A stretch of 64,000 nucleotides of DNA from Prochloron sp. SulCav_FS08_3_32_3330. GTDB lineage: Bacteria; Cyanobacteriota; Cyanobacteriia; Cyanobacteriales; DYNF01. How positions within the stretch are numbered: the first letter of the stretch is position 1; every line of letters begins with the position of its first letter. This document shows, piece after piece, positions 1 to 64,000 of the stretch. Under the pieces are notes generated by a model. The model made no database searches. It saw nothing but the letters and a program-made list of their open reading frames with translations, and had not been told where the DNA came from. The DNA lies in assembly GCA_020721205.1 (NCBI GenBank), contig DYNF01000001.1:1-64000 (forward strand), in the 5' to 3' direction. The position numbers and the translations under genes are program-made.

Positions 1-75
1 CAAATTTAGGACTAACTTAATGTTGTCCAAGTTTGTCTAAGTTTCTAAGAGCGGTAAGCCTAAATCTGTGGTCAC

Positions 76-143
76 AAAAAAGTCGGGGATTTTCTGCTCG
101 ATCTTTGGAGAAACGAGGGGCAAGAAAAATCTCCGACTTTTTT
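76..143 (-). terminator. Probable intrinsic terminator of the ammonium transporter gene
   Basis: Read on the minus strand, just after the amt stop codon, AAAAAAGTCGGAGATTTTT and AAAATCCCCGACTTTTTT form a long imperfect stem closed by a loop of about 30 nt that contains a smaller CTCG/CGAG hairpin. The stem ends in a run of T. Position and T-run fit a rho-independent terminator. The pairing is seen directly; the function is inferred. Confidence 0.65.
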
Positions 144-162
144 AAAGTATGAATATACTAAA

Positions 163-1701
163 TTATCTTTCTAATCCTTGTTCATCCACACTGCCGATTA
201 CACTAGAAGTTCCACCAAACAAGACATCAGATTCTTTGACAAAACCACTATAAGCTTCCATCCCATGTTCGCCAATATCTAAGCCTTTATGTTCTTCTTC
301 TTGAGAAACTCGAATGCCTAAAGTGGCTTTGAGAGCATACCAAACAATGAAACTAATCCCAACGGTGAAACCACCCACGGTTAAAACTCCTAAAATTTGG
401 ACAATTAACTGATTAATGCCACCACCGTAAAGTAAACCTGCTTCTTGATTAAATAAACCAACAGCGATCGTTCCCCAGGTGCCACAAACTAAGTGAACTG
501 AAGTCGCACCCACAGGATCATCAATGCGAATTTTATCAAAGAAACTCACAGCGAAAACGACGATAAATCCGGCGATCGCTCCGATCCAAATCGCTCCCCA
601 ATAGGTAACACCATCACATCCGGCGGTCACCCCTACTAATCCGGCTAAAATACCGTTAATAATCATGGATAAGTCAGGTTTACCATCTTTGATCCAAGAG
701 GTGGCAGTGGCGATAATACCACCGATCGCCGCCGCTAAGTTAGTAGTAACAGCAATATGAGCGACCGACTCATTAGCGGCTAAAGTGGATCCGGCATTAA
801 AACCAAACCAACAAACCCAAAGGATTAAACAGCCTAAAGTAGCAATACTCATATTATGACCGGGTAAAGCATTGATGCGATCGCCCGAATATTTGCCCAT
901 TCTGGGACCTAAAACATAAGCACCGATTAAAGCCGCCCAACCACCAACGGAGTGTACCGCCGTAGATCCAGCAAAATCTTTAAAAGCGAGGGGATTGTCT
1001 GCACCCGTTAAAAAGGTAATATTTGAGAGGATTCCACCACCCCAGATCCAATGTCCAGTAATAGGATAGGCAATACCCACGAGGATGACACTAAAAATTA
1101 AAAAATCTGTAAATTTAATTCTTTCAGCCACCGCACCGGATACAATCGTAGCGGCAGTTCCCGCAAAAGCTGATTGAAACAGAAAAGCTAAGGGAACGGG
1201 TAAACCTGCGGGAAAAGGTTGTAATCCGTAGGTTTCCGGTGTTCCACTGAGGAAAAAGCCACCAAAACCAACAAAACCGCTACCATTTGCCCCAAACATT
1301 AAAGAATAACCGATCGCCCAATAAGCCATCGTAGCTAAAGCAAAAACGATCAAATTTTTTGATAAAATGTTAACCGCATTTTTTTGACGACAAAAGCCAG
1401 TTTCTAACATAGCGAAACCAGCATTCATAAAAATTACGAGGATTGAGGCAACTAACACCCAAATCGCATTGAGAGTTCCCTGTAAGTCTTCCACAGTGGG
1501 AGGAGTAGCCTCCTGAGCATGAATAGCGGTACTCCATGCAATAAAAATAATTGCACTTAAGGGAATACAAGCTAACCAATAAGGAGAAAAAAGACGATTA
1601 ATTTTTTGTAAAGGTTTTAAATAATTAAATTCCTCTAAAGAAAAAGAAAGATCTTTCTTTTTTGAGGGAGATTTTTTTTGATGATGAATAGAATTTGACA
1701 T
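163..1701 (-). CDS. amt1: Ammonium transporter, Amt family
   Basis: This inner-membrane channel protein takes up ammonium (Amt/MEP/Rh family). The 512-aa product has a long basic N-terminal extension (about residues 1-40), then a hydrophobic segment ending in AIHAQEA that looks like a signal peptide, then about eleven membrane spans. Family signatures include [34 protein letters not shown] and [20 protein letters not shown], the last carrying the first pore histidine; the second is in [13 protein letters not shown]. The ATG at 1701 follows AGGG five bases upstream. A perfect NtcA box lies upstream, so nitrogen-responsive expression is expected. The extension before the signal peptide is longer than in most Amt proteins, and an internal start near the hydrophobic segment cannot be excluded. 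Family assignment is firm. Confidence 0.96.
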
Positions 1702-1751
1702 TATTACCCTGAAATTTAATTCTTCAAGTTAAAGTTTAATCAATAAGTTTT

Positions 1752-1796
1752 AAAATATTGTCTTAAATTAATTGATTTGTCTGTATCATTTAATAC
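1752..1796 (-). promoter_or_regulatory. NtcA-type nitrogen-control promoter of amt1
   Basis: Positions 1783-1796 read GTATCATTTAATAC, an exact match to the NtcA consensus GTA-N8-TAC and itself nearly palindromic. On the minus strand a TATTTT (TAN3T-type -10) lies at 1757-1752, 25 bases beyond the box; class II NtcA promoters usually show about 20-24. The start codon follows 50 bases later. The motif is seen directly. Control by NtcA is inferred from the well-known regulation of cyanobacterial amt genes. Confidence 0.7.
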
Positions 1797-1852
1797 TGTT
1801 AAATTTTAGATTTTGTATTGTAGATTTTAAATTTTGTTTAATTAATCATAAT

Positions 1853-2000
1853 GATCACAATCTAATCTTCAGAATGATCACAGTTTAATTAATCATAATG
1901 ATCACAATCTAATCATCATAATGATCACAGTTTAATTAATCAGAATGATCACAATCTAATCATCAGAATGATCACAATCTAATCATCATAATAATCACAG
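1853..2000. repeat. Seven-unit 23-24 bp tandem repeat carrying TGATCA
   Basis: GATCACA (last unit AATCACA) recurs at 1853, 1876, 1900, 1923, 1947, 1970 and 1993, so the spacing is 23-24 bp. Units follow two spacer types, CAATCTAATC and CAGTTTAATTAATC. Most units contain the palindrome TGATCA. The array fills the gap between the end of fmt and the NtcA promoter of amt. It is not a CRISPR array because there are no unique spacers. Confidence 0.85.
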
Positions 2001-2013
2001 ACTAATCAATTAA

Positions 2014-3009
2014 TCAGAGTAAAGATTCCCCCACTTTTAAATGATTGCCATTCACAAAATCCCAACCAGATTGTACTTTTTTTCCTGATAATTGTACTTC
2101 TTTTAATAATAAATAACCCGATCCCGTTTGAATTACTGCTCCCCATTTTTTAATAATAGCAATTATTTCTGAAGGTTTACTATTCAATTCTGAAAAGCGA
2201 GAAAAATGTTGTTTCAAAGATTGATATTCTGGCGGTAATTGATCTAAAATTTCTTCAGTTAAGGGAATAGTTGTCATAATTTTAAGTTGTTTATCCCTAA
2301 AATTAGTCTGACAATGAGGATAAAAACCTCGAATTTGATTATGTAATTCTAAAGCAGATTTGTGCCAATTTAATTCATAATCAGATTTAGTAATTAAACT
2401 AGCATAAGTAGCCAGATTATGATCTTGAGGAATAGGTTTAATTTCATTATTTTCTAACTTTAATAAAGTTTCAATCATTAAATTAGCACCAGTTTGAGCT
2501 AAAATTTTTCCTAATTGCTCCGCATTTTCTAACAAATTAATAGGAGTTAAATCTTGTAATAACATCGCTCCTGTATCCATGCCTTTATCCATTAACATGG
2601 TAGTATTTCCCGTTACTTTTTCCCCATGATATAAACACCATTGAATCGGTGCCGCCCCTCGATATTTAGGTAACATTGAACCATGAAGATTAAGACAACC
2701 TAAACGGGGAATATCTAAGATTTTTTGTGATAAAATCTGTCCATAAGCCACGATCACAAAAGCGTCAGCATTTGCCTCTTTTAATTGATTTAAAATGTCT
2801 TGATCTTTTTTTATATTAATTGAGTGCCACACAGGTAAATCATGATTTAAAGCCACTTTTTTTACCTCTGAAGGGATCATTTCACTCCCCCTCCCCCGTC
2901 TTTTATCCGGTTGCGTAACCACACCTTTAACTTCAAAATGAGGATTTTCTAATAATAAATTTAAAGTAGGAACAGCAAAACTAGGAGTACCAAAAAAGAT
3001 AATTTTCAT
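2014..3009 (-). CDS. fmt: Methionyl-tRNA formyltransferase
   Basis: Fmt transfers a formyl group from 10-formyl-tetrahydrofolate to initiator Met-tRNA for translation initiation. The 331-aa protein has the expected length. It begins [16 protein letters not shown], typical of the family, and carries the catalytic loop [19 protein letters not shown] (Asn, His) followed by [18 protein letters not shown]. The C-terminal OB-fold domain begins around residue 210. The gene is alone on the minus strand, with an inverted-repeat element upstream and a 23-bp tandem repeat just after its stop codon. Nothing unusual is seen in the coding sequence. Confidence 0.96.
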
Positions 3010-3061
3010 GATGATTAATATTTTTAAAATTATGAAGCAATTTAATTTTCTCTCTATTGTA

Positions 3062-3251
3062 GCAGGGCGTTTTCATTCTCCAAAAAGCAACAGGTTTCAA
3101 CCTGTTGCTACATAAGCAAAACCTGCCTACGCAGGTTTGATTTTTTTAATATTAGTTAATATTTAATCTCGAAACCCGGGTCGCCCGTGGTTTTGTTTGG
3201 GTAGCAACGGGTTTTAACCCGTTGGGAAAAAAAAGAATGAAAACGCCCTGC
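3062..3251. mobile_element. MITE family 1, complete copy with target duplication
   Basis: A 190-bp non-coding element has inverted ends GCAGGGCGTTTTCATTC and GAATGAAAACGCCCTGC. It contains internal palindromes (GCAACAGG...CCTGTTGC, ACCTGCC...GGCAGGT-type, GCAACGGG...CCCGTTG) that would give a chain of hairpins. It is flanked by the 7-bp direct repeat TATTGTA at 3055-3061 and 3252-3258. Related copies lie near 18485, 18679, 27861 and 35050. No transposase is encoded. Confidence 0.85.
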
Positions 3252-3258
3252 TATTGTA

Positions 3259-3329
3259 GCAGGGCATTTTCAAAGTCAAAAAGGCAACGGGTTTAAACCC
3301 GTTGTCTCCCGATAATGAAAACACCCTGA
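3259..3329. mobile_element. MITE family 1, short derivative in tandem
   Basis: A 71-bp degenerate relative starts GCAGGGCATTTTC, keeps one GGCAACGGGTTTAAACCCGTTG hairpin (pairing AACGGGTTTAAACCCGTT) and ends AATGAAAACACCCTGA. It begins where the preceding copy's right target repeat ends and is followed by a third TATTGTA at 3330-3336. The remaining 300 bases up to gyrA are AT-rich with no further recognisable structure and presumably contain the gyrA promoter. Confidence 0.7.
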
Positions 3330-3640
3330 TATTGTAACAAAATTGTTGATTTCTTCATCATTAAAAATTTAATTAAAATAAGTAAACTCATCAGTAAAAT
3401 TTTATTGATCCCTAAAAAGATCAGATCAAATTGCTTTTTTGATTAATAATTGATCTTCCCTTGATTAAATCATTAAAAAGGGAAAATTACTGGATAATTA
3501 TTATCCTAAAAAAAAAGCACCATTTATGTTAAAATGAGAAAGGGAAAAATCTCAAAAAAATTCCCTATTTTGATCCTAGTAGATTACTCTTTTTTTACCC
3601 TTAATTAGAAACTTTTATTGAGACGGAGTTTATCATTTCC

Positions 3641-6313
3641 ATGACAATCACACAAGAACGAATTATTCCTACAGATCTCAGTGGTGAGATGTCTCGATCT
3701 TACCTTGAATATGCCATGAGCGTGATCGTAGGTCGAGCTTTACCTGATGCTAGAGATGGCTTAAAACCTGTTCATCGTCGCATTCTTTACGCTATGTATG
3801 AACTAGGTTTGTCCCCCGATCGCCCTTTTCGCAAATGTGCGAGGGTAGTAGGGGAAGTATTAGGGAAATATCACCCTCACGGTGATACGGCGGTTTATGA
3901 TGCTTTAGTGAGGATGGCTCAAGATTTTTCCATGCGGAATCCTCTGATTAACGGACATGGAAACTTCGGCTCGGTGGATAATGATCCTCCTGCGGCTATG
4001 CGTTATACAGAGTGTCGTCTTCAGTCCTTAGCTACCGATGCTTTACTTCAGGATATTGAGTCAGAAACCGTTGATTTTATAGATACTTTTGACGGTTCTC
4101 AACAAGAGCCTGTAGTCTTACCCTCCCGTATTCCTCAACTGTTATTAAACGGTTCTTCCGGGATTGCGGTGGGTATGGCTACTAATATTCCACCTCATAA
4201 TTTAGGAGAATTAATAGACGGGGTAATTGCTCTGATTCACAATTGTGCGTTAACCGATGTAGAATTGATGCAATATATACCCGGTCCTGATTTTCCCACA
4301 GGGGCGCAAATCTTAGGGCGGGGCGGAATTAAAGATGCCTATTTAACCGGACGTGGTTCTATTACCATGAGAGGAGTTGCCGATATTCAAACCCTTGAAC
4401 AGAAAGGCAGACCAAATAAAGAAGCAATTATTGTGACGGAATTACCTTATCAAACAAATAAAGCCGCCTTAATTGAAAAAATTGCTGAATTGGTTAATGA
4501 TAAAAAAATAGAAGGAATTTCTGATATTCGAGATGAAAGCGATCGCAATGGGATGCGGATCGTGATTGAATTGAAGCGAGATGCTTATCCCAGAGTGGTT
4601 TTAAACAATCTTTATAAACAAACCGCTATTCAGAGTAATTTCGGGGCGAATATGTTGGCATTAGTCAATAGTGAGCCTCAAGTTTTAACGATTAAGCAAT
4701 TTTTAACCGTTTTTCTTGATTTTCGAGTAGAGGCTATTACTCGTCGTACTCAATACGAACTCAGAAAAGCTCAGGAAAGAGATCATTTATTACAAGGTTT
4801 ATTGATCGCTTTAGATAACTTAGATGGGGTTATTTCGCTGATTCGGGGAGCGGCAGATTCAGCGATCGCAAAACAAGAATTAATGGATCGTTTTGGTTTA
4901 TCTGATGTTCAAGCGGACGCAATTTTACAGATGCAATTACGCCGTTTAACTGCTTTAGAAGCAGATAAAATAGAAAGAGAACATGAGGCTTTGTTAGAAA
5001 AAATTACCGACTTACAAGATATTCTAGCGAAAAAAGAACGTATTGATCAGATAATTATTGATGAATTAATCAGAATTAAAGAAGCCCATGCCACCCCTCG
5101 ACGCTCAAAAATTATTCAAGGAGAAGGAGATTTATTAGATAAAGATTTAATTGCCAATGAAAAAGCGATTATTTTAGTCACAGAACAAGGCTATATTAAA
5201 CGGATGCCCGTAAGTACCTTCACACAACAAAATCGGGCGACAAGAGGTAAAGCCGCCGCTAAAATAAAAGAGGATGATGTGATTGAGCATTTTATGTCCT
5301 GTTGTGACCATGATAAGGTGCTTTTCTTCAGCGATCGGGGGGTGGTTTATTCCATGTATTCCTATCAAGTGCCTTTAGGATCAAGGGCGGCAAGGGGTGT
5401 TCCCATTTTGCAAATGTTGCCTATTTCCCAAGAAGAAAAAATAACCTCTATTGTCTCAGTAAGTGAGTTTACAGAGGATGAATATTTAATTATGCTCACT
5501 CAAAAAGGCTTTATTAAGAAAACACCTCTTTCCGCTTTTAGTAATATTCGTAATAATGGTTTAATTGCTATTTCGTTAGAAGAAGGAGATCAACTGCGTT
5601 GGGTAAGACTTGCCCGATCGCAAGATAGTGTGATTATTGGTTCTTGTAAAGGGATGGCGATCCATTTTCAACTTAATGATCAACAAATTCGCCCTCTGGG
5701 ACGGAATACGAAAGGAGTAAAAGCGATGAAACTCCGAGCTAACGATGAATTAATTAGTATGGATATTGTTCCTGCTTATGTAATATCTGATTTATTAGCA
5801 ACGCAAAACGAACAAGAAGTAGAGGATAATGAGGAAGAAGATGAGGTAATAGAGGAAACTAATGAAACCTTATGGTTATTGGCAATCACTCGTAACGGTT
5901 TTGGCAAACGAGTTCCCATTTCTCAATTCCGGCTACAACGTCGGGCTGGTCTAGGTTTGAGGGCAATTAAATTCCGTTCTGAACAGGATCAACTGGCGGC
6001 TTTACGCATGGTGAGTCAAGAACAGGAATTGATGATTGTTTCTAATCGAGGTATTATTATTCGTCAGGCGATCGGTGCTATTTCTCTCCAGTCTCGTAGT
6101 GCGATGGGAGTAAGGGTACAACGCTTAGATGAAGATGATGCGATCTCCGAAGTTGCTTTAGTTCCAATTTCAGAAGAAGATGAAAATGAAACTGAGGGAG
6201 AAATGATAGAAGAATCCTCAGAAGCAACGGAAACGGAAACTATCGAAATAACCTCAGAAATAATACCAGAAGAAACCACAGAAGAATCCTCGGAAGAAAC
6301 TCCAGAAATATAA
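3641..6313 (+). CDS. gyrA: DNA gyrase subunit A
   Basis: GyrA is the breakage-reunion subunit that pairs with GyrB to introduce negative supercoils. The 890-aa product has the winged-helix active site with catalytic Tyr122 in AAMRYTE and the quinolone-determining loop [11 protein letters not shown], with Thr83 and Asp87. A coiled coil follows around residues 370-490, then a C-terminal six-bladed wrapping domain. The GyrA box is degenerate ([11 protein letters not shown] rather than QRRGGKG). The last 40 or so residues are an acidic Glu/Ser/Thr tail, and another acidic insert ([14 protein letters not shown]) lies near residue 730. Topoisomerase IV ParC is the alternative, but overall similarity and length favour GyrA. 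Confidence 0.93.
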
Positions 6314-6370
6314 CTCTTAAATTTTCCCACAGGTTAAAATCTGTCCCGATTCAACTACAAATCGAAGATT

Positions 6371-6402
6371 AAAAAGCAATAGGTTTTAGCCTGTTGCTTT
6401 TT
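6371..6402 (+). terminator. Intrinsic terminator after gyrA
   Basis: AAAAAGCAATAGG pairs with CCTGTTGCTTTTT across a short TTTTAG loop (one G-T pair), ending in T5. It lies 58 bases after the gyrA stop. The stem resembles a hairpin found inside MITE family 1. Confidence 0.7.
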
Positions 6403-6542
6403 AATTTCTGTAGGTATTTCTAACATTATTTAAAGGAGAAATGTAAAGTGATGTTGCAATTTTTTTCAAAAGTTCCAGATCTGATTTAAAACAAAAGATA
6501 AGATTTAATTTAACAAAATTTGCATTTATTCCTGTAATTTTA

Positions 6543-6797
6543 ATGAACAAAGAAAATCAAAGATATCGGATGATCTGTACTCTCAGTTTTGGAGATATTT
6601 ACGGTCAAATTATTGTGTGGTTAATTGTTATTTTTTTGACCCTTGCCACCACTTTAGCATTATGGAGTAGTACGGGACAAATTTACGCTTTTGCTACCGT
6701 TGGTATTGTTTTAATCTTGTCTCTACCTTTCCTATTATTTTCTTTTGTAACAACTCTTTTAAATCATATTGAGTTTGAGGAAATAGAAGAAAAATAA
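6543..6797 (+). CDS. Small two-span membrane protein of unknown function
   Basis: The 84-aa protein has a polar start (about residues 1-20), two hydrophobic spans (about 21-44 and 47-71) and an acidic C-terminus (EFEEIEEK). No catalytic motif is visible and I do not recognise the family beyond a general impression of a conserved cyanobacterial small membrane protein. It stands alone between the gyrA terminator and the convergent DUF99 gene. The 210 bases upstream hold the terminator and an AT-rich stretch with no clear promoter. Coding potential is supported by the coherent hydrophobicity pattern only. Confidence 0.55.
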   Translation: MNKENQRYRMICTLSFGDIYGQIIVWLIVIFLTLATTLALWSSTGQIYAFATVGIVLILSLPFLLFSFVTTLLNHIEFEEIEEK

Positions 6798-6884
6798 GGC
6801 TTAAAATCTTTAAACAATAATCAGTAGGGACTTAATAATATTAAGTCCTTATCTTGGAGAAAATTATTGATTAATTAAGTTTTT

Positions 6885-6914
6885 TTGAATTTTGAATTTT
6901 GAATTTTGAATTAT
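6885..6914. repeat. TTGAATTT short tandem repeat
   Basis: Four iterations of TTGAATTT lie at the end of the DUF99 gene. The same simple repeat occurs at 30364-30396 and, within the coding region of the ISP-type enzyme, at 15528-15560. Confidence 0.7.
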
Positions 6915-7498
6915 TAAGCTTGTTTCCCACTTTCACCTTTAATAATAGCAGAACCAATTAAATGAGCAAGACGTAAAGCTTCAGGAACTTTACCACGATC
7001 GGTTAAAATAGGTAAAACTTTACTAATTATCTCAGGATTTTCACCGATTACTTGAAAATAGAAAGGATCAAGATGATAAATTTCTCCAGCTTTCTCCATA
7101 ATTTCTAATCTTTTTTCCCCATCAGAAATGCGACTTAAAGCGTGTTTAATTGCTGTAAATTTAGGATATTTTCGCATCACAGAAACACAAGGTAAATTAA
7201 TATTATGATGAAGTAAAGGTAAATCAATCACATTAAAACCACCAAAACAAAGACCATCTAATAAAAGTAAATGAAGTTGAGGTAAAAACTTGCTATTTAA
7301 TAATAATTGAGTTAGAATTTCCGTAGCATTCCAGCCATCAACTTCCACCTGAGACCATAACATTCCCTCAAAACGAGTACCCGCACAAATTATTCCCCCA
7401 ATATTAACAGGCTCTTTTTGTTGACGAGAAAAAGGGGTATCATCAAAACCGATTACTCTAATGGTTTTATGTTGTTCAATTAAGTCTATTAGTTTCAT
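6914..7498 (-). CDS. DUF99 family protein (endonuclease V-like fold)
   Basis: The 194-aa protein matches the DUF99/UPF0215 family, which is structurally related to endonuclease V but of undefined role. Family features include RVIGFDDTPF near residue 15, with an acidic pair where the endonuclease V fold places its first metal ligand, and LLLDGLCFGGFNVIDL around residue 80-95. Late in the sequence comes PEALRLAHLIGSAIIKGES, typical of the C-terminus. It is transcribed convergently to the small membrane protein gene and divergently from smc. A role in nucleic-acid metabolism is inference from the fold only. Confidence 0.75.
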   Translation of the reverse strand: MKLIDLIEQHKTIRVIGFDDTPFSRQQKEPVNIGGIICAGTRFEGMLWSQVEVDGWNATEILTQLLLNSKFLPQLHLLLLDGLCFGGFNVIDLPLLHHNINLPCVSVMRKYPKFTAIKHALSRISDGEKRLEIMEKAGEIYHLDPFYFQVIGENPEIISKVLPILTDRGKVPEALRLAHLIGSAIIKGESGKQA

Positions 7499-7664
7499 AA
7501 AATTAATTAGGATAATAAAATAGTTACAGATTAAGCAAATAAATGTTCATAAATTGCTCTGTCATAAATTAATAATTGACAATTGACAATAAACAATTGA
7601 TAATAAAATATAAATTATAAAGCCTAAAATTACACGCTATTTATTGATTACTAAAATCTAAACA

Positions 7665-10600
7665 ATGGTACATATTTCTAAAATCGAACTTTCCCATTTT
7701 AAATCCTTCGGTGGCACTAATTCAGTGCCATTTCGACGGGGTTTTACGGTGGTTTCTGGACCGAATGGTTCGGGAAAGTCGAATATTTTGGATGCTTTGT
7801 TATTTTGCTTGGGTTTAGCCAGTTCTAAGGGTATGAGGGCGGAAAGACTGCCGGATCTGATTAATCACAATCAAAGTCAAACTGGACGTACTGCGGAAAC
7901 GAGGGTGACAGTTACTTTTGATTTATCGGATTTAGAGGAAACCGTAGTTAATCATTTTATTAATGAGGAATATTTTGAATCAGAAGGTATTGAGGATATT
8001 GAGGATTCTGATAACACAGAAAACACAGAAAAATCGAAGCAAAAATCAAATATAACGGTTTCTAATACTTCTGAATGGACTGTAACTAGAAGGTTACGGG
8101 TAACGAAAGGGGGGAGTTATTCTTCTAATTTTTATATTAATGATACTCCTTGTACAGCGACGGAATTACATGAACAATTACGTCGTTTAAGGGTTTATCC
8201 AGAGGGTTATAATGTGGTTTTACAGGGTGATGTAACCAGTATTATTAGTATGAATAGTAAGGAAAGACGAGAAATTATTGATGAATTGGCAGGAGTTGCT
8301 GAGTTTGATCGCAAAATTGAACAAACTAAGGAAACTTTAGAATCTGTGAAGGAAAGGGAGGAGCGTTGTCATATTATTGAACAGGAATTAAAGAATAATT
8401 TAGAAAAGTTAGCTACTGATAGAATTAAAGCGGAAAAATATCAAAAATTAAAGGCAATTGTTCATGAAAAACAACAGTGGGAACTGGTGTTAAAATGGCG
8501 GTTTTTTCAATATCAACATGAACAGTTAATTTTAAAATTGGAAGCGGGAGAACAGGAAAAAGTTAAGTTAAAAGAAGGGTTAAAATTATTAGATGAACAG
8601 ATTAAAAACAAAAATGTAGAGTTAGAGGAATTAAATAATAAAATTAAAGCTTTAGGAGAGGATGAACAGTTATCGGTGGCTTCTAGTATGGCTACTTATA
8701 AAGCTAAACGTCATCAGCTAGAACAGCGTCAACAGGAGTTAAATGACACTTTACAAAATCATCTTAATTTAATTTCTAAAACTGAACAGGAATTTAAAGA
8801 ACGTCAAAAAGAATTAACTCAAGTTGAACAAGAAAAAGCGACTTTAGAAACAGAAATTTTACCTTTTTTAACTGGTCAAAGAAATCAAACTCAAGATGTT
8901 TTAAATACGATCCGAGATCAGGCTAATTCTATCGCTGAAGCTTCGGAGGCTTGGGTACAGGAGCAAAGTGCTTTAACTCGACAAATTTCGACTTTACAAC
9001 AAACTTTTAATCCTTTAACTACGGAACAAGCTCAGTTACAGGAAAGAACGGAAAGATTACAGTTAAATTTGGCTAAAGATGATCAACAATTACAGCTAAT
9101 TTTAACAGAAATTGAGGAAAAAGAAACACAGGTTAAATTATTATCTCAAGATAAAGATACAACCGAAACAAGTTTACAGGAATTAACCAAAGCTTTACAG
9201 GAAGCGGAATCAGAATGTAATTTACAACAGGATACTCATACTCGTTTATTAAAAGAACAAAGGGAAAAACAACGGCAGTTAGATAGGCTAGAAGCCACTT
9301 CTCATGCGGAAAAAGAGGCTCAAGGTACTTATGCCAGTCAACTTATTTTAAATGCTAATTTATCCGGTGTTTATGGTTTGGTGGCTCAACTTGGTCAAGT
9401 AGAACAACAGTATCAATTAGCTTTGGAAGTGGCTGGTGGTGGGCGTTTAGGGAATATTGTGGTGGAAAATGATCAGGTGGCTTCCCTTGCGATCGAATTA
9501 TTAAAACAGAAAAGAGGGGGGAGAGCGACGTTTTTACCGTTAAATAAAATAAAATCTAATTCTATTAGAACAGATATTATTCCGAAATATACTAGAGGTT
9601 TTATAGATTTTGCTGTGAATTTAATTGAGTGTGACGCTGATTATGAAAAAATATTTGCTTATGTTTTCGGTTCGACGATCGTCTTTGAAAATTTAGATAC
9701 AGCCAGATCTCATTTAGGAAAAGCTCGTATTGTCACTTTAGACGGGGAATTATTGGAAAGTAGTGGGGCGATGACTGGGGGAAGTATGGGGAAAAATTCC
9801 GGTTTACATTTTGGTACTGTTTCAACAGAGGAATCTGACGAGATAAAAACTCTGAAAAGTAGATTAAAAGAGATAGGAGAAATTATAACTTATTGTGATC
9901 AATTCGTAACACAAAAATTAGCAGTTGTCAATAATTTAAAACAAGAATTAACAGAAACTAGACAAGAACAAAGAGAGTTACAATTGCGTTTAGAACAGTT
10001 AGAAAAAGAGTTAAATAAGCTGTTATTACAACAATCACAATTAGCGGGTCAATTGCCCCAAAATCAGGGGGAATTAGAGCGTTATCAAGGGCGTTTAATT
10101 GACCTTAATCAAGTTATTCCTGAAATGTCTGAACAATTGCAAAAATTACAACAGAAATTAGCTGATTTGGAGGCTTCTCAAACTCATAGTGAATGGCAAG
10201 AAATTCAGAAATTAATTAAAGTGCAAGAGGCTAAATTACAGGAAAAAGAAATTACTTTGCGTACGGCACAAGAAAAGTTAAAAACTTTAGAAAATAATCT
10301 AGTTCGTTTACAGGAAAAAATGACTGAAGCGACTCAGTCTTTGCAACTTTTACAACAGAAAAAATTGACGGATGAAAATAATATTAAAACGGTGGATCAA
10401 GAATTAGAAAAAGTTGAGGTTAAAATTACAGAAACTAATCAACTTTTAGAGGCTCTTTCTGAAAAATTAAAAGCAGTGAAAGAGGAAAGAAATAATTTTG
10501 AAAATGAGTTAAAAGAATTACAAAATCACCATCAAAGACAAGGCTGGAATATTCAAAAGTTAGAGGAAATTAAAGAAGAAAGAAAGATTCAATTAGCTCA

Positions 10601-11354
10601 TTTAGAAGTAGAGATTAGTTTACACGAAAGTGACCTCCCTGATCCTCTACCCGAAGTGCCTATTTTAGAGATAATTTCTTCACAGGAATTATCAAAAGAA
10701 TTGTATGAAGAAAAACTAGAAGAATTACAAAAGGAAATTCGCAAAGGACAGAAAAAATTAGAAGCTTTAGAACCTGTGAATATGTTAGCTTTAGAAGAAT
10801 ACAATAAAACAGAAGAAAGATTACAAGAATTAACGGATAAATTAAATACTTTAGTGGGGGAAAGAACGGAGTTATTATTAAGAGTTGAAAGGTTTACAAC
10901 CCTTAGATTTAAGGCTTTTAAGGAATCTTTTGACGCAGTTAATGAGAACTTTAAAACTATTTTTGCTACCCTCTCAGAAGGTGATGGTTATTTAGATTTA
11001 GATAACCATGAAAATCCCTTTGAAGGTGGCTTAAATTTAGTGGCACATCCGAAAGGAAAACCTGTACAAAGATTAAGTTCAATGTCAGGAGGAGAGAAAT
11101 CTTTAACGGCTTTAAGTTTCATTTTTGCCCTACAAAGATATCGTCCTTCGCCCTTTTATGCTTTTGATGAAGTAGATATGTTTCTTGATGGTTCAAATGT
11201 GGAAAGATTATCGTCAATGATTAAACAAGAGGCACAACAAGCGCAGTTTATTGTGGTTAGTTTAAGACGACCAATGATCGAAGCTTCGGAAAGAACAATC
11301 GGTGTGACTCAAGCGAGGGGTGCTAATACTCAAGTATTGGGTATTCAGTTGTAA
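7665..11354 (+). CDS. smc: Chromosome segregation protein SMC
   Basis: SMC is the ATPase that, with ScpA/ScpB, compacts and organises the chromosome. The 1229-aa product has the full architecture: Walker A SGPNGSGKSN (Lys38), a long N-terminal coiled coil to about residue 530, a hinge around 540-680 (GVYGLVAQLG through SSGAMTGGS), a returning coiled coil, then the ABC signature MSGGEKSLTALS (about 1140) and Walker B FYAFDEVDMFLD (Asp1168, Glu1169). A Glu/Asp/Asn-rich insertion lies near residues 105-128 in the head. It is divergent from the DUF99 gene. No scpA or scpB is nearby. Length and motifs are normal for a bacterial SMC. Confidence 0.96.
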   Translation: MVHISKIELSHFKSFGGTNSVPFRRGFTVVSGPNGSGKSNILDALLFCLGLASSKGMRAERLPDLINHNQSQTGRTAETRVTVTFDLSDLEETVVNHFINEEYFESEGIEDIEDSDNTENTEKSKQKSNITVSNTSEWTVTRRLRVTKGGSYSSNFYINDTPCTATELHEQLRRLRVYPEGYNVVLQGDVTSIISMNSKERREIIDELAGVAEFDRKIEQTKETLESVKEREERCHIIEQELKNNLEKLATDRIKAEKYQKLKAIVHEKQQWELVLKWRFFQYQHEQLILKLEAGEQEKVKLKEGLKLLDEQIKNKNVELEELNNKIKALGEDEQLSVASSMATYKAKRHQLEQRQQELNDTLQNHLNLISKTEQEFKERQKELTQVEQEKATLETEILPFLTGQRNQTQDVLNTIRDQANSIAEASEAWVQEQSALTRQISTLQQTFNPLTTEQAQLQERTERLQLNLAKDDQQLQLILTEIEEKETQVKLLSQDKDTTETSLQELTKALQEAESECNLQQDTHTRLLKEQREKQRQLDRLEATSHAEKEAQGTYASQLILNANLSGVYGLVAQLGQVEQQYQLALEVAGGGRLGNIVVENDQVASLAIELLKQKRGGRATFLPLNKIKSNSIRTDIIPKYTRGFIDFAVNLIECDADYEKIFAYVFGSTIVFENLDTARSHLGKARIVTLDGELLESSGAMTGGSMGKNSGLHFGTVSTEESDEIKTLKSRLKEIGEIITYCDQFVTQKLAVVNNLKQELTETRQEQRELQLRLEQLEKELNKLLLQQSQLAGQLPQNQGELERYQGRLIDLNQVIPEMSEQLQKLQQKLADLEASQTHSEWQEIQKLIKVQEAKLQEKEITLRTAQEKLKTLENNLVRLQEKMTEATQSLQLLQQKKLTDENNIKTVDQELEKVEVKITETNQLLEALSEKLKAVKEERNNFENELKELQNHHQRQGWNIQKLEEIKEERKIQLAHLEVEISLHESDLPDPLPEVPILEIISSQELSKELYEEKLEELQKEIRKGQKKLEALEPVNMLALEEYNKTEERLQELTDKLNTLVGERTELLLRVERFTTLRFKAFKESFDAVNENFKTIFATLSEGDGYLDLDNHENPFEGGLNLVAHPKGKPVQRLSSMSGGEKSLTALSFIFALQRYRPSPFYAFDEVDMFLDGSNVERLSSMIKQEAQQAQFIVVSLRRPMIEASERTIGVTQARGANTQVLGIQL

Positions 11355-11452
11355 AATTTAATGTAAATAGAAAAATCGGTAAATTTGAAAAAAAAAATTA
11401 TATATCTATGTTATAATTAAAATTGTTGGTTAATCTTGTCTCAAAATTACTT

Positions 11453-11683
11453 ATGAACTATCAAAAAATTATCACAATTGAACAAGGGAAAAGAAGCGGA
11501 AAACCCTGCATTAGAGGAATGCGAATTACCGTTTATGATATATTAGAATATTTAGCAGGAGGTATGACTGAAGCAGAAATTTTGGAAGACTTTTCTGAAT
11601 TAACATCAGAAGATATTAAAGCCTGTCTTGCTTTTGTGGCTGATCGAGAAAAAAAATTATTTCCTGTGGTTTCTATATCATGA
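11453..11683 (+). CDS. DUF433 family antitoxin-like protein
   Basis: The 76-aa protein belongs to DUF433, small winged-helix-like proteins usually paired with a DUF5615 PIN-like toxin. Family signatures are GKPCIRGMRITVYDILEYLAGG and EILEDFSELTSEDIKACLAF. I chose the ATG at 11453 because it gives the usual family N-terminus (MNYQKIIT); an upstream in-frame TTG would add ten unlikely residues. The usual downstream toxin gene is missing: the next 80 bases are non-coding and then an unrelated small gene follows. Function as an antitoxin is inferred. Confidence 0.8.
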   Translation: MNYQKIITIEQGKRSGKPCIRGMRITVYDILEYLAGGMTEAEILEDFSELTSEDIKACLAFVADREKKLFPVVSIS

Positions 11684-11763
11684 TCTAAATTAAAAGTTAA
11701 ATTTATTTTGTTAATTTTTAATTTGATGCTATAATGATAATTGAACATTTTTTAATAAGAATT

Positions 11764-11979
11764 ATGGATTTTTTAAGCCAAGAAAATCGTCTAAATAAAT
11801 CAGTAATTACAGTTTCATCTTTAACAGATGAGTCTGATGAAAAAGAATATTGGTTTTTAACTACACCCCAAGAAAGATTAACCGCTTTAGAAATAATGAG
11901 ACAAATTAATTATGGTTATGATCCAACTACCGCCAGACTTCAAAGATTTTTTGAAATTGCTGAACTTAAAACAAGTTGA
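11764..11979 (+). CDS. Small protein resembling partners of AbiEii-type nucleotidyltransferases
   Basis: The 71-aa protein has the pattern SLTDESDEKEYWFLTTPQER, then LTALEIMRQINYGY and RLQRFFEIAEL. This resembles a widespread short protein family often found just upstream of nucleotidyltransferase (AbiEii-like) genes. No such partner follows here; the next gene is mcrC on the other strand. The start is the ATG at 11764; an in-frame ATG ten codons upstream is less likely. The assignment rests on remembered family pattern, so treat the function as unknown. Confidence 0.55.
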   Translation: MDFLSQENRLNKSVITVSSLTDESDEKEYWFLTTPQERLTALEIMRQINYGYDPTTARLQRFFEIAELKTS

Positions 11980-12040
11980 ATATTTATTAAAACGACTTAG
12001 AAAATTTACCTTAATTCTTACTTTATATTCTTGTGAAATA

Positions 12041-13195
12041 CTAATTAAATAAATCATTTAAAAAATTATTTCCTGTAGTTTCTAAATCCGTATCTAAAGC
12101 AAAATTTAAACTTCTAATATTAATTTGTCCAGTGGTAACATTTAAAGATTTTTCTATATTAGGATAAATTAAAATCGCATTTTTACAGTGTTTTTGGGTT
12201 GCATAACTAACTATTTGATGAAAGTCGGGATGCTTAAATTCTGTTTTATATTTCGTATCTAATACATAACAAGCTTGATCTGTTTTTTTATTATAAATTA
12301 CTAAATCAATATTAAATTTTAAATCTTCATTAATTTTGATTCCTTCATGAATTTTAAGTTTAAATTCTGATGGTAAATTTTGTTTTAACCATTGTGCCAC
12401 AAACTGCTCATAAAGTTGTGCCATATTCACTAAAAAGGGTAAAGTATTATCATTTCCTTGATGATGACTAGGGGAAAGATGTTGTAAGAAAAAATAACAA
12501 ATAATGTGCATTATTTCGTAATCTTGATTTAAACGATTATATTTTCTTTTAATACATTCTTGGGGTTGAAATTGTTTTAATGTAATCGAATATTGTAAAG
12601 CATGATAGGCTTTTCTAATCCGAGAATGAATATTTTGATTAAACATTTTACTTCGACTTAAACAGTTTAATGTCCATAATAAAATTTGATTTTCTTCTAT
12701 ATCATTAGTTTGATCTTGATATTGACAGTTTAATTTAATATTATAGGGTTTTTGGATTAATTTTTTTAGATTAATTTTTCCTTTAATTGTTGTTAATTCA
12801 TTTTCTCGATTAATATAAGTTGTATATAAGCCTTTTTTGGTCCGATTAATTATTTTTTCTGTCAAAGAAATCGCAAAGCGATCGCAAAAATCAGTTAAAC
12901 TTTCACAGTTAGCAATCCCATCTAAAAAATGAAAACTTTTTAAATTTAAAGCATAGTTTAACATAGCAAATAAATTTTTAATCGAAACTTTAGGATTAAT
13001 TTTAATCGCAAAATTAGAATTTAAAGGAATAAAACCTACCCAGCCTTGAGAAGTTAAAGACATTTTATCTTGACCATTTTTTCTAATAATATTTAATTCA
13101 ATTTGTTTATAATATTTAGTTTGAATTAAATCAATAATTTCATCTTGACGAGGAATTATTTTAGTTTTATATTCAGTTAATTCAATGATTTTCAT
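12041..13195 (-). CDS. mcrC: McrC-family nuclease subunit of a type IV restriction system
   Basis: McrC supplies the DNA-cleaving activity of McrBC systems, which cut modified DNA. The 384-aa product has the N-terminal McrC region and a C-terminal PD-(D/E)xK nuclease core: Asp297 in FNIDLVIY, then Asp313 and Lys315 in YVLDTKYK. The mid-region ENELTTIKGKINLKK and IEENQILLWTL also fit the family. It lies 87 bases downstream of mcrB on the same strand, with a palindromic repeat in the gap, so co-transcription is likely. The C-terminus (DTDLETTGNNFLNDLFN) is short and polar. Cleavage specificity cannot be read from the sequence. Confidence 0.87.
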   Translation of the reverse strand: MKIIELTEYKTKIIPRQDEIIDLIQTKYYKQIELNIIRKNGQDKMSLTSQGWVGFIPLNSNFAIKINPKVSIKNLFAMLNYALNLKSFHFLDGIANCESLTDFCDRFAISLTEKIINRTKKGLYTTYINRENELTTIKGKINLKKLIQKPYNIKLNCQYQDQTNDIEENQILLWTLNCLSRSKMFNQNIHSRIRKAYHALQYSITLKQFQPQECIKRKYNRLNQDYEIMHIICYFFLQHLSPSHHQGNDNTLPFLVNMAQLYEQFVAQWLKQNLPSEFKLKIHEGIKINEDLKFNIDLVIYNKKTDQACYVLDTKYKTEFKHPDFHQIVSYATQKHCKNAILIYPNIEKSLNVTTGQINIRSLNFALDTDLETTGNNFLNDLFN

Positions 13196-13222
13196 TCTAA
13201 TATAATTATATTATTTAATATA

Positions 13223-13277
13223 GGTTTGTTGTTGCACTTTAGTGCTATCTTATTTGTGCTAAAGCACCACAACGAAC
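13223..13277. repeat. GCTAAAGC palindrome family copy between mcrB and mcrC
   Basis: GTTTGTTGTTGCACTTTAGTGC and GTGCTAAAGCACCACAACGAAC are inverted halves separated by a short AT spacer. This is one of many copies of a palindrome family in the window (others at 15203, 22263, 29671, 33961-34180, and inside 31786-31917 and 45952-46085). It interrupts the mcrB-mcrC transcription unit without affecting either coding region. Confidence 0.8.
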
Positions 13278-13282
13278 TTTTT

Positions 13283-14893
13283 TTAAATTAAAATTTTATC
13301 CTTAATTTTTCCCCAACGAAAATTACTAATTTTCTCATGATCATCAAAGAAATATTCTTCTAAATAAGGCTCAATTTCCATAAGCCAAATATCTTCAATA
13401 TTTTCCTTTAATTCTATTGTTAAAAAGAAAGAAATACCCAATTCATAATGAGGATCATTAATCGTTTTATTTAACTCTTTTAAAACCTTAATTAAACTAT
13501 CAATATTTAACTGATTATTCCCTTTATGATAAGCTTTTAAAATATCATAATTAGAGTTAAGAGTAATAAAAGAAAAACGCCGACGTAAGGCATGATCTAC
13601 TAAAGCGATCGAGCGATCAGCCGTATTCATTGTACCAATAATTCTGACATTTTTAGGCATCGAAAAAACCTCATTACTTCCTGCCAATTTAATATTTTGT
13701 TCTCGATATTCTAATAAATACATTAACTCACCAAAAATAGAAGCAAGATTACCTCGATTAATTTCATCTATGATTAAAACACAAATTCCGTCGCATTTTT
13801 GGGCATTTTCACAAAATTCTAAAAAACGCCCTTTGATCATATTATATTCTAATTGTCCATGATTAGAAATTGGTCTTATTCCTTGAATAAAATCTTCATA
13901 ACTATAACTAGGATGAAATTGTACCAATTCTGAAAATCCATCATTATTACTAATTAAATACTTCGCTAAATATTGAGCTAAAAAAGTTTTACCTGTGCCG
14001 GGAGAGCCTTGTAAAATTATTTGTTTTTTACGGTTAATTACTTTAATAATTGTTTCAATTTTTTCCTGTTTAAAATAGGTATCTTGACATAAATTTTCAA
14101 GGTTATATTCAGGATTAATAAATTTTGTTTCAGTTTCTATATCTTCTAAATTTTCTAATTTTGTATAATTTTCTAAACTAACTAAATATTCTTGAATTTT
14201 ACTTATAGGATCATCATTAATAGTAATTAAAACTAAAGGAAATAAATTTTGATACATATTAATAATATAATTACTTAATTCCAATTGAGAATAATTTAAG
14301 ATTTCTTGACGAGGAATAATCACAGCAATATGTAAATCTTCTTGGGCAATATTTTGTAACCAACTTTCAGGCGTAATCTGATTTTGACTAACTATTTCTT
14401 GATTTTCATTAAGATAATAATTATCTCGACTTCCTAAATAAATTTGATTACTAATATTATAAATATTTTTGATTAAATCAATAATATAATTTTGATTATT
14501 CTGACAAAAATTTATGAATTTATCTCTTTCTTGACTTTCATTTTGACTAATATAAAAACCAAATTCTAAAGTTTCATAATTAAGAAACAAAAATAATTGA
14601 ACATCCTCTATTTTATTACTATTTTTTGTCGAAAAAGTACCCCAAATAAAATCAGGAGTTTTATTTTTGATATAATAATTTTTGGGAGAAAATAAATTTT
14701 TTTCCGTTTCCATTAAATCAGTAATTTCTAAAGGAAGTTGAGAAGCAATATAACTAAATAAAGTCTTAAAAGGATTTTCTACATATTGTTTAAATTCGTC
14801 TTTATTTTTATCATAAAATTCTTTATTAGGGTTATCATGTAATTGTTTTAATAAGGCAAAAGTTTGGCTATTAAAATAAGATTTTTCATTCAT
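13283..14893 (-). CDS. mcrB: McrB-like AAA+ NTPase with DUF2461-like N-terminus
   Basis: This is the motor subunit of an McrBC-type restriction system; McrB hydrolyses GTP and drives McrC. The 536-aa product has Walker A LQGSPGTGKTFLA (Lys302), Walker B VLIIDEINRGN (Asp376, Glu377) and the McrB hallmark MNTADRS at 422-428, followed by HALRRRF with arginine-finger candidates. The first 120 residues do not look like the E. coli McrB methylcytosine-binding domain. They show NPNKEFYDKNKDEFKQYV, a pattern reminiscent of DUF2461 proteins, which suggests a different recognition module. It is followed on the same strand by mcrC. The N-terminal comparison is from memory and less certain than the AAA+ assignment. 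Confidence 0.86.
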   Translation of the reverse strand: MNEKSYFNSQTFALLKQLHDNPNKEFYDKNKDEFKQYVENPFKTLFSYIASQLPLEITDLMETEKNLFSPKNYYIKNKTPDFIWGTFSTKNSNKIEDVQLFLFLNYETLEFGFYISQNESQERDKFINFCQNNQNYIIDLIKNIYNISNQIYLGSRDNYYLNENQEIVSQNQITPESWLQNIAQEDLHIAVIIPRQEILNYSQLELSNYIINMYQNLFPLVLITINDDPISKIQEYLVSLENYTKLENLEDIETETKFINPEYNLENLCQDTYFKQEKIETIIKVINRKKQIILQGSPGTGKTFLAQYLAKYLISNNDGFSELVQFHPSYSYEDFIQGIRPISNHGQLEYNMIKGRFLEFCENAQKCDGICVLIIDEINRGNLASIFGELMYLLEYREQNIKLAGSNEVFSMPKNVRIIGTMNTADRSIALVDHALRRRFSFITLNSNYDILKAYHKGNNQLNIDSLIKVLKELNKTINDPHYELGISFFLTIELKENIEDIWLMEIEPYLEEYFFDDHEKISNFRWGKIKDKILI

Positions 14894-14931
14894 TTTTTTT
14901 AATAATGTTGTTTATTTTTTTATATAGGATC

Positions 14932-15079
14932 GCTATGAAATTTATTTCATAGCTAATAGCTAAAATCTGCTAAAGCGATTATTTTTCTTAATTTGATAAT
15001 ATAAAATATAAGATTAATTTTAATAAGTCTAGTCGCTTTAGCTGACTTCTGCTATTAGCTTTGAAATTTATTTCAAAGC
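14932..15079. mobile_element. MITE-like element with long inverted ends
   Basis: The left end GCTATGAAATTTATTTCATA continues into TAATAGC...CTGCTAAAGCGA, and the right end is its near-complement over about 47 bp, ending AGCTTTGAAATTTATTTCAAAGC. Each end contains its own small palindrome (GAAATTTATTTC). The centre is AT-rich and non-coding. It lies between the ISP-type gene and mcrB. Confidence 0.65.
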
Positions 15080-15119
15080 GGGTATAATACTTTAAGAATT
15101 AACTTTTAATAATTGACTC

Positions 15120-15167
15120 GCAATGAAATAAATTTCATTGCTAACAGCAAAAGTCGGCTAAAGCGAC
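15120..15167. repeat. Half copy of the preceding inverted-end element
   Basis: GCAATGAAATAAATTTCATT followed by GCTAACAGC and CGGCTAAAGCGA is one arm of the 14932-15079 element, standing alone 40 bases further along. The rest of the 14894-15207 gap has no other recognisable feature. Confidence 0.6.
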
Positions 15168-15202
15168 TAAACAAATGTAATTTTATACCAGACTTTGAAC
15201 AT

Positions 15203-15225
15203 TAGGGCTAAAGCCCAACTACAAA
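15203..15225. repeat. Half palindrome supplying the stop codon of the ISP-type gene
   Basis: Positions 15203-15225 carry the GGGCTAAAGCCCAACTACAAAC half of the palindrome family. On the minus strand it is read as the final residues Phe-Val-Val-Gly-Leu and the TAG stop of the restriction enzyme gene. Confidence 0.75.
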
Positions 15226-18200
15226 CAAGTCCTCCATTTCTTTAATAATTTTCATCGTTTCTATACTCACAGTCGTAACTCTTTTTAATAAATCAATTAC
15301 GGTTTCTTTATAATCAGCAAAACAATAATTATTGAATTTTTCGGCAATAGTTGGATCCTTTGGTTTTTTCTCTTTATATTGATCTAATATCCATTCTAAT
15401 GCTGATCTATTTCCTAATTTATATTCCCATACTTCGGGAGGAATTTCTGTTAATGTTGTTACATCATCTAAGATTATTTCATTTTTGATTTTATCGGCTT
15501 TTAATTTAGGTTTAAGTTGCTGATTACTTTTGAATTTTGAATTTTGAATTTTGAATTTATATGGTTTAATTGTTTCATAATTTAAGTGTAAATCCATTAA
15601 TTTTTTACCCCAATTTACCCACATATAAAAATCATCATAAAAGGGGATTCTCGGAAATTCTCTCTTTAAATTTAATTCATATTTCTTTCTATATTCAGGA
15701 TTATGTAACACAGCATAAACATAATAAAATATATTTTCTTTGGTAATTTCATTTTGAATTTTATAATATTCCCTAAACTTTTCTAATCCCCAATCTGTTA
15801 TATTTTCTTGTCTTTTCCCTTCTTTATCATAAGTATATAAAGGTAAGCATTGAGTTTTTTCTAAAATATCTAAACAAAATATTTGATTAGTTGCTAATAC
15901 TGAAAATGATTTAGATGAACTTGTCCCTGAAAACATTATTAGCAGATTATTCTTAGTTAAACTTGAGGAAAAGATTTCATAATGATTAGAAGTTAGTCGA
16001 TCTGATAATATTTTTTCAGAGTAATATAATTTACTAATAAAAGGACGATAATAAAATTTAACAATTAAATCTTGATCAAAATTTAATTTACTATAATTTG
16101 ATAAATTAGTTTTTAAAGTAGCACTCCATTTAATCCGATAATCTAAATTATCATTTTTTTGATTTTGTTCTTTCTGATCATTATAAATTTTGAGAAAATA
16201 TAATATTTTTTCAATTAACTTTTCAGAATTTTCATCTGTTACCCATTCATCTCTTGCTGTTACAACACCATTAGAATATAACTTAAAAATAGCTTTTTCT
16301 TCAGCTTTATTTTTAGATAATTTTGTTTCTTTATTCGCTACAGAAATTAAACTATCAAAATCATTTTCATCTGCTAAATTAATCCAATTATTATTTTGAT
16401 CGGGAATAATATGATCAAAATCAATCTGATCTAATTTATAAGATGATAAAAATTGAAGTTTATCAATAGCTAACTCCTCATCAGGGCGAGAAGTATAATA
16501 TATTTTACAAGGTGTCTTATTTTGGTTATTTTTCTTAATTAAAAAACTAATAGCTACCCCTGTTTGAATACCAAAAACATTATGAGTAGTACCTGCAATT
16601 TTCGGATTTTTTCTCACATCTCCATCTAAATCAATAATATAAATTTCACTAAATTCTTGACTAACTAATTTTCTAAAACCATCAAAAGTTCTCGCATTAA
16701 TAAAAGAAGAATTAGTAATAAAAGCAATAATTCCATTTTCATTTAATCTATCTGTTGCCCATCGAAAAAAGCGAGAATACATATCATAAACTTTAGTTTT
16801 TTGTGCCGTACTTTCCTTAACATAAGTAGCTTTAATTCTTTTATCTATAGCCGGATAATCACGATTTTTATTATTATCATTTTCATTTTGTTGATTAGCA
16901 TTATAGGGAGGATTACCAATAATTACGGAGATTTTCTTCTCATTTTGTCGTTTAATTCTTGCCGTATTTTCCAAAGACATCGCAAACATATCCATCTGTT
17001 TCCCCTCAAAAGAAGTATGATCCAAAGTATCAACAAAACAGATATTATTAAACTCTAAATATTCCCCCATTTTTTGCTGATAAGAATACTCAATATTAAG
17101 ATTAGCAATATAATAAGGTAAAATCGAAACTTCATTACAATGAATTTCATTTTGATACTTATATTTTAAATCTTTAGTTAATAAAAATTCTAAAATTTCC
17201 GTAATAAAAGTACCCGTGCCAGTGGCTGGATCTAATATTTCTACTCCTTGATCACCTAAACTTTTTTGAAAATGTTTATGTAATAAATAATCCGTACTTT
17301 CTACCATAAACTTTACAATTTCATTAGGCGTATAAACGATACCCAATCTATCAGCCGCCAAAGGATTATAAGCCTTATAAAAATTCTCATAAACCACCTT
17401 TAAAAACTTCTGTTTTTCGTGGTGATTAACAATATTACTAGCAGTGCGAATAATCACACTATAATAACTTTCAATCGTCTTTAAAGTATTGCGTTTAAGA
17501 TTACCAGTAAAGAAAGTTTTGATCACATTTTGTAACTGTAAAGCGATATTATTTTCCTGATGAAATTGACTTTCATTAAAAATATTATTAAAAATATCTT
17601 CCGTTAAAATATGTTGAATAATCATCTCTCGAATATCATCCACATTAATATTAGAATTAATGGAATCTTGACAAACTTTTAAAAATTCCAGAAATTTTTG
17701 TTTAAATTCTGTATTATTGCCCTCACCCCCAGCCCCTCTCCCACTGGAGAGGGGAGTTTTTTCGTTAATTGATCCAGATCCCCCCCCTCGCCCTTGGGAG
17801 AGGGGGGCAGGGGGGGTGAGGGCTAATTCTTGATTAATTAAATTTCTTAAAGTATTAATAATTGTGGGTAAATCTTCCTTAAAAGAATTAATTGCTTGAC
17901 GAAAATCCTTAACTTCTGCCCTTTCAAAATCTAAAAATTGATTAATAATTTTATCTAAATCTTCAGGATTTTTCATATCAATCCTTAAAGATTCTATGCC
18001 ATTTTGAATTAAAATAGCGGTATTAGTATCCTCAAAAATAATATTATCCGTAGGATATCCTTTAGCAATTTTCGCCTCAATTTCTGCCTCTAAACTATCT
18101 TTTTCATCCTTCGCTTCCCAATAACCCCAATCAAGCCTTAAAGCATCTTTAATAATACCATCAATGCGAACTTTTGTACCTAACTTAGTCGCAAAATGTA

Positions 18201-18351
18201 ACTCATCAACTAAAATAAAATCTCGACTTTTGCAATAATTATTAAGTAAATTACCAAAAGCAAAACGAATAGATTGCTCATTGCGACTACCGCCAAAACG
18301 GATCCGATCTTCTAAATCTTTATAATATTGATTAATGAGAATACGAGACAT
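15208..18351 (-). CDS. Type ISP/IIG-like restriction-modification enzyme (nuclease-methyltransferase fusion)
   Basis: This is a single-chain enzyme predicted to methylate adenine in its recognition site and cleave unmodified DNA. The 1047-aa product has an N-terminal PD-(D/E)xK-type region (DGIIKDALRLDWGYWEAKD, about residues 60-80), a helical connector, an N6-adenine methyltransferase with motif I DPATGTGTFITE (about 373) and motif IV GNPPYNA (about 478), and a C-terminal target-recognition region. It lacks the SF2 helicase of full-length type ISP enzymes (LlaGI type), so it resembles MmeI/IIG-like designs. I chose ATG 18351, preceded by AGGT at good spacing; an upstream GTG at 18399 is weaker. 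Residues about 177-211 come from a 105-bp GC-rich in-frame repeat, a second simple repeat encodes FKIQNSKFK near residue 935, and the last five residues lie in a palindromic repeat. Confidence 0.86.
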   Translation of the reverse strand: MSRILINQYYKDLEDRIRFGGSRNEQSIRFAFGNLLNNYCKSRDFILVDELHFATKLGTKVRIDGIIKDALRLDWGYWEAKDEKDSLEAEIEAKIAKGYPTDNIIFEDTNTAILIQNGIESLRIDMKNPEDLDKIINQFLDFERAEVKDFRQAINSFKEDLPTIINTLRNLINQELALTPPAPLSQGRGGGSGSINEKTPLSSGRGAGGEGNNTEFKQKFLEFLKVCQDSINSNINVDDIREMIIQHILTEDIFNNIFNESQFHQENNIALQLQNVIKTFFTGNLKRNTLKTIESYYSVIIRTASNIVNHHEKQKFLKVVYENFYKAYNPLAADRLGIVYTPNEIVKFMVESTDYLLHKHFQKSLGDQGVEILDPATGTGTFITEILEFLLTKDLKYKYQNEIHCNEVSILPYYIANLNIEYSYQQKMGEYLEFNNICFVDTLDHTSFEGKQMDMFAMSLENTARIKRQNEKKISVIIGNPPYNANQQNENDNNKNRDYPAIDKRIKATYVKESTAQKTKVYDMYSRFFRWATDRLNENGIIAFITNSSFINARTFDGFRKLVSQEFSEIYIIDLDGDVRKNPKIAGTTHNVFGIQTGVAISFLIKKNNQNKTPCKIYYTSRPDEELAIDKLQFLSSYKLDQIDFDHIIPDQNNNWINLADENDFDSLISVANKETKLSKNKAEEKAIFKLYSNGVVTARDEWVTDENSEKLIEKILYFLKIYNDQKEQNQKNDNLDYRIKWSATLKTNLSNYSKLNFDQDLIVKFYYRPFISKLYYSEKILSDRLTSNHYEIFSSSLTKNNLLIMFSGTSSSKSFSVLATNQIFCLDILEKTQCLPLYTYDKEGKRQENITDWGLEKFREYYKIQNEITKENIFYYVYAVLHNPEYRKKYELNLKREFPRIPFYDDFYMWVNWGKKLMDLHLNYETIKPYKFKIQNSKFKSNQQLKPKLKADKIKNEIILDDVTTLTEIPPEVWEYKLGNRSALEWILDQYKEKKPKDPTIAEKFNNYCFADYKETVIDLLKRVTTVSIETMKIIKEMEDLFVVGL
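17719..17823. repeat. GC-rich inverted repeat inserted in frame in the restriction enzyme gene
   Basis: A 105-bp block begins GCCCTCACCCCCAGCCCC and ends GGCAGGGGGGGTGAGGGC. Its ends are inverted repeats, and internal CCCCTCTCCC/GGGAGAGGGG arms are also present. It is extremely G/C-rich in an AT-rich gene. At exactly 35 codons it keeps the frame open, encoding the low-complexity stretch LTPPAPLSQGRGGG and TPLSSGRGAGGEG. It sits between the nuclease-like and methyltransferase parts. Confidence 0.85.
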
Positions 18352-18484
18352 AATATTATTACCTAAAAATTTTATTTTAATGTTAGCATAATTAGACACA
18401 AAAATAATATTCCTTATTTTGTATCAAACGTAAAATTTTACCTCTCTACTGCCTTACCTTAGTCGGGCTAAAGCCCTACAGGGA

Positions 18485-18670
18485 GAGGGCGTTTTTATTC
18501 TTTTTTTTGCAACAGATTAAAATCTGTTGCTACCCAAACGAAACCCGTCTTTACGGGTTTTCTGATTAAATATTAACTAATATTAAAAAAATTCAACCTG
18601 CGTAGGCAGGTTTTGCTTATGTAGCAACGGGTTTCAACCCGTTGCTTTTTGGAAAATGAAAACGCCCTGC
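18485..18670. mobile_element. MITE family 1, second copy
   Basis: This 186-bp copy begins GAGGGCGTTTTTATTC and ends AATGAAAACGCCCTGC, in the opposite internal orientation to the copy at 3062. It is flanked by the 8-bp direct repeat TACAGGGA at 18477-18484 and 18671-18678. It has inserted into a GGGCTAAAGCCC palindrome whose halves now lie at about 18464 and 18852. Confidence 0.85.
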
Positions 18671-18678
18671 TACAGGGA

Positions 18679-18840
18679 GCAGGGCGTTTTCATTCTTTTT
18701 TTTGCAACAGATTAAAATCTGTTGCTACCCAAACGAAACCCGTCTTTACGGGTTTTCTGATTAAATATTAACTAATATTAAAAAAATTCAACCTGCGAAG
18801 GCAGGTTTTGCTTATGTAGCAACGGGTTTCAACCCGTTGC
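18679..18840. mobile_element. MITE family 1, third copy with shortened right end
   Basis: This copy starts GCAGGGCGTTTTCATTC but stops at CAACCCGTTGC, missing the last 30 or so bases of the element. It is nevertheless followed by a third TACAGGGA at 18841-18848. Sequence otherwise almost matches the neighbour, so it looks like a tandem duplication with a terminal deletion. The 120 bases between it and recQ are AT-rich, with no other feature seen. Confidence 0.8.
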
Positions 18841-18965
18841 TACAGGGAGAGGGCTAAAGCCCTACTACAAACTTTTTTAGATAAAATAATATTTAGGAAT
18901 AGCTACTTATTTGTTCATTAACTATTAAAATAAGAACTAAATATTGATTATTAATTATTAATTAC

Positions 18966-21104
18966 ATGATGATACCACAGGAATCTTTAGAACAAGCTTT
19001 AAAACAGTTTTTTGGTTATGATACTTTTCGCCCCGGGCAAAAAGATATTATTGAAAAAGCCCTCACGAATCAAGATTTATTAGTAATAATGCCCACCGGA
19101 GGGGGTAAATCTTTATGTTTTCAACTTCCTGCTTTACTAAAAAAAGGTCTCACGATTGTGGTTTCTCCTTTGATTGCTTTAATGCAGGATCAAGTTGATA
19201 GTTTATTGGATAATGGTATTGGTGCAACTTTTCTCAATAGTACCTTAAATTGGGATGAATTAAAATCAAGAGAATTGGCAATTTTAAATGGTAAAATTAA
19301 GTTGTTATATGTGGCACCAGAAAGATTATTGAGTGAGAAATTTTTGTTTTTTTTAGATAGGTTAAAAAATAGTATTGGTATTTCTGGTTTTGCGATTGAT
19401 GAGGCTCATTGTGTATCAGAATGGGGGCATGATTTTCGCCCTGAATATCGCAAAATGATCCTGTTACGTTACCGTTATTCAGATATTCCTATTATGGCTT
19501 TAACTGCTACTGCAACGGAGCGAGTTAAAGAGGATATTGTTAAACAATTAGGTTTACAAAATGCTGAGACTTATTTAAGTAGTTTTAATCGTCCTAATTT
19601 ATATTATGAAGTTAGACCGAAAGAACGTCAAAGTTATAATGAATTATTAACTTATATTCGTACTAATAAAGGGGCAGGAATTATCTATTGTTTAAGTCGA
19701 AAAAATGTAGATGAATTAACTTTTAGATTACAACAGGATAATATTTCAGCTTTACCTTATCATGCGGGTTTAAATGATGAAGTTAGAAGTACAAATCAAA
19801 ATCGTTTTATTCGAGATGATGTGAGAATTATTGTAGCAACAATTGCTTTTGGTATGGGGATAAATAAGCCTGATGTAAGGTTTGTGATTCATTATAATTT
19901 ACCTCGAACTTTAGAAAATTATTATCAAGAATCGGGTCGGGCTGGAAGGGATGGAGAACCTGCTAAATGTATCTTATTTTTTACTTTTAGTGATATTAAA
20001 AGAGTGGAATATTTAATTGATCAACAAAGTGATGAAACTCAACAAAAAATTTCCCGTCAACAGTTAAGAAAGATGATTGATTATTCAGAAGGGACTGAAT
20101 GTAGAAGGATTATTCAACTTAGTTATTTTGGGGAAAAATTCAAGGGAAATTGTCAAAATTGTGATAATTGTTTACAGCCAAAACCTGTAGAAGATTGGAC
20201 GATAGAATCCCAAAAGTTTTTATCTTGTGTAGCAAGGACTAAGGAAAGATTTGGGATTACTCATATTATTGATGTTTTAAGGGGATCAAGTAAGAAGAAA
20301 ATTATGCAATATGGACATCATTTATTATCAACTTATGGCATCGGAAAAGATCGCACTGTAGAGGAGTGGAGAATGTTAGGAAGGTCTTTACTTCATCAAG
20401 GATTAATATCAGAAACTACTGATGGTTATTCGGTTTTAAAATTGAATAAAAAGAGTTGGGAAATTTTAAAAAAAGAAAGAGATGTTAAAATTGCTGTTAC
20501 TTTAAGTAAAAAAGATCAATTATTAAAAGAATATAATTTAAAAAATGCGGAAGGTGAAATTTTATTTGAAAGATTAAAAGGTTTAAGAAAATATATTGCT
20601 GACTTACATTCCATTGCACCTTATGTAATTTTTCCTGATTCAACTTTAAGATTAATGGCACAAATGAAACCTCAATCTTTAACTCAATTTGCTAATATTT
20701 CTGGTATAACTGAATATAAATTAAAGCAATATGGAGAACAATTTTTATCAGAAATTAGAAGTTTTTGTCAAGAGCAAACTTTACCGATAAAATTACCTTC
20801 TGATAGTGAAATGATAACCTTAAGTTTACATCAACAAGGTTTAAATGTTAATAAAATTGCTGAAGTCAGAGGTTTAGCTATTAGTACAATTTATACGCAT
20901 TTAAGTAATTTAATTGAGATGAGACAACCTGTCGAAATTAGTCATTTAATTTCAGTAGAAAAACGTCAAGAAATTGTGAAAGTTATTGATGTTAAAGGAG
21001 ACGTTTCTTTAACACCAATTAAAGAGGAATTAGGGGACAATTATAATTATAATGAAATCCGTTTAGTGCGCTCATGGTGGCGTAAATCTAATCGGACTTG
21101 CTAG
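18966..21104 (+). CDS. recQ: ATP-dependent DNA helicase RecQ
   Basis: RecQ is a 3'-5' helicase that unwinds recombination and stalled-fork intermediates. The 712-aa product shows motif I MPTGGGKSLCFQLP (Lys48), motif II IDEAHCVSEWGHDFRPEY, motif VI ESGRAGRDGEPAKC and the zinc-binding RQC cysteines (CRRIIQLSYF, CQNCDNC). These are followed by a winged helix, an HRDC domain around residues 535-605 (LRKYIADLHSIAPYVIF) and a C-terminal HTH_40-type region (GLNVNKIAEVRGLAISTIYTHL). The order is that of canonical bacterial RecQ. It stands next to the restriction genes and upstream of an Rpn nuclease; whether it serves defence or housekeeping repair cannot be decided from the sequence. Confidence 0.95.
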   Translation: MMIPQESLEQALKQFFGYDTFRPGQKDIIEKALTNQDLLVIMPTGGGKSLCFQLPALLKKGLTIVVSPLIALMQDQVDSLLDNGIGATFLNSTLNWDELKSRELAILNGKIKLLYVAPERLLSEKFLFFLDRLKNSIGISGFAIDEAHCVSEWGHDFRPEYRKMILLRYRYSDIPIMALTATATERVKEDIVKQLGLQNAETYLSSFNRPNLYYEVRPKERQSYNELLTYIRTNKGAGIIYCLSRKNVDELTFRLQQDNISALPYHAGLNDEVRSTNQNRFIRDDVRIIVATIAFGMGINKPDVRFVIHYNLPRTLENYYQESGRAGRDGEPAKCILFFTFSDIKRVEYLIDQQSDETQQKISRQQLRKMIDYSEGTECRRIIQLSYFGEKFKGNCQNCDNCLQPKPVEDWTIESQKFLSCVARTKERFGITHIIDVLRGSSKKKIMQYGHHLLSTYGIGKDRTVEEWRMLGRSLLHQGLISETTDGYSVLKLNKKSWEILKKERDVKIAVTLSKKDQLLKEYNLKNAEGEILFERLKGLRKYIADLHSIAPYVIFPDSTLRLMAQMKPQSLTQFANISGITEYKLKQYGEQFLSEIRSFCQEQTLPIKLPSDSEMITLSLHQQGLNVNKIAEVRGLAISTIYTHLSNLIEMRQPVEISHLISVEKRQEIVKVIDVKGDVSLTPIKEELGDNYNYNEIRLVRSWWRKSNRTC

Positions 21105-21150
21105 TGCGATCTTATGCTAAAATTAAAATTAAATTAATTCACAAAAAAAA

Positions 21151-21169
21151 GGGTTAATCAAATTAACCC
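21151..21169. terminator. Hairpin between recQ and the Rpn gene
   Basis: GGGTTAAT-CAA-ATTAACCC is a perfect 8-bp stem. The homopolymer run (A8) lies on its left side, so it would act best as a terminator for minus-strand transcription, although both flanking genes are on the plus strand. A role in ending recQ transcription is uncertain. Confidence 0.4.
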
Positions 21170-21196
21170 CAGTATCATAAAAAAATCTAAATCAAA

Positions 21197-22162
21197 ATGA
21201 GTGAAATTACCGCTAATTACGATGAAACTTGGAAAGAAGCAATAGGAGACTATTTCGAGTCATTCCTGATATTTTTTTATCCAGAAATTCATCAACAAAT
21301 AGACTGGCAAAAAACCCCAATTTCTTTAGATAAAGAACTAGAACAAATAACAGCCTCGGCGGAAACCGAAAAGCGTTATGCTGATAAATTATACAAGGTT
21401 TGGTTACTAAATGGTCAAGAAATTTGGATTTTAATTCATATTGAGATCCAAAGTCAATATGACAAAGAATTTCCCCTGCGAATGTTTATCTATAACTATC
21501 GTGCTTTTGACTTATATCATCAACCTGTAATTAGTTTAGCTATACTAGGAGATGAAACTAAATCTTGGCGACCTAATTCTTATCAATATGGTTTAGGAAA
21601 AAGTCAATTAAAATTAGATTTTTCCATTGTTAAACTTTTAGATTATTCTGAGGAGGAATTATTAGAAAGTAATAATATTTTTGCTATCGTAGTTATGGCA
21701 CATTTAAAAACTAAAGCAACTACGAGTAATTTAACAGCAAGAGAACAATGGAAATGGACTTTAACCCGTTTACTTTATGAAAAAGGTTATAATCGAAAAC
21801 AAATTGTTGATTTATACAAAGTCATTGATTTAATGATGAGTTTATCACAAGATTTACAACTAAGTTTTGAACAAAAATTAACTAAATATCAGGAGGAAAG
21901 AAAAATGCCTTTATTAAGTAATATTGAAAGACGCGCTTGGGAAAAGGGTGAACAAAAAGGAGCTAAAGAAACTTGTCAACAAAATATTATTGATTTACTC
22001 AAAGCTCGTTTTAATACTTTACCCGAAAGCTTAATTACTACTATCAAAAATTTTGATGATTTAGCTTTTTTAAAACAGTTACATTTAACAACAATTACTG
22101 TTAATTCTCTAGCTGAATTTGAGCAATTAATTCATCAAAATCGTACTAATAGTGGTAGTTAA
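21197..22162 (+). CDS. Rpn/YhgA-like PD-(D/E)xK nuclease family protein
   Basis: This 321-aa protein belongs to the large cyanobacterial Rpn (recombination-promoting nuclease/transposase-like) group. Recognisable parts are ITANYDETWKEAIGDYFESF at the start, a nuclease-core-like segment YADKLYKVWLLNGQEIWILI followed by HIEIQSQ with the family's His-Glu-Gln pattern, and the C-terminal KGEQKGAKETCQQNII helix before a DUF4351-like tail. The ATG at 21197 fits the family start. The last codons overlap, in another frame, a relic of an ABC-transporter TOBE domain, so the C-terminus may have been altered by that junction. Biological role is not established for this subgroup. Confidence 0.78.
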   Translation: MSEITANYDETWKEAIGDYFESFLIFFYPEIHQQIDWQKTPISLDKELEQITASAETEKRYADKLYKVWLLNGQEIWILIHIEIQSQYDKEFPLRMFIYNYRAFDLYHQPVISLAILGDETKSWRPNSYQYGLGKSQLKLDFSIVKLLDYSEEELLESNNIFAIVVMAHLKTKATTSNLTAREQWKWTLTRLLYEKGYNRKQIVDLYKVIDLMMSLSQDLQLSFEQKLTKYQEERKMPLLSNIERRAWEKGEQKGAKETCQQNIIDLLKARFNTLPESLITTIKNFDDLAFLKQLHLTTITVNSLAEFEQLIHQNRTNSGS

Positions 22163-22256
22163 TATTAGCAGAGAGCGTTTTGATCAACTTAATTTAACGA
22201 CAGATCAACAGGTATTTGTTAAGCCTAAAAATGCCGTACTTTTCTATAATATTTAA
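22149..22256 (+). pseudogene. Relic of an ABC-transporter ATPase C-terminus (TOBE, CysA-like)
   Basis: An open frame without a start reads VVVNISRERFDQLNLTTDQQ then VFVKPKNAVLFYNI and stop. This resembles the C-terminal TOBE strand pattern of sulfate/molybdate ABC ATPases (ISRE-F--L-L--G--VFV-PK-A--F). It overlaps the end of the Rpn gene in a different frame. No ATPase domain is nearby, so it is a fragment. Family match is by pattern and moderately sure. Confidence 0.45.
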
Positions 22257-22262
22257 TTAAGA

Positions 22263-22320
22263 AAGTTTGTTGTTGGGGTTTAGATCTAGCTAGGTGGTGC
22301 TAAAGCACAACAACAAACTT
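22263..22320. repeat. GCTAAAGC palindrome family copy before the HstK-like gene end
   Basis: AAGTTTGTTGTTGGGGTTTAG and GTGCTAAAGCACAACAACAA with AACTT form a diverged inverted pair. It lies immediately next to the stop codon of the minus-strand kinase gene at 22323 and could act as a transcription end for it. Confidence 0.7.
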
Positions 22321-22322
22321 GA

Positions 22323-25300
22323 TCATGCTATTTTTTTAGGTAAATTAATAATAAATTCCGTATAATTTCCCAATTTACTATTAATATTAATTGTGCCTTG
22401 ATGTTGTCCCACAATGATATCATTAGTTAAAGATAAACCTAATCCTGTGCCTTCTCCGGTCGGTTTTGTGGTGAAAAATGGTTCAAATATTTTCTCCATT
22501 ATTTCGGGTGCAATACCCTCGCCATTATCTTTAATTTTTATTTCTATGATCTCTTGTAAATTAGCAGTTTTAATAGTTAAAATTGGGACAAAATTGGGGT
22601 TTAATTGCTGTTTTTGATAAAGAGAATAACAAGCATTATTAATTAAATTAGTAAAACATCGGCTCATAGATTGAGGAATAACTAAACTTTTTTCCATAGA
22701 TTGATCATAATTAGTTTCTATCTTAATACAAAAGTCTGACCAATTTCCTTGTAAACTTTGGATCACAAATTGTACTGATTCTGATAATAATTGATTAATA
22801 TTTCTTAATTCTAATTCCCCGGATTCTTGACGAGAGTGCATTAACATTGTATTAATAATTTGATTAGCTTTATCTCCTTGTTGATTAATCGCATTAGCAC
22901 ATTCTTTAAGGATAGTTAAATGCTCAATTATATTATTAGAATTGAGATTTAATTCTTCTTCAATTTGATTTAATATTGATAGAGAAATATCAGAAAAATT
23001 ATTAATAAAATTTAGAGGATTTTTTAATTCATGGGAAATTCCGGCGGTTAAACTTCCTAAAGAAGCTAATTTTTCTTGGGCAATCATTTGTTTTTGTGTT
23101 ATAGTTAATTTTTCTAAAGTTTGTTCAAGTATTTCGTTTTTATCTTTTAATTCTTGGGTGCGTTGAGTAACTGTTTCTTCTAAAATATTAGAGTAATTCT
23201 TTGATTTTTGATAGAGTAAAGCATTTTCTAAAGAAATAGCGGCTTGAGATGTTAAAATATTTAAAAGTTTAAGGCGATCGCTATTAAAAACTTGAGGAGT
23301 TTGATCATTTTCTAAATAAAGAATTGCAATTAATTTTTCAAAGCGAATAATGGGTAAACAAAGGATCGCTTTTGGTTGTTTTTGGATGAGATAGGGATCC
23401 CCAGCAAATAAAATTTCGTCTTCAATATTATCAATAATTAAAGCTGTTTTATGTTGAATGACATAATTAATAATTGATTGAGGAATATCCTTAAATTTCT
23501 CAATTTTAATATTAGGAAAAAGACAACATTGACTGGTGCTACATTGAATAGAAATAATAAATTTATCTTCTTCTAATCTTAATAATATACCGGAATTTGC
23601 ACCCCCTGAATTTTCGATAATTACTTTCATAAAATTAGAGAGAAAATGATTAATTTCGATAGATTCAGAAATCACTTGAGAAGCTTTAATCACTGTATTT
23701 AAGTCTAGTAAATTACCCGAAGTAGAAATACTAGAAGCTAAAGTTTCAGTGGTGTTTTCCCCTAAGGAATAATGTTGTTTTAATAAAGGTGTAATTAATT
23801 GAGGATATTTTTTTTCTAAATCATTAATTTTTGCTTTTGCCCCCCAACAGGAATAATAATAATAAGCATCACTTAAATAAATTTTGGCAATCTTTTCTTT
23901 CCCCCAACTTAAATAAAATTTTCCTAATAATTCGTTACTTAATCCTGCTTCTTGAAGATAATTATTTTCTCTTGCTAATTTTATCGCTTTTTCATAATTT
24001 TCTATTGCCTCTAATTTTTGATCTAAAACTCGATTTTTTTCTGCTTCTACTAAATAATATTTATGGAGAAAATTCATAGGAGCATAAGTAGCCCAATGAT
24101 GTATTTTTTCTTGATTTAATGTTACTTTTTCTAAGATTTGTGCTTGTTTTTCGACAGAATTTTGATTAAAGTTTGTTAATAAAGTTAGAGATTGATAAAA
24201 GTAAAATAAAGCAAAAACATTATATCCAGCCACCCCATTAATATAAGCTTCTCCTTCTAAAGCAATTTCTTGGGCTTTTTCAATATTTTCAAATAAATAA
24301 TAAAGAATTAATTGATTAATATAAAATGTGCCGATCGAAAAAGTATCATTAGCTTGTTTGTGAATAGAAACCATAATTTCTTTATTATAAATGTCTCCTT
24401 TTAATTCAAAAGGTATTTCATTTTTTCCAAGTAAATTGAGGACAGATTGCCAATAAATACGATGAAAATTATAAGCTGTATCTTGTTTAAGATGACGAAT
24501 AGCATCACCATAAATTTTCATTTCTTTTGCTAAATCTGATAATTCATTTCCTTGTAAATAAGAAAGGGAACAATAATTATAAATACAGTAAGCCGCAAAT
24601 TCTAAATCCCCCGTTTCTAAACCACTTTGATACCCTTCTAATAAAGGTTTTAATGATTGTTGAAGCGGGTTTTTCCAAGGACGAATAAAGGGATAAACTA
24701 AGTTAAAAACTTTGGCTTTTAATTTAGTTGCATTGAATTTTTCTAATAAATATAATGCGATTTCTCCTGACTCATATCCTTGATCAATATTAGGCGTAAA
24801 TGCACAAATAATTAAGCCATAAGTAGCATAAGCATAAGCAGAATTAGGGCAATTTCCATATTTTAAAGATAAATTAATCTGTTTTAAAATAATTAAAGGA
24901 TAAAGCAACGGAAAACCAATATAAGCGGCAGAAGAAACGATGGCTAAAATAGCGATCGCCCCTATTTTATTTTCATCTTTCATGATTGGCAAATTACTTA
25001 AATCTGTTAAATTTTTTCCTTTTAAATTATTAGCAGTTTCCTTTAAAGCTAAATTAACATCATTTTGATTTATTTTTTCCAGATCAGGAAATTCGATCTC
25101 TAATTTTTTGAGAATATTAAAAGCGGTATTAACTGCTTCTAATAAATTATTTTGAGCAATCAAAGCTTGAATTTTAACTTGATAAATATTAATCGTATCT
25201 AATAAATTTTTAGCATTATTTAACACGATTAAAATTTGATTTTCCATCGCCTCAAAATCGCCGTTTAAATAGGCAGATTCGGCTGTTTTTGTGGATAATT

Positions 25301-27773
25301 CTAATCTTAATTGATAATTATTTTGCCAACTTTCTTCTGTTAGAAGGATCATACCTATATTAAAATATTCTATTGCCGCTTTATAAGCAGTGGAAATTAA
25401 AGCTTTATTTCCCGCAATTAAATTTAACTTTGTTAATTGTATTTTTTCTTGAATATTGGTGATTAAATCAACGCCATAATTTAATTGATTAACAATTTTA
25501 AAAATATTTTCTTCTCGATCTTTTTCGGGAATATTTGCTAATAATAATTGTCCGATTTTTACATGAGTTATTTGTTTTTCAGATTCAGGAATTAATAAAT
25601 AAGCCGCTTGTTGGACTCGATCATGTAAAAATTTATAAGTAATTTTCGAGTCAAAATTATCTTTAATTAAATTTTCCTCTGTCTCTTGTTGATAAAAAAA
25701 CTTGTAAGTTTCATTAATAGGAATAATAAATTCTTCTTTTAAAGCAGACCATAAATATTTTGCTGTTTCTTGAATAGATTTTTGGGAAACTATTGCCAAA
25801 GTTTCTATTTCAAATTGATTACCAATACAAGCGGCTAATTGCAAAAATTCTTGAGTTTGGGACGGTAATTTTTGCAATTGAATAGACATAAATTCTACTA
25901 CATTATTGGTTAAAGCTAATTGTTGAATTTGAGCAATATCACATTGCCAATAACCTAATTTTGATTGAAAATAAATATAATTATCGGTATATAATGCTTT
26001 TAAAAATTGAGTAGCAAAAAAGGGATTTCCTTGGGTTTTTTGATCCACTAATTCCGTTAAAGGTAAGGCTAATCTTAAAGTACAACTTAAAGTATCTGAA
26101 ATTAGCAAATTCAAGTCATTTTTAGTTAAAGGTGATAAAGTTATTTGATTAATAATTGCCCCCTCTTTTCTCATTTCTTCTAAGGTTAAAATTAAAGGAT
26201 GACTAGCATTAACTTCATTATCTCGATAAGCACCAATTAATAATAAAGAAGCTTCGGTTTCTTCTGAGTTTAAATTTTGCTGATTAAATTCACTAATAAT
26301 AATTTTAATTAAATTTAAAGAAGCTAAATCAATCCATTGTAAATCGTCTAAAAAGATGACTAAAGGATGATCTTTTTTCGCAAATAATTTAATAAAATTT
26401 TCAAAGAGTAAATTAAACCGATTTTGACCCGCATTTCCTGATAGTTCAGTTACGGGAGATTGGCGACCAATGATAATTTCTAATTCGGGAATTACATCAA
26501 TTAAAATTTGACCATTATTTCCTAATACTTGTAATATGCTTTCTTTCCACTGAGTAAGGCTTTCTACACTTTGAGTTAGCAATTGTGCCATTAATTCTCT
26601 TAAAGCCTGAACTAAAGCAGAAAAGGGAATATTGCGTTGAAATTTATCAAATTTTCCCTTAATAAAATAGCCTCTTTGTCTAACAATAGGCTTCTGAACT
26701 TCATTAACTACGGCGGTTTTTCCTACCCCGGAATATCCCGCTACTAACATCATTTCTACAGCTTTATTTCTCTCCTTTGTAACAGGAGATTGAGGAGATT
26801 TACTGATTCTTGTAAAAGCATCTAATAAAATTTTAACTTCCGTTTCCCTACCATAAAGTTTCTCAGAAATAATAAAGCGATCACTCCTATCTCTCGTTGC
26901 CAATTGAAAAGAAGTGATATAATTTTTTTCCTTTAATTGTTGTTGACATTGTTCTAAATCATATCTAATTCCTAAAGCAGTTTGATATCGTTGATCAGGA
27001 CTTTTTCCCATTAATTTCAAAATAATATTTGACAAAACTTCTGGAATTTCAGACTTAATATTTTGGGGTGAAATAGGTTGTTGAACAATGTGACTATGCA
27101 CTAACTCAATCAGATCATCGGAAGCAAAAGGTAGTTGATCTGTTAATAATTCATAAAAAGTAATTCCTAAAGAATAAAAATCCGTTCTATAATCAATTCC
27201 TCTATTCATTCTACCTGTTTGTTCTGGGGAAATATAAGCCAATGTTCCTTCTAAAAGATTAGGGGTAATTAAAGATTGATTTTCTTTCGGTAAAAGAGAG
27301 GATAAACTAAAATCTATTAACTTAACTTCTTTCGTTTGAGGGTTAATTAAAATATTACTTGGTTTAATATCTTTATGAATAATTAAATTTTGATAAAGTC
27401 CTGCTAAAATATCAGTAATTGCTGGGGCAATTTCCAGAAATTCTGTTAATTTATCTTGAAAATTATGCTCTTTTATGTTAACATTAAAATATTCTTTTAA
27501 AGAGATCAAACCTTCATCTTTCATGATTAAAGCATAACTATTTTGATAACGGTCTAAAGCGATCGGATAAACAATTCCTGATAAATTTAATCCTTTAATT
27601 AAAGTATATTGATTGCGAAATCTTACCAATTCAGTAAAAGTTGGATATTCATTTTTCAGAACTTTAATAATTACAGGTTCATGATTGACAAGAGAAACTC
27701 CTTTATAAATTAAAGTTTTAGAACTTTCATAAATTTGTTCAATAATTTGATAATTAAAAAGTTGTGTATTCAT
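22323..27773 (-). CDS. Hybrid Ser/Thr kinase-AAA ATPase-GAF-histidine kinase (HstK-like)
   Basis: This 1816-aa signalling protein combines two kinase types. Residues 1-275 are a Hanks-type kinase: Lys37 in VIIKVLK, catalytic loop HKDIKPSNILI (Asp135), and DFS (154-156) in place of DFG. Next comes an AAA_16 ATPase with Walker A AGYSGVGKTAV (Lys352) and LVIFLDDLQWID, then a long TPR-like helical region (about 700-1300) and a GAF domain (about 1350-1490). The end is a histidine kinase: phospho-acceptor His1581 in GISHELKNPLNF, N-box NLINNACYSLY, and DNGEGIAPE and GTGLGLSL boxes. Domain order matches the HstK family of cyanobacteria. No response regulator is adjacent. HKD and DFS are deviations whose effect on Ser/Thr kinase activity is unknown. 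It stands as a single gene. Confidence 0.92.
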   Translation of the reverse strand: MNTQLFNYQIIEQIYESSKTLIYKGVSLVNHEPVIIKVLKNEYPTFTELVRFRNQYTLIKGLNLSGIVYPIALDRYQNSYALIMKDEGLISLKEYFNVNIKEHNFQDKLTEFLEIAPAITDILAGLYQNLIIHKDIKPSNILINPQTKEVKLIDFSLSSLLPKENQSLITPNLLEGTLAYISPEQTGRMNRGIDYRTDFYSLGITFYELLTDQLPFASDDLIELVHSHIVQQPISPQNIKSEIPEVLSNIILKLMGKSPDQRYQTALGIRYDLEQCQQQLKEKNYITSFQLATRDRSDRFIISEKLYGRETEVKILLDAFTRISKSPQSPVTKERNKAVEMMLVAGYSGVGKTAVVNEVQKPIVRQRGYFIKGKFDKFQRNIPFSALVQALRELMAQLLTQSVESLTQWKESILQVLGNNGQILIDVIPELEIIIGRQSPVTELSGNAGQNRFNLLFENFIKLFAKKDHPLVIFLDDLQWIDLASLNLIKIIISEFNQQNLNSEETEASLLLIGAYRDNEVNASHPLILTLEEMRKEGAIINQITLSPLTKNDLNLLISDTLSCTLRLALPLTELVDQKTQGNPFFATQFLKALYTDNYIYFQSKLGYWQCDIAQIQQLALTNNVVEFMSIQLQKLPSQTQEFLQLAACIGNQFEIETLAIVSQKSIQETAKYLWSALKEEFIIPINETYKFFYQQETEENLIKDNFDSKITYKFLHDRVQQAAYLLIPESEKQITHVKIGQLLLANIPEKDREENIFKIVNQLNYGVDLITNIQEKIQLTKLNLIAGNKALISTAYKAAIEYFNIGMILLTEESWQNNYQLRLELSTKTAESAYLNGDFEAMENQILIVLNNAKNLLDTINIYQVKIQALIAQNNLLEAVNTAFNILKKLEIEFPDLEKINQNDVNLALKETANNLKGKNLTDLSNLPIMKDENKIGAIAILAIVSSAAYIGFPLLYPLIILKQINLSLKYGNCPNSAYAYATYGLIICAFTPNIDQGYESGEIALYLLEKFNATKLKAKVFNLVYPFIRPWKNPLQQSLKPLLEGYQSGLETGDLEFAAYCIYNYCSLSYLQGNELSDLAKEMKIYGDAIRHLKQDTAYNFHRIYWQSVLNLLGKNEIPFELKGDIYNKEIMVSIHKQANDTFSIGTFYINQLILYYLFENIEKAQEIALEGEAYINGVAGYNVFALFYFYQSLTLLTNFNQNSVEKQAQILEKVTLNQEKIHHWATYAPMNFLHKYYLVEAEKNRVLDQKLEAIENYEKAIKLARENNYLQEAGLSNELLGKFYLSWGKEKIAKIYLSDAYYYYSCWGAKAKINDLEKKYPQLITPLLKQHYSLGENTTETLASSISTSGNLLDLNTVIKASQVISESIEINHFLSNFMKVIIENSGGANSGILLRLEEDKFIISIQCSTSQCCLFPNIKIEKFKDIPQSIINYVIQHKTALIIDNIEDEILFAGDPYLIQKQPKAILCLPIIRFEKLIAILYLENDQTPQVFNSDRLKLLNILTSQAAISLENALLYQKSKNYSNILEETVTQRTQELKDKNEILEQTLEKLTITQKQMIAQEKLASLGSLTAGISHELKNPLNFINNFSDISLSILNQIEEELNLNSNNIIEHLTILKECANAINQQGDKANQIINTMLMHSRQESGELELRNINQLLSESVQFVIQSLQGNWSDFCIKIETNYDQSMEKSLVIPQSMSRCFTNLINNACYSLYQKQQLNPNFVPILTIKTANLQEIIEIKIKDNGEGIAPEIMEKIFEPFFTTKPTGEGTGLGLSLTNDIIVGQHQGTININSKLGNYTEFIINLPKKIA

Positions 27774-27860
27774 GATAATATATCTTTTATTTGATTAGGA
27801 TTATTTGGTTAAAATCTCAATTTTTGATTAATAGTTTCAAAACTATTATGCTGGTCAAAA

Positions 27861-28044
27861 GCAGGGCGTTTTCATTCTTTTTTTTCAACGGGTTAAAACC
27901 TGTTGCTACCCAAACAAAACCCGTCTTTACGGGTTTCGAGATTAAATATTAACTAATATTAAAAAAATCAACCTGCGTAGGCAGGTTTTGTTTATGTAGC
28001 AACGGGTTTCAACCCGTTGCCTCCCGAGAATGAAAACGCCCTGG
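27861..28044. mobile_element. MITE family 1, copy with clean 8-bp target duplication
   Basis: GCAGGGCGTTTTCATTC ... AATGAAAACGCCCTGG is flanked by the exact direct repeat GGTCAAAA at 27853-27860 and 28045-28052. Internal hairpins (CAACGGGTTAAAACCTGTTG-like, ACCCGTCTTTACGGGT, ACCTGCGTAGGCAGGT, GCAACGGG...CCCGTTGC) match the other copies. This is the best defined insertion of the family. Confidence 0.88.
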
Positions 28045-28181
28045 GGTCAAAAGTGCAATAAATAAAATGTAACATTTTTTTTCACTTTTGTAACTAACTT
28101 TACAAAAAGATACTTTTTTTTTTCAAAATCTCAATATGTGCGAAAGATAAATCATAATTTTAATCATTCCCTAAAAGTTTT

Positions 28182-28225
28182 AACTAGATTTAAAACTTAT
28201 TAAAAAATAAGTTTTAAATCTAGTT
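28182..28225. other. Perfect 20-bp inverted repeat
   Basis: AACTAGATTTAAAACTTATT (28182-28201) is followed by a 4-base loop and its exact complement at 28206-28225. It lies 150 bases upstream of the agenet protein gene. No T-run follows, so it looks less like a terminator than an operator, cruciform or processed RNA stem. Function is unknown. Confidence 0.75.
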
Positions 28226-28281
28226 GATAAATAGAAAAAGTGTTATATAATCTTAATCAGTGATCAATTTTCCCATCTACC

Positions 28282-28316
28282 TAGTAGGTCAAAATAATTA
28301 CTTTTTTGACCTACTA
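28282..28316. promoter_or_regulatory. 13-bp inverted repeat TAGTAGGTCAAAA upstream of the agenet gene
   Basis: TAGTAGGTCAAAA (28282-28294) is repeated inverted as TTTTGACCTACTA (28304-28316), with the half-site TTTTGACC repeated again immediately after (28317-28324). It lies 58 bases before the start codon. The arrangement of three GGTCAAAA half-sites suggests a protein-binding site, but a transcription terminator cannot be excluded. Confidence 0.4.
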
Positions 28317-28373
28317 TTTTGACCTTAAATATTACACATTTTCACAACAATTCTAACCATAAAAAAGACAATT

Positions 28374-29666
28374 ATGAGTCAATCCATTATTCAACTTGTT
28401 GACCAACTTCCTAGCGATAATATTACCGTTAAAGTCCTCAAAGCACTGGACTTTATCGCCCCCGGACAATGGACAAATACCGTCGGTTTTGACCAAACTA
28501 TTCGAGTAGTTACGGGAGAACATGATCCTACTAAAATTCAGCGTATTAAAGAGAAAGCTTTAGCTCTTTATGAGGATGATAAAAATGGTTATAAAAGTGC
28601 GATTTCCCTTTATCAAATAGTAGATAAAGCTGATACTGCTATGGCAACCGCCGCTTTAGCTAATAAAATAGGAGAAAAGATTGAATTTCTCTCTTTTCTG
28701 AATAAGATTACCCCGAAAGCTGATACTGCTCAAACGATTGATTTAGTCTTAAAAGTTGTTATTGAAATTATCGCTTTTTGTAAGATTAATGGAATGCCCC
28801 AACCTAATCCACAGGTATTTGTTGAGTCTTTAACTAATAATTATACCGACGCTTCTTTAATGCGTATGGGGGCATTAGTTTGTTTAGATGGACTGTTACC
28901 TTTAGTACCTGATTTCTTAAGTAAAATTCATTCAATTATTGATGGTGGCGACGATTCTTTAGTTAAAGATAACCCAATTTTTAGCTCCATTAGTAATAGT
29001 TTACCCGGAGATAATCCCACCGCAAAATTTGGTTTTATTACCCAAAGTTTTAACGCTGTTCAAGGTTGGATGAATGGTTTAATTAGTAAAACTGGAGTAA
29101 CTCCCTCTGCTATTTTTCAAAAAATTGGTAGTTTTATTCAAGTTGCTGATGATAGTTTAGATTTTGTTGCCGCTTTTATTGATCAAACTACTAACTATTA
29201 TGAGCATACAGGTATTCAAAGCGTAGCCAGAAGCCTCATTTTAAAAGCATACGAATCTGTTAAAAATGAGCTTCCGTCCACCTCTGATCTAGACTCTAAA
29301 TCCTCTGAGAAAGGTGAGTTTAAAGTGGGGCAACTGGTAGATGCCCTCAGTGAAGACTATTGGTATTCTGCTACGATTCGGGAGATTGAAGGAAAACTGT
29401 GTTTAGTACGTTATCTTTATAATAATGATCCGAGTGAAGATGAGTGGATTAAGAAAAAAAATCTTCGTCCGGCGGGAACTAAGTATAAAGTTGGGGATGA
29501 AATTGAAGTTTTATACAGCGATGGAGAATGGTATGAGGCTGAAATTCTCGAAATTGACGGTGATACTTATTTAGTAGAATATACGGATGAGGAGTTTTAT
29601 GATGAGGATGATGATGAGGGAGAAACAGAAAAAGTAGCTTGGCAACGTATTTGTTGCGAAGATTAA
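28374..29666 (+). CDS. Protein with two C-terminal agenet/Tudor-like modules
   Basis: The 430-aa product has no recognised enzymatic motif. Residues 1-315 are mainly helical and soluble, with several hydrophobic stretches but no clear membrane span or signal peptide. Residues 316-366 (FKVGQLVDALSEDYWYSATI) and 371-430 (YKVGDEIEVLYSDGEWYEAE) are two consecutive small beta-barrel repeats of the agenet/Tudor type, each with the V-G-----L-----WY-A-I pattern. An acidic stretch (FYDEDDDEGETE) lies in the second. Such modules read modified proteins in eukaryotes; in bacteria the ligand is unknown. The gene is monocistronic, with two inverted repeats in its upstream region. The agenet call is by motif; the N-terminal part is unassigned. 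Confidence 0.7.
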   Translation: MSQSIIQLVDQLPSDNITVKVLKALDFIAPGQWTNTVGFDQTIRVVTGEHDPTKIQRIKEKALALYEDDKNGYKSAISLYQIVDKADTAMATAALANKIGEKIEFLSFLNKITPKADTAQTIDLVLKVVIEIIAFCKINGMPQPNPQVFVESLTNNYTDASLMRMGALVCLDGLLPLVPDFLSKIHSIIDGGDDSLVKDNPIFSSISNSLPGDNPTAKFGFITQSFNAVQGWMNGLISKTGVTPSAIFQKIGSFIQVADDSLDFVAAFIDQTTNYYEHTGIQSVARSLILKAYESVKNELPSTSDLDSKSSEKGEFKVGQLVDALSEDYWYSATIREIEGKLCLVRYLYNNDPSEDEWIKKKNLRPAGTKYKVGDEIEVLYSDGEWYEAEILEIDGDTYLVEYTDEEFYDEDDDEGETEKVAWQRICCED

Positions 29667-29670
29667 TTTT

Positions 29671-29725
29671 GTTTGTTGTTGGGCTTTAGCACTAATGAAA
29701 ATAGGGCTAAAGCCCAACAACAAAC
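29671..29725. repeat. GCTAAAGC palindrome family copy between convergent genes
   Basis: GTTTGTTGTTGGGCTTTAGC and GGGCTAAAGCCCAACAACAA with AC form an inverted pair around a 15-base spacer. It fills the 60-base gap between the agenet gene and the convergent pyrR gene and could serve as a bidirectional terminator. Confidence 0.8.
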
Positions 29726-29729
29726 TTAC

Positions 29730-30269
29730 TTAACAGCGTGGAATTAATTCTACACCATCTTTCCCATCAATATCTTGAATATAAAATTTAACCTGTTCTT
29801 CTTGGGCAGTGGGTAACTTTTTCCCCGTAAAATCTGGGCGGATTGGTAACTCTCGATGACCTCGATCTACTAATACTAAAAGACGAATAGCTTGAGGTCT
29901 TCCATGATCGCTAACAGCGTTTAAAGCCGCTCGAATCGTCCGTCCTTTATAGATAACATCATCCACTAAAATAACAACTTTTCCTGTTAAATCTAAGGGA
30001 ATATTTGTTTGATTAGGAGTACGCATCGCAATCTGATCTAAATCATCTCGATAAAAGGTAATATCTAAGGAGCCTACAGGCACTTTTATCTGTTCTAAAA
30101 GTTCAATTTGATTAGCAATTAATTTGGCAATAGGAACACCTCTTGTATAAATTCCTATTAATACTAATTGAGATAAATCTTCAACTTTTTCAATCACTTG
30201 AGAAGCTAAACGATTAATCATCCGACGGATGTCTTCAGAGGAGAGAATTGAAATTACTTTTTTTGACAT
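29730..30269 (-). CDS. pyrR: PyrR bifunctional regulator/uracil phosphoribosyltransferase
   Basis: PyrR binds pyr mRNA in some bacteria and has weak uracil phosphoribosyltransferase activity. The 179-aa length is normal. The PRPP-binding loop [19 protein letters not shown] is intact, and [14 protein letters not shown] and [16 protein letters not shown]-type segments (here [16 protein letters not shown]) fit the family. The gene is transcribed convergently with the agenet gene and divergently from map. No other pyrimidine gene is in the window, and no PyrR-binding attenuator was recognised. Confidence 0.95.
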
Positions 30270-30363
30270 TTTGCTAAGTTTTTGTTTTGAATAAAAATTT
30301 AATAAAAATGATTAATATTTAATATTTTTGGCTGTTATAATATTAACTATCTAAACTTTTTTT

Positions 30364-30396
30364 ATTTTGAATTTTAAATTTTGAATTTTGAATTAT
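30364..30396. repeat. TTGAATTT short tandem repeat upstream of map
   Basis: Several iterations of TTGAATTT/TTAAATTT precede the map gene in the pyrR-map divergent region. It is the same simple repeat as at 6885-6914. It may affect promoter spacing, but no promoter motif was identified. Confidence 0.6.
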
Positions 30397-30465
30397 TCTT
30401 TAGGTGGTCAAACACTGGTAATCTAAATTATAAATATATTCTTAAATAAATCAATATTCTAACCA

Positions 30466-31239
30466 ATGTCAGACAGAATTACACTACTCTCAAAAAGAGA
30501 AATTGACAAAATGCGTCAAGCTGGGCGTTTAGCTTCTCAACTCTTGGATTACCTTGCACCGATGGTAAAACCCGGAATTAGTACACAAGAATTAAACGAT
30601 GAAGCTGAAAAATGGACAAAAGCTCATAATGCAATAAGCGCACCTTTAGGTTATAAAGTAGGAAAAGTTCACTTCCCTAAATCTATTTGTACCAGTATTA
30701 ATGAGGTAATTTGTCACGGTATTCCTAGTAAAAAAGTTATTTTACAAGAGGGAGATATCATTAATATTGATGTTACTCCCATTTTAGACGGTTATCACGG
30801 TGATACTTCTCGTACTTTTTTAGTGGGAGAAGTCTCAGAAACTGCGAAAAAATTAGTCGAAGTAACAGAAGAATGCTTATATAGGGCGATTGAAGTAATT
30901 AAACCTAATGGGAGGCTTGGCGATATTGGAGCGGCGATTCAGGAACACGCAGAATCAGAGGGTTTTTCAGTGGTGCGGGACTTTGTTGGTCATGGAATTA
31001 ACAGAGTATTTCATACTGCTCCCCAAGTGCCTCATTTTGGGGAAAGGGGAACGGGGAAAAAACTCCGTCCCGGCATGGTTTTCACCATTGAACCGATGAT
31101 AAATGAGGGAACTCACGAAGCTGAACTTTTAAAGGACGGTTGGACGGCAGTAACAAAGGATCGCAAACTTTCAGCACAATTTGAGCATACCATTGCTGTA
31201 ACCCATGACGGGGTACAAATTTTAACTTTGAGTGATTAA
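30466..31239 (+). CDS. map: Methionine aminopeptidase type I
   Basis: Map removes the initiator methionine from nascent proteins. The 257-aa product has the pita-bread fold signatures: NIDVTPILDGYHGDTSRTF with two metal-binding Asp, FVGHGINRVFHTAPQVPHF with the metal-binding and catalytic His, FTIEPMI with the metal-binding Glu, and QFEHTIAVT with the final Glu. There is no N-terminal zinc-finger extension. It lies upstream of the orphan atpC, about 130 bases apart, with a hairpin between them. Cyanobacteria often carry more than one map paralogue; which one this is cannot be told here. Confidence 0.95.
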   Translation: MSDRITLLSKREIDKMRQAGRLASQLLDYLAPMVKPGISTQELNDEAEKWTKAHNAISAPLGYKVGKVHFPKSICTSINEVICHGIPSKKVILQEGDIINIDVTPILDGYHGDTSRTFLVGEVSETAKKLVEVTEECLYRAIEVIKPNGRLGDIGAAIQEHAESEGFSVVRDFVGHGINRVFHTAPQVPHFGERGTGKKLRPGMVFTIEPMINEGTHEAELLKDGWTAVTKDRKLSAQFEHTIAVTHDGVQILTLSD

Positions 31240-31261
31240 TTTGATCATTAATTAAAAGTAA

Positions 31262-31313
31262 GGTGGGCAGATAAAAATTTTAAAAAGTCAAGATAATTTT
31301 GAGTATGCCCACC
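31262..31313. terminator. Inverted repeat after map
   Basis: GGTGGGCA (31262-31269) pairs with TGCCCACC (31306-31313) around an AT-rich loop of 36 bases. It could be a terminator or a tiny repeat element. No T-run follows directly. Confidence 0.4.
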
Positions 31314-31366
31314 GATAAATTGTGTTATTTTAGTTATTATTAATCTTTATAAATAACTAATGTAAA

Positions 31367-31750
31367 ATGAAACTAAAAATTTTATTACCAACGGAAGTTT
31401 TTTTAGAAACAGAAATTAATAAAATTACGGCAGAAGCAGAAAATGGACATTTTACTTTATTACCTCGTCATCTTGATTTTGTAACAGCATTAATCCCCGG
31501 AATTTTATTATTTCAAACGATAAATAATGAAACTCAAATTATTGCTATTGATGAAGGAATTTTAGTTAAATGTGGTCAAGAAGTTTTAGTTTCTGTGGGT
31601 AATGCGATTAAAGGAGATTCTTTAGAAACTTTACAACAAACTGTAGAAAAACAGTTTAAAATATTAGATGAACAAGATAGAAAAGCGAGGGCGGCTTCTG
31701 CTAGTTTAGAAGCCAGTTTAATCCGTCATTTTGTGGAATTTGATAAATAA
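31367..31750 (+). CDS. atpC: N-type ATPase epsilon subunit (orphan)
   Basis: The 127-aa product has the shape of the epsilon subunit of N-ATPases, the Na+-coupled F-type ATPases encoded by atpDCQRBEFAG. It starts MKLKILLPTEVFLETEINKI, contains TAEAENGHFTLLPRHLDFV and IDEGILVKCG, and ends with the helical hairpin EKQFKILDEQDRKARAASAS. These differ from the housekeeping epsilon subunit. The beta subunit gene (atpD), expected immediately upstream, is absent; map is there instead. The atpQ-like gene follows after a mobile repeat. Both genes are intact, so this is either a relic or a pair that acquired another partner. The function cannot be energy coupling on its own. Confidence 0.82.
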   Translation: MKLKILLPTEVFLETEINKITAEAENGHFTLLPRHLDFVTALIPGILLFQTINNETQIIAIDEGILVKCGQEVLVSVGNAIKGDSLETLQQTVEKQFKILDEQDRKARAASASLEASLIRHFVEFDK

Positions 31751-31785
31751 GTTATTAATTATTAATTATTATTAGTTATAGTTAT

Positions 31786-31917
31786 TAAGTAAGTGGTCAT
31801 AAATATTATCATATATCTAAAAGTTCGTAGTTGGGCTTCAGTTTCCCTATAGGGGAGGGCTGAAGCCCAACTACAAACAATCTTCTTTTTGTTACTTTAT
31901 TTATGACCATTTACTTA
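31786..31917. mobile_element. MITE family 2 with TAAGTA ends and internal GCT(G/A)AAGC palindrome
   Basis: Ends TAAGTAAGTGGTCATAAAT and ATTTATGACCATTTACTTA are inverted. The core carries GTAGTTGGGCTTCAG and CTGAAGCCCAACTAC. The element is flanked on both sides by a nearly identical 23-bp AT-rich direct repeat (31766-31788 and 31919-31941). It separates atpC from atpQ. A second copy is at 45952-46085. Confidence 0.75.
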
Positions 31918-31949
31918 GTTATTATTAGTTATAGTTATTAATAATTAAT

Positions 31950-31968
31950 CACAGGCATCTTGCCTGTG
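31950..31968. repeat. CACAGGCATCTTGCCTGTG palindrome
   Basis: A short palindrome (CACAGGCA/TGCCTGTG) precedes atpQ. The same motif is found at 37302-37323 after the GST gene. It may act as a transcript end or structured 5' leader. Confidence 0.6.
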
Positions 31969-32019
31969 CCACGAGGGGATATTTTTTATGATAAATTATC
32001 TTTATATTTAAGGAAAATT

Positions 32020-32319
32020 ATGACAGAAAAAAATCAAAATAATCCTGACAATTTCTCTCAAGATATAGGCAAAAAAGCCGAAAGAAAAATCAAAGCTCAA
32101 AAAGAGAAAAATAAAGCTATTTGGTACGGTTTAGGAATGTCCGGTCTAGTAGGTTGGTCGGTCATGTTACCTACTATGTTAGGTTTAAGTTTAGGTATTT
32201 GGATTGATCAAAGATTTCCTAGTGCTTATTCATGGACATTAATGGGTTTATTTATTGGCATTTTTTTAGGTTGTTTAAATGCTTGGTATTGGATCGAAAA
32301 AGAACAGAATAGACGTTAA
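32020..32319 (+). CDS. atpQ: AtpQ-like membrane subunit of N-type ATPase (AtpZ/AtpI family, orphan)
   Basis: The 99-aa protein has a charged N-terminus and two membrane spans (about residues 44-62 and 70-88), with LPTMLGLSLGIWIDQRF and GCLNAWYWIEKE, as in AtpQ/AtpZ proteins that assist assembly of N-ATPase. I chose ATG 32020, preceded by AAGGAAAATT; the frame is open upstream but includes a repeat palindrome. In complete operons atpQ follows atpC directly and is followed by atpR and atpB. Here xisI follows, so the operon is reduced to two genes. The 270-base gap to atpC holds a mobile element. Confidence 0.75.
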   Translation: MTEKNQNNPDNFSQDIGKKAERKIKAQKEKNKAIWYGLGMSGLVGWSVMLPTMLGLSLGIWIDQRFPSAYSWTLMGLFIGIFLGCLNAWYWIEKEQNRR

Positions 32320-32413
32320 TTTTATCTTAATTTAAGTTACAATTTAATCAGGTTATTAAAAAATATCAAGTAAAATTATTAATTTATAATCCTATTAATG
32401 AGGTAATTGAAAA

Positions 32414-32746
32414 ATGGATAAATTAACAAAATATCGTCAATATATTCAAGAATTTTTAACAGAACAATGTCAAGGAAAATCTATTGGAGGAGATATTGAT
32501 TCAGAAACGGTTTTTGATTTGAATCAAGATCGTTATTTATTAATTGATTTAGGCTGGAATAAACATCGTCGTATTTATAATTGTATCATTCATTTAGAAA
32601 TTAAAAAAGGTAAAATTTTAATTCAAAGAAATCAAACTGATATATTAATTACTGATGAATTGATCAATAAAGGGGTGAATAAAAATGATATTATTGTTGG
32701 TACACAACCTCCTTATCTGAGAGAATATCTTGAGATGAGTAAGTAA
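32414..32746 (+). CDS. xisI: XisI-like protein (fdxN element excision controlling factor family)
   Basis: The 110-aa product matches the XisI family: YRQYIQEFLTEQ at the start, FDLNQDRYLLIDLGWNKHRR, HLEIKKGKILIQRNQTD and GVNKNDIIVGTQPPYLREY. In Anabaena, XisH and XisI control excision of the fdxN element, but most family members in other cyanobacteria have no known role. XisH usually lies directly upstream; it is missing here and the upstream neighbour is atpQ. The gene is intact. No nitrogen-fixation genes are in the window, so a role in nif rearrangement is unlikely. Confidence 0.85.
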   Translation: MDKLTKYRQYIQEFLTEQCQGKSIGGDIDSETVFDLNQDRYLLIDLGWNKHRRIYNCIIHLEIKKGKILIQRNQTDILITDELINKGVNKNDIIVGTQPPYLREYLEMSK

Positions 32747-32818
32747 CTGAAATGACTACCTACTTATTAATTAATATCGTCTTTTTTCTATTATCAAAAA
32801 TTAAAGGAGTAAATTAAA

Positions 32819-33949
32819 TTGACACAAATAGAAGGACAAGTTAAATTTATAGTTGATAACGCTTTTTATCGTCCTCAATCAAAAATTGTGCGAGATTTAG
32901 GCATATTAGCAGGGGCAGTTTATCAACAAGAAAAACATCAGTTAAAAGTCTTAGATGTGATGAGTGGCTGTGGAGTCAGAAGTTTACGTTATGTAGTAGA
33001 AAGTGGCGCAAATTTTGTTCATTCTAATGAAGGCAATCCTGATATATTATCTATTTTAAAAAGCAATTTAGAAGCAAATCTTAAGCCTGAATTTTATCAA
33101 ATTACAAGCTTAAATGCTAATCAAATATTTTTTAAATGTTCTAATGATAAAAACTATTATGATTTAGTTGATGTGGACTGTTTCGGTAGTGCTAATCCTT
33201 ATTTAACTAATATGATTTATGGGACTAAGTTAGGCGGATTAATGTATATTACAAGCACCGACGGACGCAGTATGACAGGTATTTTACCCGAAAATAGTTT
33301 AAGAAATTACGGTTCTTATTTGCGTCATTTACCAATTAAACATGAACAAGGTTTAAGATTATTAATCGGTAAAATTCAACAATCTGCGGCGGAAAATGGG
33401 TTAGGAATTGAACCAATTTTTGCTTATTTTACTGGACAAAATTATCGAGTTATGGTAAGATTAATTAAGAAAGTAATGTTAACAGAAAATAATTATAGTT
33501 TTTTAGGTTACTGTTATCAATGTGGGGAATATCAAAAAGTACCTTGGCGTAATTTAGGAAAAGTAACTTGTGATTGTAAAATAGAGAGAAAAGAGAATAA
33601 TAATTATTATTCATCTGTTGTTTTAAGTGGGGCAATGTGGTTAGAAAATTTACATAATATAAATTATTTACAAAAAATGAAAGAAATTGCTGTTAAATGG
33701 AATTGGCAAAAGGTGATAAAATTATTAAATATTATGGAAAATGAAGCAAGTTTACCACCTTATTTTTACCCTTTACAAGAAATAGGCTCAAGAGGTAAAT
33801 TAGATTTACCAAAAAGAGATATTTTAATTAAAGAATTACAAAATCAGGGTTATGAAAGTGCGATTTCTCATGTTAATATTCAGGCAATAAAAACTACTGC
33901 TTCTTTTAAAAAAACGGTAGAAATTGCTAAAAAAATTTCATCTCAGTAA
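32819..33949 (+). CDS. trm1: Trm1-family tRNA (guanine-N2) methyltransferase
   Basis: Trm1 methylates N2 of G26 (and G27 in Aquifex) in tRNA. The 376-aa product has SAM motif I LDVMSGCGVRSLRYV, the acidic motif DLVDVDCFGSANPYL, the TSTDGRSMTG loop and a zinc-binding region YCYQCG/TCDCK. The family is mostly archaeal and eukaryotic, with a few bacteria including cyanobacteria, so this suggests old lateral transfer. Translation probably starts at TTG 32819: AAAGGAG lies nine bases upstream, and the next residues TQIEGQVKFIVDNAFY match the family start. A palindrome array follows the stop codon directly. Confidence 0.85.
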   Translation: MTQIEGQVKFIVDNAFYRPQSKIVRDLGILAGAVYQQEKHQLKVLDVMSGCGVRSLRYVVESGANFVHSNEGNPDILSILKSNLEANLKPEFYQITSLNANQIFFKCSNDKNYYDLVDVDCFGSANPYLTNMIYGTKLGGLMYITSTDGRSMTGILPENSLRNYGSYLRHLPIKHEQGLRLLIGKIQQSAAENGLGIEPIFAYFTGQNYRVMVRLIKKVMLTENNYSFLGYCYQCGEYQKVPWRNLGKVTCDCKIERKENNNYYSSVVLSGAMWLENLHNINYLQKMKEIAVKWNWQKVIKLLNIMENEASLPPYFYPLQEIGSRGKLDLPKRDILIKELQNQGYESAISHVNIQAIKTTASFKKTVEIAKKISSQ

Positions 33950-33960
33950 ACTTTTTTTTA

Positions 33961-34180
33961 GTGCTAAAGCACAACAACAAACTTTTATTTTTTAGTGCTA
34001 AAGCACAACAACAAACTTATTTTTTAGTGCTAAAGCACAACAACAAACTTTTATTTTTTAGTGCTAAAGCACAACAACAAACTTATTTTTTAGTGCTAAA
34101 GCACAACAACAAACTTTTATTTTTTAGTGCTAAAGCACAACAACAAACTTTTATTTTTTAGCGCTAAAGCGCAACAACAA
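33961..34180. repeat. Seven-unit tandem array of the GTGCTAAAGCAC palindrome
   Basis: GTGCTAAAGCACAACAACAA plus AC-TT spacer repeats start at 33961, 33995, 34027, 34061, 34093, 34127 and 34161, with spacing alternating between 34 and 32 (the last 34). Each unit can form a GTGC-TAAA-GCAC hairpin. The last unit reads GCGCTAAAGCGC: both arms changed together, so pairing is kept. The array ends five bases before the M28 peptidase start and follows the trm1 stop directly. The open frame through it is only a product of the repeat. Confidence 0.9.
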
Positions 34181-34184
34181 ACTT

Positions 34185-35018
34185 ATGAATTTACAAAATA
34201 ATCTCTATTCCCATTTACAACAAATAGTTAGAGAAAGAGACCCTTATCTGGCTTCTGAAGGGCATTTTTATGTCAAAGAATATATCCGTCAAGAGTTAGG
34301 AAAATATGGAGAAGTTATCAATCATAACTTTGATTATAAGGGAAAAACTCATCAAAATTTAATCTTAGAAATTCCCGGAAAACAATCTTTAAAACCGATT
34401 ATTATTGGCGCACATTATGATGGAGTGATTGGCTCTCCCGCCGCCGATGATAATGCTTCAGCAGTGGCGGTTTTATTAGAATTAGCAAGGTTTTTTAGTG
34501 CAAATAACCTTGATTATCCTTTAAGATTAATCGCCTTTGATTTAGAAGAATATGGCTTGATTGGTAGTCAATTTTATGCTAAATCTTTAAAAGAAAAAGG
34601 TGAAAAAATTAGATTAATGTTATCTTTAGAAATGTTAGGATATTGTAACAATGAACCTCATAGTCAAAGTTATCCCACAGGTTTAGATCAATTTTATCCC
34701 AATACGGGTAATTTTATTGCGTTAGTAGGTAATATAAAAATTTTATTAGACTTAAAAAATTTAAGTGAAATTTTCAAAAAAAATGAAATGCCTTGTGAAA
34801 TTTTACCCGTACCTTTTCGGGGTTTACCAGTATTTGAAACTCGTTTAAGTGATCATGCTTCTTTTTGGGATGAAGGCTATCCGGCTTTAATGGTGACGGA
34901 TACAGCTTTTCTTCGTAATCCTAATTATCATAAAGCAAGTGATACAATTGAAACCTTAGATTTAGATTTTTTAACTAAAGTTTGTCAAGGATTAATTGAA
35001 GGTTTAAAAAGTTTATGA
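34185..35018 (+). CDS. M28-family zinc aminopeptidase
   Basis: The 277-aa protein has the M28 metallopeptidase core: first zinc His in IIIGAHYDGV, bridging Asp in SPAADDNASA, catalytic Glu pair in FDLEEYGLIG, and the late His in RLSDHASFWDEG. Asp in LMVTDTAF also fits. No signal peptide or membrane span is visible, so it is probably cytoplasmic. The start ATG at 34185 abuts the seven-unit palindrome array, with no clear ribosome-binding sequence, so its leader may be structured. Substrate is unknown; related proteins release N-terminal amino acids or act on glutaminyl peptides. Confidence 0.82.
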   Translation: MNLQNNLYSHLQQIVRERDPYLASEGHFYVKEYIRQELGKYGEVINHNFDYKGKTHQNLILEIPGKQSLKPIIIGAHYDGVIGSPAADDNASAVAVLLELARFFSANNLDYPLRLIAFDLEEYGLIGSQFYAKSLKEKGEKIRLMLSLEMLGYCNNEPHSQSYPTGLDQFYPNTGNFIALVGNIKILLDLKNLSEIFKKNEMPCEILPVPFRGLPVFETRLSDHASFWDEGYPALMVTDTAFLRNPNYHKASDTIETLDLDFLTKVCQGLIEGLKSL

Positions 35019-35049
35019 TCCCAAAAAATTTAACCAGCATTGAACTAAA

Positions 35050-35227
35050 GCAGGGTGTTTTCATTCTTCTGAATGCAACGGGTTGAAACCCGTTGCTACA
35101 TAAGCAAAACCTGCCTACGCAGGTTTAATTTTTTAAAGATTAATCCTAAAACCCGGGTCGCCCGTGGTTTTGTTTGGGTAGCAACGGGTTTTAACCCGTT
35201 GCAAAAAAAAAGAATGAAAACACCATG
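35050..35227. mobile_element. MITE family 1, diverged copy
   Basis: GCAGGGTGTTTTCATTC ... GAATGAAAACACCATG carries the usual inner hairpins (CAACGGGTTGAAACCCGTTG, ACCTGCCTACGCAGGT, GGGTCGCCCG). It is flanked by similar 8-mers GAACTAAA (35042-35049) and GAACTTAA (35228-35235), a decayed target duplication. It lies between the M28 gene and DUF4058. Confidence 0.8.
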
Positions 35228-35291
35228 GAACTTAAGTTCAATGGTAATAGCTATCGTCAACTAAAGTTGACTAAATCACTTTCAACGTGAT

Positions 35292-36110
35292 CTATTTTTT
35301 GCTAATTTGAGTTAAAATTTCTTGACACCAAGTTAAATATTTTTCGGGTAAATTAGGGATAATTTCCTGTTGATAATCAATACTATAATCATAACAGGCT
35401 CTTTCATAAATTAGGTTAAAAATTTCCTGTAAATTTAAGATTGCTTCTCCATCTTCTTGAGATAAAGGAATAGGAATTATTGGTAAAATATCGGGTAAAT
35501 TAATGCCATATAAATCAGCTAAAGGACGTTTTTCAAATTTACTTACTAAAATTTGATAATCAAAGTTGACTTTTAAATTTTCAATCGGCATTTTTTCATG
35601 ACTTCTTAATAAGTCAATTTCCACAAAATGAGTAGAACTATTTAAAATATTTGCTCTTTTTTTGAGGTATTTATTTCTACCTTCTCCTTGACGTTTATTC
35701 ACAGGAGATAATATTTCAATCGCCGTAACTACATTCCCTTTTTCTAAATCAATTATTTCTATATAATTTTGTTTAATTTCTTCTTTTAAAGGTAAAGTTA
35801 CTGTTAAAGCTTTAGTTTTTGTTTTTGGTTCTAAAACTGCCACATTAGAGGTATTATTTTGATTAGTTTTTGGCTCTTGTTTAGCATTAGTTTTGATCGT
35901 AACATCAGGAATCCCAATTAATAATGAACTATTGCCATTATTATTACTATTATTAACTTGATAAATTCTTTGATCAATTTTAACTCGATATTTAGGGATT
36001 ACTTGAGTCAATAATTCATCAGCGATCGTCACGATTAAACGATCATGAAATTCTGACCAATTATAAGGATTTTCTAAAAAAGGATCCATTCCGGGAAAAG
36101 GTGAAGGCAT
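35292..36110 (-). CDS. DUF4058 family protein
   Basis: The 272-aa product starts with the hallmark MPSPFPGMDPFLENPYNW and contains TVTLPLKEEIKQNYIEIID, VVTAIEILSPVNKRQGEGRN and VEIDLLRSHEKMP, which define the DUF4058 family common in cyanobacteria and planctomycetes. The VVTAIEILSP and FVEIDLLR segments resemble a PD-(D/E)xK-like fold, but no activity is established. An Asn-rich loop (NNSNNNGNSS) lies near residue 55. The gene is isolated, between a mobile repeat and tRNA-Ser. Confidence 0.85.
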   Translation of the reverse strand: MPSPFPGMDPFLENPYNWSEFHDRLIVTIADELLTQVIPKYRVKIDQRIYQVNNSNNNGNSSLLIGIPDVTIKTNAKQEPKTNQNNTSNVAVLEPKTKTKALTVTLPLKEEIKQNYIEIIDLEKGNVVTAIEILSPVNKRQGEGRNKYLKKRANILNSSTHFVEIDLLRSHEKMPIENLKVNFDYQILVSKFEKRPLADLYGINLPDILPIIPIPLSQEDGEAILNLQEIFNLIYERACYDYSIDYQQEIIPNLPEKYLTWCQEILTQISKK

Positions 36111-36279
36111 AATTTTAACTCCTTATTTTTAAGATATTTACATTATAACTATTCTATCAAAATCCCCGCCTTTAAAAAAAAACGGGGATTTAAGACTGAT
36201 TTGAGAAAATTTAAAAAAAATTTGCTAAAAGACTTCCCTTTTAGCAAAATATCTGTTATGATGATAAAACTTCCTTCTT

Positions 36280-36366
36280 GGAGAGGTGGCTGAGTGGTTG
36301 AAAGCGGCATCCTGCTAAGATGTTGACCTCGTAAGGGGTCCGAGGGTTCAAATCCCTCCCTCTCCG
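36280..36366 (+). tRNA. trnS-GCU: tRNA-Ser, anticodon GCU
   Basis: The 87-nt sequence folds as a class II tRNA. Acceptor arms are GGAGAGG and CCTCTCC with discriminator G36366. The anticodon stem is GCATC/GATGT with loop CTGCTAA, giving anticodon GCT at 36314-36316. The long variable arm TTGACCTCGTAAGGGGTC and T arm GAGGG-TTCAAAT-CCCTC complete it. The 3' CCA is not encoded. It would read AGU/AGC serine codons. Confidence 0.97.
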
Positions 36367-36497
36367 TTTCAAAAATAAAATATTTCCACACCTAAAACTT
36401 CGGCAGTTTCTAAAACTTCCGAAGTTTTAACACATTTTCAGACAAAAAATAGGTAACATTAAGAAATGTAAACTTATTGTTAGGAATTATAAAGTCT

Positions 36498-37286
36498 GTG
36501 ATTGAACTATACCAATTTGAATTTTCTCAATATTGCGAAAAAATCCGCCTAATCCTTGATTACAAGGGTTTAGAATATCGTAAAATTGAGGTAACGCCGG
36601 GGGTAGGACAAATTGAACTATTCCAAAAATACGGTTATCGTCAAGTTCCCATTTTAAAAGATGGGGAAACCATCGTTAAAGATTCCACGGAAATCGCTTT
36701 TTATTTGGATCGTCAATATCCCGATCGCCCTCTGATTCCCACTGATCCTCTGAAAAAAGGACAATGTTTATTAATGGAAGAATGGGCTGATGAATCCCTT
36801 GGTAATAAAGGAAGAATCGCATTTTTCGGAGCTTTAAACAAATACCCTAATCTCCGTACATCCATTTTACCCGATAATATTCCCAGTATTATTAAAAATA
36901 TTGTCGGGGCTGTACCCTCTGAATTATTAAATATTTTAGGGACGGGAGTAGGCTGTAATAATGATGGTTTTAATGAGGCAATGAAAGGCTTAAAACAGGA
37001 TTTAGAGGCTTTAAGTTTAATTTTAAAAGAACGCCCCTATTTAATCTGTGATCAGCCTACTTTAGCGGATTTAACCGTTGCTGGGTTAAGTATGTTACTT
37101 AAATTTCCGACGGATTCTTATTTAGATATACCTGAAGATTTGAAAGGAAAAGGCATACCCGGATTAGCTGATAATAGCGATTATGAGCCTTTCTTTAAAT
37201 GGCGCGATCGTCTATATCGAGATTTTCGTCAATCTGGTGCCACCCCCCCTCCTAACTCCTCTCCTACATCTATTGAGATCGAGTAA
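36498..37286 (+). CDS. Glutathione S-transferase family protein
   Basis: The 262-aa protein has an N-terminal thioredoxin-like domain: IELYQFEFSQYCEKIRLIL with a single redox Cys (SQYC), the cis-Pro motif RQVPILKDG, and DSTEIAFYLDRQYP for glutathione contact. An all-helical C-terminal domain ends with LICDQPTLADLTVAGL (N-capping box). I chose GTG 36498 because it gives the family start and has TAGGA upstream; the in-frame TTG at 36477 is less likely. The C-terminus is Pro/Ser-rich (SGATPPPNSSP). It probably acts on electrophiles or in stress defence, but its substrate is unknown. Confidence 0.85.
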   Translation: MIELYQFEFSQYCEKIRLILDYKGLEYRKIEVTPGVGQIELFQKYGYRQVPILKDGETIVKDSTEIAFYLDRQYPDRPLIPTDPLKKGQCLLMEEWADESLGNKGRIAFFGALNKYPNLRTSILPDNIPSIIKNIVGAVPSELLNILGTGVGCNNDGFNEAMKGLKQDLEALSLILKERPYLICDQPTLADLTVAGLSMLLKFPTDSYLDIPEDLKGKGIPGLADNSDYEPFFKWRDRLYRDFRQSGATPPPNSSPTSIEIE

Positions 37287-37301
37287 ATTTTGATTCCTCC
37301 T

Positions 37302-37323
37302 GACACAGGCATCTTGCCTGTGT
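37302..37323. terminator. GACACAGGCATCTTGCCTGTGTC palindrome after the GST gene
   Basis: A 10-bp stem (GACACAGGCA/TGCCTGTGTC) with a short loop lies 16 bases after the GST stop codon. It is the same motif as at 31950-31968 and may function as a terminator, although no long T-run follows. Confidence 0.5.
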
Positions 37324-37494
37324 CTTCCAAAGATCAGTAATGAGAATTAATATTATTAAGAATTTGATATTTTGTAACATTTCATAATATGATAAAAGTA
37401 AAGCAATTGGTTTAGCATAGTCATTCTTCAAAGATTGATCAAAAAGCCATAATTATCATTAACCATATTTAATTGAATAAAAAGGGGGTGAGAA

Positions 37495-37851
37495 ATGTTG
37501 CATAACATTAAAGATCAACAAGACCACTTATTAGTAGATTTAGCAGAAAATATTGTGGCACAAACTACTATTCCTATAACTCACCATGCGGCACTAAGAG
37601 CAGGTTTTGCCGGATATCCAGTCAATCCTCGGTGGTGTGTGACTAAGTTTCAAGCGTGGAAAACGGGACAAAAATGGCAAGAAGCACTCCAAAAAGGAGA
37701 GATGATTATTCGATCGCAGGATCAAATGTTAGTCTCAAATAATCAAGAACAAGAAATCAGAAAAGAAGAATCTCGATCTACAGAATGTTTTAAGTTCTCA
37801 GTTTGGGCAAAACAATTAGTTAGTCATCAATTATCAATAATTAGTCATTAG
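37495..37851 (+). CDS. Conserved hypothetical protein
   Basis: The 118-aa product has no recognised domain. Its most distinctive segment is LRAGFAGYPVNPRWCVTKFQ followed by AWKTGQKWQEALQKGEMIIR, rich in aromatic and basic residues and likely the conserved core; the C-terminal 35 residues are polar. The ATG at 37495 follows GGGGGTGAGAA, a good ribosome-binding sequence. A strong terminator lies about 80 bases after the stop, separating it from the ribbon-helix-helix gene. Function is unknown. Confidence 0.55.
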   Translation: MLHNIKDQQDHLLVDLAENIVAQTTIPITHHAALRAGFAGYPVNPRWCVTKFQAWKTGQKWQEALQKGEMIIRSQDQMLVSNNQEQEIRKEESRSTECFKFSVWAKQLVSHQLSIISH

Positions 37852-37929
37852 TATATGAAATACTCCCACCCGCTACGCGCTCGGTGGGATCTTCATTTAA
37901 AGAGATTCTATCATTAACAGTTACCAGTA

Positions 37930-37962
37930 GGGGTTAACGGCAGTTAACCCCCTTATTTTTTT
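37930..37962 (+). terminator. Intrinsic terminator
   Basis: GGGGTTAAC-GGCA-GTTAACCCC is a perfect 9-bp stem followed by CTTATTTTTTT. It ends the transcript of the 37495 gene. Another GC-rich palindrome (CCCACC...GGTGGG, 37865-37888) lies just before it. Confidence 0.85.
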
Positions 37963-38024
37963 AAGAAATTGTAAAGAAATGTTACAATCATGCCATCAAA
38001 GTGGTTTAACATCTTGACAGATTG

Positions 38025-38114
38025 AAAAAAAGTAGATAGAGTGTAAACACAAAGCTTCGGGATTACCGTTTATCCTTAAGTGGTATCTACTTAAGAACCA
38101 AAAAAAGTAGATAG
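38025..38114 (+). promoter_or_regulatory. Repeated AAAAAAAGTAGATAG motif upstream of the RHH gene
   Basis: AAAAAAAGTAGATAG occurs at 38025-38039 and again at 38100-38114. Between them CTTAAGT (38075-38081) and ACTTAAG (38089-38095) form an inverted pair containing TATCTAC, the complement of the repeat core. The arrangement upstream of a DNA-binding protein gene suggests an operator, possibly autoregulatory. This is inference from pattern only. Confidence 0.35.
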
Positions 38115-38165
38115 GTCTAGTTTTTACTCTAGTTTTCCACAAGCGGTACTTAATATTTAAGTGAT

Positions 38166-38546
38166 ATGCAACATAAGCAAAAAGTCACACTTTACCTTCC
38201 CCCCGAACTTCATCGTCAGCTAAAAATTCGAGCGGCGGTGGATGCTACCTCCATGTCAACTCTTTTTGAAAAAGCGATTCATTTCTATCTCCATCATTCC
38301 GATGTGGTAGAAGAAACAGAACACTTAACAGGTCACACTACAGGTAAAACTTATCAAGTTCATACTTGTCCCGATTGTCAAAGTTCCTTCGTGATCAAAG
38401 ATGGCGAAACTGTTTCTTTAAAAAATCAACCAAGCTTTCTCACAGACGAGTTTTCCTTAGAAGTAGCCCACTCAATTTCTCTCAAAGAACAAGGTTCAAC
38501 TCCAGTTAAAACTCCAGTTGAAACTCAAAGTTCCATCGTTTACTAA
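38166..38546 (+). CDS. Ribbon-helix-helix protein with CxxC motif
   Basis: The 126-aa product begins with a ribbon-helix-helix DNA-binding motif: beta strand KVTLYLPPELHRQLKIRAAV, then ATSMSTLFEKAIHFYL. A CPDC motif (TCPDCQSSFVIKDGE) near residue 73 looks like half of a zinc ribbon and could bind metal by dimerising. The C-terminus is a flexible Ser/Thr/Pro tail. It lies 136 bases upstream of ycf46 on the same strand and may be cotranscribed with it and ycf35. It probably regulates a promoter; the repeated motif upstream is a candidate site. Confidence 0.7.
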   Translation: MQHKQKVTLYLPPELHRQLKIRAAVDATSMSTLFEKAIHFYLHHSDVVEETEHLTGHTTGKTYQVHTCPDCQSSFVIKDGETVSLKNQPSFLTDEFSLEVAHSISLKEQGSTPVKTPVETQSSIVY

Positions 38547-38682
38547 TTTCTAACTTGCTCAAGTGTTACTCGATTCGTGTTGATTAATCTTCCTTACTTT
38601 CATTTAACTAGAATTTATTTTAGATAATTTATTTTAGATAAATGATTATTTCCCTAATCTAAGAAGCTCTAACAGGACAGCT

Positions 38683-40287
38683 ATGAAAGAAGAGTTAAGT
38701 ATCCTCATCAAAGCTCAATACCCTCTTATTTATCTGGTCACATCAGAAGAAGAACGAGGTGAAGATGCGATCGCCAAGATTATCGAGAAAATAGAGGCTG
38801 ACAAAGCTCCGAAAAAAGCTCCTAAAAATACTGAAAGATTATCTGAAAGATTCTTAGAAGAACCTAATCCAGAAGGGGAATATTACCCGTATCGGAGAGT
38901 ATTCACATGGACAGTTACTCATGGCATGGTGGAATATGGTCAACCTCGCAATACCACCCAACACAATACCGTTTCCCCCGAAGCCGCTATTGAATGGGTG
39001 ATCCGCCAAAAACAAGACTCTATCTATATCTTTAAGGATATTCATCCTTTTATTGATTCTCCAGCAACGACTAGATGGTTGAGAGATGCGATCGCATCCT
39101 TCAAGGGTACGGAAAAAATTATTATTTTGATGTCTCCTGTACAAACAGTTCCCATTGAACTGGAAAAAGAAGTAGTAGTTTTAGACTATCCCCTTCCCAC
39201 TTTACAGGAATTAGATCATGTACTGGATAAACAACTTAGTAAAACCAAACCCCGTCGTCTCAATCAAGAAGTGAAGGAAAAACTCTTAAAAGCCGCTTTA
39301 GGATTAACTAAAGATGAAGCCGAAAAAGTCTATCGAAAAGCCTTAGTACAAGCGGGACGTTTAACGGAGGGTGAAGTTGAGATTATTCTGTCTGAGAAAA
39401 AACAACTAATCCGACGCAATGGCATTTTAGAATACATCGAAGAAGATGAAACTATTGAGGCGATCGGCGGTTTAGAAGAAATCAAACATTGGCTCAGACA
39501 ACGCTCAAACGCCTTTACGGAAAGGGCAAGGGCTTACGGATTACCCCAACCTAAAGGAATGCTGATTTTAGGAGTTCCCGGATGCGGAAAATCCTTAATC
39601 GCTAAAACCACCTCTCGCCTCTGGGGTTTACCCCTCTTAAGGTTAGATATGGGGCGAGTTTACGACGGTTCAATGGTGGGACGCTCAGAAGCTAATTTAC
39701 GAAATGCTCTGAAAACCGCCGAATCTATTTCCCCCGCAATCTTATTTATTGATGAGTTAGATAAATCCTTTGCAGGGGGAACAGGCTCCGCCGATTCCGA
39801 CGGTGGCACATCAAGCCGGATCTTTGGTTCATTTTTAACTTGGATGCAGGAAAAAACCTCCCCCGTGTTTGTGATGGCAACAGCGAACCGAGTGGATCGC
39901 CTTCCGGGAGAGTTCCTCAGAAAAGGCAGATTTGACGAAATCTTTTTTGTAGATTTACCAAGTTCAGAAGAAAGGCAAGACATTTTCAGGATCCATTTAC
40001 ATAAACGAAGACCAGAAGAAATGAATCGTTTTGACTTGGAGCAACTTGCTAAGACGAGCGATGGTTTTTCCGGTGCCGAGATTGAACAGGCTATTATCGC
40101 CGCAATGTATGAAGCCTTTGCACAGGATCGGGAGTTTACCCAGTTAGATATTATTTCTGCGGTAAAATCAACCCTTCCCTTATCTCGCACCATGACAGAA
40201 CAGGTCAGCGCCCTCAGAGACTGGGCAAGACAGAGGGCAAGACCTGCTTCTGCCTCCGTTGCTGAATATCAGCGAATGGAGTTTTAA
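38683..40287 (+). CDS. ycf46: Ycf46 AAA+ ATPase
   Basis: This 534-aa AAA+ protein is conserved in cyanobacteria and some plastids; the Synechocystis homologue Slr0374 belongs to a stress-responsive operon. Residues 1-240 are the family-specific N-terminal domain (EELSILIKAQYPLIYLVTSE, DSIYIFKDIHPFI). The AAA+ core follows: Walker A LGVPGCGKSLIAK (Lys303), Walker B ILFIDELDKSF (Asp357, Glu358) and sensor region VMATANRVDRLPGEFLRKGRF with arginine finger candidates. The C-terminal lid contains SGAEIEQAIIAAMYEAF. Roles proposed for the family involve inorganic-carbon use and photosynthesis acclimation; its substrate is unknown. ycf35 follows 135 bases later. Confidence 0.92.
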   Translation: MKEELSILIKAQYPLIYLVTSEEERGEDAIAKIIEKIEADKAPKKAPKNTERLSERFLEEPNPEGEYYPYRRVFTWTVTHGMVEYGQPRNTTQHNTVSPEAAIEWVIRQKQDSIYIFKDIHPFIDSPATTRWLRDAIASFKGTEKIIILMSPVQTVPIELEKEVVVLDYPLPTLQELDHVLDKQLSKTKPRRLNQEVKEKLLKAALGLTKDEAEKVYRKALVQAGRLTEGEVEIILSEKKQLIRRNGILEYIEEDETIEAIGGLEEIKHWLRQRSNAFTERARAYGLPQPKGMLILGVPGCGKSLIAKTTSRLWGLPLLRLDMGRVYDGSMVGRSEANLRNALKTAESISPAILFIDELDKSFAGGTGSADSDGGTSSRIFGSFLTWMQEKTSPVFVMATANRVDRLPGEFLRKGRFDEIFFVDLPSSEERQDIFRIHLHKRRPEEMNRFDLEQLAKTSDGFSGAEIEQAIIAAMYEAFAQDREFTQLDIISAVKSTLPLSRTMTEQVSALRDWARQRARPASASVAEYQRMEF

Positions 40288-40422
40288 CAGTCTTTCACTT
40301 GTAGCGTTTCGCTATTCAAATGAAAGGTTAGTCTAATGATAATTTAATTATTCTGACTAACAATCTTTAATTAAAATACATTTTCTTTGTTGTTGTTTAA
40401 TTTTTTATTGGAGGAAATCCCA

Positions 40423-40773
40423 ATGTCTCACTTTAGCACCCTTCGTACCAAAATCACCGATGCAGAAATTTTAAAATCTTCTTTGCGTGATCTCGGTATT
40501 AATGTACAAACCAACGCTGATGTTCGTGGCTATAATGGTCAAGAAATCCGAGCAGACATCGTTGCGATGCTTGAAGGTGAATATGATCTCGGTTGGTCTG
40601 CTAATAGCGATGGTTCATTTGATCTAATTGCCGATCTATGGGGAGTTGCCAAAAAGCACAATCAAACCGAGTTAATCAACTCTATTAACCAAAAATACGC
40701 CGTTAATAAAACTTTAGCTGAAGTTAAGCTACGGGGTTTACAAAATGCTAACGTCAAGTTATGCGTTCAATAA
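40423..40773 (+). CDS. ycf35: Ycf35 (DUF1257) family protein
   Basis: The 116-aa protein matches DUF1257/Ycf35: MSHFSTLRTKITDAEILKSS, NVQTNADVRGYNGQEIRADI, YDLGWSANSDGSFDLIADLW and KYAVNKTLAEVKLRG. I chose ATG 40423 because GGAGGAAAT lies seven bases upstream and it yields the family's invariant MSHFS start. It is small, soluble and without catalytic motifs. Location after ycf46 and before a strong terminator suggests it closes that transcription unit. Biochemical role is not known. Confidence 0.9.
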   Translation: MSHFSTLRTKITDAEILKSSLRDLGINVQTNADVRGYNGQEIRADIVAMLEGEYDLGWSANSDGSFDLIADLWGVAKKHNQTELINSINQKYAVNKTLAEVKLRGLQNANVKLCVQ

Positions 40774-40850
40774 TTTTTGTTTGATTGAACAAAAATTTAA
40801 AATAAACTCAAAGAAAAGTCATTGATAAAACTTAAATACGTTCCCAAACT

Positions 40851-40883
40851 AGGGGTAAACCGATTTCTGGTTGCCCCTTTTTT
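40851..40883 (+). terminator. Intrinsic terminator after ycf35
   Basis: AGGGGTAAACC and GGTTGCCCCT form a stem (one internal mismatch) followed by T6. It separates the ycf46-ycf35 unit from the polysaccharide export genes. Confidence 0.8.
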
Positions 40884-41049
40884 GTTTGTTTAAGACTTAC
40901 GCAAAAATATGTCCTTGGCGACGAGAGGAAGCAATCTAAAACCTTGATTTTTCGTTAAAATGGGTAAGTTCCTGATTACTTGTAACTGGTATGATAATGT
41001 TAAAACAAAATTAACAAAAATTTATTCTTTTTTGATTGTAATTAAAATT

Positions 41050-41856
41050 ATGACTTTATCATTGAAAACAGAAATGTTTAAAACTCAATTTTTTCGTTAT
41101 TGGGAACTTTTACACGTCTTAGTCGAAAGAAATTTAAAAGGACGTTATCGAGGGTCATTTTTAGGGGTATACTGGTCATTATTAAACCCTTTAATTATGA
41201 CAGGAATTTATACAGCAATTTTTGGAGCCACTTTTGCTTCTTATTATAATAATTCTACAATTGATTATGTTTTAGCGGCTTTTACCGGATTAGTTGTCAT
41301 TAATTTTTATTCTGCTTCCACCTCTCAAGCTTTATCCAGTGTAGTAGGAAACGGGGCATTATTAAATAAAATAAAATTACCTGTAAGTGTGTTTCCTGTA
41401 TCAATGATCACCGCTAATATTTTTCAATTTTGTGTAGGAATGTTACCCTTATTAATAATCGTAACATTAATCCGTTCTCACAGTATAATTAATGCAATTT
41501 TTCTCATCTTTCCCTTTGGTGCATTATGTTTATTTTGTGCAGGAGTAGGATTTTTTGTAAGTGCTTTATATGTATTTTTTCGAGATTTACCTTATTTTTA
41601 TGAATTAGTTACCTTTGTGATGTGGTTTAGCTCTCCTGTATTTTATCCAGCAGAAATTGTACCCGATCAAATTAAACCTTTTTTAGGATTAAATCCCCTA
41701 TCTCCTATTATTGAAAGTTTACGACAAATTGCCTTAAAAAATGATTTACCAAGCTTTACTTTAATTGCCCATAGTTGGTTAAGTGGTATTATATTTTTAA
41801 CCATCGGTTTTATTTTTTTTCGTTGGTCTAAACCTAAATTTATGGATTTATTATAA
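41050..41856 (+). CDS. wzm: ABC-2 type polysaccharide export permease (Wzm-like)
   Basis: This 268-aa integral membrane subunit would form the channel of a capsule/O-antigen-type ABC exporter. The sequence begins with an amphipathic stretch, then FFRYWELLHVLVERNLKGRY and RGSFLGVYWSLLNPLIM, the typical ABC2_membrane start, followed by six hydrophobic spans and FRDLPYFYELVTFVMWFSSP. I chose ATG 41050 as the family start; the frame remains open 30 codons upstream to a weaker ATG at 40960 in a repeat-like region. The ATPase partner lies at 44202, separated by the protease array. In most genomes the two genes are adjacent, so the array is an insertion in this operon. Confidence 0.92.
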   Translation: MTLSLKTEMFKTQFFRYWELLHVLVERNLKGRYRGSFLGVYWSLLNPLIMTGIYTAIFGATFASYYNNSTIDYVLAAFTGLVVINFYSASTSQALSSVVGNGALLNKIKLPVSVFPVSMITANIFQFCVGMLPLLIIVTLIRSHSIINAIFLIFPFGALCLFCAGVGFFVSALYVFFRDLPYFYELVTFVMWFSSPVFYPAEIVPDQIKPFLGLNPLSPIIESLRQIALKNDLPSFTLIAHSWLSGIIFLTIGFIFFRWSKPKFMDLL

Positions 41857-41916
41857 ACATACATAATAGGAATATGTAAGAATTTAATAAGATTAAATCC
41901 TTACAATCACCTAATA

Positions 41917-42027
41917 TTAAATACTATCAGGATCTATTCCCATTTCTTTTAATTTATCAGCTAATTTTTGTACTTTTGTTTCAGCTTGATCTGCTCTTGT
42001 TTGAGCTTGTTGAGCCTCAAAATGAGT
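41917..42027 (-). pseudogene. Relic of a Uma2 (DUF820) family gene, C-terminal end
   Basis: On the minus strand the frame ending at 41917 reads FEAQQAQTRADQAETKV then QKLADKLKEMGIDPDSI and stop. This is the typical coiled C-terminus of cyanobacterial Uma2 nuclease-like proteins. A stop codon lies just upstream (42028-42030) and no nuclease domain precedes it, so only the tail remains. The bases 42031-42150 are AT-rich and hold no other gene. Confidence 0.65.
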
Positions 42028-42150
42028 TTAAAACCTCGTCCTTGACAGCTTTGTTTTTTAGGTTTAACAAAAAAACGTGGTATTTTCTTTTTTGTTTGTT
42101 AAAATTTTAACATCCCCATATAAGTTTGCGATAACAAATTTAGAATCTAA

Positions 42151-42245
42151 CCTTAGAAATGTTAGGATTAGAACCAGACTGCAAAAATTAAAGTTTAAAA
42201 GTATTACCCACAGAATCAGTTGACACTTATCTCACAATTTTATAA
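42151..42245 (+). pseudogene. Truncated upstream copy of the tandem protease gene
   Basis: LEMLGLEPD, CKN, a stop, then SLKVLPTESVDTYLTIL and stop correspond to the last 30 or so codons of the downstream protease genes. Compared with them a CAA codon has become TAA and a few bases differ. It shows the array once extended further, or that the first copy was damaged by rearrangement with the Uma2 relic. Confidence 0.85.
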
Positions 42246-42264
42246 TAATAACAGGGAAATTATT

Positions 42265-42717
42265 ATGACTTCAATACTTAATTTATCTCAAAAAGTTATG
42301 GGCAAAGTACACACAAAATTAACAATTATTAATCGTGGTGATCAAATTCGTGCTAAAGATGGCACAATTACTGAAGACAAAATTAGATCTGTCACTTTAG
42401 ATAGAGTTTTAGTAGATACAGGGGCGACTACTCTTTGTTTACCTCCTGAAATTATCGCTAAATTAGGACTAGAATTACTCAAAGAAGTAGATGTCGCCAC
42501 TGCTATGGGTATTGGGAAAGCCCGTATTTTCAGAGATGCTACTATTTCTCTTTACGGTAGAGAAGGCACTTTTGAATGTTTAGAGTTACCCGGAGGAAGG
42601 GATCCCCTATTAGGTGTAATTCCTTTAGAAATGTTAGGATTAGAACCAGATTTAAAAAATCAAAGTTTAAAAGTGTTACCCACAGAATCAGTTGACACTT
42701 ATCTCACAATTTTATAA
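42265..42717 (+). CDS. Retropepsin-like aspartic protease, tandem copy 1
   Basis: The 150-aa protein is a single-domain clan AA aspartic protease. The catalytic motif is VLVDTGATTLCLP (Asp-Thr-Gly) near residue 50, followed by the flap-like RDATISLYGREGTFECL and the second hydrophobic motif LLGVIPLEMLGLEP. Such one-lobe enzymes work as dimers. I chose ATG 42265, which follows AGGGAAATT; an upstream in-frame ATG would overlap the previous copy. There is no signal peptide. It is identical in protein sequence to copies 2 and 3. Substrate is unknown, and its placement inside an export operon is unexplained. Confidence 0.85.
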   Translation: MTSILNLSQKVMGKVHTKLTIINRGDQIRAKDGTITEDKIRSVTLDRVLVDTGATTLCLPPEIIAKLGLELLKEVDVATAMGIGKARIFRDATISLYGREGTFECLELPGGRDPLLGVIPLEMLGLEPDLKNQSLKVLPTESVDTYLTIL

Positions 42718-42736
42718 TAATAACAGGGAAATTATT

Positions 42737-43189
42737 ATGACTTCAATACTTAATTTATCTCAAAAAGTTATGGGCAAAGTACACACAAAATTAACAATTA
42801 TTAATCGTGGTGATCAAATTCGTGCTAAAGATGGCACAATTACTGAAGACAAAATTAGATCTGTCACTTTAGATAGAGTTTTAGTAGATACAGGGGCGAC
42901 TACTCTTTGTTTACCTCCTGAAATTATCGCTAAATTAGGACTAGAATTACTCAAAGAAGTAGATGTCGCCACTGCTATGGGTATTGGGAAAGCCCGTATT
43001 TTCAGAGATGCTACTATTTCTCTTTACGGTAGAGAAGGCACTTTTGAATGTTTAGAGTTACCCGGAGGAAGGGATCCCCTATTAGGTGTAATTCCTTTAG
43101 AAATGTTAGGATTAGAACCAGATTTAAAAAATCAAAGTTTAAAAGTGTTACCCACAGAATCAGTTGACACTTATCTCACAATTTTATAA
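42737..43189 (+). CDS. Retropepsin-like aspartic protease, tandem copy 2
   Basis: This 150-aa product has the same amino-acid sequence as copy 1, including the DTGATTLCLP active site. It starts 19 bases after the copy 1 stop codon, with the same AGGGAAATT leader, so the copies are probably translated from one polycistronic message. The nucleotide sequence also looks identical to copies 1 and 3, which implies recent amplification or gene conversion. Confidence 0.85.
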   Translation: MTSILNLSQKVMGKVHTKLTIINRGDQIRAKDGTITEDKIRSVTLDRVLVDTGATTLCLPPEIIAKLGLELLKEVDVATAMGIGKARIFRDATISLYGREGTFECLELPGGRDPLLGVIPLEMLGLEPDLKNQSLKVLPTESVDTYLTIL

Positions 43190-43208
43190 TAATAACAGGG
43201 AAATTATT

Positions 43209-43661
43209 ATGACTTCAATACTTAATTTATCTCAAAAAGTTATGGGCAAAGTACACACAAAATTAACAATTATTAATCGTGGTGATCAAATTCGTGCTAA
43301 AGATGGCACAATTACTGAAGACAAAATTAGATCTGTCACTTTAGATAGAGTTTTAGTAGATACAGGGGCGACTACTCTTTGTTTACCTCCTGAAATTATC
43401 GCTAAATTAGGACTAGAATTACTCAAAGAAGTAGATGTCGCCACTGCTATGGGTATTGGGAAAGCCCGTATTTTCAGAGATGCTACTATTTCTCTTTACG
43501 GTAGAGAAGGCACTTTTGAATGTTTAGAGTTACCCGGAGGAAGGGATCCCCTATTAGGTGTAATTCCTTTAGAAATGTTAGGATTAGAACCAGATTTAAA
43601 AAATCAAAGTTTAAAAGTGTTACCCACAGAATCAGTTGACACTTATCTCACAATTTTATAA
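43209..43661 (+). CDS. Retropepsin-like aspartic protease, tandem copy 3
   Basis: The third 150-aa copy is identical in protein sequence to copies 1 and 2. The spacer and ribosome-binding sequence are preserved. All catalytic residues remain, so there is no sign of decay despite redundancy. A dosage effect or very recent expansion would both fit. Confidence 0.85.
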   Translation: MTSILNLSQKVMGKVHTKLTIINRGDQIRAKDGTITEDKIRSVTLDRVLVDTGATTLCLPPEIIAKLGLELLKEVDVATAMGIGKARIFRDATISLYGREGTFECLELPGGRDPLLGVIPLEMLGLEPDLKNQSLKVLPTESVDTYLTIL

Positions 43662-43680
43662 TAATAACAGGGAAATTATT

Positions 43681-44133
43681 ATGACTTCAATACTTAATTT
43701 ATCTCAAAAAGTTATGGGCAAAGTACACACAAAATTAACAATTATTAATCGTGGTGATCAAATTCGTGCTAAAGATGGCACAATTACTGAAGACAAAATT
43801 AGATCTGTCACTTTAGATAGAGTTTTAGTAGATACAGGGGCGACTACTCTTTGTTTACCTCCTGAAATTATCGCTAAATTAGGACTAGAATTACTCAAAG
43901 AAGTAGATGTCGCCACTGCTATGGGTATTGGGAAAGCCCGTATTTTCAGAGATGCTACTATTTCTCTTTACGGTAGAGAAGGCACTTTTGAATGTTTAGA
44001 GTTACCCGGAGGAAGGGATCCCCTATTAGGTGTAATTCCCTTAGAAATGTTAGGATTAGAACCAGATTTAAAAAATCAAAGCTTAAAAGTGTTACCATCG
44101 GAATCAGTTGACACTTATCTCACCATCTTATAA
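43681..44133 (+). CDS. Retropepsin-like aspartic protease, tandem copy 4
   Basis: The last copy differs from the others by one residue (PTESVD becomes PSESVD) and several silent changes, all in the final 100 bases. This unique 3' end probably represents the original gene end before duplication. The active site DTGATTLCLP is intact. It lies 68 bases before the exporter ATPase gene, on the same strand. Confidence 0.85.
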   Translation: MTSILNLSQKVMGKVHTKLTIINRGDQIRAKDGTITEDKIRSVTLDRVLVDTGATTLCLPPEIIAKLGLELLKEVDVATAMGIGKARIFRDATISLYGREGTFECLELPGGRDPLLGVIPLEMLGLEPDLKNQSLKVLPSESVDTYLTIL

Positions 44134-44201
44134 ATTAATTTTGATACTTGTTCCTTCTCACACACTTTATTTTATGGAACAAATTTACTAATTAACCATC
44201 A

Positions 44202-44939
44202 ATGACAGAAGCAATTAGACTTGATCATGTATCTTTGTGGCGACGTACCCAGGAGGAGTTTACCTACGATCTAAAAAAAACAATTTTATCTATGGTAGAG
44301 GGAAAATACCGTCAACCTGCGCGTAAATTAATTTTAAATGATCTTAATTTAGTGGTAGAAGAAGGGGAAAAAATTGGCATTATTGGTGCTAATGGTGCGG
44401 GGAAATCTACTTTATTAAAGGTGATCTGTGGCATTTTAGAACCCACTCAAGGCAAAGTTAGGGTAAAAGGTAATATTGCCCCTTTGATCGAGTTGGGGGC
44501 GGGTTTTGATGCAGATTTATGCCTGATTGATAATATTATTATGTATGGAGTTTTATTAGGTTTTTCTCGTCAAGAAATGAAAGAAAGAATTAACTCTATT
44601 TTAGATTTTGCTGAGTTAGAAGACTACGCCCATGCCCCGGTTAAGTCTTTATCTTCTGGAATGGTAGCTAGACTCGGCTTTGCGATCGCCACCGATATTC
44701 ACCCTGATATTTTAATCTTAGATGAAGTTTTATCCGTTGGGGATGAAAGTTTTAGGAGAAAATGTCACAAAAGAATGGATCGATTTTGGGATAATAATGC
44801 GACAATTTTAGTAGTTTCTCACTCCATGGATTTTATTAAACAATCTTGTGATCAAGCTATTTGGTTAGATAAAGGTAATCTTAAATTAGTTGGAGAAAGT
44901 AAGGAGGTTATTCAATGTTATATTGACAGTGTCAATTAA
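44202..44939 (+). CDS. wzt: ABC exporter ATPase (Wzt/KpsT/TagH-like)
   Basis: This is the nucleotide-binding subunit for polysaccharide export, partner of the Wzm-like permease at 41050. The 245-aa product contains Walker A IGANGAGKSTLLKVI, the Wzt/TagH-type GNIAPLIELGAGFDADL, signature SLSSGMVARLGFAIA, Walker B DILILDEVLSVGDESF and the switch histidine in VVSHSMDF. It ends shortly after the ATPase domain, so it lacks the C-terminal sugar-binding domain found in O-antigen Wzt proteins that recognise capped chains. A fragment of another copy lies at 45828. Confidence 0.93.
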   Translation: MTEAIRLDHVSLWRRTQEEFTYDLKKTILSMVEGKYRQPARKLILNDLNLVVEEGEKIGIIGANGAGKSTLLKVICGILEPTQGKVRVKGNIAPLIELGAGFDADLCLIDNIIMYGVLLGFSRQEMKERINSILDFAELEDYAHAPVKSLSSGMVARLGFAIATDIHPDILILDEVLSVGDESFRRKCHKRMDRFWDNNATILVVSHSMDFIKQSCDQAIWLDKGNLKLVGESKEVIQCYIDSVN

Positions 44940-45041
44940 AACATAGACAAAATCTTTCCTCAAATCGGAAAAATAATTTGTGATTTAATTATGCTGGATT
45001 TCTACTATGATAGAGACTAAAATAAAATTAAAGTTAATTGT

Positions 45042-45392
45042 ATGGATCAAAAATTTATAATTAAGGTTTTAGAAAATGAACTAGGATCAAGTATTTTTGA
45101 GAAATGGTATTATTCCCTCAAAGATAAACAGATTAGAAGGAGAATATTACTAAGACTGAAAAGAGTTAGCCAAGGAAATTTAGGAGATTGGAAAAGTGTT
45201 GGTTCACAAGTTTTTGAAATGAGGATCGATCTAGGTCCAGGTTATAGAATTTATTTTAGTCGTATAGAAGATACTATTATTGTCTTACTAGCAGGTGGAG
45301 ATAAAAGTAGTCAATCAAGCGATATCAAAAAAGCCATTAAATTATGGGAGGATTATCAAAATGAGACTGAAAGATTTTTGCGAGACTTTTAA
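45042..45392 (+). CDS. RelE/HigB-like addiction-module toxin
   Basis: The 116-aa protein resembles the addiction-module killer-protein group of RelE-fold toxins: RRRILLRLKRVSQGNLGDWK, EMRIDLGPGYRIYFSRIED, TIIVLLAGGDKSSQSSDIKK and AIKLWEDY. These are ribosome-associated mRNA interferases in known members. The antitoxin gene overlaps its 3' end by 32 bases, as expected of coupled TA pairs. The module sits downstream of wzt in a decayed stretch, so it may have arrived with the rearrangement. Confidence 0.85.
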   Translation: MDQKFIIKVLENELGSSIFEKWYYSLKDKQIRRRILLRLKRVSQGNLGDWKSVGSQVFEMRIDLGPGYRIYFSRIEDTIIVLLAGGDKSSQSSDIKKAIKLWEDYQNETERFLRDF

Positions 45393-45624
45393 AGAGGATT
45401 TAACCGATCCCGAATTTGTGATTGGCTATTTAGAAGATGCCCTAGAAGAAGGCGGAGTATCTTTATTTATTGATGCTTTAGAAGATGTAGTCATGGTTCA
45501 CCAAAAAGACTCAAATAATCAATTATTTTCTGACTTTCTTAATCATCCTAGGGCAGAAATGTCTTTAGTGTTTGAAATTTTAAATAGTTTAGGTTTAAGC
45601 ATCAATTTAAAAGTTAAATGTTAG
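45361..45624 (+). CDS. HigA-like addiction-module antidote
   Basis: The 87-aa protein starts at ATG 45361 inside the toxin gene. The pattern RLKDFCETFKEDLTDPEFVI, GYLEDALEEGGVSLFIDALE and SLVFEILNSLGLSINLKV is that of the antidote family paired with these toxins, where the C-terminal part forms a helix-turn-helix-like fold. It would neutralise the toxin and repress the operon. The upstream extension of the frame to 45295 overlaps the toxin more deeply and is unlikely to be used. Confidence 0.8.
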   Translation: MRLKDFCETFKEDLTDPEFVIGYLEDALEEGGVSLFIDALEDVVMVHQKDSNNQLFSDFLNHPRAEMSLVFEILNSLGLSINLKVKC

Positions 45625-45633
45625 AATATAGAC

Positions 45634-45753
45634 GACTTGGCTCTCCGTTTGATTGTTAACATTAATTACCTCAAACAGATCATTTACATAAAATATGTTT
45701 TAACCCATACCGAATATGACAAAAACTATTGGAAAAGAGACCCTTACTTTTAA
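45634..45753 (+). pseudogene. Relic of a HigB-family toxin gene, C-terminal end
   Basis: A frame without a usable start reads LIVNINYLKQIIYIKYV then LTHTEYDKNYWKRDPYF and stop. This closely follows the C-terminal pattern of HigB-family toxins (hydrophobic strand, then THxEYDK). The N-terminal half is missing. It directly follows the intact toxin-antidote pair and is a second, dead module. Confidence 0.55.
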
Positions 45754-45827
45754 CTCAGATGCCTATAAGCTCAATCAGAATTAACTCTTTAAAATTATAA
45801 AAAATATGTTGATAAAATTTATAGTTC

Positions 45828-45944
45828 CCTTTATCTTCGGGAATGGTAGCTAGACTGGGCTTTGCGATCGCTACGGATATTAATATTGTTCTTTTTGATG
45901 AAATAGTCAAAACTTCCGAATTTTTGACTATTTCGGAAATTTAA
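45828..45944 (+). pseudogene. Fragment of a second Wzt-like ATPase gene
   Basis: The frame reads PLSSGMVARLGFAIATDI, then NIVLFDEIVKTSEFLTISEI and stop. The first 18 residues match the ABC signature region of the wzt gene at 44202 almost exactly at DNA level too; then the sequence leaves homology. The tail is formed by a GAAATAGTCAAAA/TTTTTGACTATTTC hairpin. It indicates a duplicated or recombined export ATPase gene. Confidence 0.75.
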
Positions 45945-45951
45945 AACCTAT

Positions 45952-46085
45952 TAAGTAGATGGTCATAAATAAAGTAACAAAAAAAAGATAGTTCGTAGTT
46001 GGGCTTTAGCCCTATCGCTATAGGGCTAAAGCCCAACTACAAACTTTTTTATATAGGACAATAAATAATTATGACCACCTACTTA
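45952..46085. mobile_element. MITE family 2, second copy
   Basis: Inverted ends TAAGTAGATGGTCATAAATA and ATTATGACCACCTACTTA enclose GTAGTTGGGCTTTAGCCC and GGGCTAAAGCCCAACTAC. It shares its left arm (TCATAAATAAAGTAACAAAA) with the right arm of the copy at 31786-31917. It ends two bases before the fcl stop codon, so it could influence transcript ends there. Confidence 0.8.
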
Positions 46086-46087
46086 TA

Positions 46088-47026
46088 TTAAGACAAGGGA
46101 TGTTGTCTATACCAATCAATCGTATTTTTTAATCCATCTCTTAAAGAAGTTTGGGCAACAAAACCGAAATATTCCTGAGCTTTCTTTGTATCTAAACAAC
46201 GACGAGGTTGACCATTTGGTTGATCTGTTTCCCAAATAATTTCTCCATCAAATTCCATAATTTCACAAATTAATTTCACTAAATTTTTAATCGAAATTTC
46301 CGAATTTGTACCTAAATTAACAGGTTCAGAACTATTATATTTTTGGGTTGCTAAAACAATTCCTTTAGCCGCATCTTCCGCATATAAAAATTCCCTGGTA
46401 GGGCTACCATCACCCCACACATATAAATGTTTTTCCCCTTTTTGTTGAGCATCATAGACTTTTTTAATTAAAGCGGGGATCACATGGGAACTTTCCGGTT
46501 TAAAATTATCACCAATCCCATATAAATTAACAGGTAATAAATAAATACCATTAAAATTATATTGTTGACGATAAGCTTGTAATTGAACTAATAAAGCTTT
46601 TTTCGCAATACCGTAGGGAGCATTAGTTTCTTCAGGATAACCATTCCAGAGGTCTTCCTCTTTAAAAGGAACAGGAGTAAACTTGGGATAGGCACAGATC
46701 GTGCCAACACAGACAAATTTTTCCACTCCTGCTTGATAGGCAGAATGGATCAATTGGGTTCCCATTATGATATTATCGTAAAATAGTTCGGCTGGTTTTT
46801 CTCGGTTAAGTCCAATTCCTCCCACATGGGCGGCTAAGTGAATCACAATATCTTGTTTTTCTACGGCTTTTTGACAATTTTCTAGTTGTCTTAAATCACA
46901 GTCATGCGATCGGGGAATGGTAATATTTTCAAGTTTTGCACCAGCTTGAGTAAGTTGAGAAATTATTTGGTTGCCTAAAAAACCTGAGCCACCTGTAACA
47001 AGAATGTTTTTATCAAATAACAACAT
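46088..47026 (-). CDS. fcl: GDP-L-fucose synthase-like NAD(P)-dependent epimerase/reductase
   Basis: This short-chain-dehydrogenase enzyme would convert GDP-4-keto-6-deoxymannose to GDP-L-fucose for glycan synthesis. The 312-aa product has the cofactor motif VTGGSGFLGNQI, the LAAHVGGIGLNREKPAELFY region typical of the fucose-synthase branch, a catalytic serine/threonine in VGTICAYPKF and YGIAK. DGSPTREFLYAEDAAKGI also fits. It is the only minus-strand gene in the polysaccharide locus. The usual partner gmd is not in the window. A broader sugar-nucleotide specificity is possible. Confidence 0.88.
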   Translation of the reverse strand: MLLFDKNILVTGGSGFLGNQIISQLTQAGAKLENITIPRSHDCDLRQLENCQKAVEKQDIVIHLAAHVGGIGLNREKPAELFYDNIIMGTQLIHSAYQAGVEKFVCVGTICAYPKFTPVPFKEEDLWNGYPEETNAPYGIAKKALLVQLQAYRQQYNFNGIYLLPVNLYGIGDNFKPESSHVIPALIKKVYDAQQKGEKHLYVWGDGSPTREFLYAEDAAKGIVLATQKYNSSEPVNLGTNSEISIKNLVKLICEIMEFDGEIIWETDQPNGQPRRCLDTKKAQEYFGFVAQTSLRDGLKNTIDWYRQHPLS

Positions 47027-47108
47027 AATAATTAGAAATTAAATATAAATGATTAAATATTTTATTATAAATTGTCAAATTACACCAAAATATAAAAAAA
47101 TTAATTAA

Positions 47109-47210
47109 TATAGCAGAGAACGAGTTGCTTAGGACATATATTTTCCGTATCTGTCAGTATTACTTGGTTCATAAAGATAAAGTGTCCTAACAAACTCATT
47201 CTGTGCTATA
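47109..47210. mobile_element. MITE-like element with TATAGCA ends
   Basis: TATAGCAGAGAACGAGTTGC with TTAGGACA on the left is matched by an inverted TGTCCTAA and CAAACTCATTCTGTGCTATA on the right, with a few mismatches over 28 bases. The 102-bp element is non-coding and lies in the divergent region between fcl and the sulfotransferase gene. Confidence 0.75.
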
Positions 47211-47303
47211 TTTACAATTATGATTATCAAAAAAATTAAAACAATTTAAAATTTAATTTTGTCAAAGCTAGATTATTTAATAGAAATTAAGGACATTATA
47301 CTA

Positions 47304-48299
47304 ATGGAATCAATACTTCAACGCCTCTATAATTATTGGTGGAATCAAAAATTAAGGGAATTATCAGATTTAACAAAGGAAAATTCAGATATAATAAATC
47401 AAGATAATCCATTTGGTAAATTACGATTTATTTTAGGTATAGGAAGAAGTGGCACAACTTGGGTGGCTCAAACCATTGCCAAAACTAAAGTTCCCCTCCG
47501 TTATTATGAAGAACCTTTATATCACATTAATCCTCGTCTTAATTTAAACTTTTCTAATCAGAAATACGATCATACAGCTATTGATTATTGCTCATCTTTA
47601 AGTCCTAATCATCGTTTAATTAGTAGCTATCAAATATTAGCTGATCAAAATATTCCACAAGAGTTTTTATCCCAAAACTTTATTAAAAGATTTGATAAAA
47701 ACTTTCGTTATACCCTAATAAAAGAAGTACATAGTCTATTGTCTATTGAATCATTGATAAAACATTTTTCAAGTCCATTTATTTTAATATTACGCTCTCC
47801 TTTTAGGATTGTAGATAGTCTGATTGTAGCACAAGGTTATGAATCTTTTTATTTAAAAGGTGAGTATAAAAACATTAAAAATAATACTAAACTCAAAAAG
47901 CTCTTACTTAATATAAAAAACTTAAAAATTCACGAATGTTGTCAAGCAATTGACCGATACTCAGAAGATAATAAGAAAAAAGTGCTTCAGCTTTTACTAA
48001 CTATTAGCGTGATTCAATCACTCTTTAAATTAATGTCTCAAAAATATGCCCATGTATTATCTGTTAATTACGAATCAATTTGTGAACAACCCAATGAGAA
48101 TTTTAACAAGATTAGTGATTTTTTGGGTTTGGACTATCAAGAAAATAACTACATTTTTCAAGGCGAATCAATATCTCCCTACAGTCTTGTGAGGAAGACT
48201 GTACAACAAAATTTAAAACCACTGCATAATTTTTCAGAAGCTGATATTGGTGAATATTTATCATTTTTTCAAACCTATAATATAGGGGTTTGCGATTGA
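47304..48299 (+). CDS. Sulfotransferase family protein
   Basis: The 331-aa protein has the PAPS 5'-phosphosulfate loop LGIGRSGTTWVAQTIAKT near residue 45 and the 3'-phosphate-type motif LILRSPFRIVDS around residue 160, both of the sulfotransferase superfamily. It probably sulfates a surface glycan, consistent with its neighbours. I chose ATG 47304, with AAGGAC nine bases upstream; an in-frame TTG at 47259 is the alternative. No signal peptide or membrane span is seen, so it would act in the cytoplasm before export. The substrate cannot be inferred. Confidence 0.78.
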   Translation: MESILQRLYNYWWNQKLRELSDLTKENSDIINQDNPFGKLRFILGIGRSGTTWVAQTIAKTKVPLRYYEEPLYHINPRLNLNFSNQKYDHTAIDYCSSLSPNHRLISSYQILADQNIPQEFLSQNFIKRFDKNFRYTLIKEVHSLLSIESLIKHFSSPFILILRSPFRIVDSLIVAQGYESFYLKGEYKNIKNNTKLKKLLLNIKNLKIHECCQAIDRYSEDNKKKVLQLLLTISVIQSLFKLMSQKYAHVLSVNYESICEQPNENFNKISDFLGLDYQENNYIFQGESISPYSLVRKTVQQNLKPLHNFSEADIGEYLSFFQTYNIGVCD

Positions 48300-48309
48300 G
48301 TGAATACAC

Positions 48310-48378
48310 ATATATCCTTGTGTAGAAAGCTTTACAACTATTGCTAATGTTCTCATTCAACTGCACACCGCTATATAT
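48310..48378. mobile_element. Possible short MITE with ATATAT ends
   Basis: ATATATCCTTGTGTAG on the left and CTGCACACCGCTATATAT on the right are imperfect inverses (ATATAT...GTGT-AG). The sequence ACACCGCTATA is typical of small cyanobacterial mobile repeats. It follows the sulfotransferase stop. The remaining bases to 48480 show GGATAAGGAG as the next gene's ribosome-binding site. Confidence 0.35.
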
Positions 48379-48479
48379 CAATTTAAGAAAATAGTTGACA
48401 GAAATAACCAAAGTAAGCTAGTCTAACTTTATTACTTTATATTTGGTAAATATAATTTTATAGGATAAGGAGTGGAACT

Positions 48480-49346
48480 ATGATTTTTAAAAAAGTTATT
48501 AATTTAAAAAATTTAGTATTATCTAAACTAGATAATCTGTTAGATAATACAAAGTTAATAATAGAAAAAATTGAGGTTGTGTTAGGACAAAATGAAAAAA
48601 TATTAAATCAAAAAGAAGCAACAGAAAATAATTATGCTGTAATCAAAAAAATTAATAATGATCCTGTTGATAATTTTCATGGAGATTTTTATATTCGGCA
48701 TAATCAACGACGCTTAGAACATCTTGCTAGTTTACATTTACCTATTTGTGGGACTAAACTTTTAGAAGTAGGAGCAGGTATTGGAGATCATACCTCTTTT
48801 TTCTTGGATCGAGGTTGTGCAGTCGTAACTACTGAGGCAAGAAAAGATAATTTGGATTTGTTACGCAATCGTTATCATTGGATAAGGGTCGAACATTTAG
48901 ACTTAGATGAGCCTCAAGGATTAGAAAATGAACTATTTGACATTGTTTACTGTTATGGTCTTTTGTACCATTTACAAAAACCTGCTCAAGCCATTGAATT
49001 TATGGCTCATCATTGTACAAAAATGCTTTTGTTGGAAACCTGTGTTTCTTTGGGAGATGGAGAAGAAATAAATCTGTGTGACGAACAAGGAGATAACCCA
49101 ACTCAAAGTTTTTCAGGCAAAGGCTGTAGACCTACCAGAAATTGGGTTTTTAATTGTTTGAAAAAGCATTTTGATTTTGTGTATATGCCAATTACCCAGC
49201 CCAACCATCCAGAATTTCCCCTAGATTGGACTAACCTAAATTCTTCGGAAAATCTAACAATATCTATTTTTATCGCTTCAAGGGAAAAAATTAATAATAA
49301 TCTTCTTCTTGAGGATATTCCACTACAACAAATTCATCAGCAATAA
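48480..49346 (+). CDS. Class I SAM-dependent methyltransferase
   Basis: This 288-aa protein has an N-terminal coiled segment (about 1-55, Leu/Lys/Asn-rich) and a Rossmann methyltransferase domain: motif I LLEVGAGIGDHTSFFLDRG, motif II TTEARKDNLDLL, and FDIVYCYGLLYHLQKPAQAI. LLLETCVSLGDGEEINLCDE follows. The acceptor is unknown; FkbM and glycosyltransferase neighbours suggest sugar O-methylation. GGATAAGGAG upstream is a strong ribosome-binding site. It starts a same-strand run of close-packed genes (41 bases to the next). Confidence 0.82.
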   Translation: MIFKKVINLKNLVLSKLDNLLDNTKLIIEKIEVVLGQNEKILNQKEATENNYAVIKKINNDPVDNFHGDFYIRHNQRRLEHLASLHLPICGTKLLEVGAGIGDHTSFFLDRGCAVVTTEARKDNLDLLRNRYHWIRVEHLDLDEPQGLENELFDIVYCYGLLYHLQKPAQAIEFMAHHCTKMLLLETCVSLGDGEEINLCDEQGDNPTQSFSGKGCRPTRNWVFNCLKKHFDFVYMPITQPNHPEFPLDWTNLNSSENLTISIFIASREKINNNLLLEDIPLQQIHQQ

Positions 49347-49387
49347 AAGTTACTTACTCAACTGCAAAAATAAGGTTTAAATTAATT

Positions 49388-49930
49388 ATGCTTAAGATGA
49401 TAAACAGTATTTTAAAACTTTTCAAAATGAAGTTAATAGAGGATAATGCTTTGAAGTTCAAGCAAAAAGGTATTAACGTTGAAATTCATGCAACCAGCCA
49501 AATTATTAACCCAGAAAAAATTATTATTGGTGATGGTACTCAATTAAGTATAGGGGTAGTGATATGGGCAAATACAGATGATGATATTATCATAGGTAAA
49601 GATTCAAATATTAATGCTTATAGTTTTGTTCAAGGTAAAGTATCTATAGGGAATCATGTCATGATATCTCCATTATCCGCCATCTTTGGTGGAAGCCACG
49701 ATTTTTCAGATATTTCTAAGCCGATGAAGTATCAAGGTGGGACAATTAAAGGCATTGTAATCGAAGATGACGTTTGGATAGGCTCTCATTGTGTTATTTT
49801 GGATGGAGTTAAATTGGGTAAAGGGTGTATTATTGCAGCTGGTGCTGTTGTCACAAAAGATGTGGAAGAATATACCATTGTGGCTGGGATTCCAGCCACA
49901 AAGATTAAGAGTAGAAAATCAACTTCCTAA
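49388..49930 (+). CDS. Hexapeptide-repeat acyltransferase
   Basis: The 180-aa protein is a left-handed beta-helix acyltransferase of the LacA/NodL/WbbJ type, likely acetylating sugars. Repeats such as IIIGDGTQLSIGVVIWA, IIIGKDSNINAYSFVQG and VSIGNHVMISPLSAIFGGSH (catalytic-type His) precede VIEDDVWIGSHCVILDGV and the terminal AGAVVTKDVEEYTIVAGIPA. The acetyl-donor site is implied by family. It lies between a methyltransferase and an FkbM protein with gaps of 41 and 13 bases, consistent with one operon. Confidence 0.88.
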   Translation: MLKMINSILKLFKMKLIEDNALKFKQKGINVEIHATSQIINPEKIIIGDGTQLSIGVVIWANTDDDIIIGKDSNINAYSFVQGKVSIGNHVMISPLSAIFGGSHDFSDISKPMKYQGGTIKGIVIEDDVWIGSHCVILDGVKLGKGCIIAAGAVVTKDVEEYTIVAGIPATKIKSRKSTS

Positions 49931-49943
49931 ATCATTTTTTTAA

Positions 49944-51641
49944 GTGAATCAACTAAATCATTATCAATTTTATCTAAATAAATATACATTCTTAATCGAA
50001 AAAATGACTAATTCTAATCAAAAAAGCAGTTATTCCCAATCAGGGGAAGATTTAATTATTAAGTTTATCTTTGATGCACTAGGTATTAATAAACCTAGTT
50101 ATATTGATATTGGTGCTTATCATCCTGAGATATTAAGTAATACTGCTTTATTTTATCAAAATGGTTCTCGTGGTCTTAATATTGAGGCAAATCCTCAATT
50201 AATTACTAATTTTATTGACCTGCGAAATGAAGATATAAATTTGAATATAGGGATAGGAGAAACCACAGAAAAACTAGATTTTTATGTCATATCTGTGCCA
50301 ACTTTAAGTACATTTTCTGAAACTGAAGCTAAACTATATACGGAAAATGAAAAGTATAAAATTGAGGAAACTATTCCCATTGAAACTTATACAGTTAATC
50401 ATGTAATTAATCATTATTTAGATGGTCATTTTCCTGATTTTTTATCCTTAGATGTGGAGGGGTTTGACTTACTAATTCTTAGGTCAATTGATTATGAAAA
50501 AAGTTATCCTTTGGTAATTTGTGTAGAAACAATTTCTTTTTCCGAAACTGGAGAAGGTATCAAAAATTTAGAAATCATTAATTTTTTAGAATCTAAAGGT
50601 TATTTAAAATATGCCGATACCTATATTAATACTATTTTTGTCAAAGCAAATGTTTGGCTGAATCAAAAAATAACTAATTATGATTTTGACCAGAAGAATA
50701 AAATAATTACTCATGCGATTTCTCATCAAGTAGATCATAACTTGATTTATCAACTTGAACTAGCAAAACAACAAATTACTGCTATGGAAAGTAGCAAATT
50801 TTGGAAGTTACGAAAAATTTGGTTTAAACTTAAAAGTTTTTTAAAATCAGATCATAATCAAGAACAAGATTCTTTTGTTAAAATTGAATCTCAAGCTAGT
50901 TCAAAATTAGAAGAAGTTAATTTAGAACAAGTTAATCTTATACCTGTACAAGTAGGAACGATAAATGAGCAACCTCGTAATCAATGGATCGAAAAACAAC
51001 TCGGACAAATACCCGCAGGATTAAGATTATTAGATGCTGGATGTGGTGAACAACAATATCGAAAATTTTGTCAGCATTTAACTTATGTTGGTCAAGATTT
51101 TGATAGTTATCATGGAGAAGGCGATCTTAAAGGCTTGCAAATGGGAAGTTGGGATCAAAGTAATATTGATATAATTAGCGATATTACTTTAATTCCTCAA
51201 CCGGATCAATCTTTTGATGTTATTTTATGTTCAGAAGTTTTTGAACATCTTCCTGATCCACTATCTGCTTTAAAAGAATTTGAACGGTTGCTTATTCCAG
51301 GAGGAAAGTTAATTTTAACTGCTCCATTTTGTAGTTTAACCCATTTCTCGCCTTATCATTTTTATTCAGGATTTAATCGTTATTTTTATGAAACTAACTT
51401 AAGTAAATATGGATTTGAGATACTAGAGATTGATATAAATGGTAACTTTTTTGAGTATGTTGCACAGGAATTACGTCGTGTAAATTATGTGGGACAGCGT
51501 TATGCTAATTATGATTTTTCTGATCAGGATCATAGTACAATTTATCAATCATTATGTCTGTTAGATACCATTAATCAACAACAAAAAGATTCTGAAGAAT
51601 TGCTTTGTTTTGGTTATCATATCTTAGCTGTAAAAAAATAA
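49944..51641 (+). CDS. Two-domain methyltransferase: FkbM plus class I SAM
   Basis: This 565-aa protein carries two methyltransferase domains. Residues about 25-245 form an FkbM domain (SGEDLIIKFIFDALG, YIDIGAYHPEILSNTALFY, FLSLDVEGFDLLILR). Then comes a linker with MESSKFWKLRKIWFKLK at 281-297, and a C-terminal class I domain (about 345-560) with LLDAGCGEQQYRKFC, VGQDFDSY and FDVILCSEVFEHLPDPLSAL. The SSKFWKLR linker recurs in the next gene. The start is uncertain: GTG 49944 has no clear ribosome-binding site, and ATG 50004 would shorten the protein by 20 residues. It probably methylates two positions of the glycan or acts as a scaffold. Confidence 0.84.
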   Translation: MNQLNHYQFYLNKYTFLIEKMTNSNQKSSYSQSGEDLIIKFIFDALGINKPSYIDIGAYHPEILSNTALFYQNGSRGLNIEANPQLITNFIDLRNEDINLNIGIGETTEKLDFYVISVPTLSTFSETEAKLYTENEKYKIEETIPIETYTVNHVINHYLDGHFPDFLSLDVEGFDLLILRSIDYEKSYPLVICVETISFSETGEGIKNLEIINFLESKGYLKYADTYINTIFVKANVWLNQKITNYDFDQKNKIITHAISHQVDHNLIYQLELAKQQITAMESSKFWKLRKIWFKLKSFLKSDHNQEQDSFVKIESQASSKLEEVNLEQVNLIPVQVGTINEQPRNQWIEKQLGQIPAGLRLLDAGCGEQQYRKFCQHLTYVGQDFDSYHGEGDLKGLQMGSWDQSNIDIISDITLIPQPDQSFDVILCSEVFEHLPDPLSALKEFERLLIPGGKLILTAPFCSLTHFSPYHFYSGFNRYFYETNLSKYGFEILEIDINGNFFEYVAQELRRVNYVGQRYANYDFSDQDHSTIYQSLCLLDTINQQQKDSEELLCFGYHILAVKK

Positions 51642-51664
51642 AAAAAATAGGAGAAATTAAAATC

Positions 51665-54600
51665 ATGTTAAATATCATTGTTTTCAGTAAAGATAGAGCT
51701 TGTCAGTTAGAATTGATGTTAAGAAGTTTGAAATTATTTTTACACAATTGGCAATCTTACTCGGTATATATTATTTATAATTATAGTAACAGTGATTATC
51801 AACAGGGTTATGAATTGGTAAAAAAGCAACACTCTGAATTTCATTATTTACCTGAATCCCAAGAGAAAATTAACAATGATTTCAAAAACAAAGTTTTAGA
51901 ATGTTTTAGTAACAATTCCCCTTATACTATGTTTTTAGTTGATGATTTAGTTTTTAAATCATTTGTTGATTTGATAGATACAACATTTCAAATTTTTGTT
52001 AATAATCCTGATATTCTTTGTTTATCTTTAAGACTTTCTCCTAATATTAAATATTGTTATACAACCAATAGTTTTTCTCCACCACCTTCCTTTGATGAAA
52101 ATTTGGTTTGGAATTGGCAAAATCAATCTAAAAATACTGATTGGGGCTATCCTATGTCTCTTGATGGGCATATATTTAGAACATTAGAAATTTATCATCT
52201 GATACTTAATCAATCATTTAATAATCCTAATACTTTTGAATCTAAGTTAGCTAATCATACTCTTTCATCTCCTCAAATGATCTGTTATTCTGAGAGTAAA
52301 ATAGTTAATATACCAGCTAATAAAGTTCAGAATATTTATAGTAATCGTTATGGGCAAATGGCTGAGGTAAATGAGTTAAATCAAAACTTTTTAAATAATA
52401 ATTGTTTAAGTCTTAAACCTATTCTTGATACTCAAAATATATCTGTTCATCAAGAAATTCCTCTACACTTTTTACCTTATTCACAAGATAAGCATGAAAT
52501 ATCAGTGATTATTTTATGTGCAAATGATGCTTTTCAACTAATTTATCAAATAGAATCTTTACTGGTTCAAACAATTTGTCCCAAAGAAATTATTTGCATT
52601 TGTAATGAAAAATATTTAACAATTATTAACACTGCTGAATTACTAAAACAGTTGTATCCGAATATAAAACTAATAATTAATTCTAGTGGTAATGATACTC
52701 AGATTATAGAAAAAATAATTACAGAAAATAATAAAGTAATTATTTTAGAGACAAATCAATCTATCTCATCCACTTTTATTGAAGATAAGTTCAATAATAA
52801 AAATCTTGAAGATACGGCTTTTAATAATTTACAAAAGCTTAAGTATGAAAAGGAGAAATTAATTTTTAAATCAGAACAAATAGAATCTCAACTACAATTT
52901 CAACTTGAATTTACAAATCCTCAATTACATCAAACTCAAATTCAATTACAACAAATTCAATCTCAATTAAATCAAACTCAAATTCAATTACAACAAACTC
53001 AGTCTCAATTAAATCAAACCCAAATTCAATTACAACAAACTCAGTCTCAATTAAATCAAACCCAAATTCAATTACAACAAACTCAAATTCAATTACAACA
53101 AACTCACATTGAAATTAATGCGATTAAAAGTAGTAAATTCTGGAAATTGCGCGAAAAATGGTTTGAATTTAGACAAAAAATAGGTATAACTAATAATGAG
53201 CAGGGATTATCTTTAAAAAAATTTAGTCGTATCGTTAAAAATAAAATTGAGATTAAACCAAAGATTATTGTAGAAATAGAACAACAAAAGTGGGATCAAA
53301 ATTTACCTTTAGTTAGTGTTATTATTCCCTGTTATAATTATGGAAAATATGTAGAAGAAGCAATAGATTCTGTTTTAAATCAAACATTTCAAAACTTGGA
53401 AATTATAGTAGTTGATGATGGTTCAACTGATCATGATACTATACAAATATTAGATAATCTTAATAAACCTAAAACAAAATTAATTAGAACAACAAATCAA
53501 AAACTTCCTGCTGCTCGTAATAATGGCATTAAATCAGCAAAAGGTAAATATATTTGTTGTTTAGATGCTGATGATTTACTTAAACCAACTTATTTAGAAA
53601 AATGCTTAATTAAATTAGAAACGGAAAACTTAGATATTTGTTGTACTTGGGTTAAAGAATTTGGAGATCATGATGTTATTCATTCTAATATAGAATTTAA
53701 TCTTGAAACTCTAATCTATCAAAATTGTCTTCATGTCTCAGCTATATTTAAACGTAGTATATGGGAGAAAACTGGTGGTTATGATGAAACAATGATTAAT
53801 GGTTATGAAGATTGGAATTTTTGGATTGCGATCTCCAAAGCTGGGGGTATAGGTGGAAAAATAGATGAACCTCTCTTTTTATATCGAAAACATGGTCATT
53901 CGATGATAAATTCTGCTTTTGAAAACCATGATATTTTGTATGAACAAATCAAGGCTAATCATCAAGAGTTATATTTTAATAAAAATATAATTAAAGAAAT
54001 TAATAGTAATCATCAAAAGTATATTGTTAAAAATGGTTATGTGAACTTAGCAAGTAGTTTTCAATATCCATCTCAGGTAAACAAAAATAAGAATCATATA
54101 TTGTTTGCACTACCTTGGATCGTAACTGGAGGTGTAGATACTGTAATTCTACAATTAACTAAAACTTTAAAAAGTCAAGGATTTACGATCACAGTTTGTA
54201 CAACTGTTAAAACAAGTCCAGATATGGGTAATAACACCCCAAAATATGAGGAATTTACCACAGAAATATATGATTTATATAAATTTATCAAACCAGAAAC
54301 TTGGTATGATTTTATTTTTTATTTGATTAAATCTAGGAATATAGATATTATTTTTCTAGCAGGTTCAAGTTATTTTTATAGCATTTTACCAAATATTAAG
54401 CAAGATTTTCCTAATATTAAAATTATTGATCAATTATATAATGAATTTGGGCATATAGATAATAATCGTCGCTATGCTAATTATATAGATATAAATATTG
54501 TTGAAAATGAAACTGTTGAAAATTGTTTGCTTTTTACCTATCAGGAGAAAAGCGAAAAAGTTTGTTTAATTAATAATGGAGTTGATACTAAATATTTTAA

Positions 54601-55195
54601 TCCTAGCACTTACAATGAAAATCTTTTTCTTAAAGTTCCTATCCCAAAAGATAAATTTATTATTTTATTTTTGGGGAGGTTTTCTGAAGAAAAATGCCCC
54701 CATCTTTTTGTCAAAATTGTTAATCATTTAAAAGATAATGATAAACTTTATTTCATTATGGCTGGGAGTGGCAACTTATATGACACAACAACTGAACTCA
54801 TAAATAAATATGAATTAGGTAATAAAATATATTTACCCGGTTTTGTGGATACCAGAGAATACTTGAGTATTTCTAATTTACTGATTTTACCTTCTCAGAT
54901 TGATGGTAGACCAAATGCAGTTTTAGAAAGCTTATCAATGGAAGTACCTGTCATTGCATCATCTGTGGGTGGTTTACCAAAGATTATTCAGGATGGATAT
55001 AATGGTTTTTTATGTGAATCTGGGAATGTGGATAATTTTGTTAATCGTATCCAAGAAGTGATTAATGATCAAAATCTTTACCTGACCATGAAAAATAATG
55101 CTAGAGATTATGCTATAAATAATCTTGATCTTACTACTGTTCAAAGTAAATATATGGAGGTATTTGATCAATTACTGCGATCAAAAAACTCCTAG
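51665..55195 (+). CDS. Multidomain glycosyltransferase (GT-like, coiled coil, GT2, GT4)
   Basis: This 1176-aa protein joins several sugar-transfer modules. Residues 1-270 (LNIIVFSKDRACQLELMLRS) look like an unusual glycosyltransferase-like domain. A GT2-like partial segment follows at about 280-370, then a coiled coil at 423-480 built from QTQIQLQQTQSQLN repeats, and SSKFWKLREKWFEFR near 489. The GT2 domain is at about 545-780 (VSVIIPCYNYGKYVEEAI, VVDDGSTD, CLDADD, DWNFW). The GT4 domain, about 815-1170, has LPWIVTGGVDTVILQ, FLGRFSEEKCPHL and RPNAVLESLSMEVPVIA with the family's E-x7-E-type site. ATG 51665 with TAGGAGAAA upstream is the start. One chain probably adds two or more sugars in sequence. 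Confidence 0.86.
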   Translation: MLNIIVFSKDRACQLELMLRSLKLFLHNWQSYSVYIIYNYSNSDYQQGYELVKKQHSEFHYLPESQEKINNDFKNKVLECFSNNSPYTMFLVDDLVFKSFVDLIDTTFQIFVNNPDILCLSLRLSPNIKYCYTTNSFSPPPSFDENLVWNWQNQSKNTDWGYPMSLDGHIFRTLEIYHLILNQSFNNPNTFESKLANHTLSSPQMICYSESKIVNIPANKVQNIYSNRYGQMAEVNELNQNFLNNNCLSLKPILDTQNISVHQEIPLHFLPYSQDKHEISVIILCANDAFQLIYQIESLLVQTICPKEIICICNEKYLTIINTAELLKQLYPNIKLIINSSGNDTQIIEKIITENNKVIILETNQSISSTFIEDKFNNKNLEDTAFNNLQKLKYEKEKLIFKSEQIESQLQFQLEFTNPQLHQTQIQLQQIQSQLNQTQIQLQQTQSQLNQTQIQLQQTQSQLNQTQIQLQQTQIQLQQTHIEINAIKSSKFWKLREKWFEFRQKIGITNNEQGLSLKKFSRIVKNKIEIKPKIIVEIEQQKWDQNLPLVSVIIPCYNYGKYVEEAIDSVLNQTFQNLEIIVVDDGSTDHDTIQILDNLNKPKTKLIRTTNQKLPAARNNGIKSAKGKYICCLDADDLLKPTYLEKCLIKLETENLDICCTWVKEFGDHDVIHSNIEFNLETLIYQNCLHVSAIFKRSIWEKTGGYDETMINGYEDWNFWIAISKAGGIGGKIDEPLFLYRKHGHSMINSAFENHDILYEQIKANHQELYFNKNIIKEINSNHQKYIVKNGYVNLASSFQYPSQVNKNKNHILFALPWIVTGGVDTVILQLTKTLKSQGFTITVCTTVKTSPDMGNNTPKYEEFTTEIYDLYKFIKPETWYDFIFYLIKSRNIDIIFLAGSSYFYSILPNIKQDFPNIKIIDQLYNEFGHIDNNRRYANYIDINIVENETVENCLLFTYQEKSEKVCLINNGVDTKYFNPSTYNENLFLKVPIPKDKFIILFLGRFSEEKCPHLFVKIVNHLKDNDKLYFIMAGSGNLYDTTTELINKYELGNKIYLPGFVDTREYLSISNLLILPSQIDGRPNAVLESLSMEVPVIASSVGGLPKIIQDGYNGFLCESGNVDNFVNRIQEVINDQNLYLTMKNNARDYAINNLDLTTVQSKYMEVFDQLLRSKNS
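52931..53105 (+). repeat. 42-bp coding tandem repeat (coiled-coil heptads)
   Basis: About four units of 42 bp starting at 52931, 52973, 53015 and 53057, the last incomplete, encode 14-residue blocks QTQIQLQ-QTQSQLN, that is two heptads each. Unit boundaries vary only by synonymous or minor changes, indicating recent expansion within the glycosyltransferase gene. Confidence 0.85.
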
Positions 55196-55253
55196 TTAAA
55201 TTTCATGACAAAAATAATTTAAAAAATAATTTAAGGATCAAAGTTTTATCATA

Positions 55254-56192
55254 ATGAAAATAGGAATTACTGGAGCATCGGGGTTTTTGGGATCATATCT
55301 TCTGAGGTATTTGGTTAATTTAAAAAAATATCGGTTATATGCTCTAACCCGAACAGTGTCATCTGAAAAAATTAATAACGATGATAACGTAGTTTGGATT
55401 AAAGGGGACTTAAATTCTCCTCAAGATTGCCTTGATTTTGTACAAAATCTTGACTTAATTATTCATTTGGCACATACAAATAGCCCTCTTACTTCTAATC
55501 GAGATATTTCTAGTGATGCTTTATTAAATTTAATTCCTACATTGAATCTGTTACAAGCAATTAGAGACTGTAAAACAATTCCCCATCTAATTTATGCTAG
55601 TAGTGGAGGAGCGGTTTACAAACCTTGTAACATTCGTAAACCTTTTAAAGAATCTGACTCCTGTGAACCTTCATCTTCATACGGTATCCAGAAAATTACA
55701 GTGGAACAATACCTGCGTATGGGTTCAGAACAAGGGTGGTTAAGTGCTACGTCCCTTAGAATTGGTAATCCCTACGGCATTTTACTACCATCACAACGGA
55801 TGCAAGGTTTAATTGGGGTTGTGTTAAATCAATTACTTCATCAACAACCTGTGAAAATTTATGGAGATCCAAATAACGTCCGTGATTATATTCACTTAGA
55901 AGATATGTGTCGGATAGTTGAATTGGTGATAAATCAACCATCTACTTTTGAAATTTATAATGTAGGTAGTGGTCAAGGTTATTCCGTAAGTCAAATTTTA
56001 GATTTAATTGAAAAATTTACCGGGCTTTTGATGGTTAAAGAAATAGGACAAACAACTGGAGGTACTAAGCAGTTACCCTCATGGACAGTTTTAGATATTA
56101 CAAAAGCTTATCAAAATTTAGCATGGCAACCTATAATCGAGTTCGAGCAAGGTTTAAAAACTTTATGTGAGCAAACATTATGCAAGAAATAA
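55254..56192 (+). CDS. NAD-dependent nucleotide-sugar epimerase/dehydratase
   Basis: The 312-aa extended SDR protein has ITGASGFLGSYLLRYL for NAD binding, LIHLAHTNSPLTSN, the catalytic SSGGAVY (serine) and SSYGIQK (Tyr-x3-Lys), then NPYGILLPSQRMQGLIGV and VRDYIHLEDMCRIVEL. The pattern is that of UDP-glucose 4-epimerase-like enzymes; true substrate is not evident. It starts 58 bases after the large glycosyltransferase gene and overlaps the next gene by 13 bases, so it is part of the same transcription unit. Confidence 0.87.
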   Translation: MKIGITGASGFLGSYLLRYLVNLKKYRLYALTRTVSSEKINNDDNVVWIKGDLNSPQDCLDFVQNLDLIIHLAHTNSPLTSNRDISSDALLNLIPTLNLLQAIRDCKTIPHLIYASSGGAVYKPCNIRKPFKESDSCEPSSSYGIQKITVEQYLRMGSEQGWLSATSLRIGNPYGILLPSQRMQGLIGVVLNQLLHQQPVKIYGDPNNVRDYIHLEDMCRIVELVINQPSTFEIYNVGSGQGYSVSQILDLIEKFTGLLMVKEIGQTTGGTKQLPSWTVLDITKAYQNLAWQPIIEFEQGLKTLCEQTLCKK

Positions 56193-57112
56193 AAGTTTCT
56201 GTTTTACTTCCCGTTTACAATGGTGGAGCAGCATTAGGTCAGGCGATCAAGTCAATTCTTAAGCAGGATTTAACTGAATTTGAATTATTAATTATTGATG
56301 ACTGCTCCACCGATAATTCCGCCACTATTATTCGTCAATATGTAAAGCAAGATTCGAGGATCAAACCAGTTTTTCACGAAGTGAATATTGGACTTGCTCA
56401 AACTTTAAATGAAGGTCTTAACTTAGCAACTTCAGATTATGTAGCACGGATGGATCAAGATGATGAATCTTTGCCAAATCGCCTTTCAGTTCAATTAAAC
56501 TATATGTCTAATCATCCTGAATCGGTAGTGGTAGGGAGCTTTATTTATCACATGGGAGCTAAACAAGAATTTGATCGCTTAGTGGAACTTCCAATTGAAG
56601 CTCAACAAATTAAAGAAACTTTAGTAAAGTACAATTGTATGTATCATCCCTCAGTAATGATGAGGCGTGGTAAAGTTTTGGAACTTGGCGGTTATCGTCG
56701 TGAGTTCAAAAATGCGGAAGATTACGATTTATGGTTACGAGTTAGTAAATTGTATCCTTTGGCAAATATCCCTGAACCGTTGTTGCGATACCGATTTTCT
56801 GTTACAGGAATGACTTTAAGCAGAAAATGGGAACAACTATTCTATGTCTATCTGGCACAAGCCACTCATGAAGATGAAAAAAAAACAATGGCGGAAGTTA
56901 CTGAAGTAGCGAAACAAATGCTAGAAAAAATGGATAAAAGCTACTTTATGAGGGAGGTGGCTAAAGGTACGGTCCAAGAATTGGTATCACTAAAATTGTG
57001 GAAAGATACCGTTAATTTAATCTGGCAATTTTCCAAGGATATTGGTTTTAAAACGTCAATACATCTTTTAGGATATATTACCAAATCATATTTTAGGTCG
57101 CATATTCCCTGA
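56180..57112 (+). CDS. Family 2 glycosyltransferase
   Basis: The 310-aa GT-A enzyme has VSVLLPVYNGGAALGQAIKS, LLIIDDCSTDNS (nucleotide-binding Asp pair), DYVARMDQDDESLPNRL with the DxDD metal site, and NAEDYDLWLRVSKLYP with the ED base region. It overlaps the preceding epimerase by 13 bases. Two small mobile repeats follow it. It would transfer a sugar from a nucleotide donor to a growing glycan in the cytoplasm. Confidence 0.9.
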   Translation: MQEIKVSVLLPVYNGGAALGQAIKSILKQDLTEFELLIIDDCSTDNSATIIRQYVKQDSRIKPVFHEVNIGLAQTLNEGLNLATSDYVARMDQDDESLPNRLSVQLNYMSNHPESVVVGSFIYHMGAKQEFDRLVELPIEAQQIKETLVKYNCMYHPSVMMRRGKVLELGGYRREFKNAEDYDLWLRVSKLYPLANIPEPLLRYRFSVTGMTLSRKWEQLFYVYLAQATHEDEKKTMAEVTEVAKQMLEKMDKSYFMREVAKGTVQELVSLKLWKDTVNLIWQFSKDIGFKTSIHLLGYITKSYFRSHIP

Positions 57113-57180
57113 TCTAGTGATTAGAGCCAATTCTGACACAAAAAAATAAAGTTATAGACTTTTTTATCAAAGTAGGGTAC

Positions 57181-57293
57181 TATTATACGTCAGTTCGACA
57201 GAAGCTGAAACCCTGATTCCTTCGTTGGCTGAAAGCCTATTCTTTCGTCAGAAGATCAAAAATTGATGTTTTCGTCGAACTCACGTTATTATA
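57181..57293. mobile_element. MITE-like element with ACGT(C/G)AGTTCGAC ends
   Basis: TATTATACGTCAGTTCGAC and GTCGAACTCACGTTATTATA are imperfect inverted ends of a 113-bp non-coding element. The inside contains GCTGAAACC and GGCTGAAAGCC repeats. It lies in the 360-base gap between two cluster genes. Confidence 0.7.
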
Positions 57294-57317
57294 TAAAATC
57301 CAAAATATTTTTCTTAC

Positions 57318-57409
57318 TATAGCATTTCTCAGCGTTATGAAGTACAAACAATTAGAATAGAGTCCTTATTTCATGAGTATTTCACTTCATCGTTCTGACT
57401 TTTGCTATA
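57318..57409. mobile_element. MITE-like element with TATAGCA ends, second copy
   Basis: TATAGCATTTCTCAGCGTTA with TGAAGTA on the left matches, inverted, GTATTTCACTTCATCGTTCT and GACTTTTGCTATA on the right with several mismatches. It resembles the 47109-47210 element in its TATAGCA termini and size. It lies 25 bases after the previous element. Confidence 0.6.
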
Positions 57410-57473
57410 TATCAGTAAGTTAATCTTTAATACCTGTCAATACTTAAATAGATTTGTCAACTGGAGATAAATT

Positions 57474-58196
57474 ATGCAACGTTTCATAAAATCACTACAA
57501 AATCTTTTTTTGCCGAAGATTAATGGTAATACTTTGGCAATAACTGAAGATAATGAAAATCAAATGCAAAAACAGATTCAGGAATGTAGAGATACCCATG
57601 ATGTTCTTCTCAGTCCTAGTGTCACATATTTCGACCTAGCAGAACCAGCAATGGAAAGCCAGTGGGATGAATATATTTATCCCAATATTAAAAACTTTGA
57701 TTTAAGTATCTGCCTTGAACTTGCTCCCGGTCATGGTCGTAATACCAATAAACTTAAACAATACGCTAAGGAAATACATCTGGTTGATGTCAATCAGAGT
57801 TGCATTGATGCTTGTAAAGAAAGATTTGGGGACAAAAATGAAAATTGTAACTTCTTTTATTATGTCAATGATGGTCATACCTTAAAAGAAATCGGTGATA
57901 ATATGATCCAGTTTGTTTATTCTTGGGATGCAGTCGTTCATTTTGACAAGTTAGTAGTCAAAGATTATGTTAAAGAGTTTTTTAGAATTATGCGCCTAGG
58001 TAGTTATGGGTTTATCCATCATTCTAACTATGGTAAAATTAATTCAAGTTCGGAATGGATGAAAAATCCAGGTTGGCGATCAAATATGACAGCAGAATTG
58101 TTTGTTGAATACTGTGATGAATTTGGATTACAGATTTTAAAGCAACAAATTATTAATAACGATTTAGACTGTATATCAATTTTTTCTAAATCTTAA
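57474..58196 (+). CDS. SAM-dependent methyltransferase
   Basis: The 240-aa protein has motif I LELAPGHGRNTNKLKQYA, motif II LVDVNQSCIDACKERF and FVYSWDAVVHFDKLVVKDYV, then a YGFIHHSNYG strand, all of class I methyltransferases. The N-terminal 40 residues precede the Rossmann core. CTGGAGATA upstream of ATG 57474 is a good ribosome-binding site. The gene ends two bases before the next start, indicating translational coupling. The acceptor is not known. Confidence 0.83.
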   Translation: MQRFIKSLQNLFLPKINGNTLAITEDNENQMQKQIQECRDTHDVLLSPSVTYFDLAEPAMESQWDEYIYPNIKNFDLSICLELAPGHGRNTNKLKQYAKEIHLVDVNQSCIDACKERFGDKNENCNFFYYVNDGHTLKEIGDNMIQFVYSWDAVVHFDKLVVKDYVKEFFRIMRLGSYGFIHHSNYGKINSSSEWMKNPGWRSNMTAELFVEYCDEFGLQILKQQIINNDLDCISIFSKS

Positions 58197-58198
58197 TT

Positions 58199-59848
58199 AT
58201 GAAAAATATTCAATTAAATAAGCTGAACAACTTTTACCCTTATTTAGTTTTGTTCCTGTTTATTTCGCCTAGCATAGTGTGGATAATTCTGGATCAGCGA
58301 GTCTTTCCTTGGGATCAAGCTTGGTATGGACAAGTATCAGTAGAATTGTTTTATCGTTTAATCCATACTCCTTTAGACTGGTTTAAAGACATGATTTCTG
58401 CTTTTGGGATTAAAGCACCCGGAGTCGCTTGGTTAGGACAATTTTTTGTTCCTCTTGGTCAGCTTATTGGCTCAATTGAAATCGGATTACTGTTATCAAT
58501 AATAGTAACTCAATTTAGTGTTTTATTACTTATTTATCCCATAATTTTAAAATTAACAAATAGTAGATTAATTTCTGTTATTTGCTGTCTTTTCGCATCT
58601 TCTTCTCCTTTATCAGTAGGATTAAATCATCAGTATCTTGTTGAACCTTTACAAACTCTTTCTATAACTTGGATTATTCTGATCATGGTTTTTGCACCAC
58701 AATGGGATAGTAAGAGAATTATTCTCCATTTAATTAGTGCCGTATCATTAGCAATGATCGCCAAAATAACTTCTCCCTTATATTCTTTTGGGGCAATATT
58801 AGTTATTTTATATCATGTTTATAACAACAGAAATATAAATAAAAACCTTACACAAGTTAACTCTAAAAATTTGTTATCGAAAATCAAACCTTTATATATT
58901 ACCACTTTTTTATTAATCAGTGGATTTTTATTATGGTATGGCAAAAATTTAGCAAATATTTTGTCATTTACTATTCAAGCATCTTCAGGTGAAGCATCAC
59001 TTTTATATGGAGAAAAGGCAAGTTTTTTACCTAAAATACAATATTGGTTATCTTCTTTTCAAAAAAGTTTTTTTGCTCCTATTTCTTTAGTTTTTATTAT
59101 TGCACTCTTGATTTATGTTTTGATAAAAGTTTTTTTCGACTTTAAAAAAGCTTTCACACCAATTAAATTAAGTTATTTTGATATATGTAATATTGTTTCT
59201 GTAGTAGAAATATCTTTAGTTTTGATCCTCTTTAGTTTTCAAGTCAATCAAGAAAACAGATATTTACTACCAATAATACCTTATTTAGCTATTATTTTAG
59301 CTTGGATATTAAAAAAAGTAAATCAAAAAATGATAGTGGCTTTTATTGGAGGTTTATTCATATTACAATTATTCATGGTACAAGGTCAATCATTGGGTTT
59401 AACTTCCGTAAATTCTAATTTATCATATTGGTTATATCCAGTAGATACAAATAATAACAATAAACAATTATTAACAAAAGTAGTAGATGCTACCTGTAGT
59501 CAAAAAGAAAAAGAAAGATATAATATTATTGGTTTAGAATTGCCTTGGTTTAATGCCAATTCAGCCGCATATTTTTCTGCCAAGCAATTGCTAACAAAAG
59601 ACTTTCATTGTTACTATACCTCATTGGGATACGCTGAGAAAGATATAGAAAAAGCATGGCAAAGATTATTTGATTTGAATATTAATTATTTTGCCACTTT
59701 ACAACCTGAATTACAACCTAAACCAGCTAATCCATTAAATGAAGTTTCTTTACCTATGCTAAACCAAATTACAAAAAGTTCAAAATTTAAACTAGACTCA
59801 TCTATTGATAATTCATCAATTTTATTGTATAAAAAAGTTAGTCCTTAA
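58199..59848 (+). CDS. GT39/ArnT-like membrane glycosyltransferase
   Basis: The 549-aa integral membrane protein has about ten to eleven hydrophobic spans. After the first span it shows the acidic loop RVFPWDQAWYGQVSVELFYR, characteristic of GT-C enzymes (GT39/ArnT/PMT-like) that use polyprenyl-linked sugars. A large periplasmic-type loop lies near the C-terminus (ELPWFNANSAAYFSAKQLL). It starts two bases after the methyltransferase gene. The last codons and the following junction are duplicated at 61082-61169, see findings. Donor and acceptor are unknown. Confidence 0.78.
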   Translation: MKNIQLNKLNNFYPYLVLFLFISPSIVWIILDQRVFPWDQAWYGQVSVELFYRLIHTPLDWFKDMISAFGIKAPGVAWLGQFFVPLGQLIGSIEIGLLLSIIVTQFSVLLLIYPIILKLTNSRLISVICCLFASSSPLSVGLNHQYLVEPLQTLSITWIILIMVFAPQWDSKRIILHLISAVSLAMIAKITSPLYSFGAILVILYHVYNNRNINKNLTQVNSKNLLSKIKPLYITTFLLISGFLLWYGKNLANILSFTIQASSGEASLLYGEKASFLPKIQYWLSSFQKSFFAPISLVFIIALLIYVLIKVFFDFKKAFTPIKLSYFDICNIVSVVEISLVLILFSFQVNQENRYLLPIIPYLAIILAWILKKVNQKMIVAFIGGLFILQLFMVQGQSLGLTSVNSNLSYWLYPVDTNNNNKQLLTKVVDATCSQKEKERYNIIGLELPWFNANSAAYFSAKQLLTKDFHCYYTSLGYAEKDIEKAWQRLFDLNINYFATLQPELQPKPANPLNEVSLPMLNQITKSSKFKLDSSIDNSSILLYKKVSP

Positions 59849-59885
59849 TCTCAAATATATGTTTAGCAGTCAACAACTTCAGAAG
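59801..59885 (+). repeat. Direct repeat of a gene junction, copy 1
   Basis: The segment covers the last codons of the GT39-type gene (SIDNSSILLYKKVSP stop), a 10-base gap and the first nine codons of the acyltransferase (MFSSQQLQK). A similar junction occurs at 61082-61169. The resemblance is plain in both DNA and protein. Confidence 0.8.
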
Positions 59886-60983
59886 ATAAAAGATATTTCC
59901 ATTAAGAAATATGATTATATTGATGCTCTTAGGGGCTTTGTAATATTAGGCGTTATTCTTGTTCATACATCACAATGGGTAGTGCCAACATCTGTTTTTC
60001 TATCTCAATTAGTAGCAGAAGGAGCCAGGGGGGTGCAACTTTTTTTCATAGCAAGTGCCTTAACCTTATTTTTATCAATGAAAGCAAGGAAACAGTATGA
60101 ACCACAACCATTGCTCAGTTTTTATATCAGGCGATTTTTTAGAATTGCTCCTCTTTTTTACTTAGCTATTATTGTTTATACATGGCATGATGGAATGTCC
60201 CCAAGCTATTGGGCACCCAATGGAATTGAATGGTGGCATATTCTGTTGACAGTCTTTTTTCTTCATGGATGGAATCCAGAAACAATTACATCTGTTGTTC
60301 CAGGTGGCTGGTCAATTGCGGTTGAAATGACGTTTTATTTATTTTTACCCTATCTTTTTATAAAGTTAAATAACGTCAAATCTAGCTTGATTGCTTTATT
60401 TGGTTCTCTACTTGTAGCAAAATTGGCATCAACTGTACTGCTGTTTTTATTTTCTCCCAACTATCCAGATACTCAACAATATTTAGTTTATACTTTTTCT
60501 ACTCTCTGGTTTTTCTCAGAATTACCGATATTTATCTTAGGAATATTGCTGTATCATATTATCACAAAATGTCCTGATAAAGATAGAACAGTTGGATTGC
60601 TCTTTTTATTTGTTTCAATTTTTCTATTTATCGCATTTTTAACCCCGCAGACTTTTAATGATTTGTTACCCAAACATTTTTTATATGGAATTGCTTTTCT
60701 CTTTTTTGCGTTATCATTATATTTCTATCCAAACGAATTTTTAGTTAATAAGATCACTATCTTAATCGGTAAACTGAGTTTTAGCTTATATCTAGTACAT
60801 TTTATGGTTTTAAATAAAATAGCACAATTTATCAAAATTACACCTGGAGATATTGGATTTATTTTAGCTTTTCTGTTATGTTTACTTTTTTCAATTCTTT
60901 TTTCATATATTACCCATAATTTGATAGAAATTCCTGGAATTCGCCTTGGCAAAAAAGTGATAGAAAAAGTGAGATTTTCTTAA
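59859..60983 (+). CDS. Acyltransferase family 3 membrane protein (OafA-like)
   Basis: The 374-aa protein has about ten membrane spans and the acyltransferase-3 hallmarks DALRGFVILGVILVHTSQWV with the catalytic-type His, RRFFRIAPLFYLAI (R-x10-type arginines) and SLYLVHFMV near the end. Such enzymes O-acetylate surface sugars. I chose ATG 59859, ten bases after the GT39 gene stop; the upstream in-frame ATG lies inside that gene. Its first residues (MFSSQQLQK) match the start of the next gene, evidence that this 5' end was acquired by recombination. Confidence 0.88.
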   Translation: MFSSQQLQKIKDISIKKYDYIDALRGFVILGVILVHTSQWVVPTSVFLSQLVAEGARGVQLFFIASALTLFLSMKARKQYEPQPLLSFYIRRFFRIAPLFYLAIIVYTWHDGMSPSYWAPNGIEWWHILLTVFFLHGWNPETITSVVPGGWSIAVEMTFYLFLPYLFIKLNNVKSSLIALFGSLLVAKLASTVLLFLFSPNYPDTQQYLVYTFSTLWFFSELPIFILGILLYHIITKCPDKDRTVGLLFLFVSIFLFIAFLTPQTFNDLLPKHFLYGIAFLFFALSLYFYPNEFLVNKITILIGKLSFSLYLVHFMVLNKIAQFIKITPGDIGFILAFLLCLLFSILFSYITHNLIEIPGIRLGKKVIEKVRFS

Positions 60984-61081
60984 CCTAAGAGGTACTCAAA
61001 ATTATAAAAAATAATCAACTCTCTACAGCTTAGATATACTAGATTATATCAAAAAAAAGCTCAAAATTGAATTTAAAATAA

Positions 61082-61129
61082 TCTATTGATAATTCATCCA
61101 TTTTATGGTATAAACAAGTCAGTCCTTAA
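61082..61129 (+). pseudogene. Relic of a GT39-type gene 3' end
   Basis: The sequence encodes SIDNSSILWYKQVSP and a stop, matching the last residues of the GT39-type protein ending at 59848 with two changes. No other part of such a gene precedes it. The bases 60984-61081 are AT-rich and non-coding. It shows that a GT39-like gene once ended here. Confidence 0.75.
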
Positions 61130-61169
61130 ATATCAAATGTTTATGTTTACTAATCAACAACTGCAAAAA
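61082..61169 (+). repeat. Direct repeat of a gene junction, copy 2
   Basis: This is the partner of 59801-59885: GT39-type tail relic, a 13-base gap and the first codons (MFTNQQLQK) of the methyltransferase-glycosyltransferase gene. Between the two copies lies the acyltransferase gene. Confidence 0.8.
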
Positions 61170-62537
61170 TGGCGAAAGAGAAACTTATACTACTACAAAG
61201 ACTTGGAACTTTTTTACCAGTTTTGGGTTGAACCTAATACCCGTGTATTGGAGGTAGGAAGTGGGTTAGGAGATTTGCTGAATATAGTAAAACCTAGTTA
61301 TGGTTTAGGTATTGATGTCAACCCTTTAGCAGTAGAAAAAGCTAAGGATAAATATGATCATCTTAACTTTGAAGTGCTTGATGCTGAAGACTTAATCACA
61401 GAAGAAATATTTGATTATATATTATTGGCAAACACAATCAGCTATGTCAGTGATATTCAGAAAGTTTTTGATAATTTGCGGAAATTATGTCATTCATCTA
61501 CAAGAGTTGTTCTAACTTTTCATAATCCCGGATGGGAGTTGATTCTTCGGTTAGCTACATTGCTTAGGCAAAGAATGCCTGTACCTTCTCTCAATTGGCT
61601 AAATTTAGAAGATATTGAAAACTTACTAAATTTGACCAATTTTGAAGTAATTGAACATGGAAAACGTTGTATTTTTCCTAAAAATATTCCTCTTGTATCA
61701 GGATTTTTAAATAAGTTTATTGCTCCTTTACCTTTTTTCAATCAGTTTTGTTTAACTGAATATATCATTGCTAGACCTCGTATTGAGGCTTACGAGTCCC
61801 AAAACAATCTAAGAGAATTAAGCTGTTCTGTGATTATTCCTGCACGGAATGAAGCAGGAAATATAGAAAGTTGTATTACTCGAATGCCAAAACTAGGGAA
61901 ACATACCGAAATTATTTTTATTGAAGGTCATTCCAGTGATAATACTTGGGAAGAAATTCAAAGAGTACAAAATAAATATCAAGATCAATGGGATATCAAA
62001 ATTTGTCAGCAAACGGGGAAAGGGAAAGGAAATGCTGTGAGAGAAGGTTTTGCGATGGCACAAGGAGATATTCTGATTATTTTAGATTCAGATTTAACCG
62101 TTCGTCCTGAAGATTTAATTTATTTTTTTAATGCGATCGCATCTGGTCGTTGTGAATTTGCAAATGGATGTCGTCTAATTTATCCTGTATCTGAGGACAC
62201 TATGCCTTGGCTGAACCGCATGGCAAACCGTTTTTTTGCTTGGTTACTATCTTATTTACTTAATACTAAAATCAAAGATTCACTTTGTGGAACTAAAGTA
62301 TTAAAAAAAATTCATTATCAAAGAATAGCTCAAAATCGCAGTTATTTTGGCGATTTTGACCCTTTTGGGGATTTTGATTTGCTTTTTGGAGCTTCTAAAT
62401 TAGGTTTACAGATTCACGATATTCCCGTAAGATATATGCCTCGTACCTATGGTCAATCCAATATTCAGCATATCAAAGAAGGATTCGTTTTACTCAAAAT
62501 ATGTTTATATGCGGCTAAAAAAATTAAGTTTATTTAA
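61143..62537 (+). CDS. Methyltransferase-GT2 fusion protein
   Basis: The 464-aa protein starts with a class I SAM methyltransferase domain (VLEVGSGLGDLLNIVKPSYG, IDVNPLAVEKAKDKY, FDYILLANTISYV; about residues 30-200) and ends with a family 2 glycosyltransferase of the dolichol-phosphate-mannose-synthase-like type (about 230-460: SVIIPARNEAGNIESCITRM, FIEGHSSDNTW, GKGKGNAVREGFAMAQGDIL, LDSDLTVRPEDL, SLCGTKVLKK). I chose ATG 61143 by alignment with the start of the acyltransferase gene; ATG 61137 is two codons earlier, and the frame is open to 61086 through the relic. It may build and modify a lipid-linked sugar. Confidence 0.85.
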   Translation: MFTNQQLQKWRKRNLYYYKDLELFYQFWVEPNTRVLEVGSGLGDLLNIVKPSYGLGIDVNPLAVEKAKDKYDHLNFEVLDAEDLITEEIFDYILLANTISYVSDIQKVFDNLRKLCHSSTRVVLTFHNPGWELILRLATLLRQRMPVPSLNWLNLEDIENLLNLTNFEVIEHGKRCIFPKNIPLVSGFLNKFIAPLPFFNQFCLTEYIIARPRIEAYESQNNLRELSCSVIIPARNEAGNIESCITRMPKLGKHTEIIFIEGHSSDNTWEEIQRVQNKYQDQWDIKICQQTGKGKGNAVREGFAMAQGDILIILDSDLTVRPEDLIYFFNAIASGRCEFANGCRLIYPVSEDTMPWLNRMANRFFAWLLSYLLNTKIKDSLCGTKVLKKIHYQRIAQNRSYFGDFDPFGDFDLLFGASKLGLQIHDIPVRYMPRTYGQSNIQHIKEGFVLLKICLYAAKKIKFI

Positions 62538-62546
62538 TTAAAAAAT

Positions 62547-63332
62547 ATGCTAAAAAAAATGATTGAGGCTTTAAAACTTCCAGAATCAAAAGAAATAAAA
62601 AATTTAGATGATTCTGAAAATATCTTTATTATCCGAAGAATTATTCAACGAAAGACATTTTTACGCAATACATATTTATCTTTTTACAAAACTTTTTATG
62701 ATATATTATCATCACTCAAAATAGAAGGAGAAGTAATTGAATTAGGTAGTGGTGCTGGTTTCCTAAAAAAAATTGCCCCTTATATTGTGACATCTGATAT
62801 TATTCCTTATGAAGGTGTAGATCAAGTTTTCTCTGGACTGGATATTCCTTTTTCTGATAACAGTATTCGTGGCTTTTTAATGATTGATGTATTACATCAT
62901 GTCAAGGATTCACGTTTATTTTTCCAAGAAATGGAGCGTTGTTTGAAAGCCGGAGGTAAAATAGTCATGATTGAACCAGCAAACACGATTTGGTCACGAT
63001 TTATCTATACTCGGTTTCATCATGAACCCTTTGATCCCAAGGGTGGGTGGGGGTTTGAAGAAGGAGGTCCTTTATCGGGTGCCAATATGGCGATCCCCTA
63101 CATTATTTTCCAAAGAGATATCCAACAATTTACTGATGAATTTCCTAATTTGAAAATATGTTCTATCTCAGTTCATACACCATTTCGATATCTAATCAGT
63201 GGGGGTTTGTCATTTCGTCAACTTCTTCCTTCATTCACTTATCCGCTAATCAATTTTGCTGAATTTTTATTAACTCCATTGAATAGTTTTTTAGGAATGT
63301 TTATGACTATTGAACTAGAAAAAACACTATAA
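62547..63332 (+). CDS. Class I SAM-dependent methyltransferase
   Basis: The 261-aa protein has a helical N-terminus and a compact methyltransferase core: VIELGSGAGFLKKIAPYIVT, DVLHHVKDSRLFFQEMERCL and KAGGKIVMIEPANTIWSRF. The section GGWGFEEGGPLSGANMAIPY resembles methyltransferases of surface-glycan loci. It begins nine bases after the preceding gene and is followed at 38 bases by an epimerase gene, so it belongs to the same operon. Acceptor unknown. Confidence 0.82.
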   Translation: MLKKMIEALKLPESKEIKNLDDSENIFIIRRIIQRKTFLRNTYLSFYKTFYDILSSLKIEGEVIELGSGAGFLKKIAPYIVTSDIIPYEGVDQVFSGLDIPFSDNSIRGFLMIDVLHHVKDSRLFFQEMERCLKAGGKIVMIEPANTIWSRFIYTRFHHEPFDPKGGWGFEEGGPLSGANMAIPYIIFQRDIQQFTDEFPNLKICSISVHTPFRYLISGGLSFRQLLPSFTYPLINFAEFLLTPLNSFLGMFMTIELEKTL

Positions 63333-63370
63333 ATCTTTGAACAATTTATGATAATACGAGATAAATTAAT

Positions 63371-64000
63371 ATGAAAATATTAGTAACAGGAGGAGCAGGA
63401 TTTATCGGCTCTCATTTGGCCGAGCAAATGGTTAATAAAGGACTAGAAACGATCATATTTGACAACTTGAGTTCGGGTGAAATTACTAATATTAAATCAA
63501 TCAGAGCTAACGTAAGATTGATTGATGCTGATGTTAGAAATTTGGATACTTTAATGTCTGCTATGGAAAATGTGGATTTGGTGTTTCATCTGGCTGCACA
63601 GACTACTATTTCAGGTTCTTTAACTAATCCATTTCTCACCCATGAAATCAATAACACAGGTACATTAAATGTACTTTGGGCAGCTTTGAAAAAAGGAGTA
63701 TCACGGATAGTTATATCTTCTAGTTGTTCGATATATGGAGATCATCATCAACCACCTTTAAAAGAAACCGATTTACCTAATCCTAAATCGCCTTATGCGG
63801 CTAGTAAATTAACAGCAGAAGCATTGGCTGAAAGTTTTTATCATTCTTATGGATTAGAAACAGTTTGTTTAAGGTATTTTAATGTCTATGGCTTACGACA
63901 AAGAGCAGATTCAGATTATGCGGCAGTAATTCCTCGTTTTGTAGAATGTTATCAACAGAAACAATCACCTCTAATTTATGGAACTGGACAACAAAGTCGA
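63371..64000 (+). CDS. NAD-dependent epimerase/dehydratase, cut by the window end
   Basis: The first 210 codons are present without a stop. MKILVTGGAGFIGSHLAEQM carries the Gly-x2-Gly-x2-Gly cofactor site; VFHLAAQTTISGSL, SSSCSIYGD (catalytic Ser) and PKSPYAASKL (Tyr-x3-Lys) define an extended SDR of the UDP-glucose 4-epimerase type, and LRYFNVYGLRQRADSDYAAV fits the substrate loop. The ATG at 63371 is 38 bases after the methyltransferase gene. It would supply a nucleotide sugar to the locus. Full length is not known. Confidence 0.88.
   Translation, partial: MKILVTGGAGFIGSHLAEQMVNKGLETIIFDNLSSGEITNIKSIRANVRLIDADVRNLDTLMSAMENVDLVFHLAAQTTISGSLTNPFLTHEINNTGTLNVLWAALKKGVSRIVISSSCSIYGDHHQPPLKETDLPNPKSPYAASKLTAEALAESFYHSYGLETVCLRYFNVYGLRQRADSDYAAVIPRFVECYQQKQSPLIYGTGQQSR

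What the first reader, a model, noticed from the sequence alone, without database searches (positions are those of the whole stretch)
31367..32319. Orphan atpC-atpQ pair, a two-gene relic of an N-type ATPase operon
N-ATPase operons are normally atpDCQRBEFAG. Here only the epsilon subunit and the AtpQ-like membrane protein remain, both intact, with map upstream in place of atpD and xisI downstream in place of atpR. Intact reading frames after loss of the catalytic and rotor genes suggest either very recent deletion or a new function.
Basis: partly seen in the sequence, partly recalled or inferred. Interest (0 to 1): 0.55.

Follow-up and report, generated by a model that had tools for sequence, protein, structure and literature searches.

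The report
Scattered N-ATPase operon, epsilon-AtpQ piece
These two genes are not leftovers of a lost ion pump but one piece of a second, N-type rotary ATPase whose usually unbroken gene cluster has been scattered over at least five places in this cyanobacterium, with only the beta-subunit gene not found in the assembly.

Summary
Intact N-type atpC (31367-31750) and atpQ (32020-32319) sit between map and xisI, and both score above N-ATPase family cut-offs. The "two-gene relic" reading fails. The same genome carries intact N-type atpR+atpB (contig C91), atpE+atpF (C6), atpA (C62) and atpG (C107), each among unrelated genes. The window holds the only N-type atpC and the only atpQ. Eight of nine subunit genes are therefore intact but dispersed over five loci, each piece keeping its ancestral order (D|CQ|RB|EF|A|G). 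Only N-type atpD was not found: an assembly gap (favoured) or a real loss. All eight subunits group with the same relatives (G006 and/or one copy in G170), so one ancestral set was broken up by rearrangement. A survey of 391 genomes of the order shows this is recurrent: in 10 of 49 genomes with both genes, atpD and atpC are demonstrably apart, and in two closed or near-closed assemblies atpA lies 72 kb and 1.04 Mb from atpC. True relics exist elsewhere (truncated or frameshifted lone atpC) and look different. Published catalogues identify N-ATPases as single clusters, so dispersed ones may be under-recorded. Likely function: a Na+-pumping N-ATPase made from separately transcribed genes; function was not tested.

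The parts
31367..31750 (+). atpC, N-type epsilon subunit, 127 aa, intact; only N-type copy in the genome
32020..32319 (+). atpQ, N-ATPase-specific small membrane protein, 99 aa from ATG 32020; only copy in the genome
31786..31925 (.). MITE-like palindromic repeat between atpC and atpQ (terminal inverted repeat around AAGTAAGTGGTCATAAATA / TATTTATGACCATTTACTT); second copy at 45952-46085 on the other strand, 83% over 137 nt
   Evidence: folding z = -11.4
31762..31941 (.). 27-nt direct repeats (31762-31788 and 31915-31941, 96%) bracketing the palindromic element; may be a target duplication or an older local repeat
31262..31315 (.). Small palindrome GGTGGGCA...TGCCCACC between map and atpC, where atpD would stand in an intact operon; no atpD remnant
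   Evidence: tblastn of 40 AtpD sequences: nothing significant in the window
30466..31239 (+). map, methionine aminopeptidase I: unrelated upstream neighbour (context only)
32414..32746 (+). xisI-like gene: unrelated downstream neighbour (context only)

Best explanation
The pair is one of at least five fragments of a dispersed N-ATPase gene set in a cyanobacterium. The ancestral operon atpDCQRBEFAG was broken by genome rearrangement into D | CQ | RB | EF | A | G, and each fragment now stands alone among unrelated genes. SHOWN: eight of nine subunit genes are present, full-length, above N-type cut-offs where such models exist, and co-inherited. INFERRED: they are still expressed separately and assemble into one N-type rotary ATPase, working mainly as an ATP-driven Na+ (possibly H+) export pump beside the complete housekeeping ATP synthase; AtpC is its epsilon subunit and AtpQ, with AtpR, a membrane accessory protein. 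INFERRED and least certain: the missing atpD is a further solitary gene lost to a gap in the 209-contig assembly.
For: Own genome: atpR, atpC only copy, atpQ only copy, atpA 818 bits vs cut-off 750.5, atpG 338 vs 282, atpF 231 vs 225, atpE 142 vs 131, atpB TIGR03306 317 vs 302. No internal stops in any of the eight. Differences to relatives are fewest at codon position 2 and mostly highest at position 3, e.g. atpC vs G170b 0.32/0.20/0.63 and atpQ 0.31/0.20/0.54. Each locus has unrelated neighbours on its contig: map/xisI; housekeeping atp operon; HinT and phycobilisome genes; hypB/DedA; ndhB (1, 11, 17, 24, 25). In trees of all eight subunits the window genome groups with G006 and/or the G170b copy, and in a 1683-column joint tree that trio is supported at 99 and the pair with G006 at 97. 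Branches are similar in length to those of its two sisters. The same kind of fragmentation recurs in relatives. AtpE keeps the two-carboxylate and VESTGIY motif expected of Na+-binding rings (72; inference, background in PMC5706428 and PMC5376962).
Against: N-type atpD, the catalytic subunit, is not in the assembly although it is rated 99.4% complete. No shared upstream motif was found that would tie the pieces into one regulon. No expression or protein data. No close relative exists to measure dN/dS properly.
Confidence: 0.77

Rival explanations
1. The N-ATPase has lost atpD and is at an early stage of decay: eight intact genes remain but make no working enzyme, so the pair is a relic after all, though of a nine-gene set with eight survivors.
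For: No N-type atpD in the assembly. Real relics occur in the order: lone truncated atpC in G121, frameshifted lone atpC in G254, lone atpD in closed genome G305.
Against: All eight other genes, about 1730 codons at five unlinked places, are free of stops and evolve no faster than in sisters. The relics found are single, damaged or isolated genes, quite unlike this set.
Confidence: 0.14
2. Hybrid enzyme: N-type alpha, gamma, epsilon and Fo subunits work with the housekeeping beta subunit (contig C207), the only beta gene found.
For: Only one beta gene in the genome; eight intact N-type genes imply use. G149, rated 99% complete, also has the other eight but no N-type atpD in its assembly.
Against: N-type and housekeeping beta are only about 50-55% identical. 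In G149 atpC lies about 1.1 kb from a contig end on the atpD side, so a gap explains it. No precedent known to me.
Confidence: 0.06
3. AtpC and AtpQ were recruited to a new function unrelated to an N-ATPase.
For: Located away from other atp genes.
Against: The partners of both proteins are encoded in the same genome and share one phylogenetic history; conserved positions of AtpC and AtpQ are kept.
Confidence: 0.02
4. Assembly or binning artefact: an intact operon cut up by contig breaks, or contigs from another organism.
For: 209 contigs; atpB lies 242 bp from a contig end.
Against: Every other piece is continuous with unrelated cyanobacterial genes on the sides where operon neighbours should be; contamination is rated 0.71%. 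Large-scale separation is also seen in closed or long contigs of relatives.
Confidence: 0.01

Closest known systems
N-ATPase (N-type rotary ATPase; Dibrova et al. 2010; Aphanothece halophytica, Burkholderia pseudomallei, Synechococcus 7002)
   Same: Family-level matches for epsilon, AtpQ, AtpR, a, c, long b, alpha and gamma; present beside a complete housekeeping ATP synthase; Na+-type motif in c.
   Different: Genes at five or more unlinked places instead of one operon; N-type beta not found.
Housekeeping cyanobacterial F-ATP synthase, split in two operons (a-c-b'-b-delta-alpha-gamma and beta-epsilon)
   Same: A rotary ATPase whose genes are not all in one operon; present complete in this genome on C91 and C207.
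   Different: Different subfamily; only two conserved pieces, whereas the N-ATPase here is in at least five.
Aquificae and Beggiatoa F-ATP synthase loci with several splits (PMC4154653)
   Same: Scattered F-ATPase genes that still supply an enzyme.
   Different: Housekeeping F-type, not N-type; that study describes N-ATPase genes as a locus.

Membership tests
N-ATPase | Subunits match N-type ('alternate F1F0') models over cut-off | tested here: met
   epsilon, a, c, b, alpha, gamma over cut-off
N-ATPase | N-type beta subunit (atpD) | tested here: inconclusive
   No match over cut-off in the assembly; the single beta gene is the housekeeping one, 599.8 vs 752 bits. An assembly gap is not excluded, so completeness of the enzyme is open
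N-ATPase | Presence of AtpQ and AtpR | tested here: met
   AtpQ TIGR02230 129.8 bits; AtpR PF12966 78.6 bits
N-ATPase | Single operon in the order D-C-Q-R-B-E-F-A-G (usual organisation) | tested here: not met
   Five separate loci. Pieces keep local order CQ, RB, EF. Also broken in many relatives whose subunits are N-type, so this is a usual rather than a necessary feature
N-ATPase | No separate delta; long b subunit | tested here: met
   AtpF 251 aa covers 245 of 246 positions of TIGR03321; the only delta gene seen is in the housekeeping operon; no genome-wide delta search made
N-ATPase | Found in addition to a main ATP synthase | tested here: met
   Complete housekeeping set on C91 and C207
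N-ATPase | Na+-binding residues in c subunit | tested here: met
   GEG carboxylate and VESTGIY in AtpE; motif only, ion not measured
N-ATPase | ATP-driven ion pumping | not testable with these tools
   Needs biochemistry
Relic (decaying) gene pair | Other subunits absent and reading frames relaxed or broken | tested here: not met
   Six further subunit genes present; no stops; codon-position pattern of constrained genes

The most novel reading that the evidence does not exclude
The organism runs a chimeric rotary ATPase: N-type alpha, gamma, epsilon and Fo with the housekeeping beta subunit, so one beta gene serves two rotary enzymes, the fully dispersed N-ATPase having lost its own beta.
Probability: 0.06. 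Interest if true: 0.8.

Novelty: new variant of a known kind. Interest (0 to 1): 0.45.

Why it matters
[quoted passage not shown] Here a nine-gene rotary ATPase appears to persist with its genes spread over five or more loci, and breakage recurs in several lineages of the order. This gives a natural series (compact, loosened, split, scattered, relic) for testing whether operon linkage is needed for a multi-subunit machine, and warns that cluster-based annotation will misread such pieces as orphans, as happened here.

Tried and rejected
Shared upstream motif among the five leading genes: best k-mer shared by 3 of 5, same as shuffled sequences. atpD remnant between map and atpC or elsewhere in the held contigs: none; the only good beta hit is the housekeeping gene, and weak window hits at 42448-43941 are chance matches to a tandem repeat. 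atpQ and atpG of G006 within the stretches of its 102-kb contig that were read, and atpF of G119 between its atpE and atpA: not found. dN/dS: not estimable, the nearest relatives are at 55-66% amino-acid identity for these proteins; codon-position differences used instead. Role of the palindromic repeats in the breakage: similar repeats also sit near atpA and atpG but are common in the sequence held of this genome, so no causal claim. Literature: no description of scattered N-ATPase genes in the open papers searched; Dibrova 2010 itself was not held.

Full report
OBSERVATION. The window holds two intact genes at the stated place: atpC 31367-31750 and atpQ, whose best start is ATG 32020, ending 32319. 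AtpC scores 136.7 bits on the N-type epsilon model (cut-off 100.1) and 50.9 on the ordinary epsilon model (cut-off 67.25); AtpQ scores 129.8 bits (cut-off 46.7). Neighbours are map and an xisI-like gene. So the observation and the family assignment are right.

REST OF THE N-ATPASE. Searches of the window's own genome (4.73 Mb, 209 contigs, rated 99.4% complete) found the other subunits at four more places: atpR+atpB on C91, head to head with the housekeeping atp operon; atpE+atpF on C6 beside HinT and phycobilisome genes; atpA on C62 between hypB and a DedA gene; atpG on C107 next to ndhB. atpC and atpQ have no second N-type copy. Each protein is full length; those with an N-type NCBIfam model pass its cut-off, and AtpR passes its Pfam cut-off. 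N-type atpD was not found; the sole beta gene, on C207, is the housekeeping one (599.8 vs cut-off 752).

IS THE DISPERSAL REAL? The pieces are not contig-edge artefacts. atpC-atpQ lie 31 kb from the start of an 89-kb contig; atpQ is followed by unrelated genes; atpE is preceded by HinT and not atpB; atpA and atpG have other genes on both sides. atpB alone ends 242 bp from a contig end, but the gene that should follow it (atpE) has a different upstream neighbour on C6.

ONE ANCESTRAL SET. Trees of the eight subunits place the window genome with the same relatives each time, G006 and/or copy b of G170 (support for these groupings 81-98 in single-gene trees, the short ones being weak). In a joint tree of 1683 columns the trio has 99 and the pair with G006 97 (SH-aLRT). 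This supports one inherited operon broken up afterwards over separate acquisitions. End branches of the window genome are similar to those of its two sisters, so no burst of change followed loss of linkage.

RECURRENT BREAKAGE. Of 391 genomes of the order, 53 have N-type atpC over the cut-off, 53 have N-type atpD and 51 have N-type atpA. Of 49 genomes with both C and D, 36 have them on one contig within 2.1 kb and 13 on different contigs. In ten of these 13 (G023, G227, G233, G258, G269, G273, G277, G317, G326, G358) at least 5 kb of unrelated sequence lies where the partner should be. In closed or near-closed assemblies atpA lies 72 kb (G119) and 1.04 Mb (G170 copy b) from atpC. Break points fall between the same blocks as in the window genome: CQ alone in G227 and G269, A alone in G187, D alone in several. 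Some operons are only loosened by inserted sequence, e.g. Hyella and Xenococcus PCC 7305. The window genome, with five loci, is the most dispersed of those examined, but the remaining subunits were not searched genome-wide in the relatives.

TRUE RELICS AS CONTROLS. G121 keeps only an atpC truncated at 113 aa, G254 a frameshifted atpC, and closed genome G305 a lone atpD. The window pair differs: intact, with partners elsewhere, and with the codon-position pattern of constrained genes.

THE MISSING atpD. Gap or loss? For a gap: all other eight genes are intact, which is hard to reconcile with an old loss; D is often solitary in relatives and would then be a 1.4-kb gene easily lost between repeats. 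For loss: completeness is rated high. G149 also has eight of nine with D missing, but there atpC lies about 1.1 kb from a contig end on the D side. I favour a gap, at roughly three to one; this is a judgement, not a computed figure.

MECHANISM. By family knowledge AtpA/AtpD form the ATP-hydrolysing head, AtpG and AtpC the rotor stalk, AtpE the ring, AtpB the ion channel, and the long AtpF the peripheral stalk; AtpQ and AtpR are small membrane proteins of uncertain, probably assembly- or ion-related role. AtpE carries the GEG carboxylate and VESTGIY, so Na+ is the likely ion, as reported for Aphanothece halophytica (cited in PMC5706428), though the related Burkholderia ring was found to be H+-specific (PMC5376962). 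What is shown here is gene presence, integrity and history; expression, assembly and pumping are inferred.

INTERGENIC ELEMENT. The 269 bp between atpC and atpQ hold a 140-nt palindromic element (31786-31925; z -11.4) with an 83% copy at 45952-46085 and 27-nt direct repeats around it. It shows how repeats can loosen the remaining pairs; whether such elements caused the larger breaks is not shown.

NOVELTY. The enzyme is known; its dispersed gene organisation appears undescribed in the open literature searched, where N-ATPases are treated as single clusters (PMC11738941, PMC5709465). I call it a new variant of a known kind.

Noticed in passing
42153-44133: Four tandem copies (472-bp unit, 99% identical) of a 165-aa aspartyl-protease-like gene, between two ABC-transporter genes; either recent amplification or an assembly feature.
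   Followed up: partly
32819-33949: Trm1-type tRNA dimethylguanosine methyltransferase (PF02005, 224 bits; below the NCBIfam TRM1 cut-off), a family mostly known from archaea and eukaryotes, with a TTG start.
   Followed up: no
28374-29666: 430-aa protein with C-terminal Agenet/Tudor-like domains (PF05641), better known from plant chromatin proteins.
   Followed up: no
33948-34184: Array of 34-nt palindromic repeats (AGTGCTAAAGCACAACAACAAAC); a similar array lies directly upstream of the solitary atpA on C62 (L012 8219-8512).
   Followed up: partly
L002 8531-8833: N-type atpR-atpB stand head to head with the housekeeping atp operon, sharing a 303-bp intergenic region; possible shared regulation of both rotary ATPases.
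   Followed up: no
L077, L078 and L079 (G170): A closed genome of the order with two different N-ATPases: one compact, one with atpA-atpG 1.04 Mb from atpD-C-Q-R-B-E-F.
   Followed up: partly
L116 7406-8773 (G305): Lone, open-frame N-type atpD in a closed genome without N-type atpC or atpA over threshold.
   Followed up: partly
32414-32746: xisI-like gene with no xisH-like gene adjacent.
   Followed up: no
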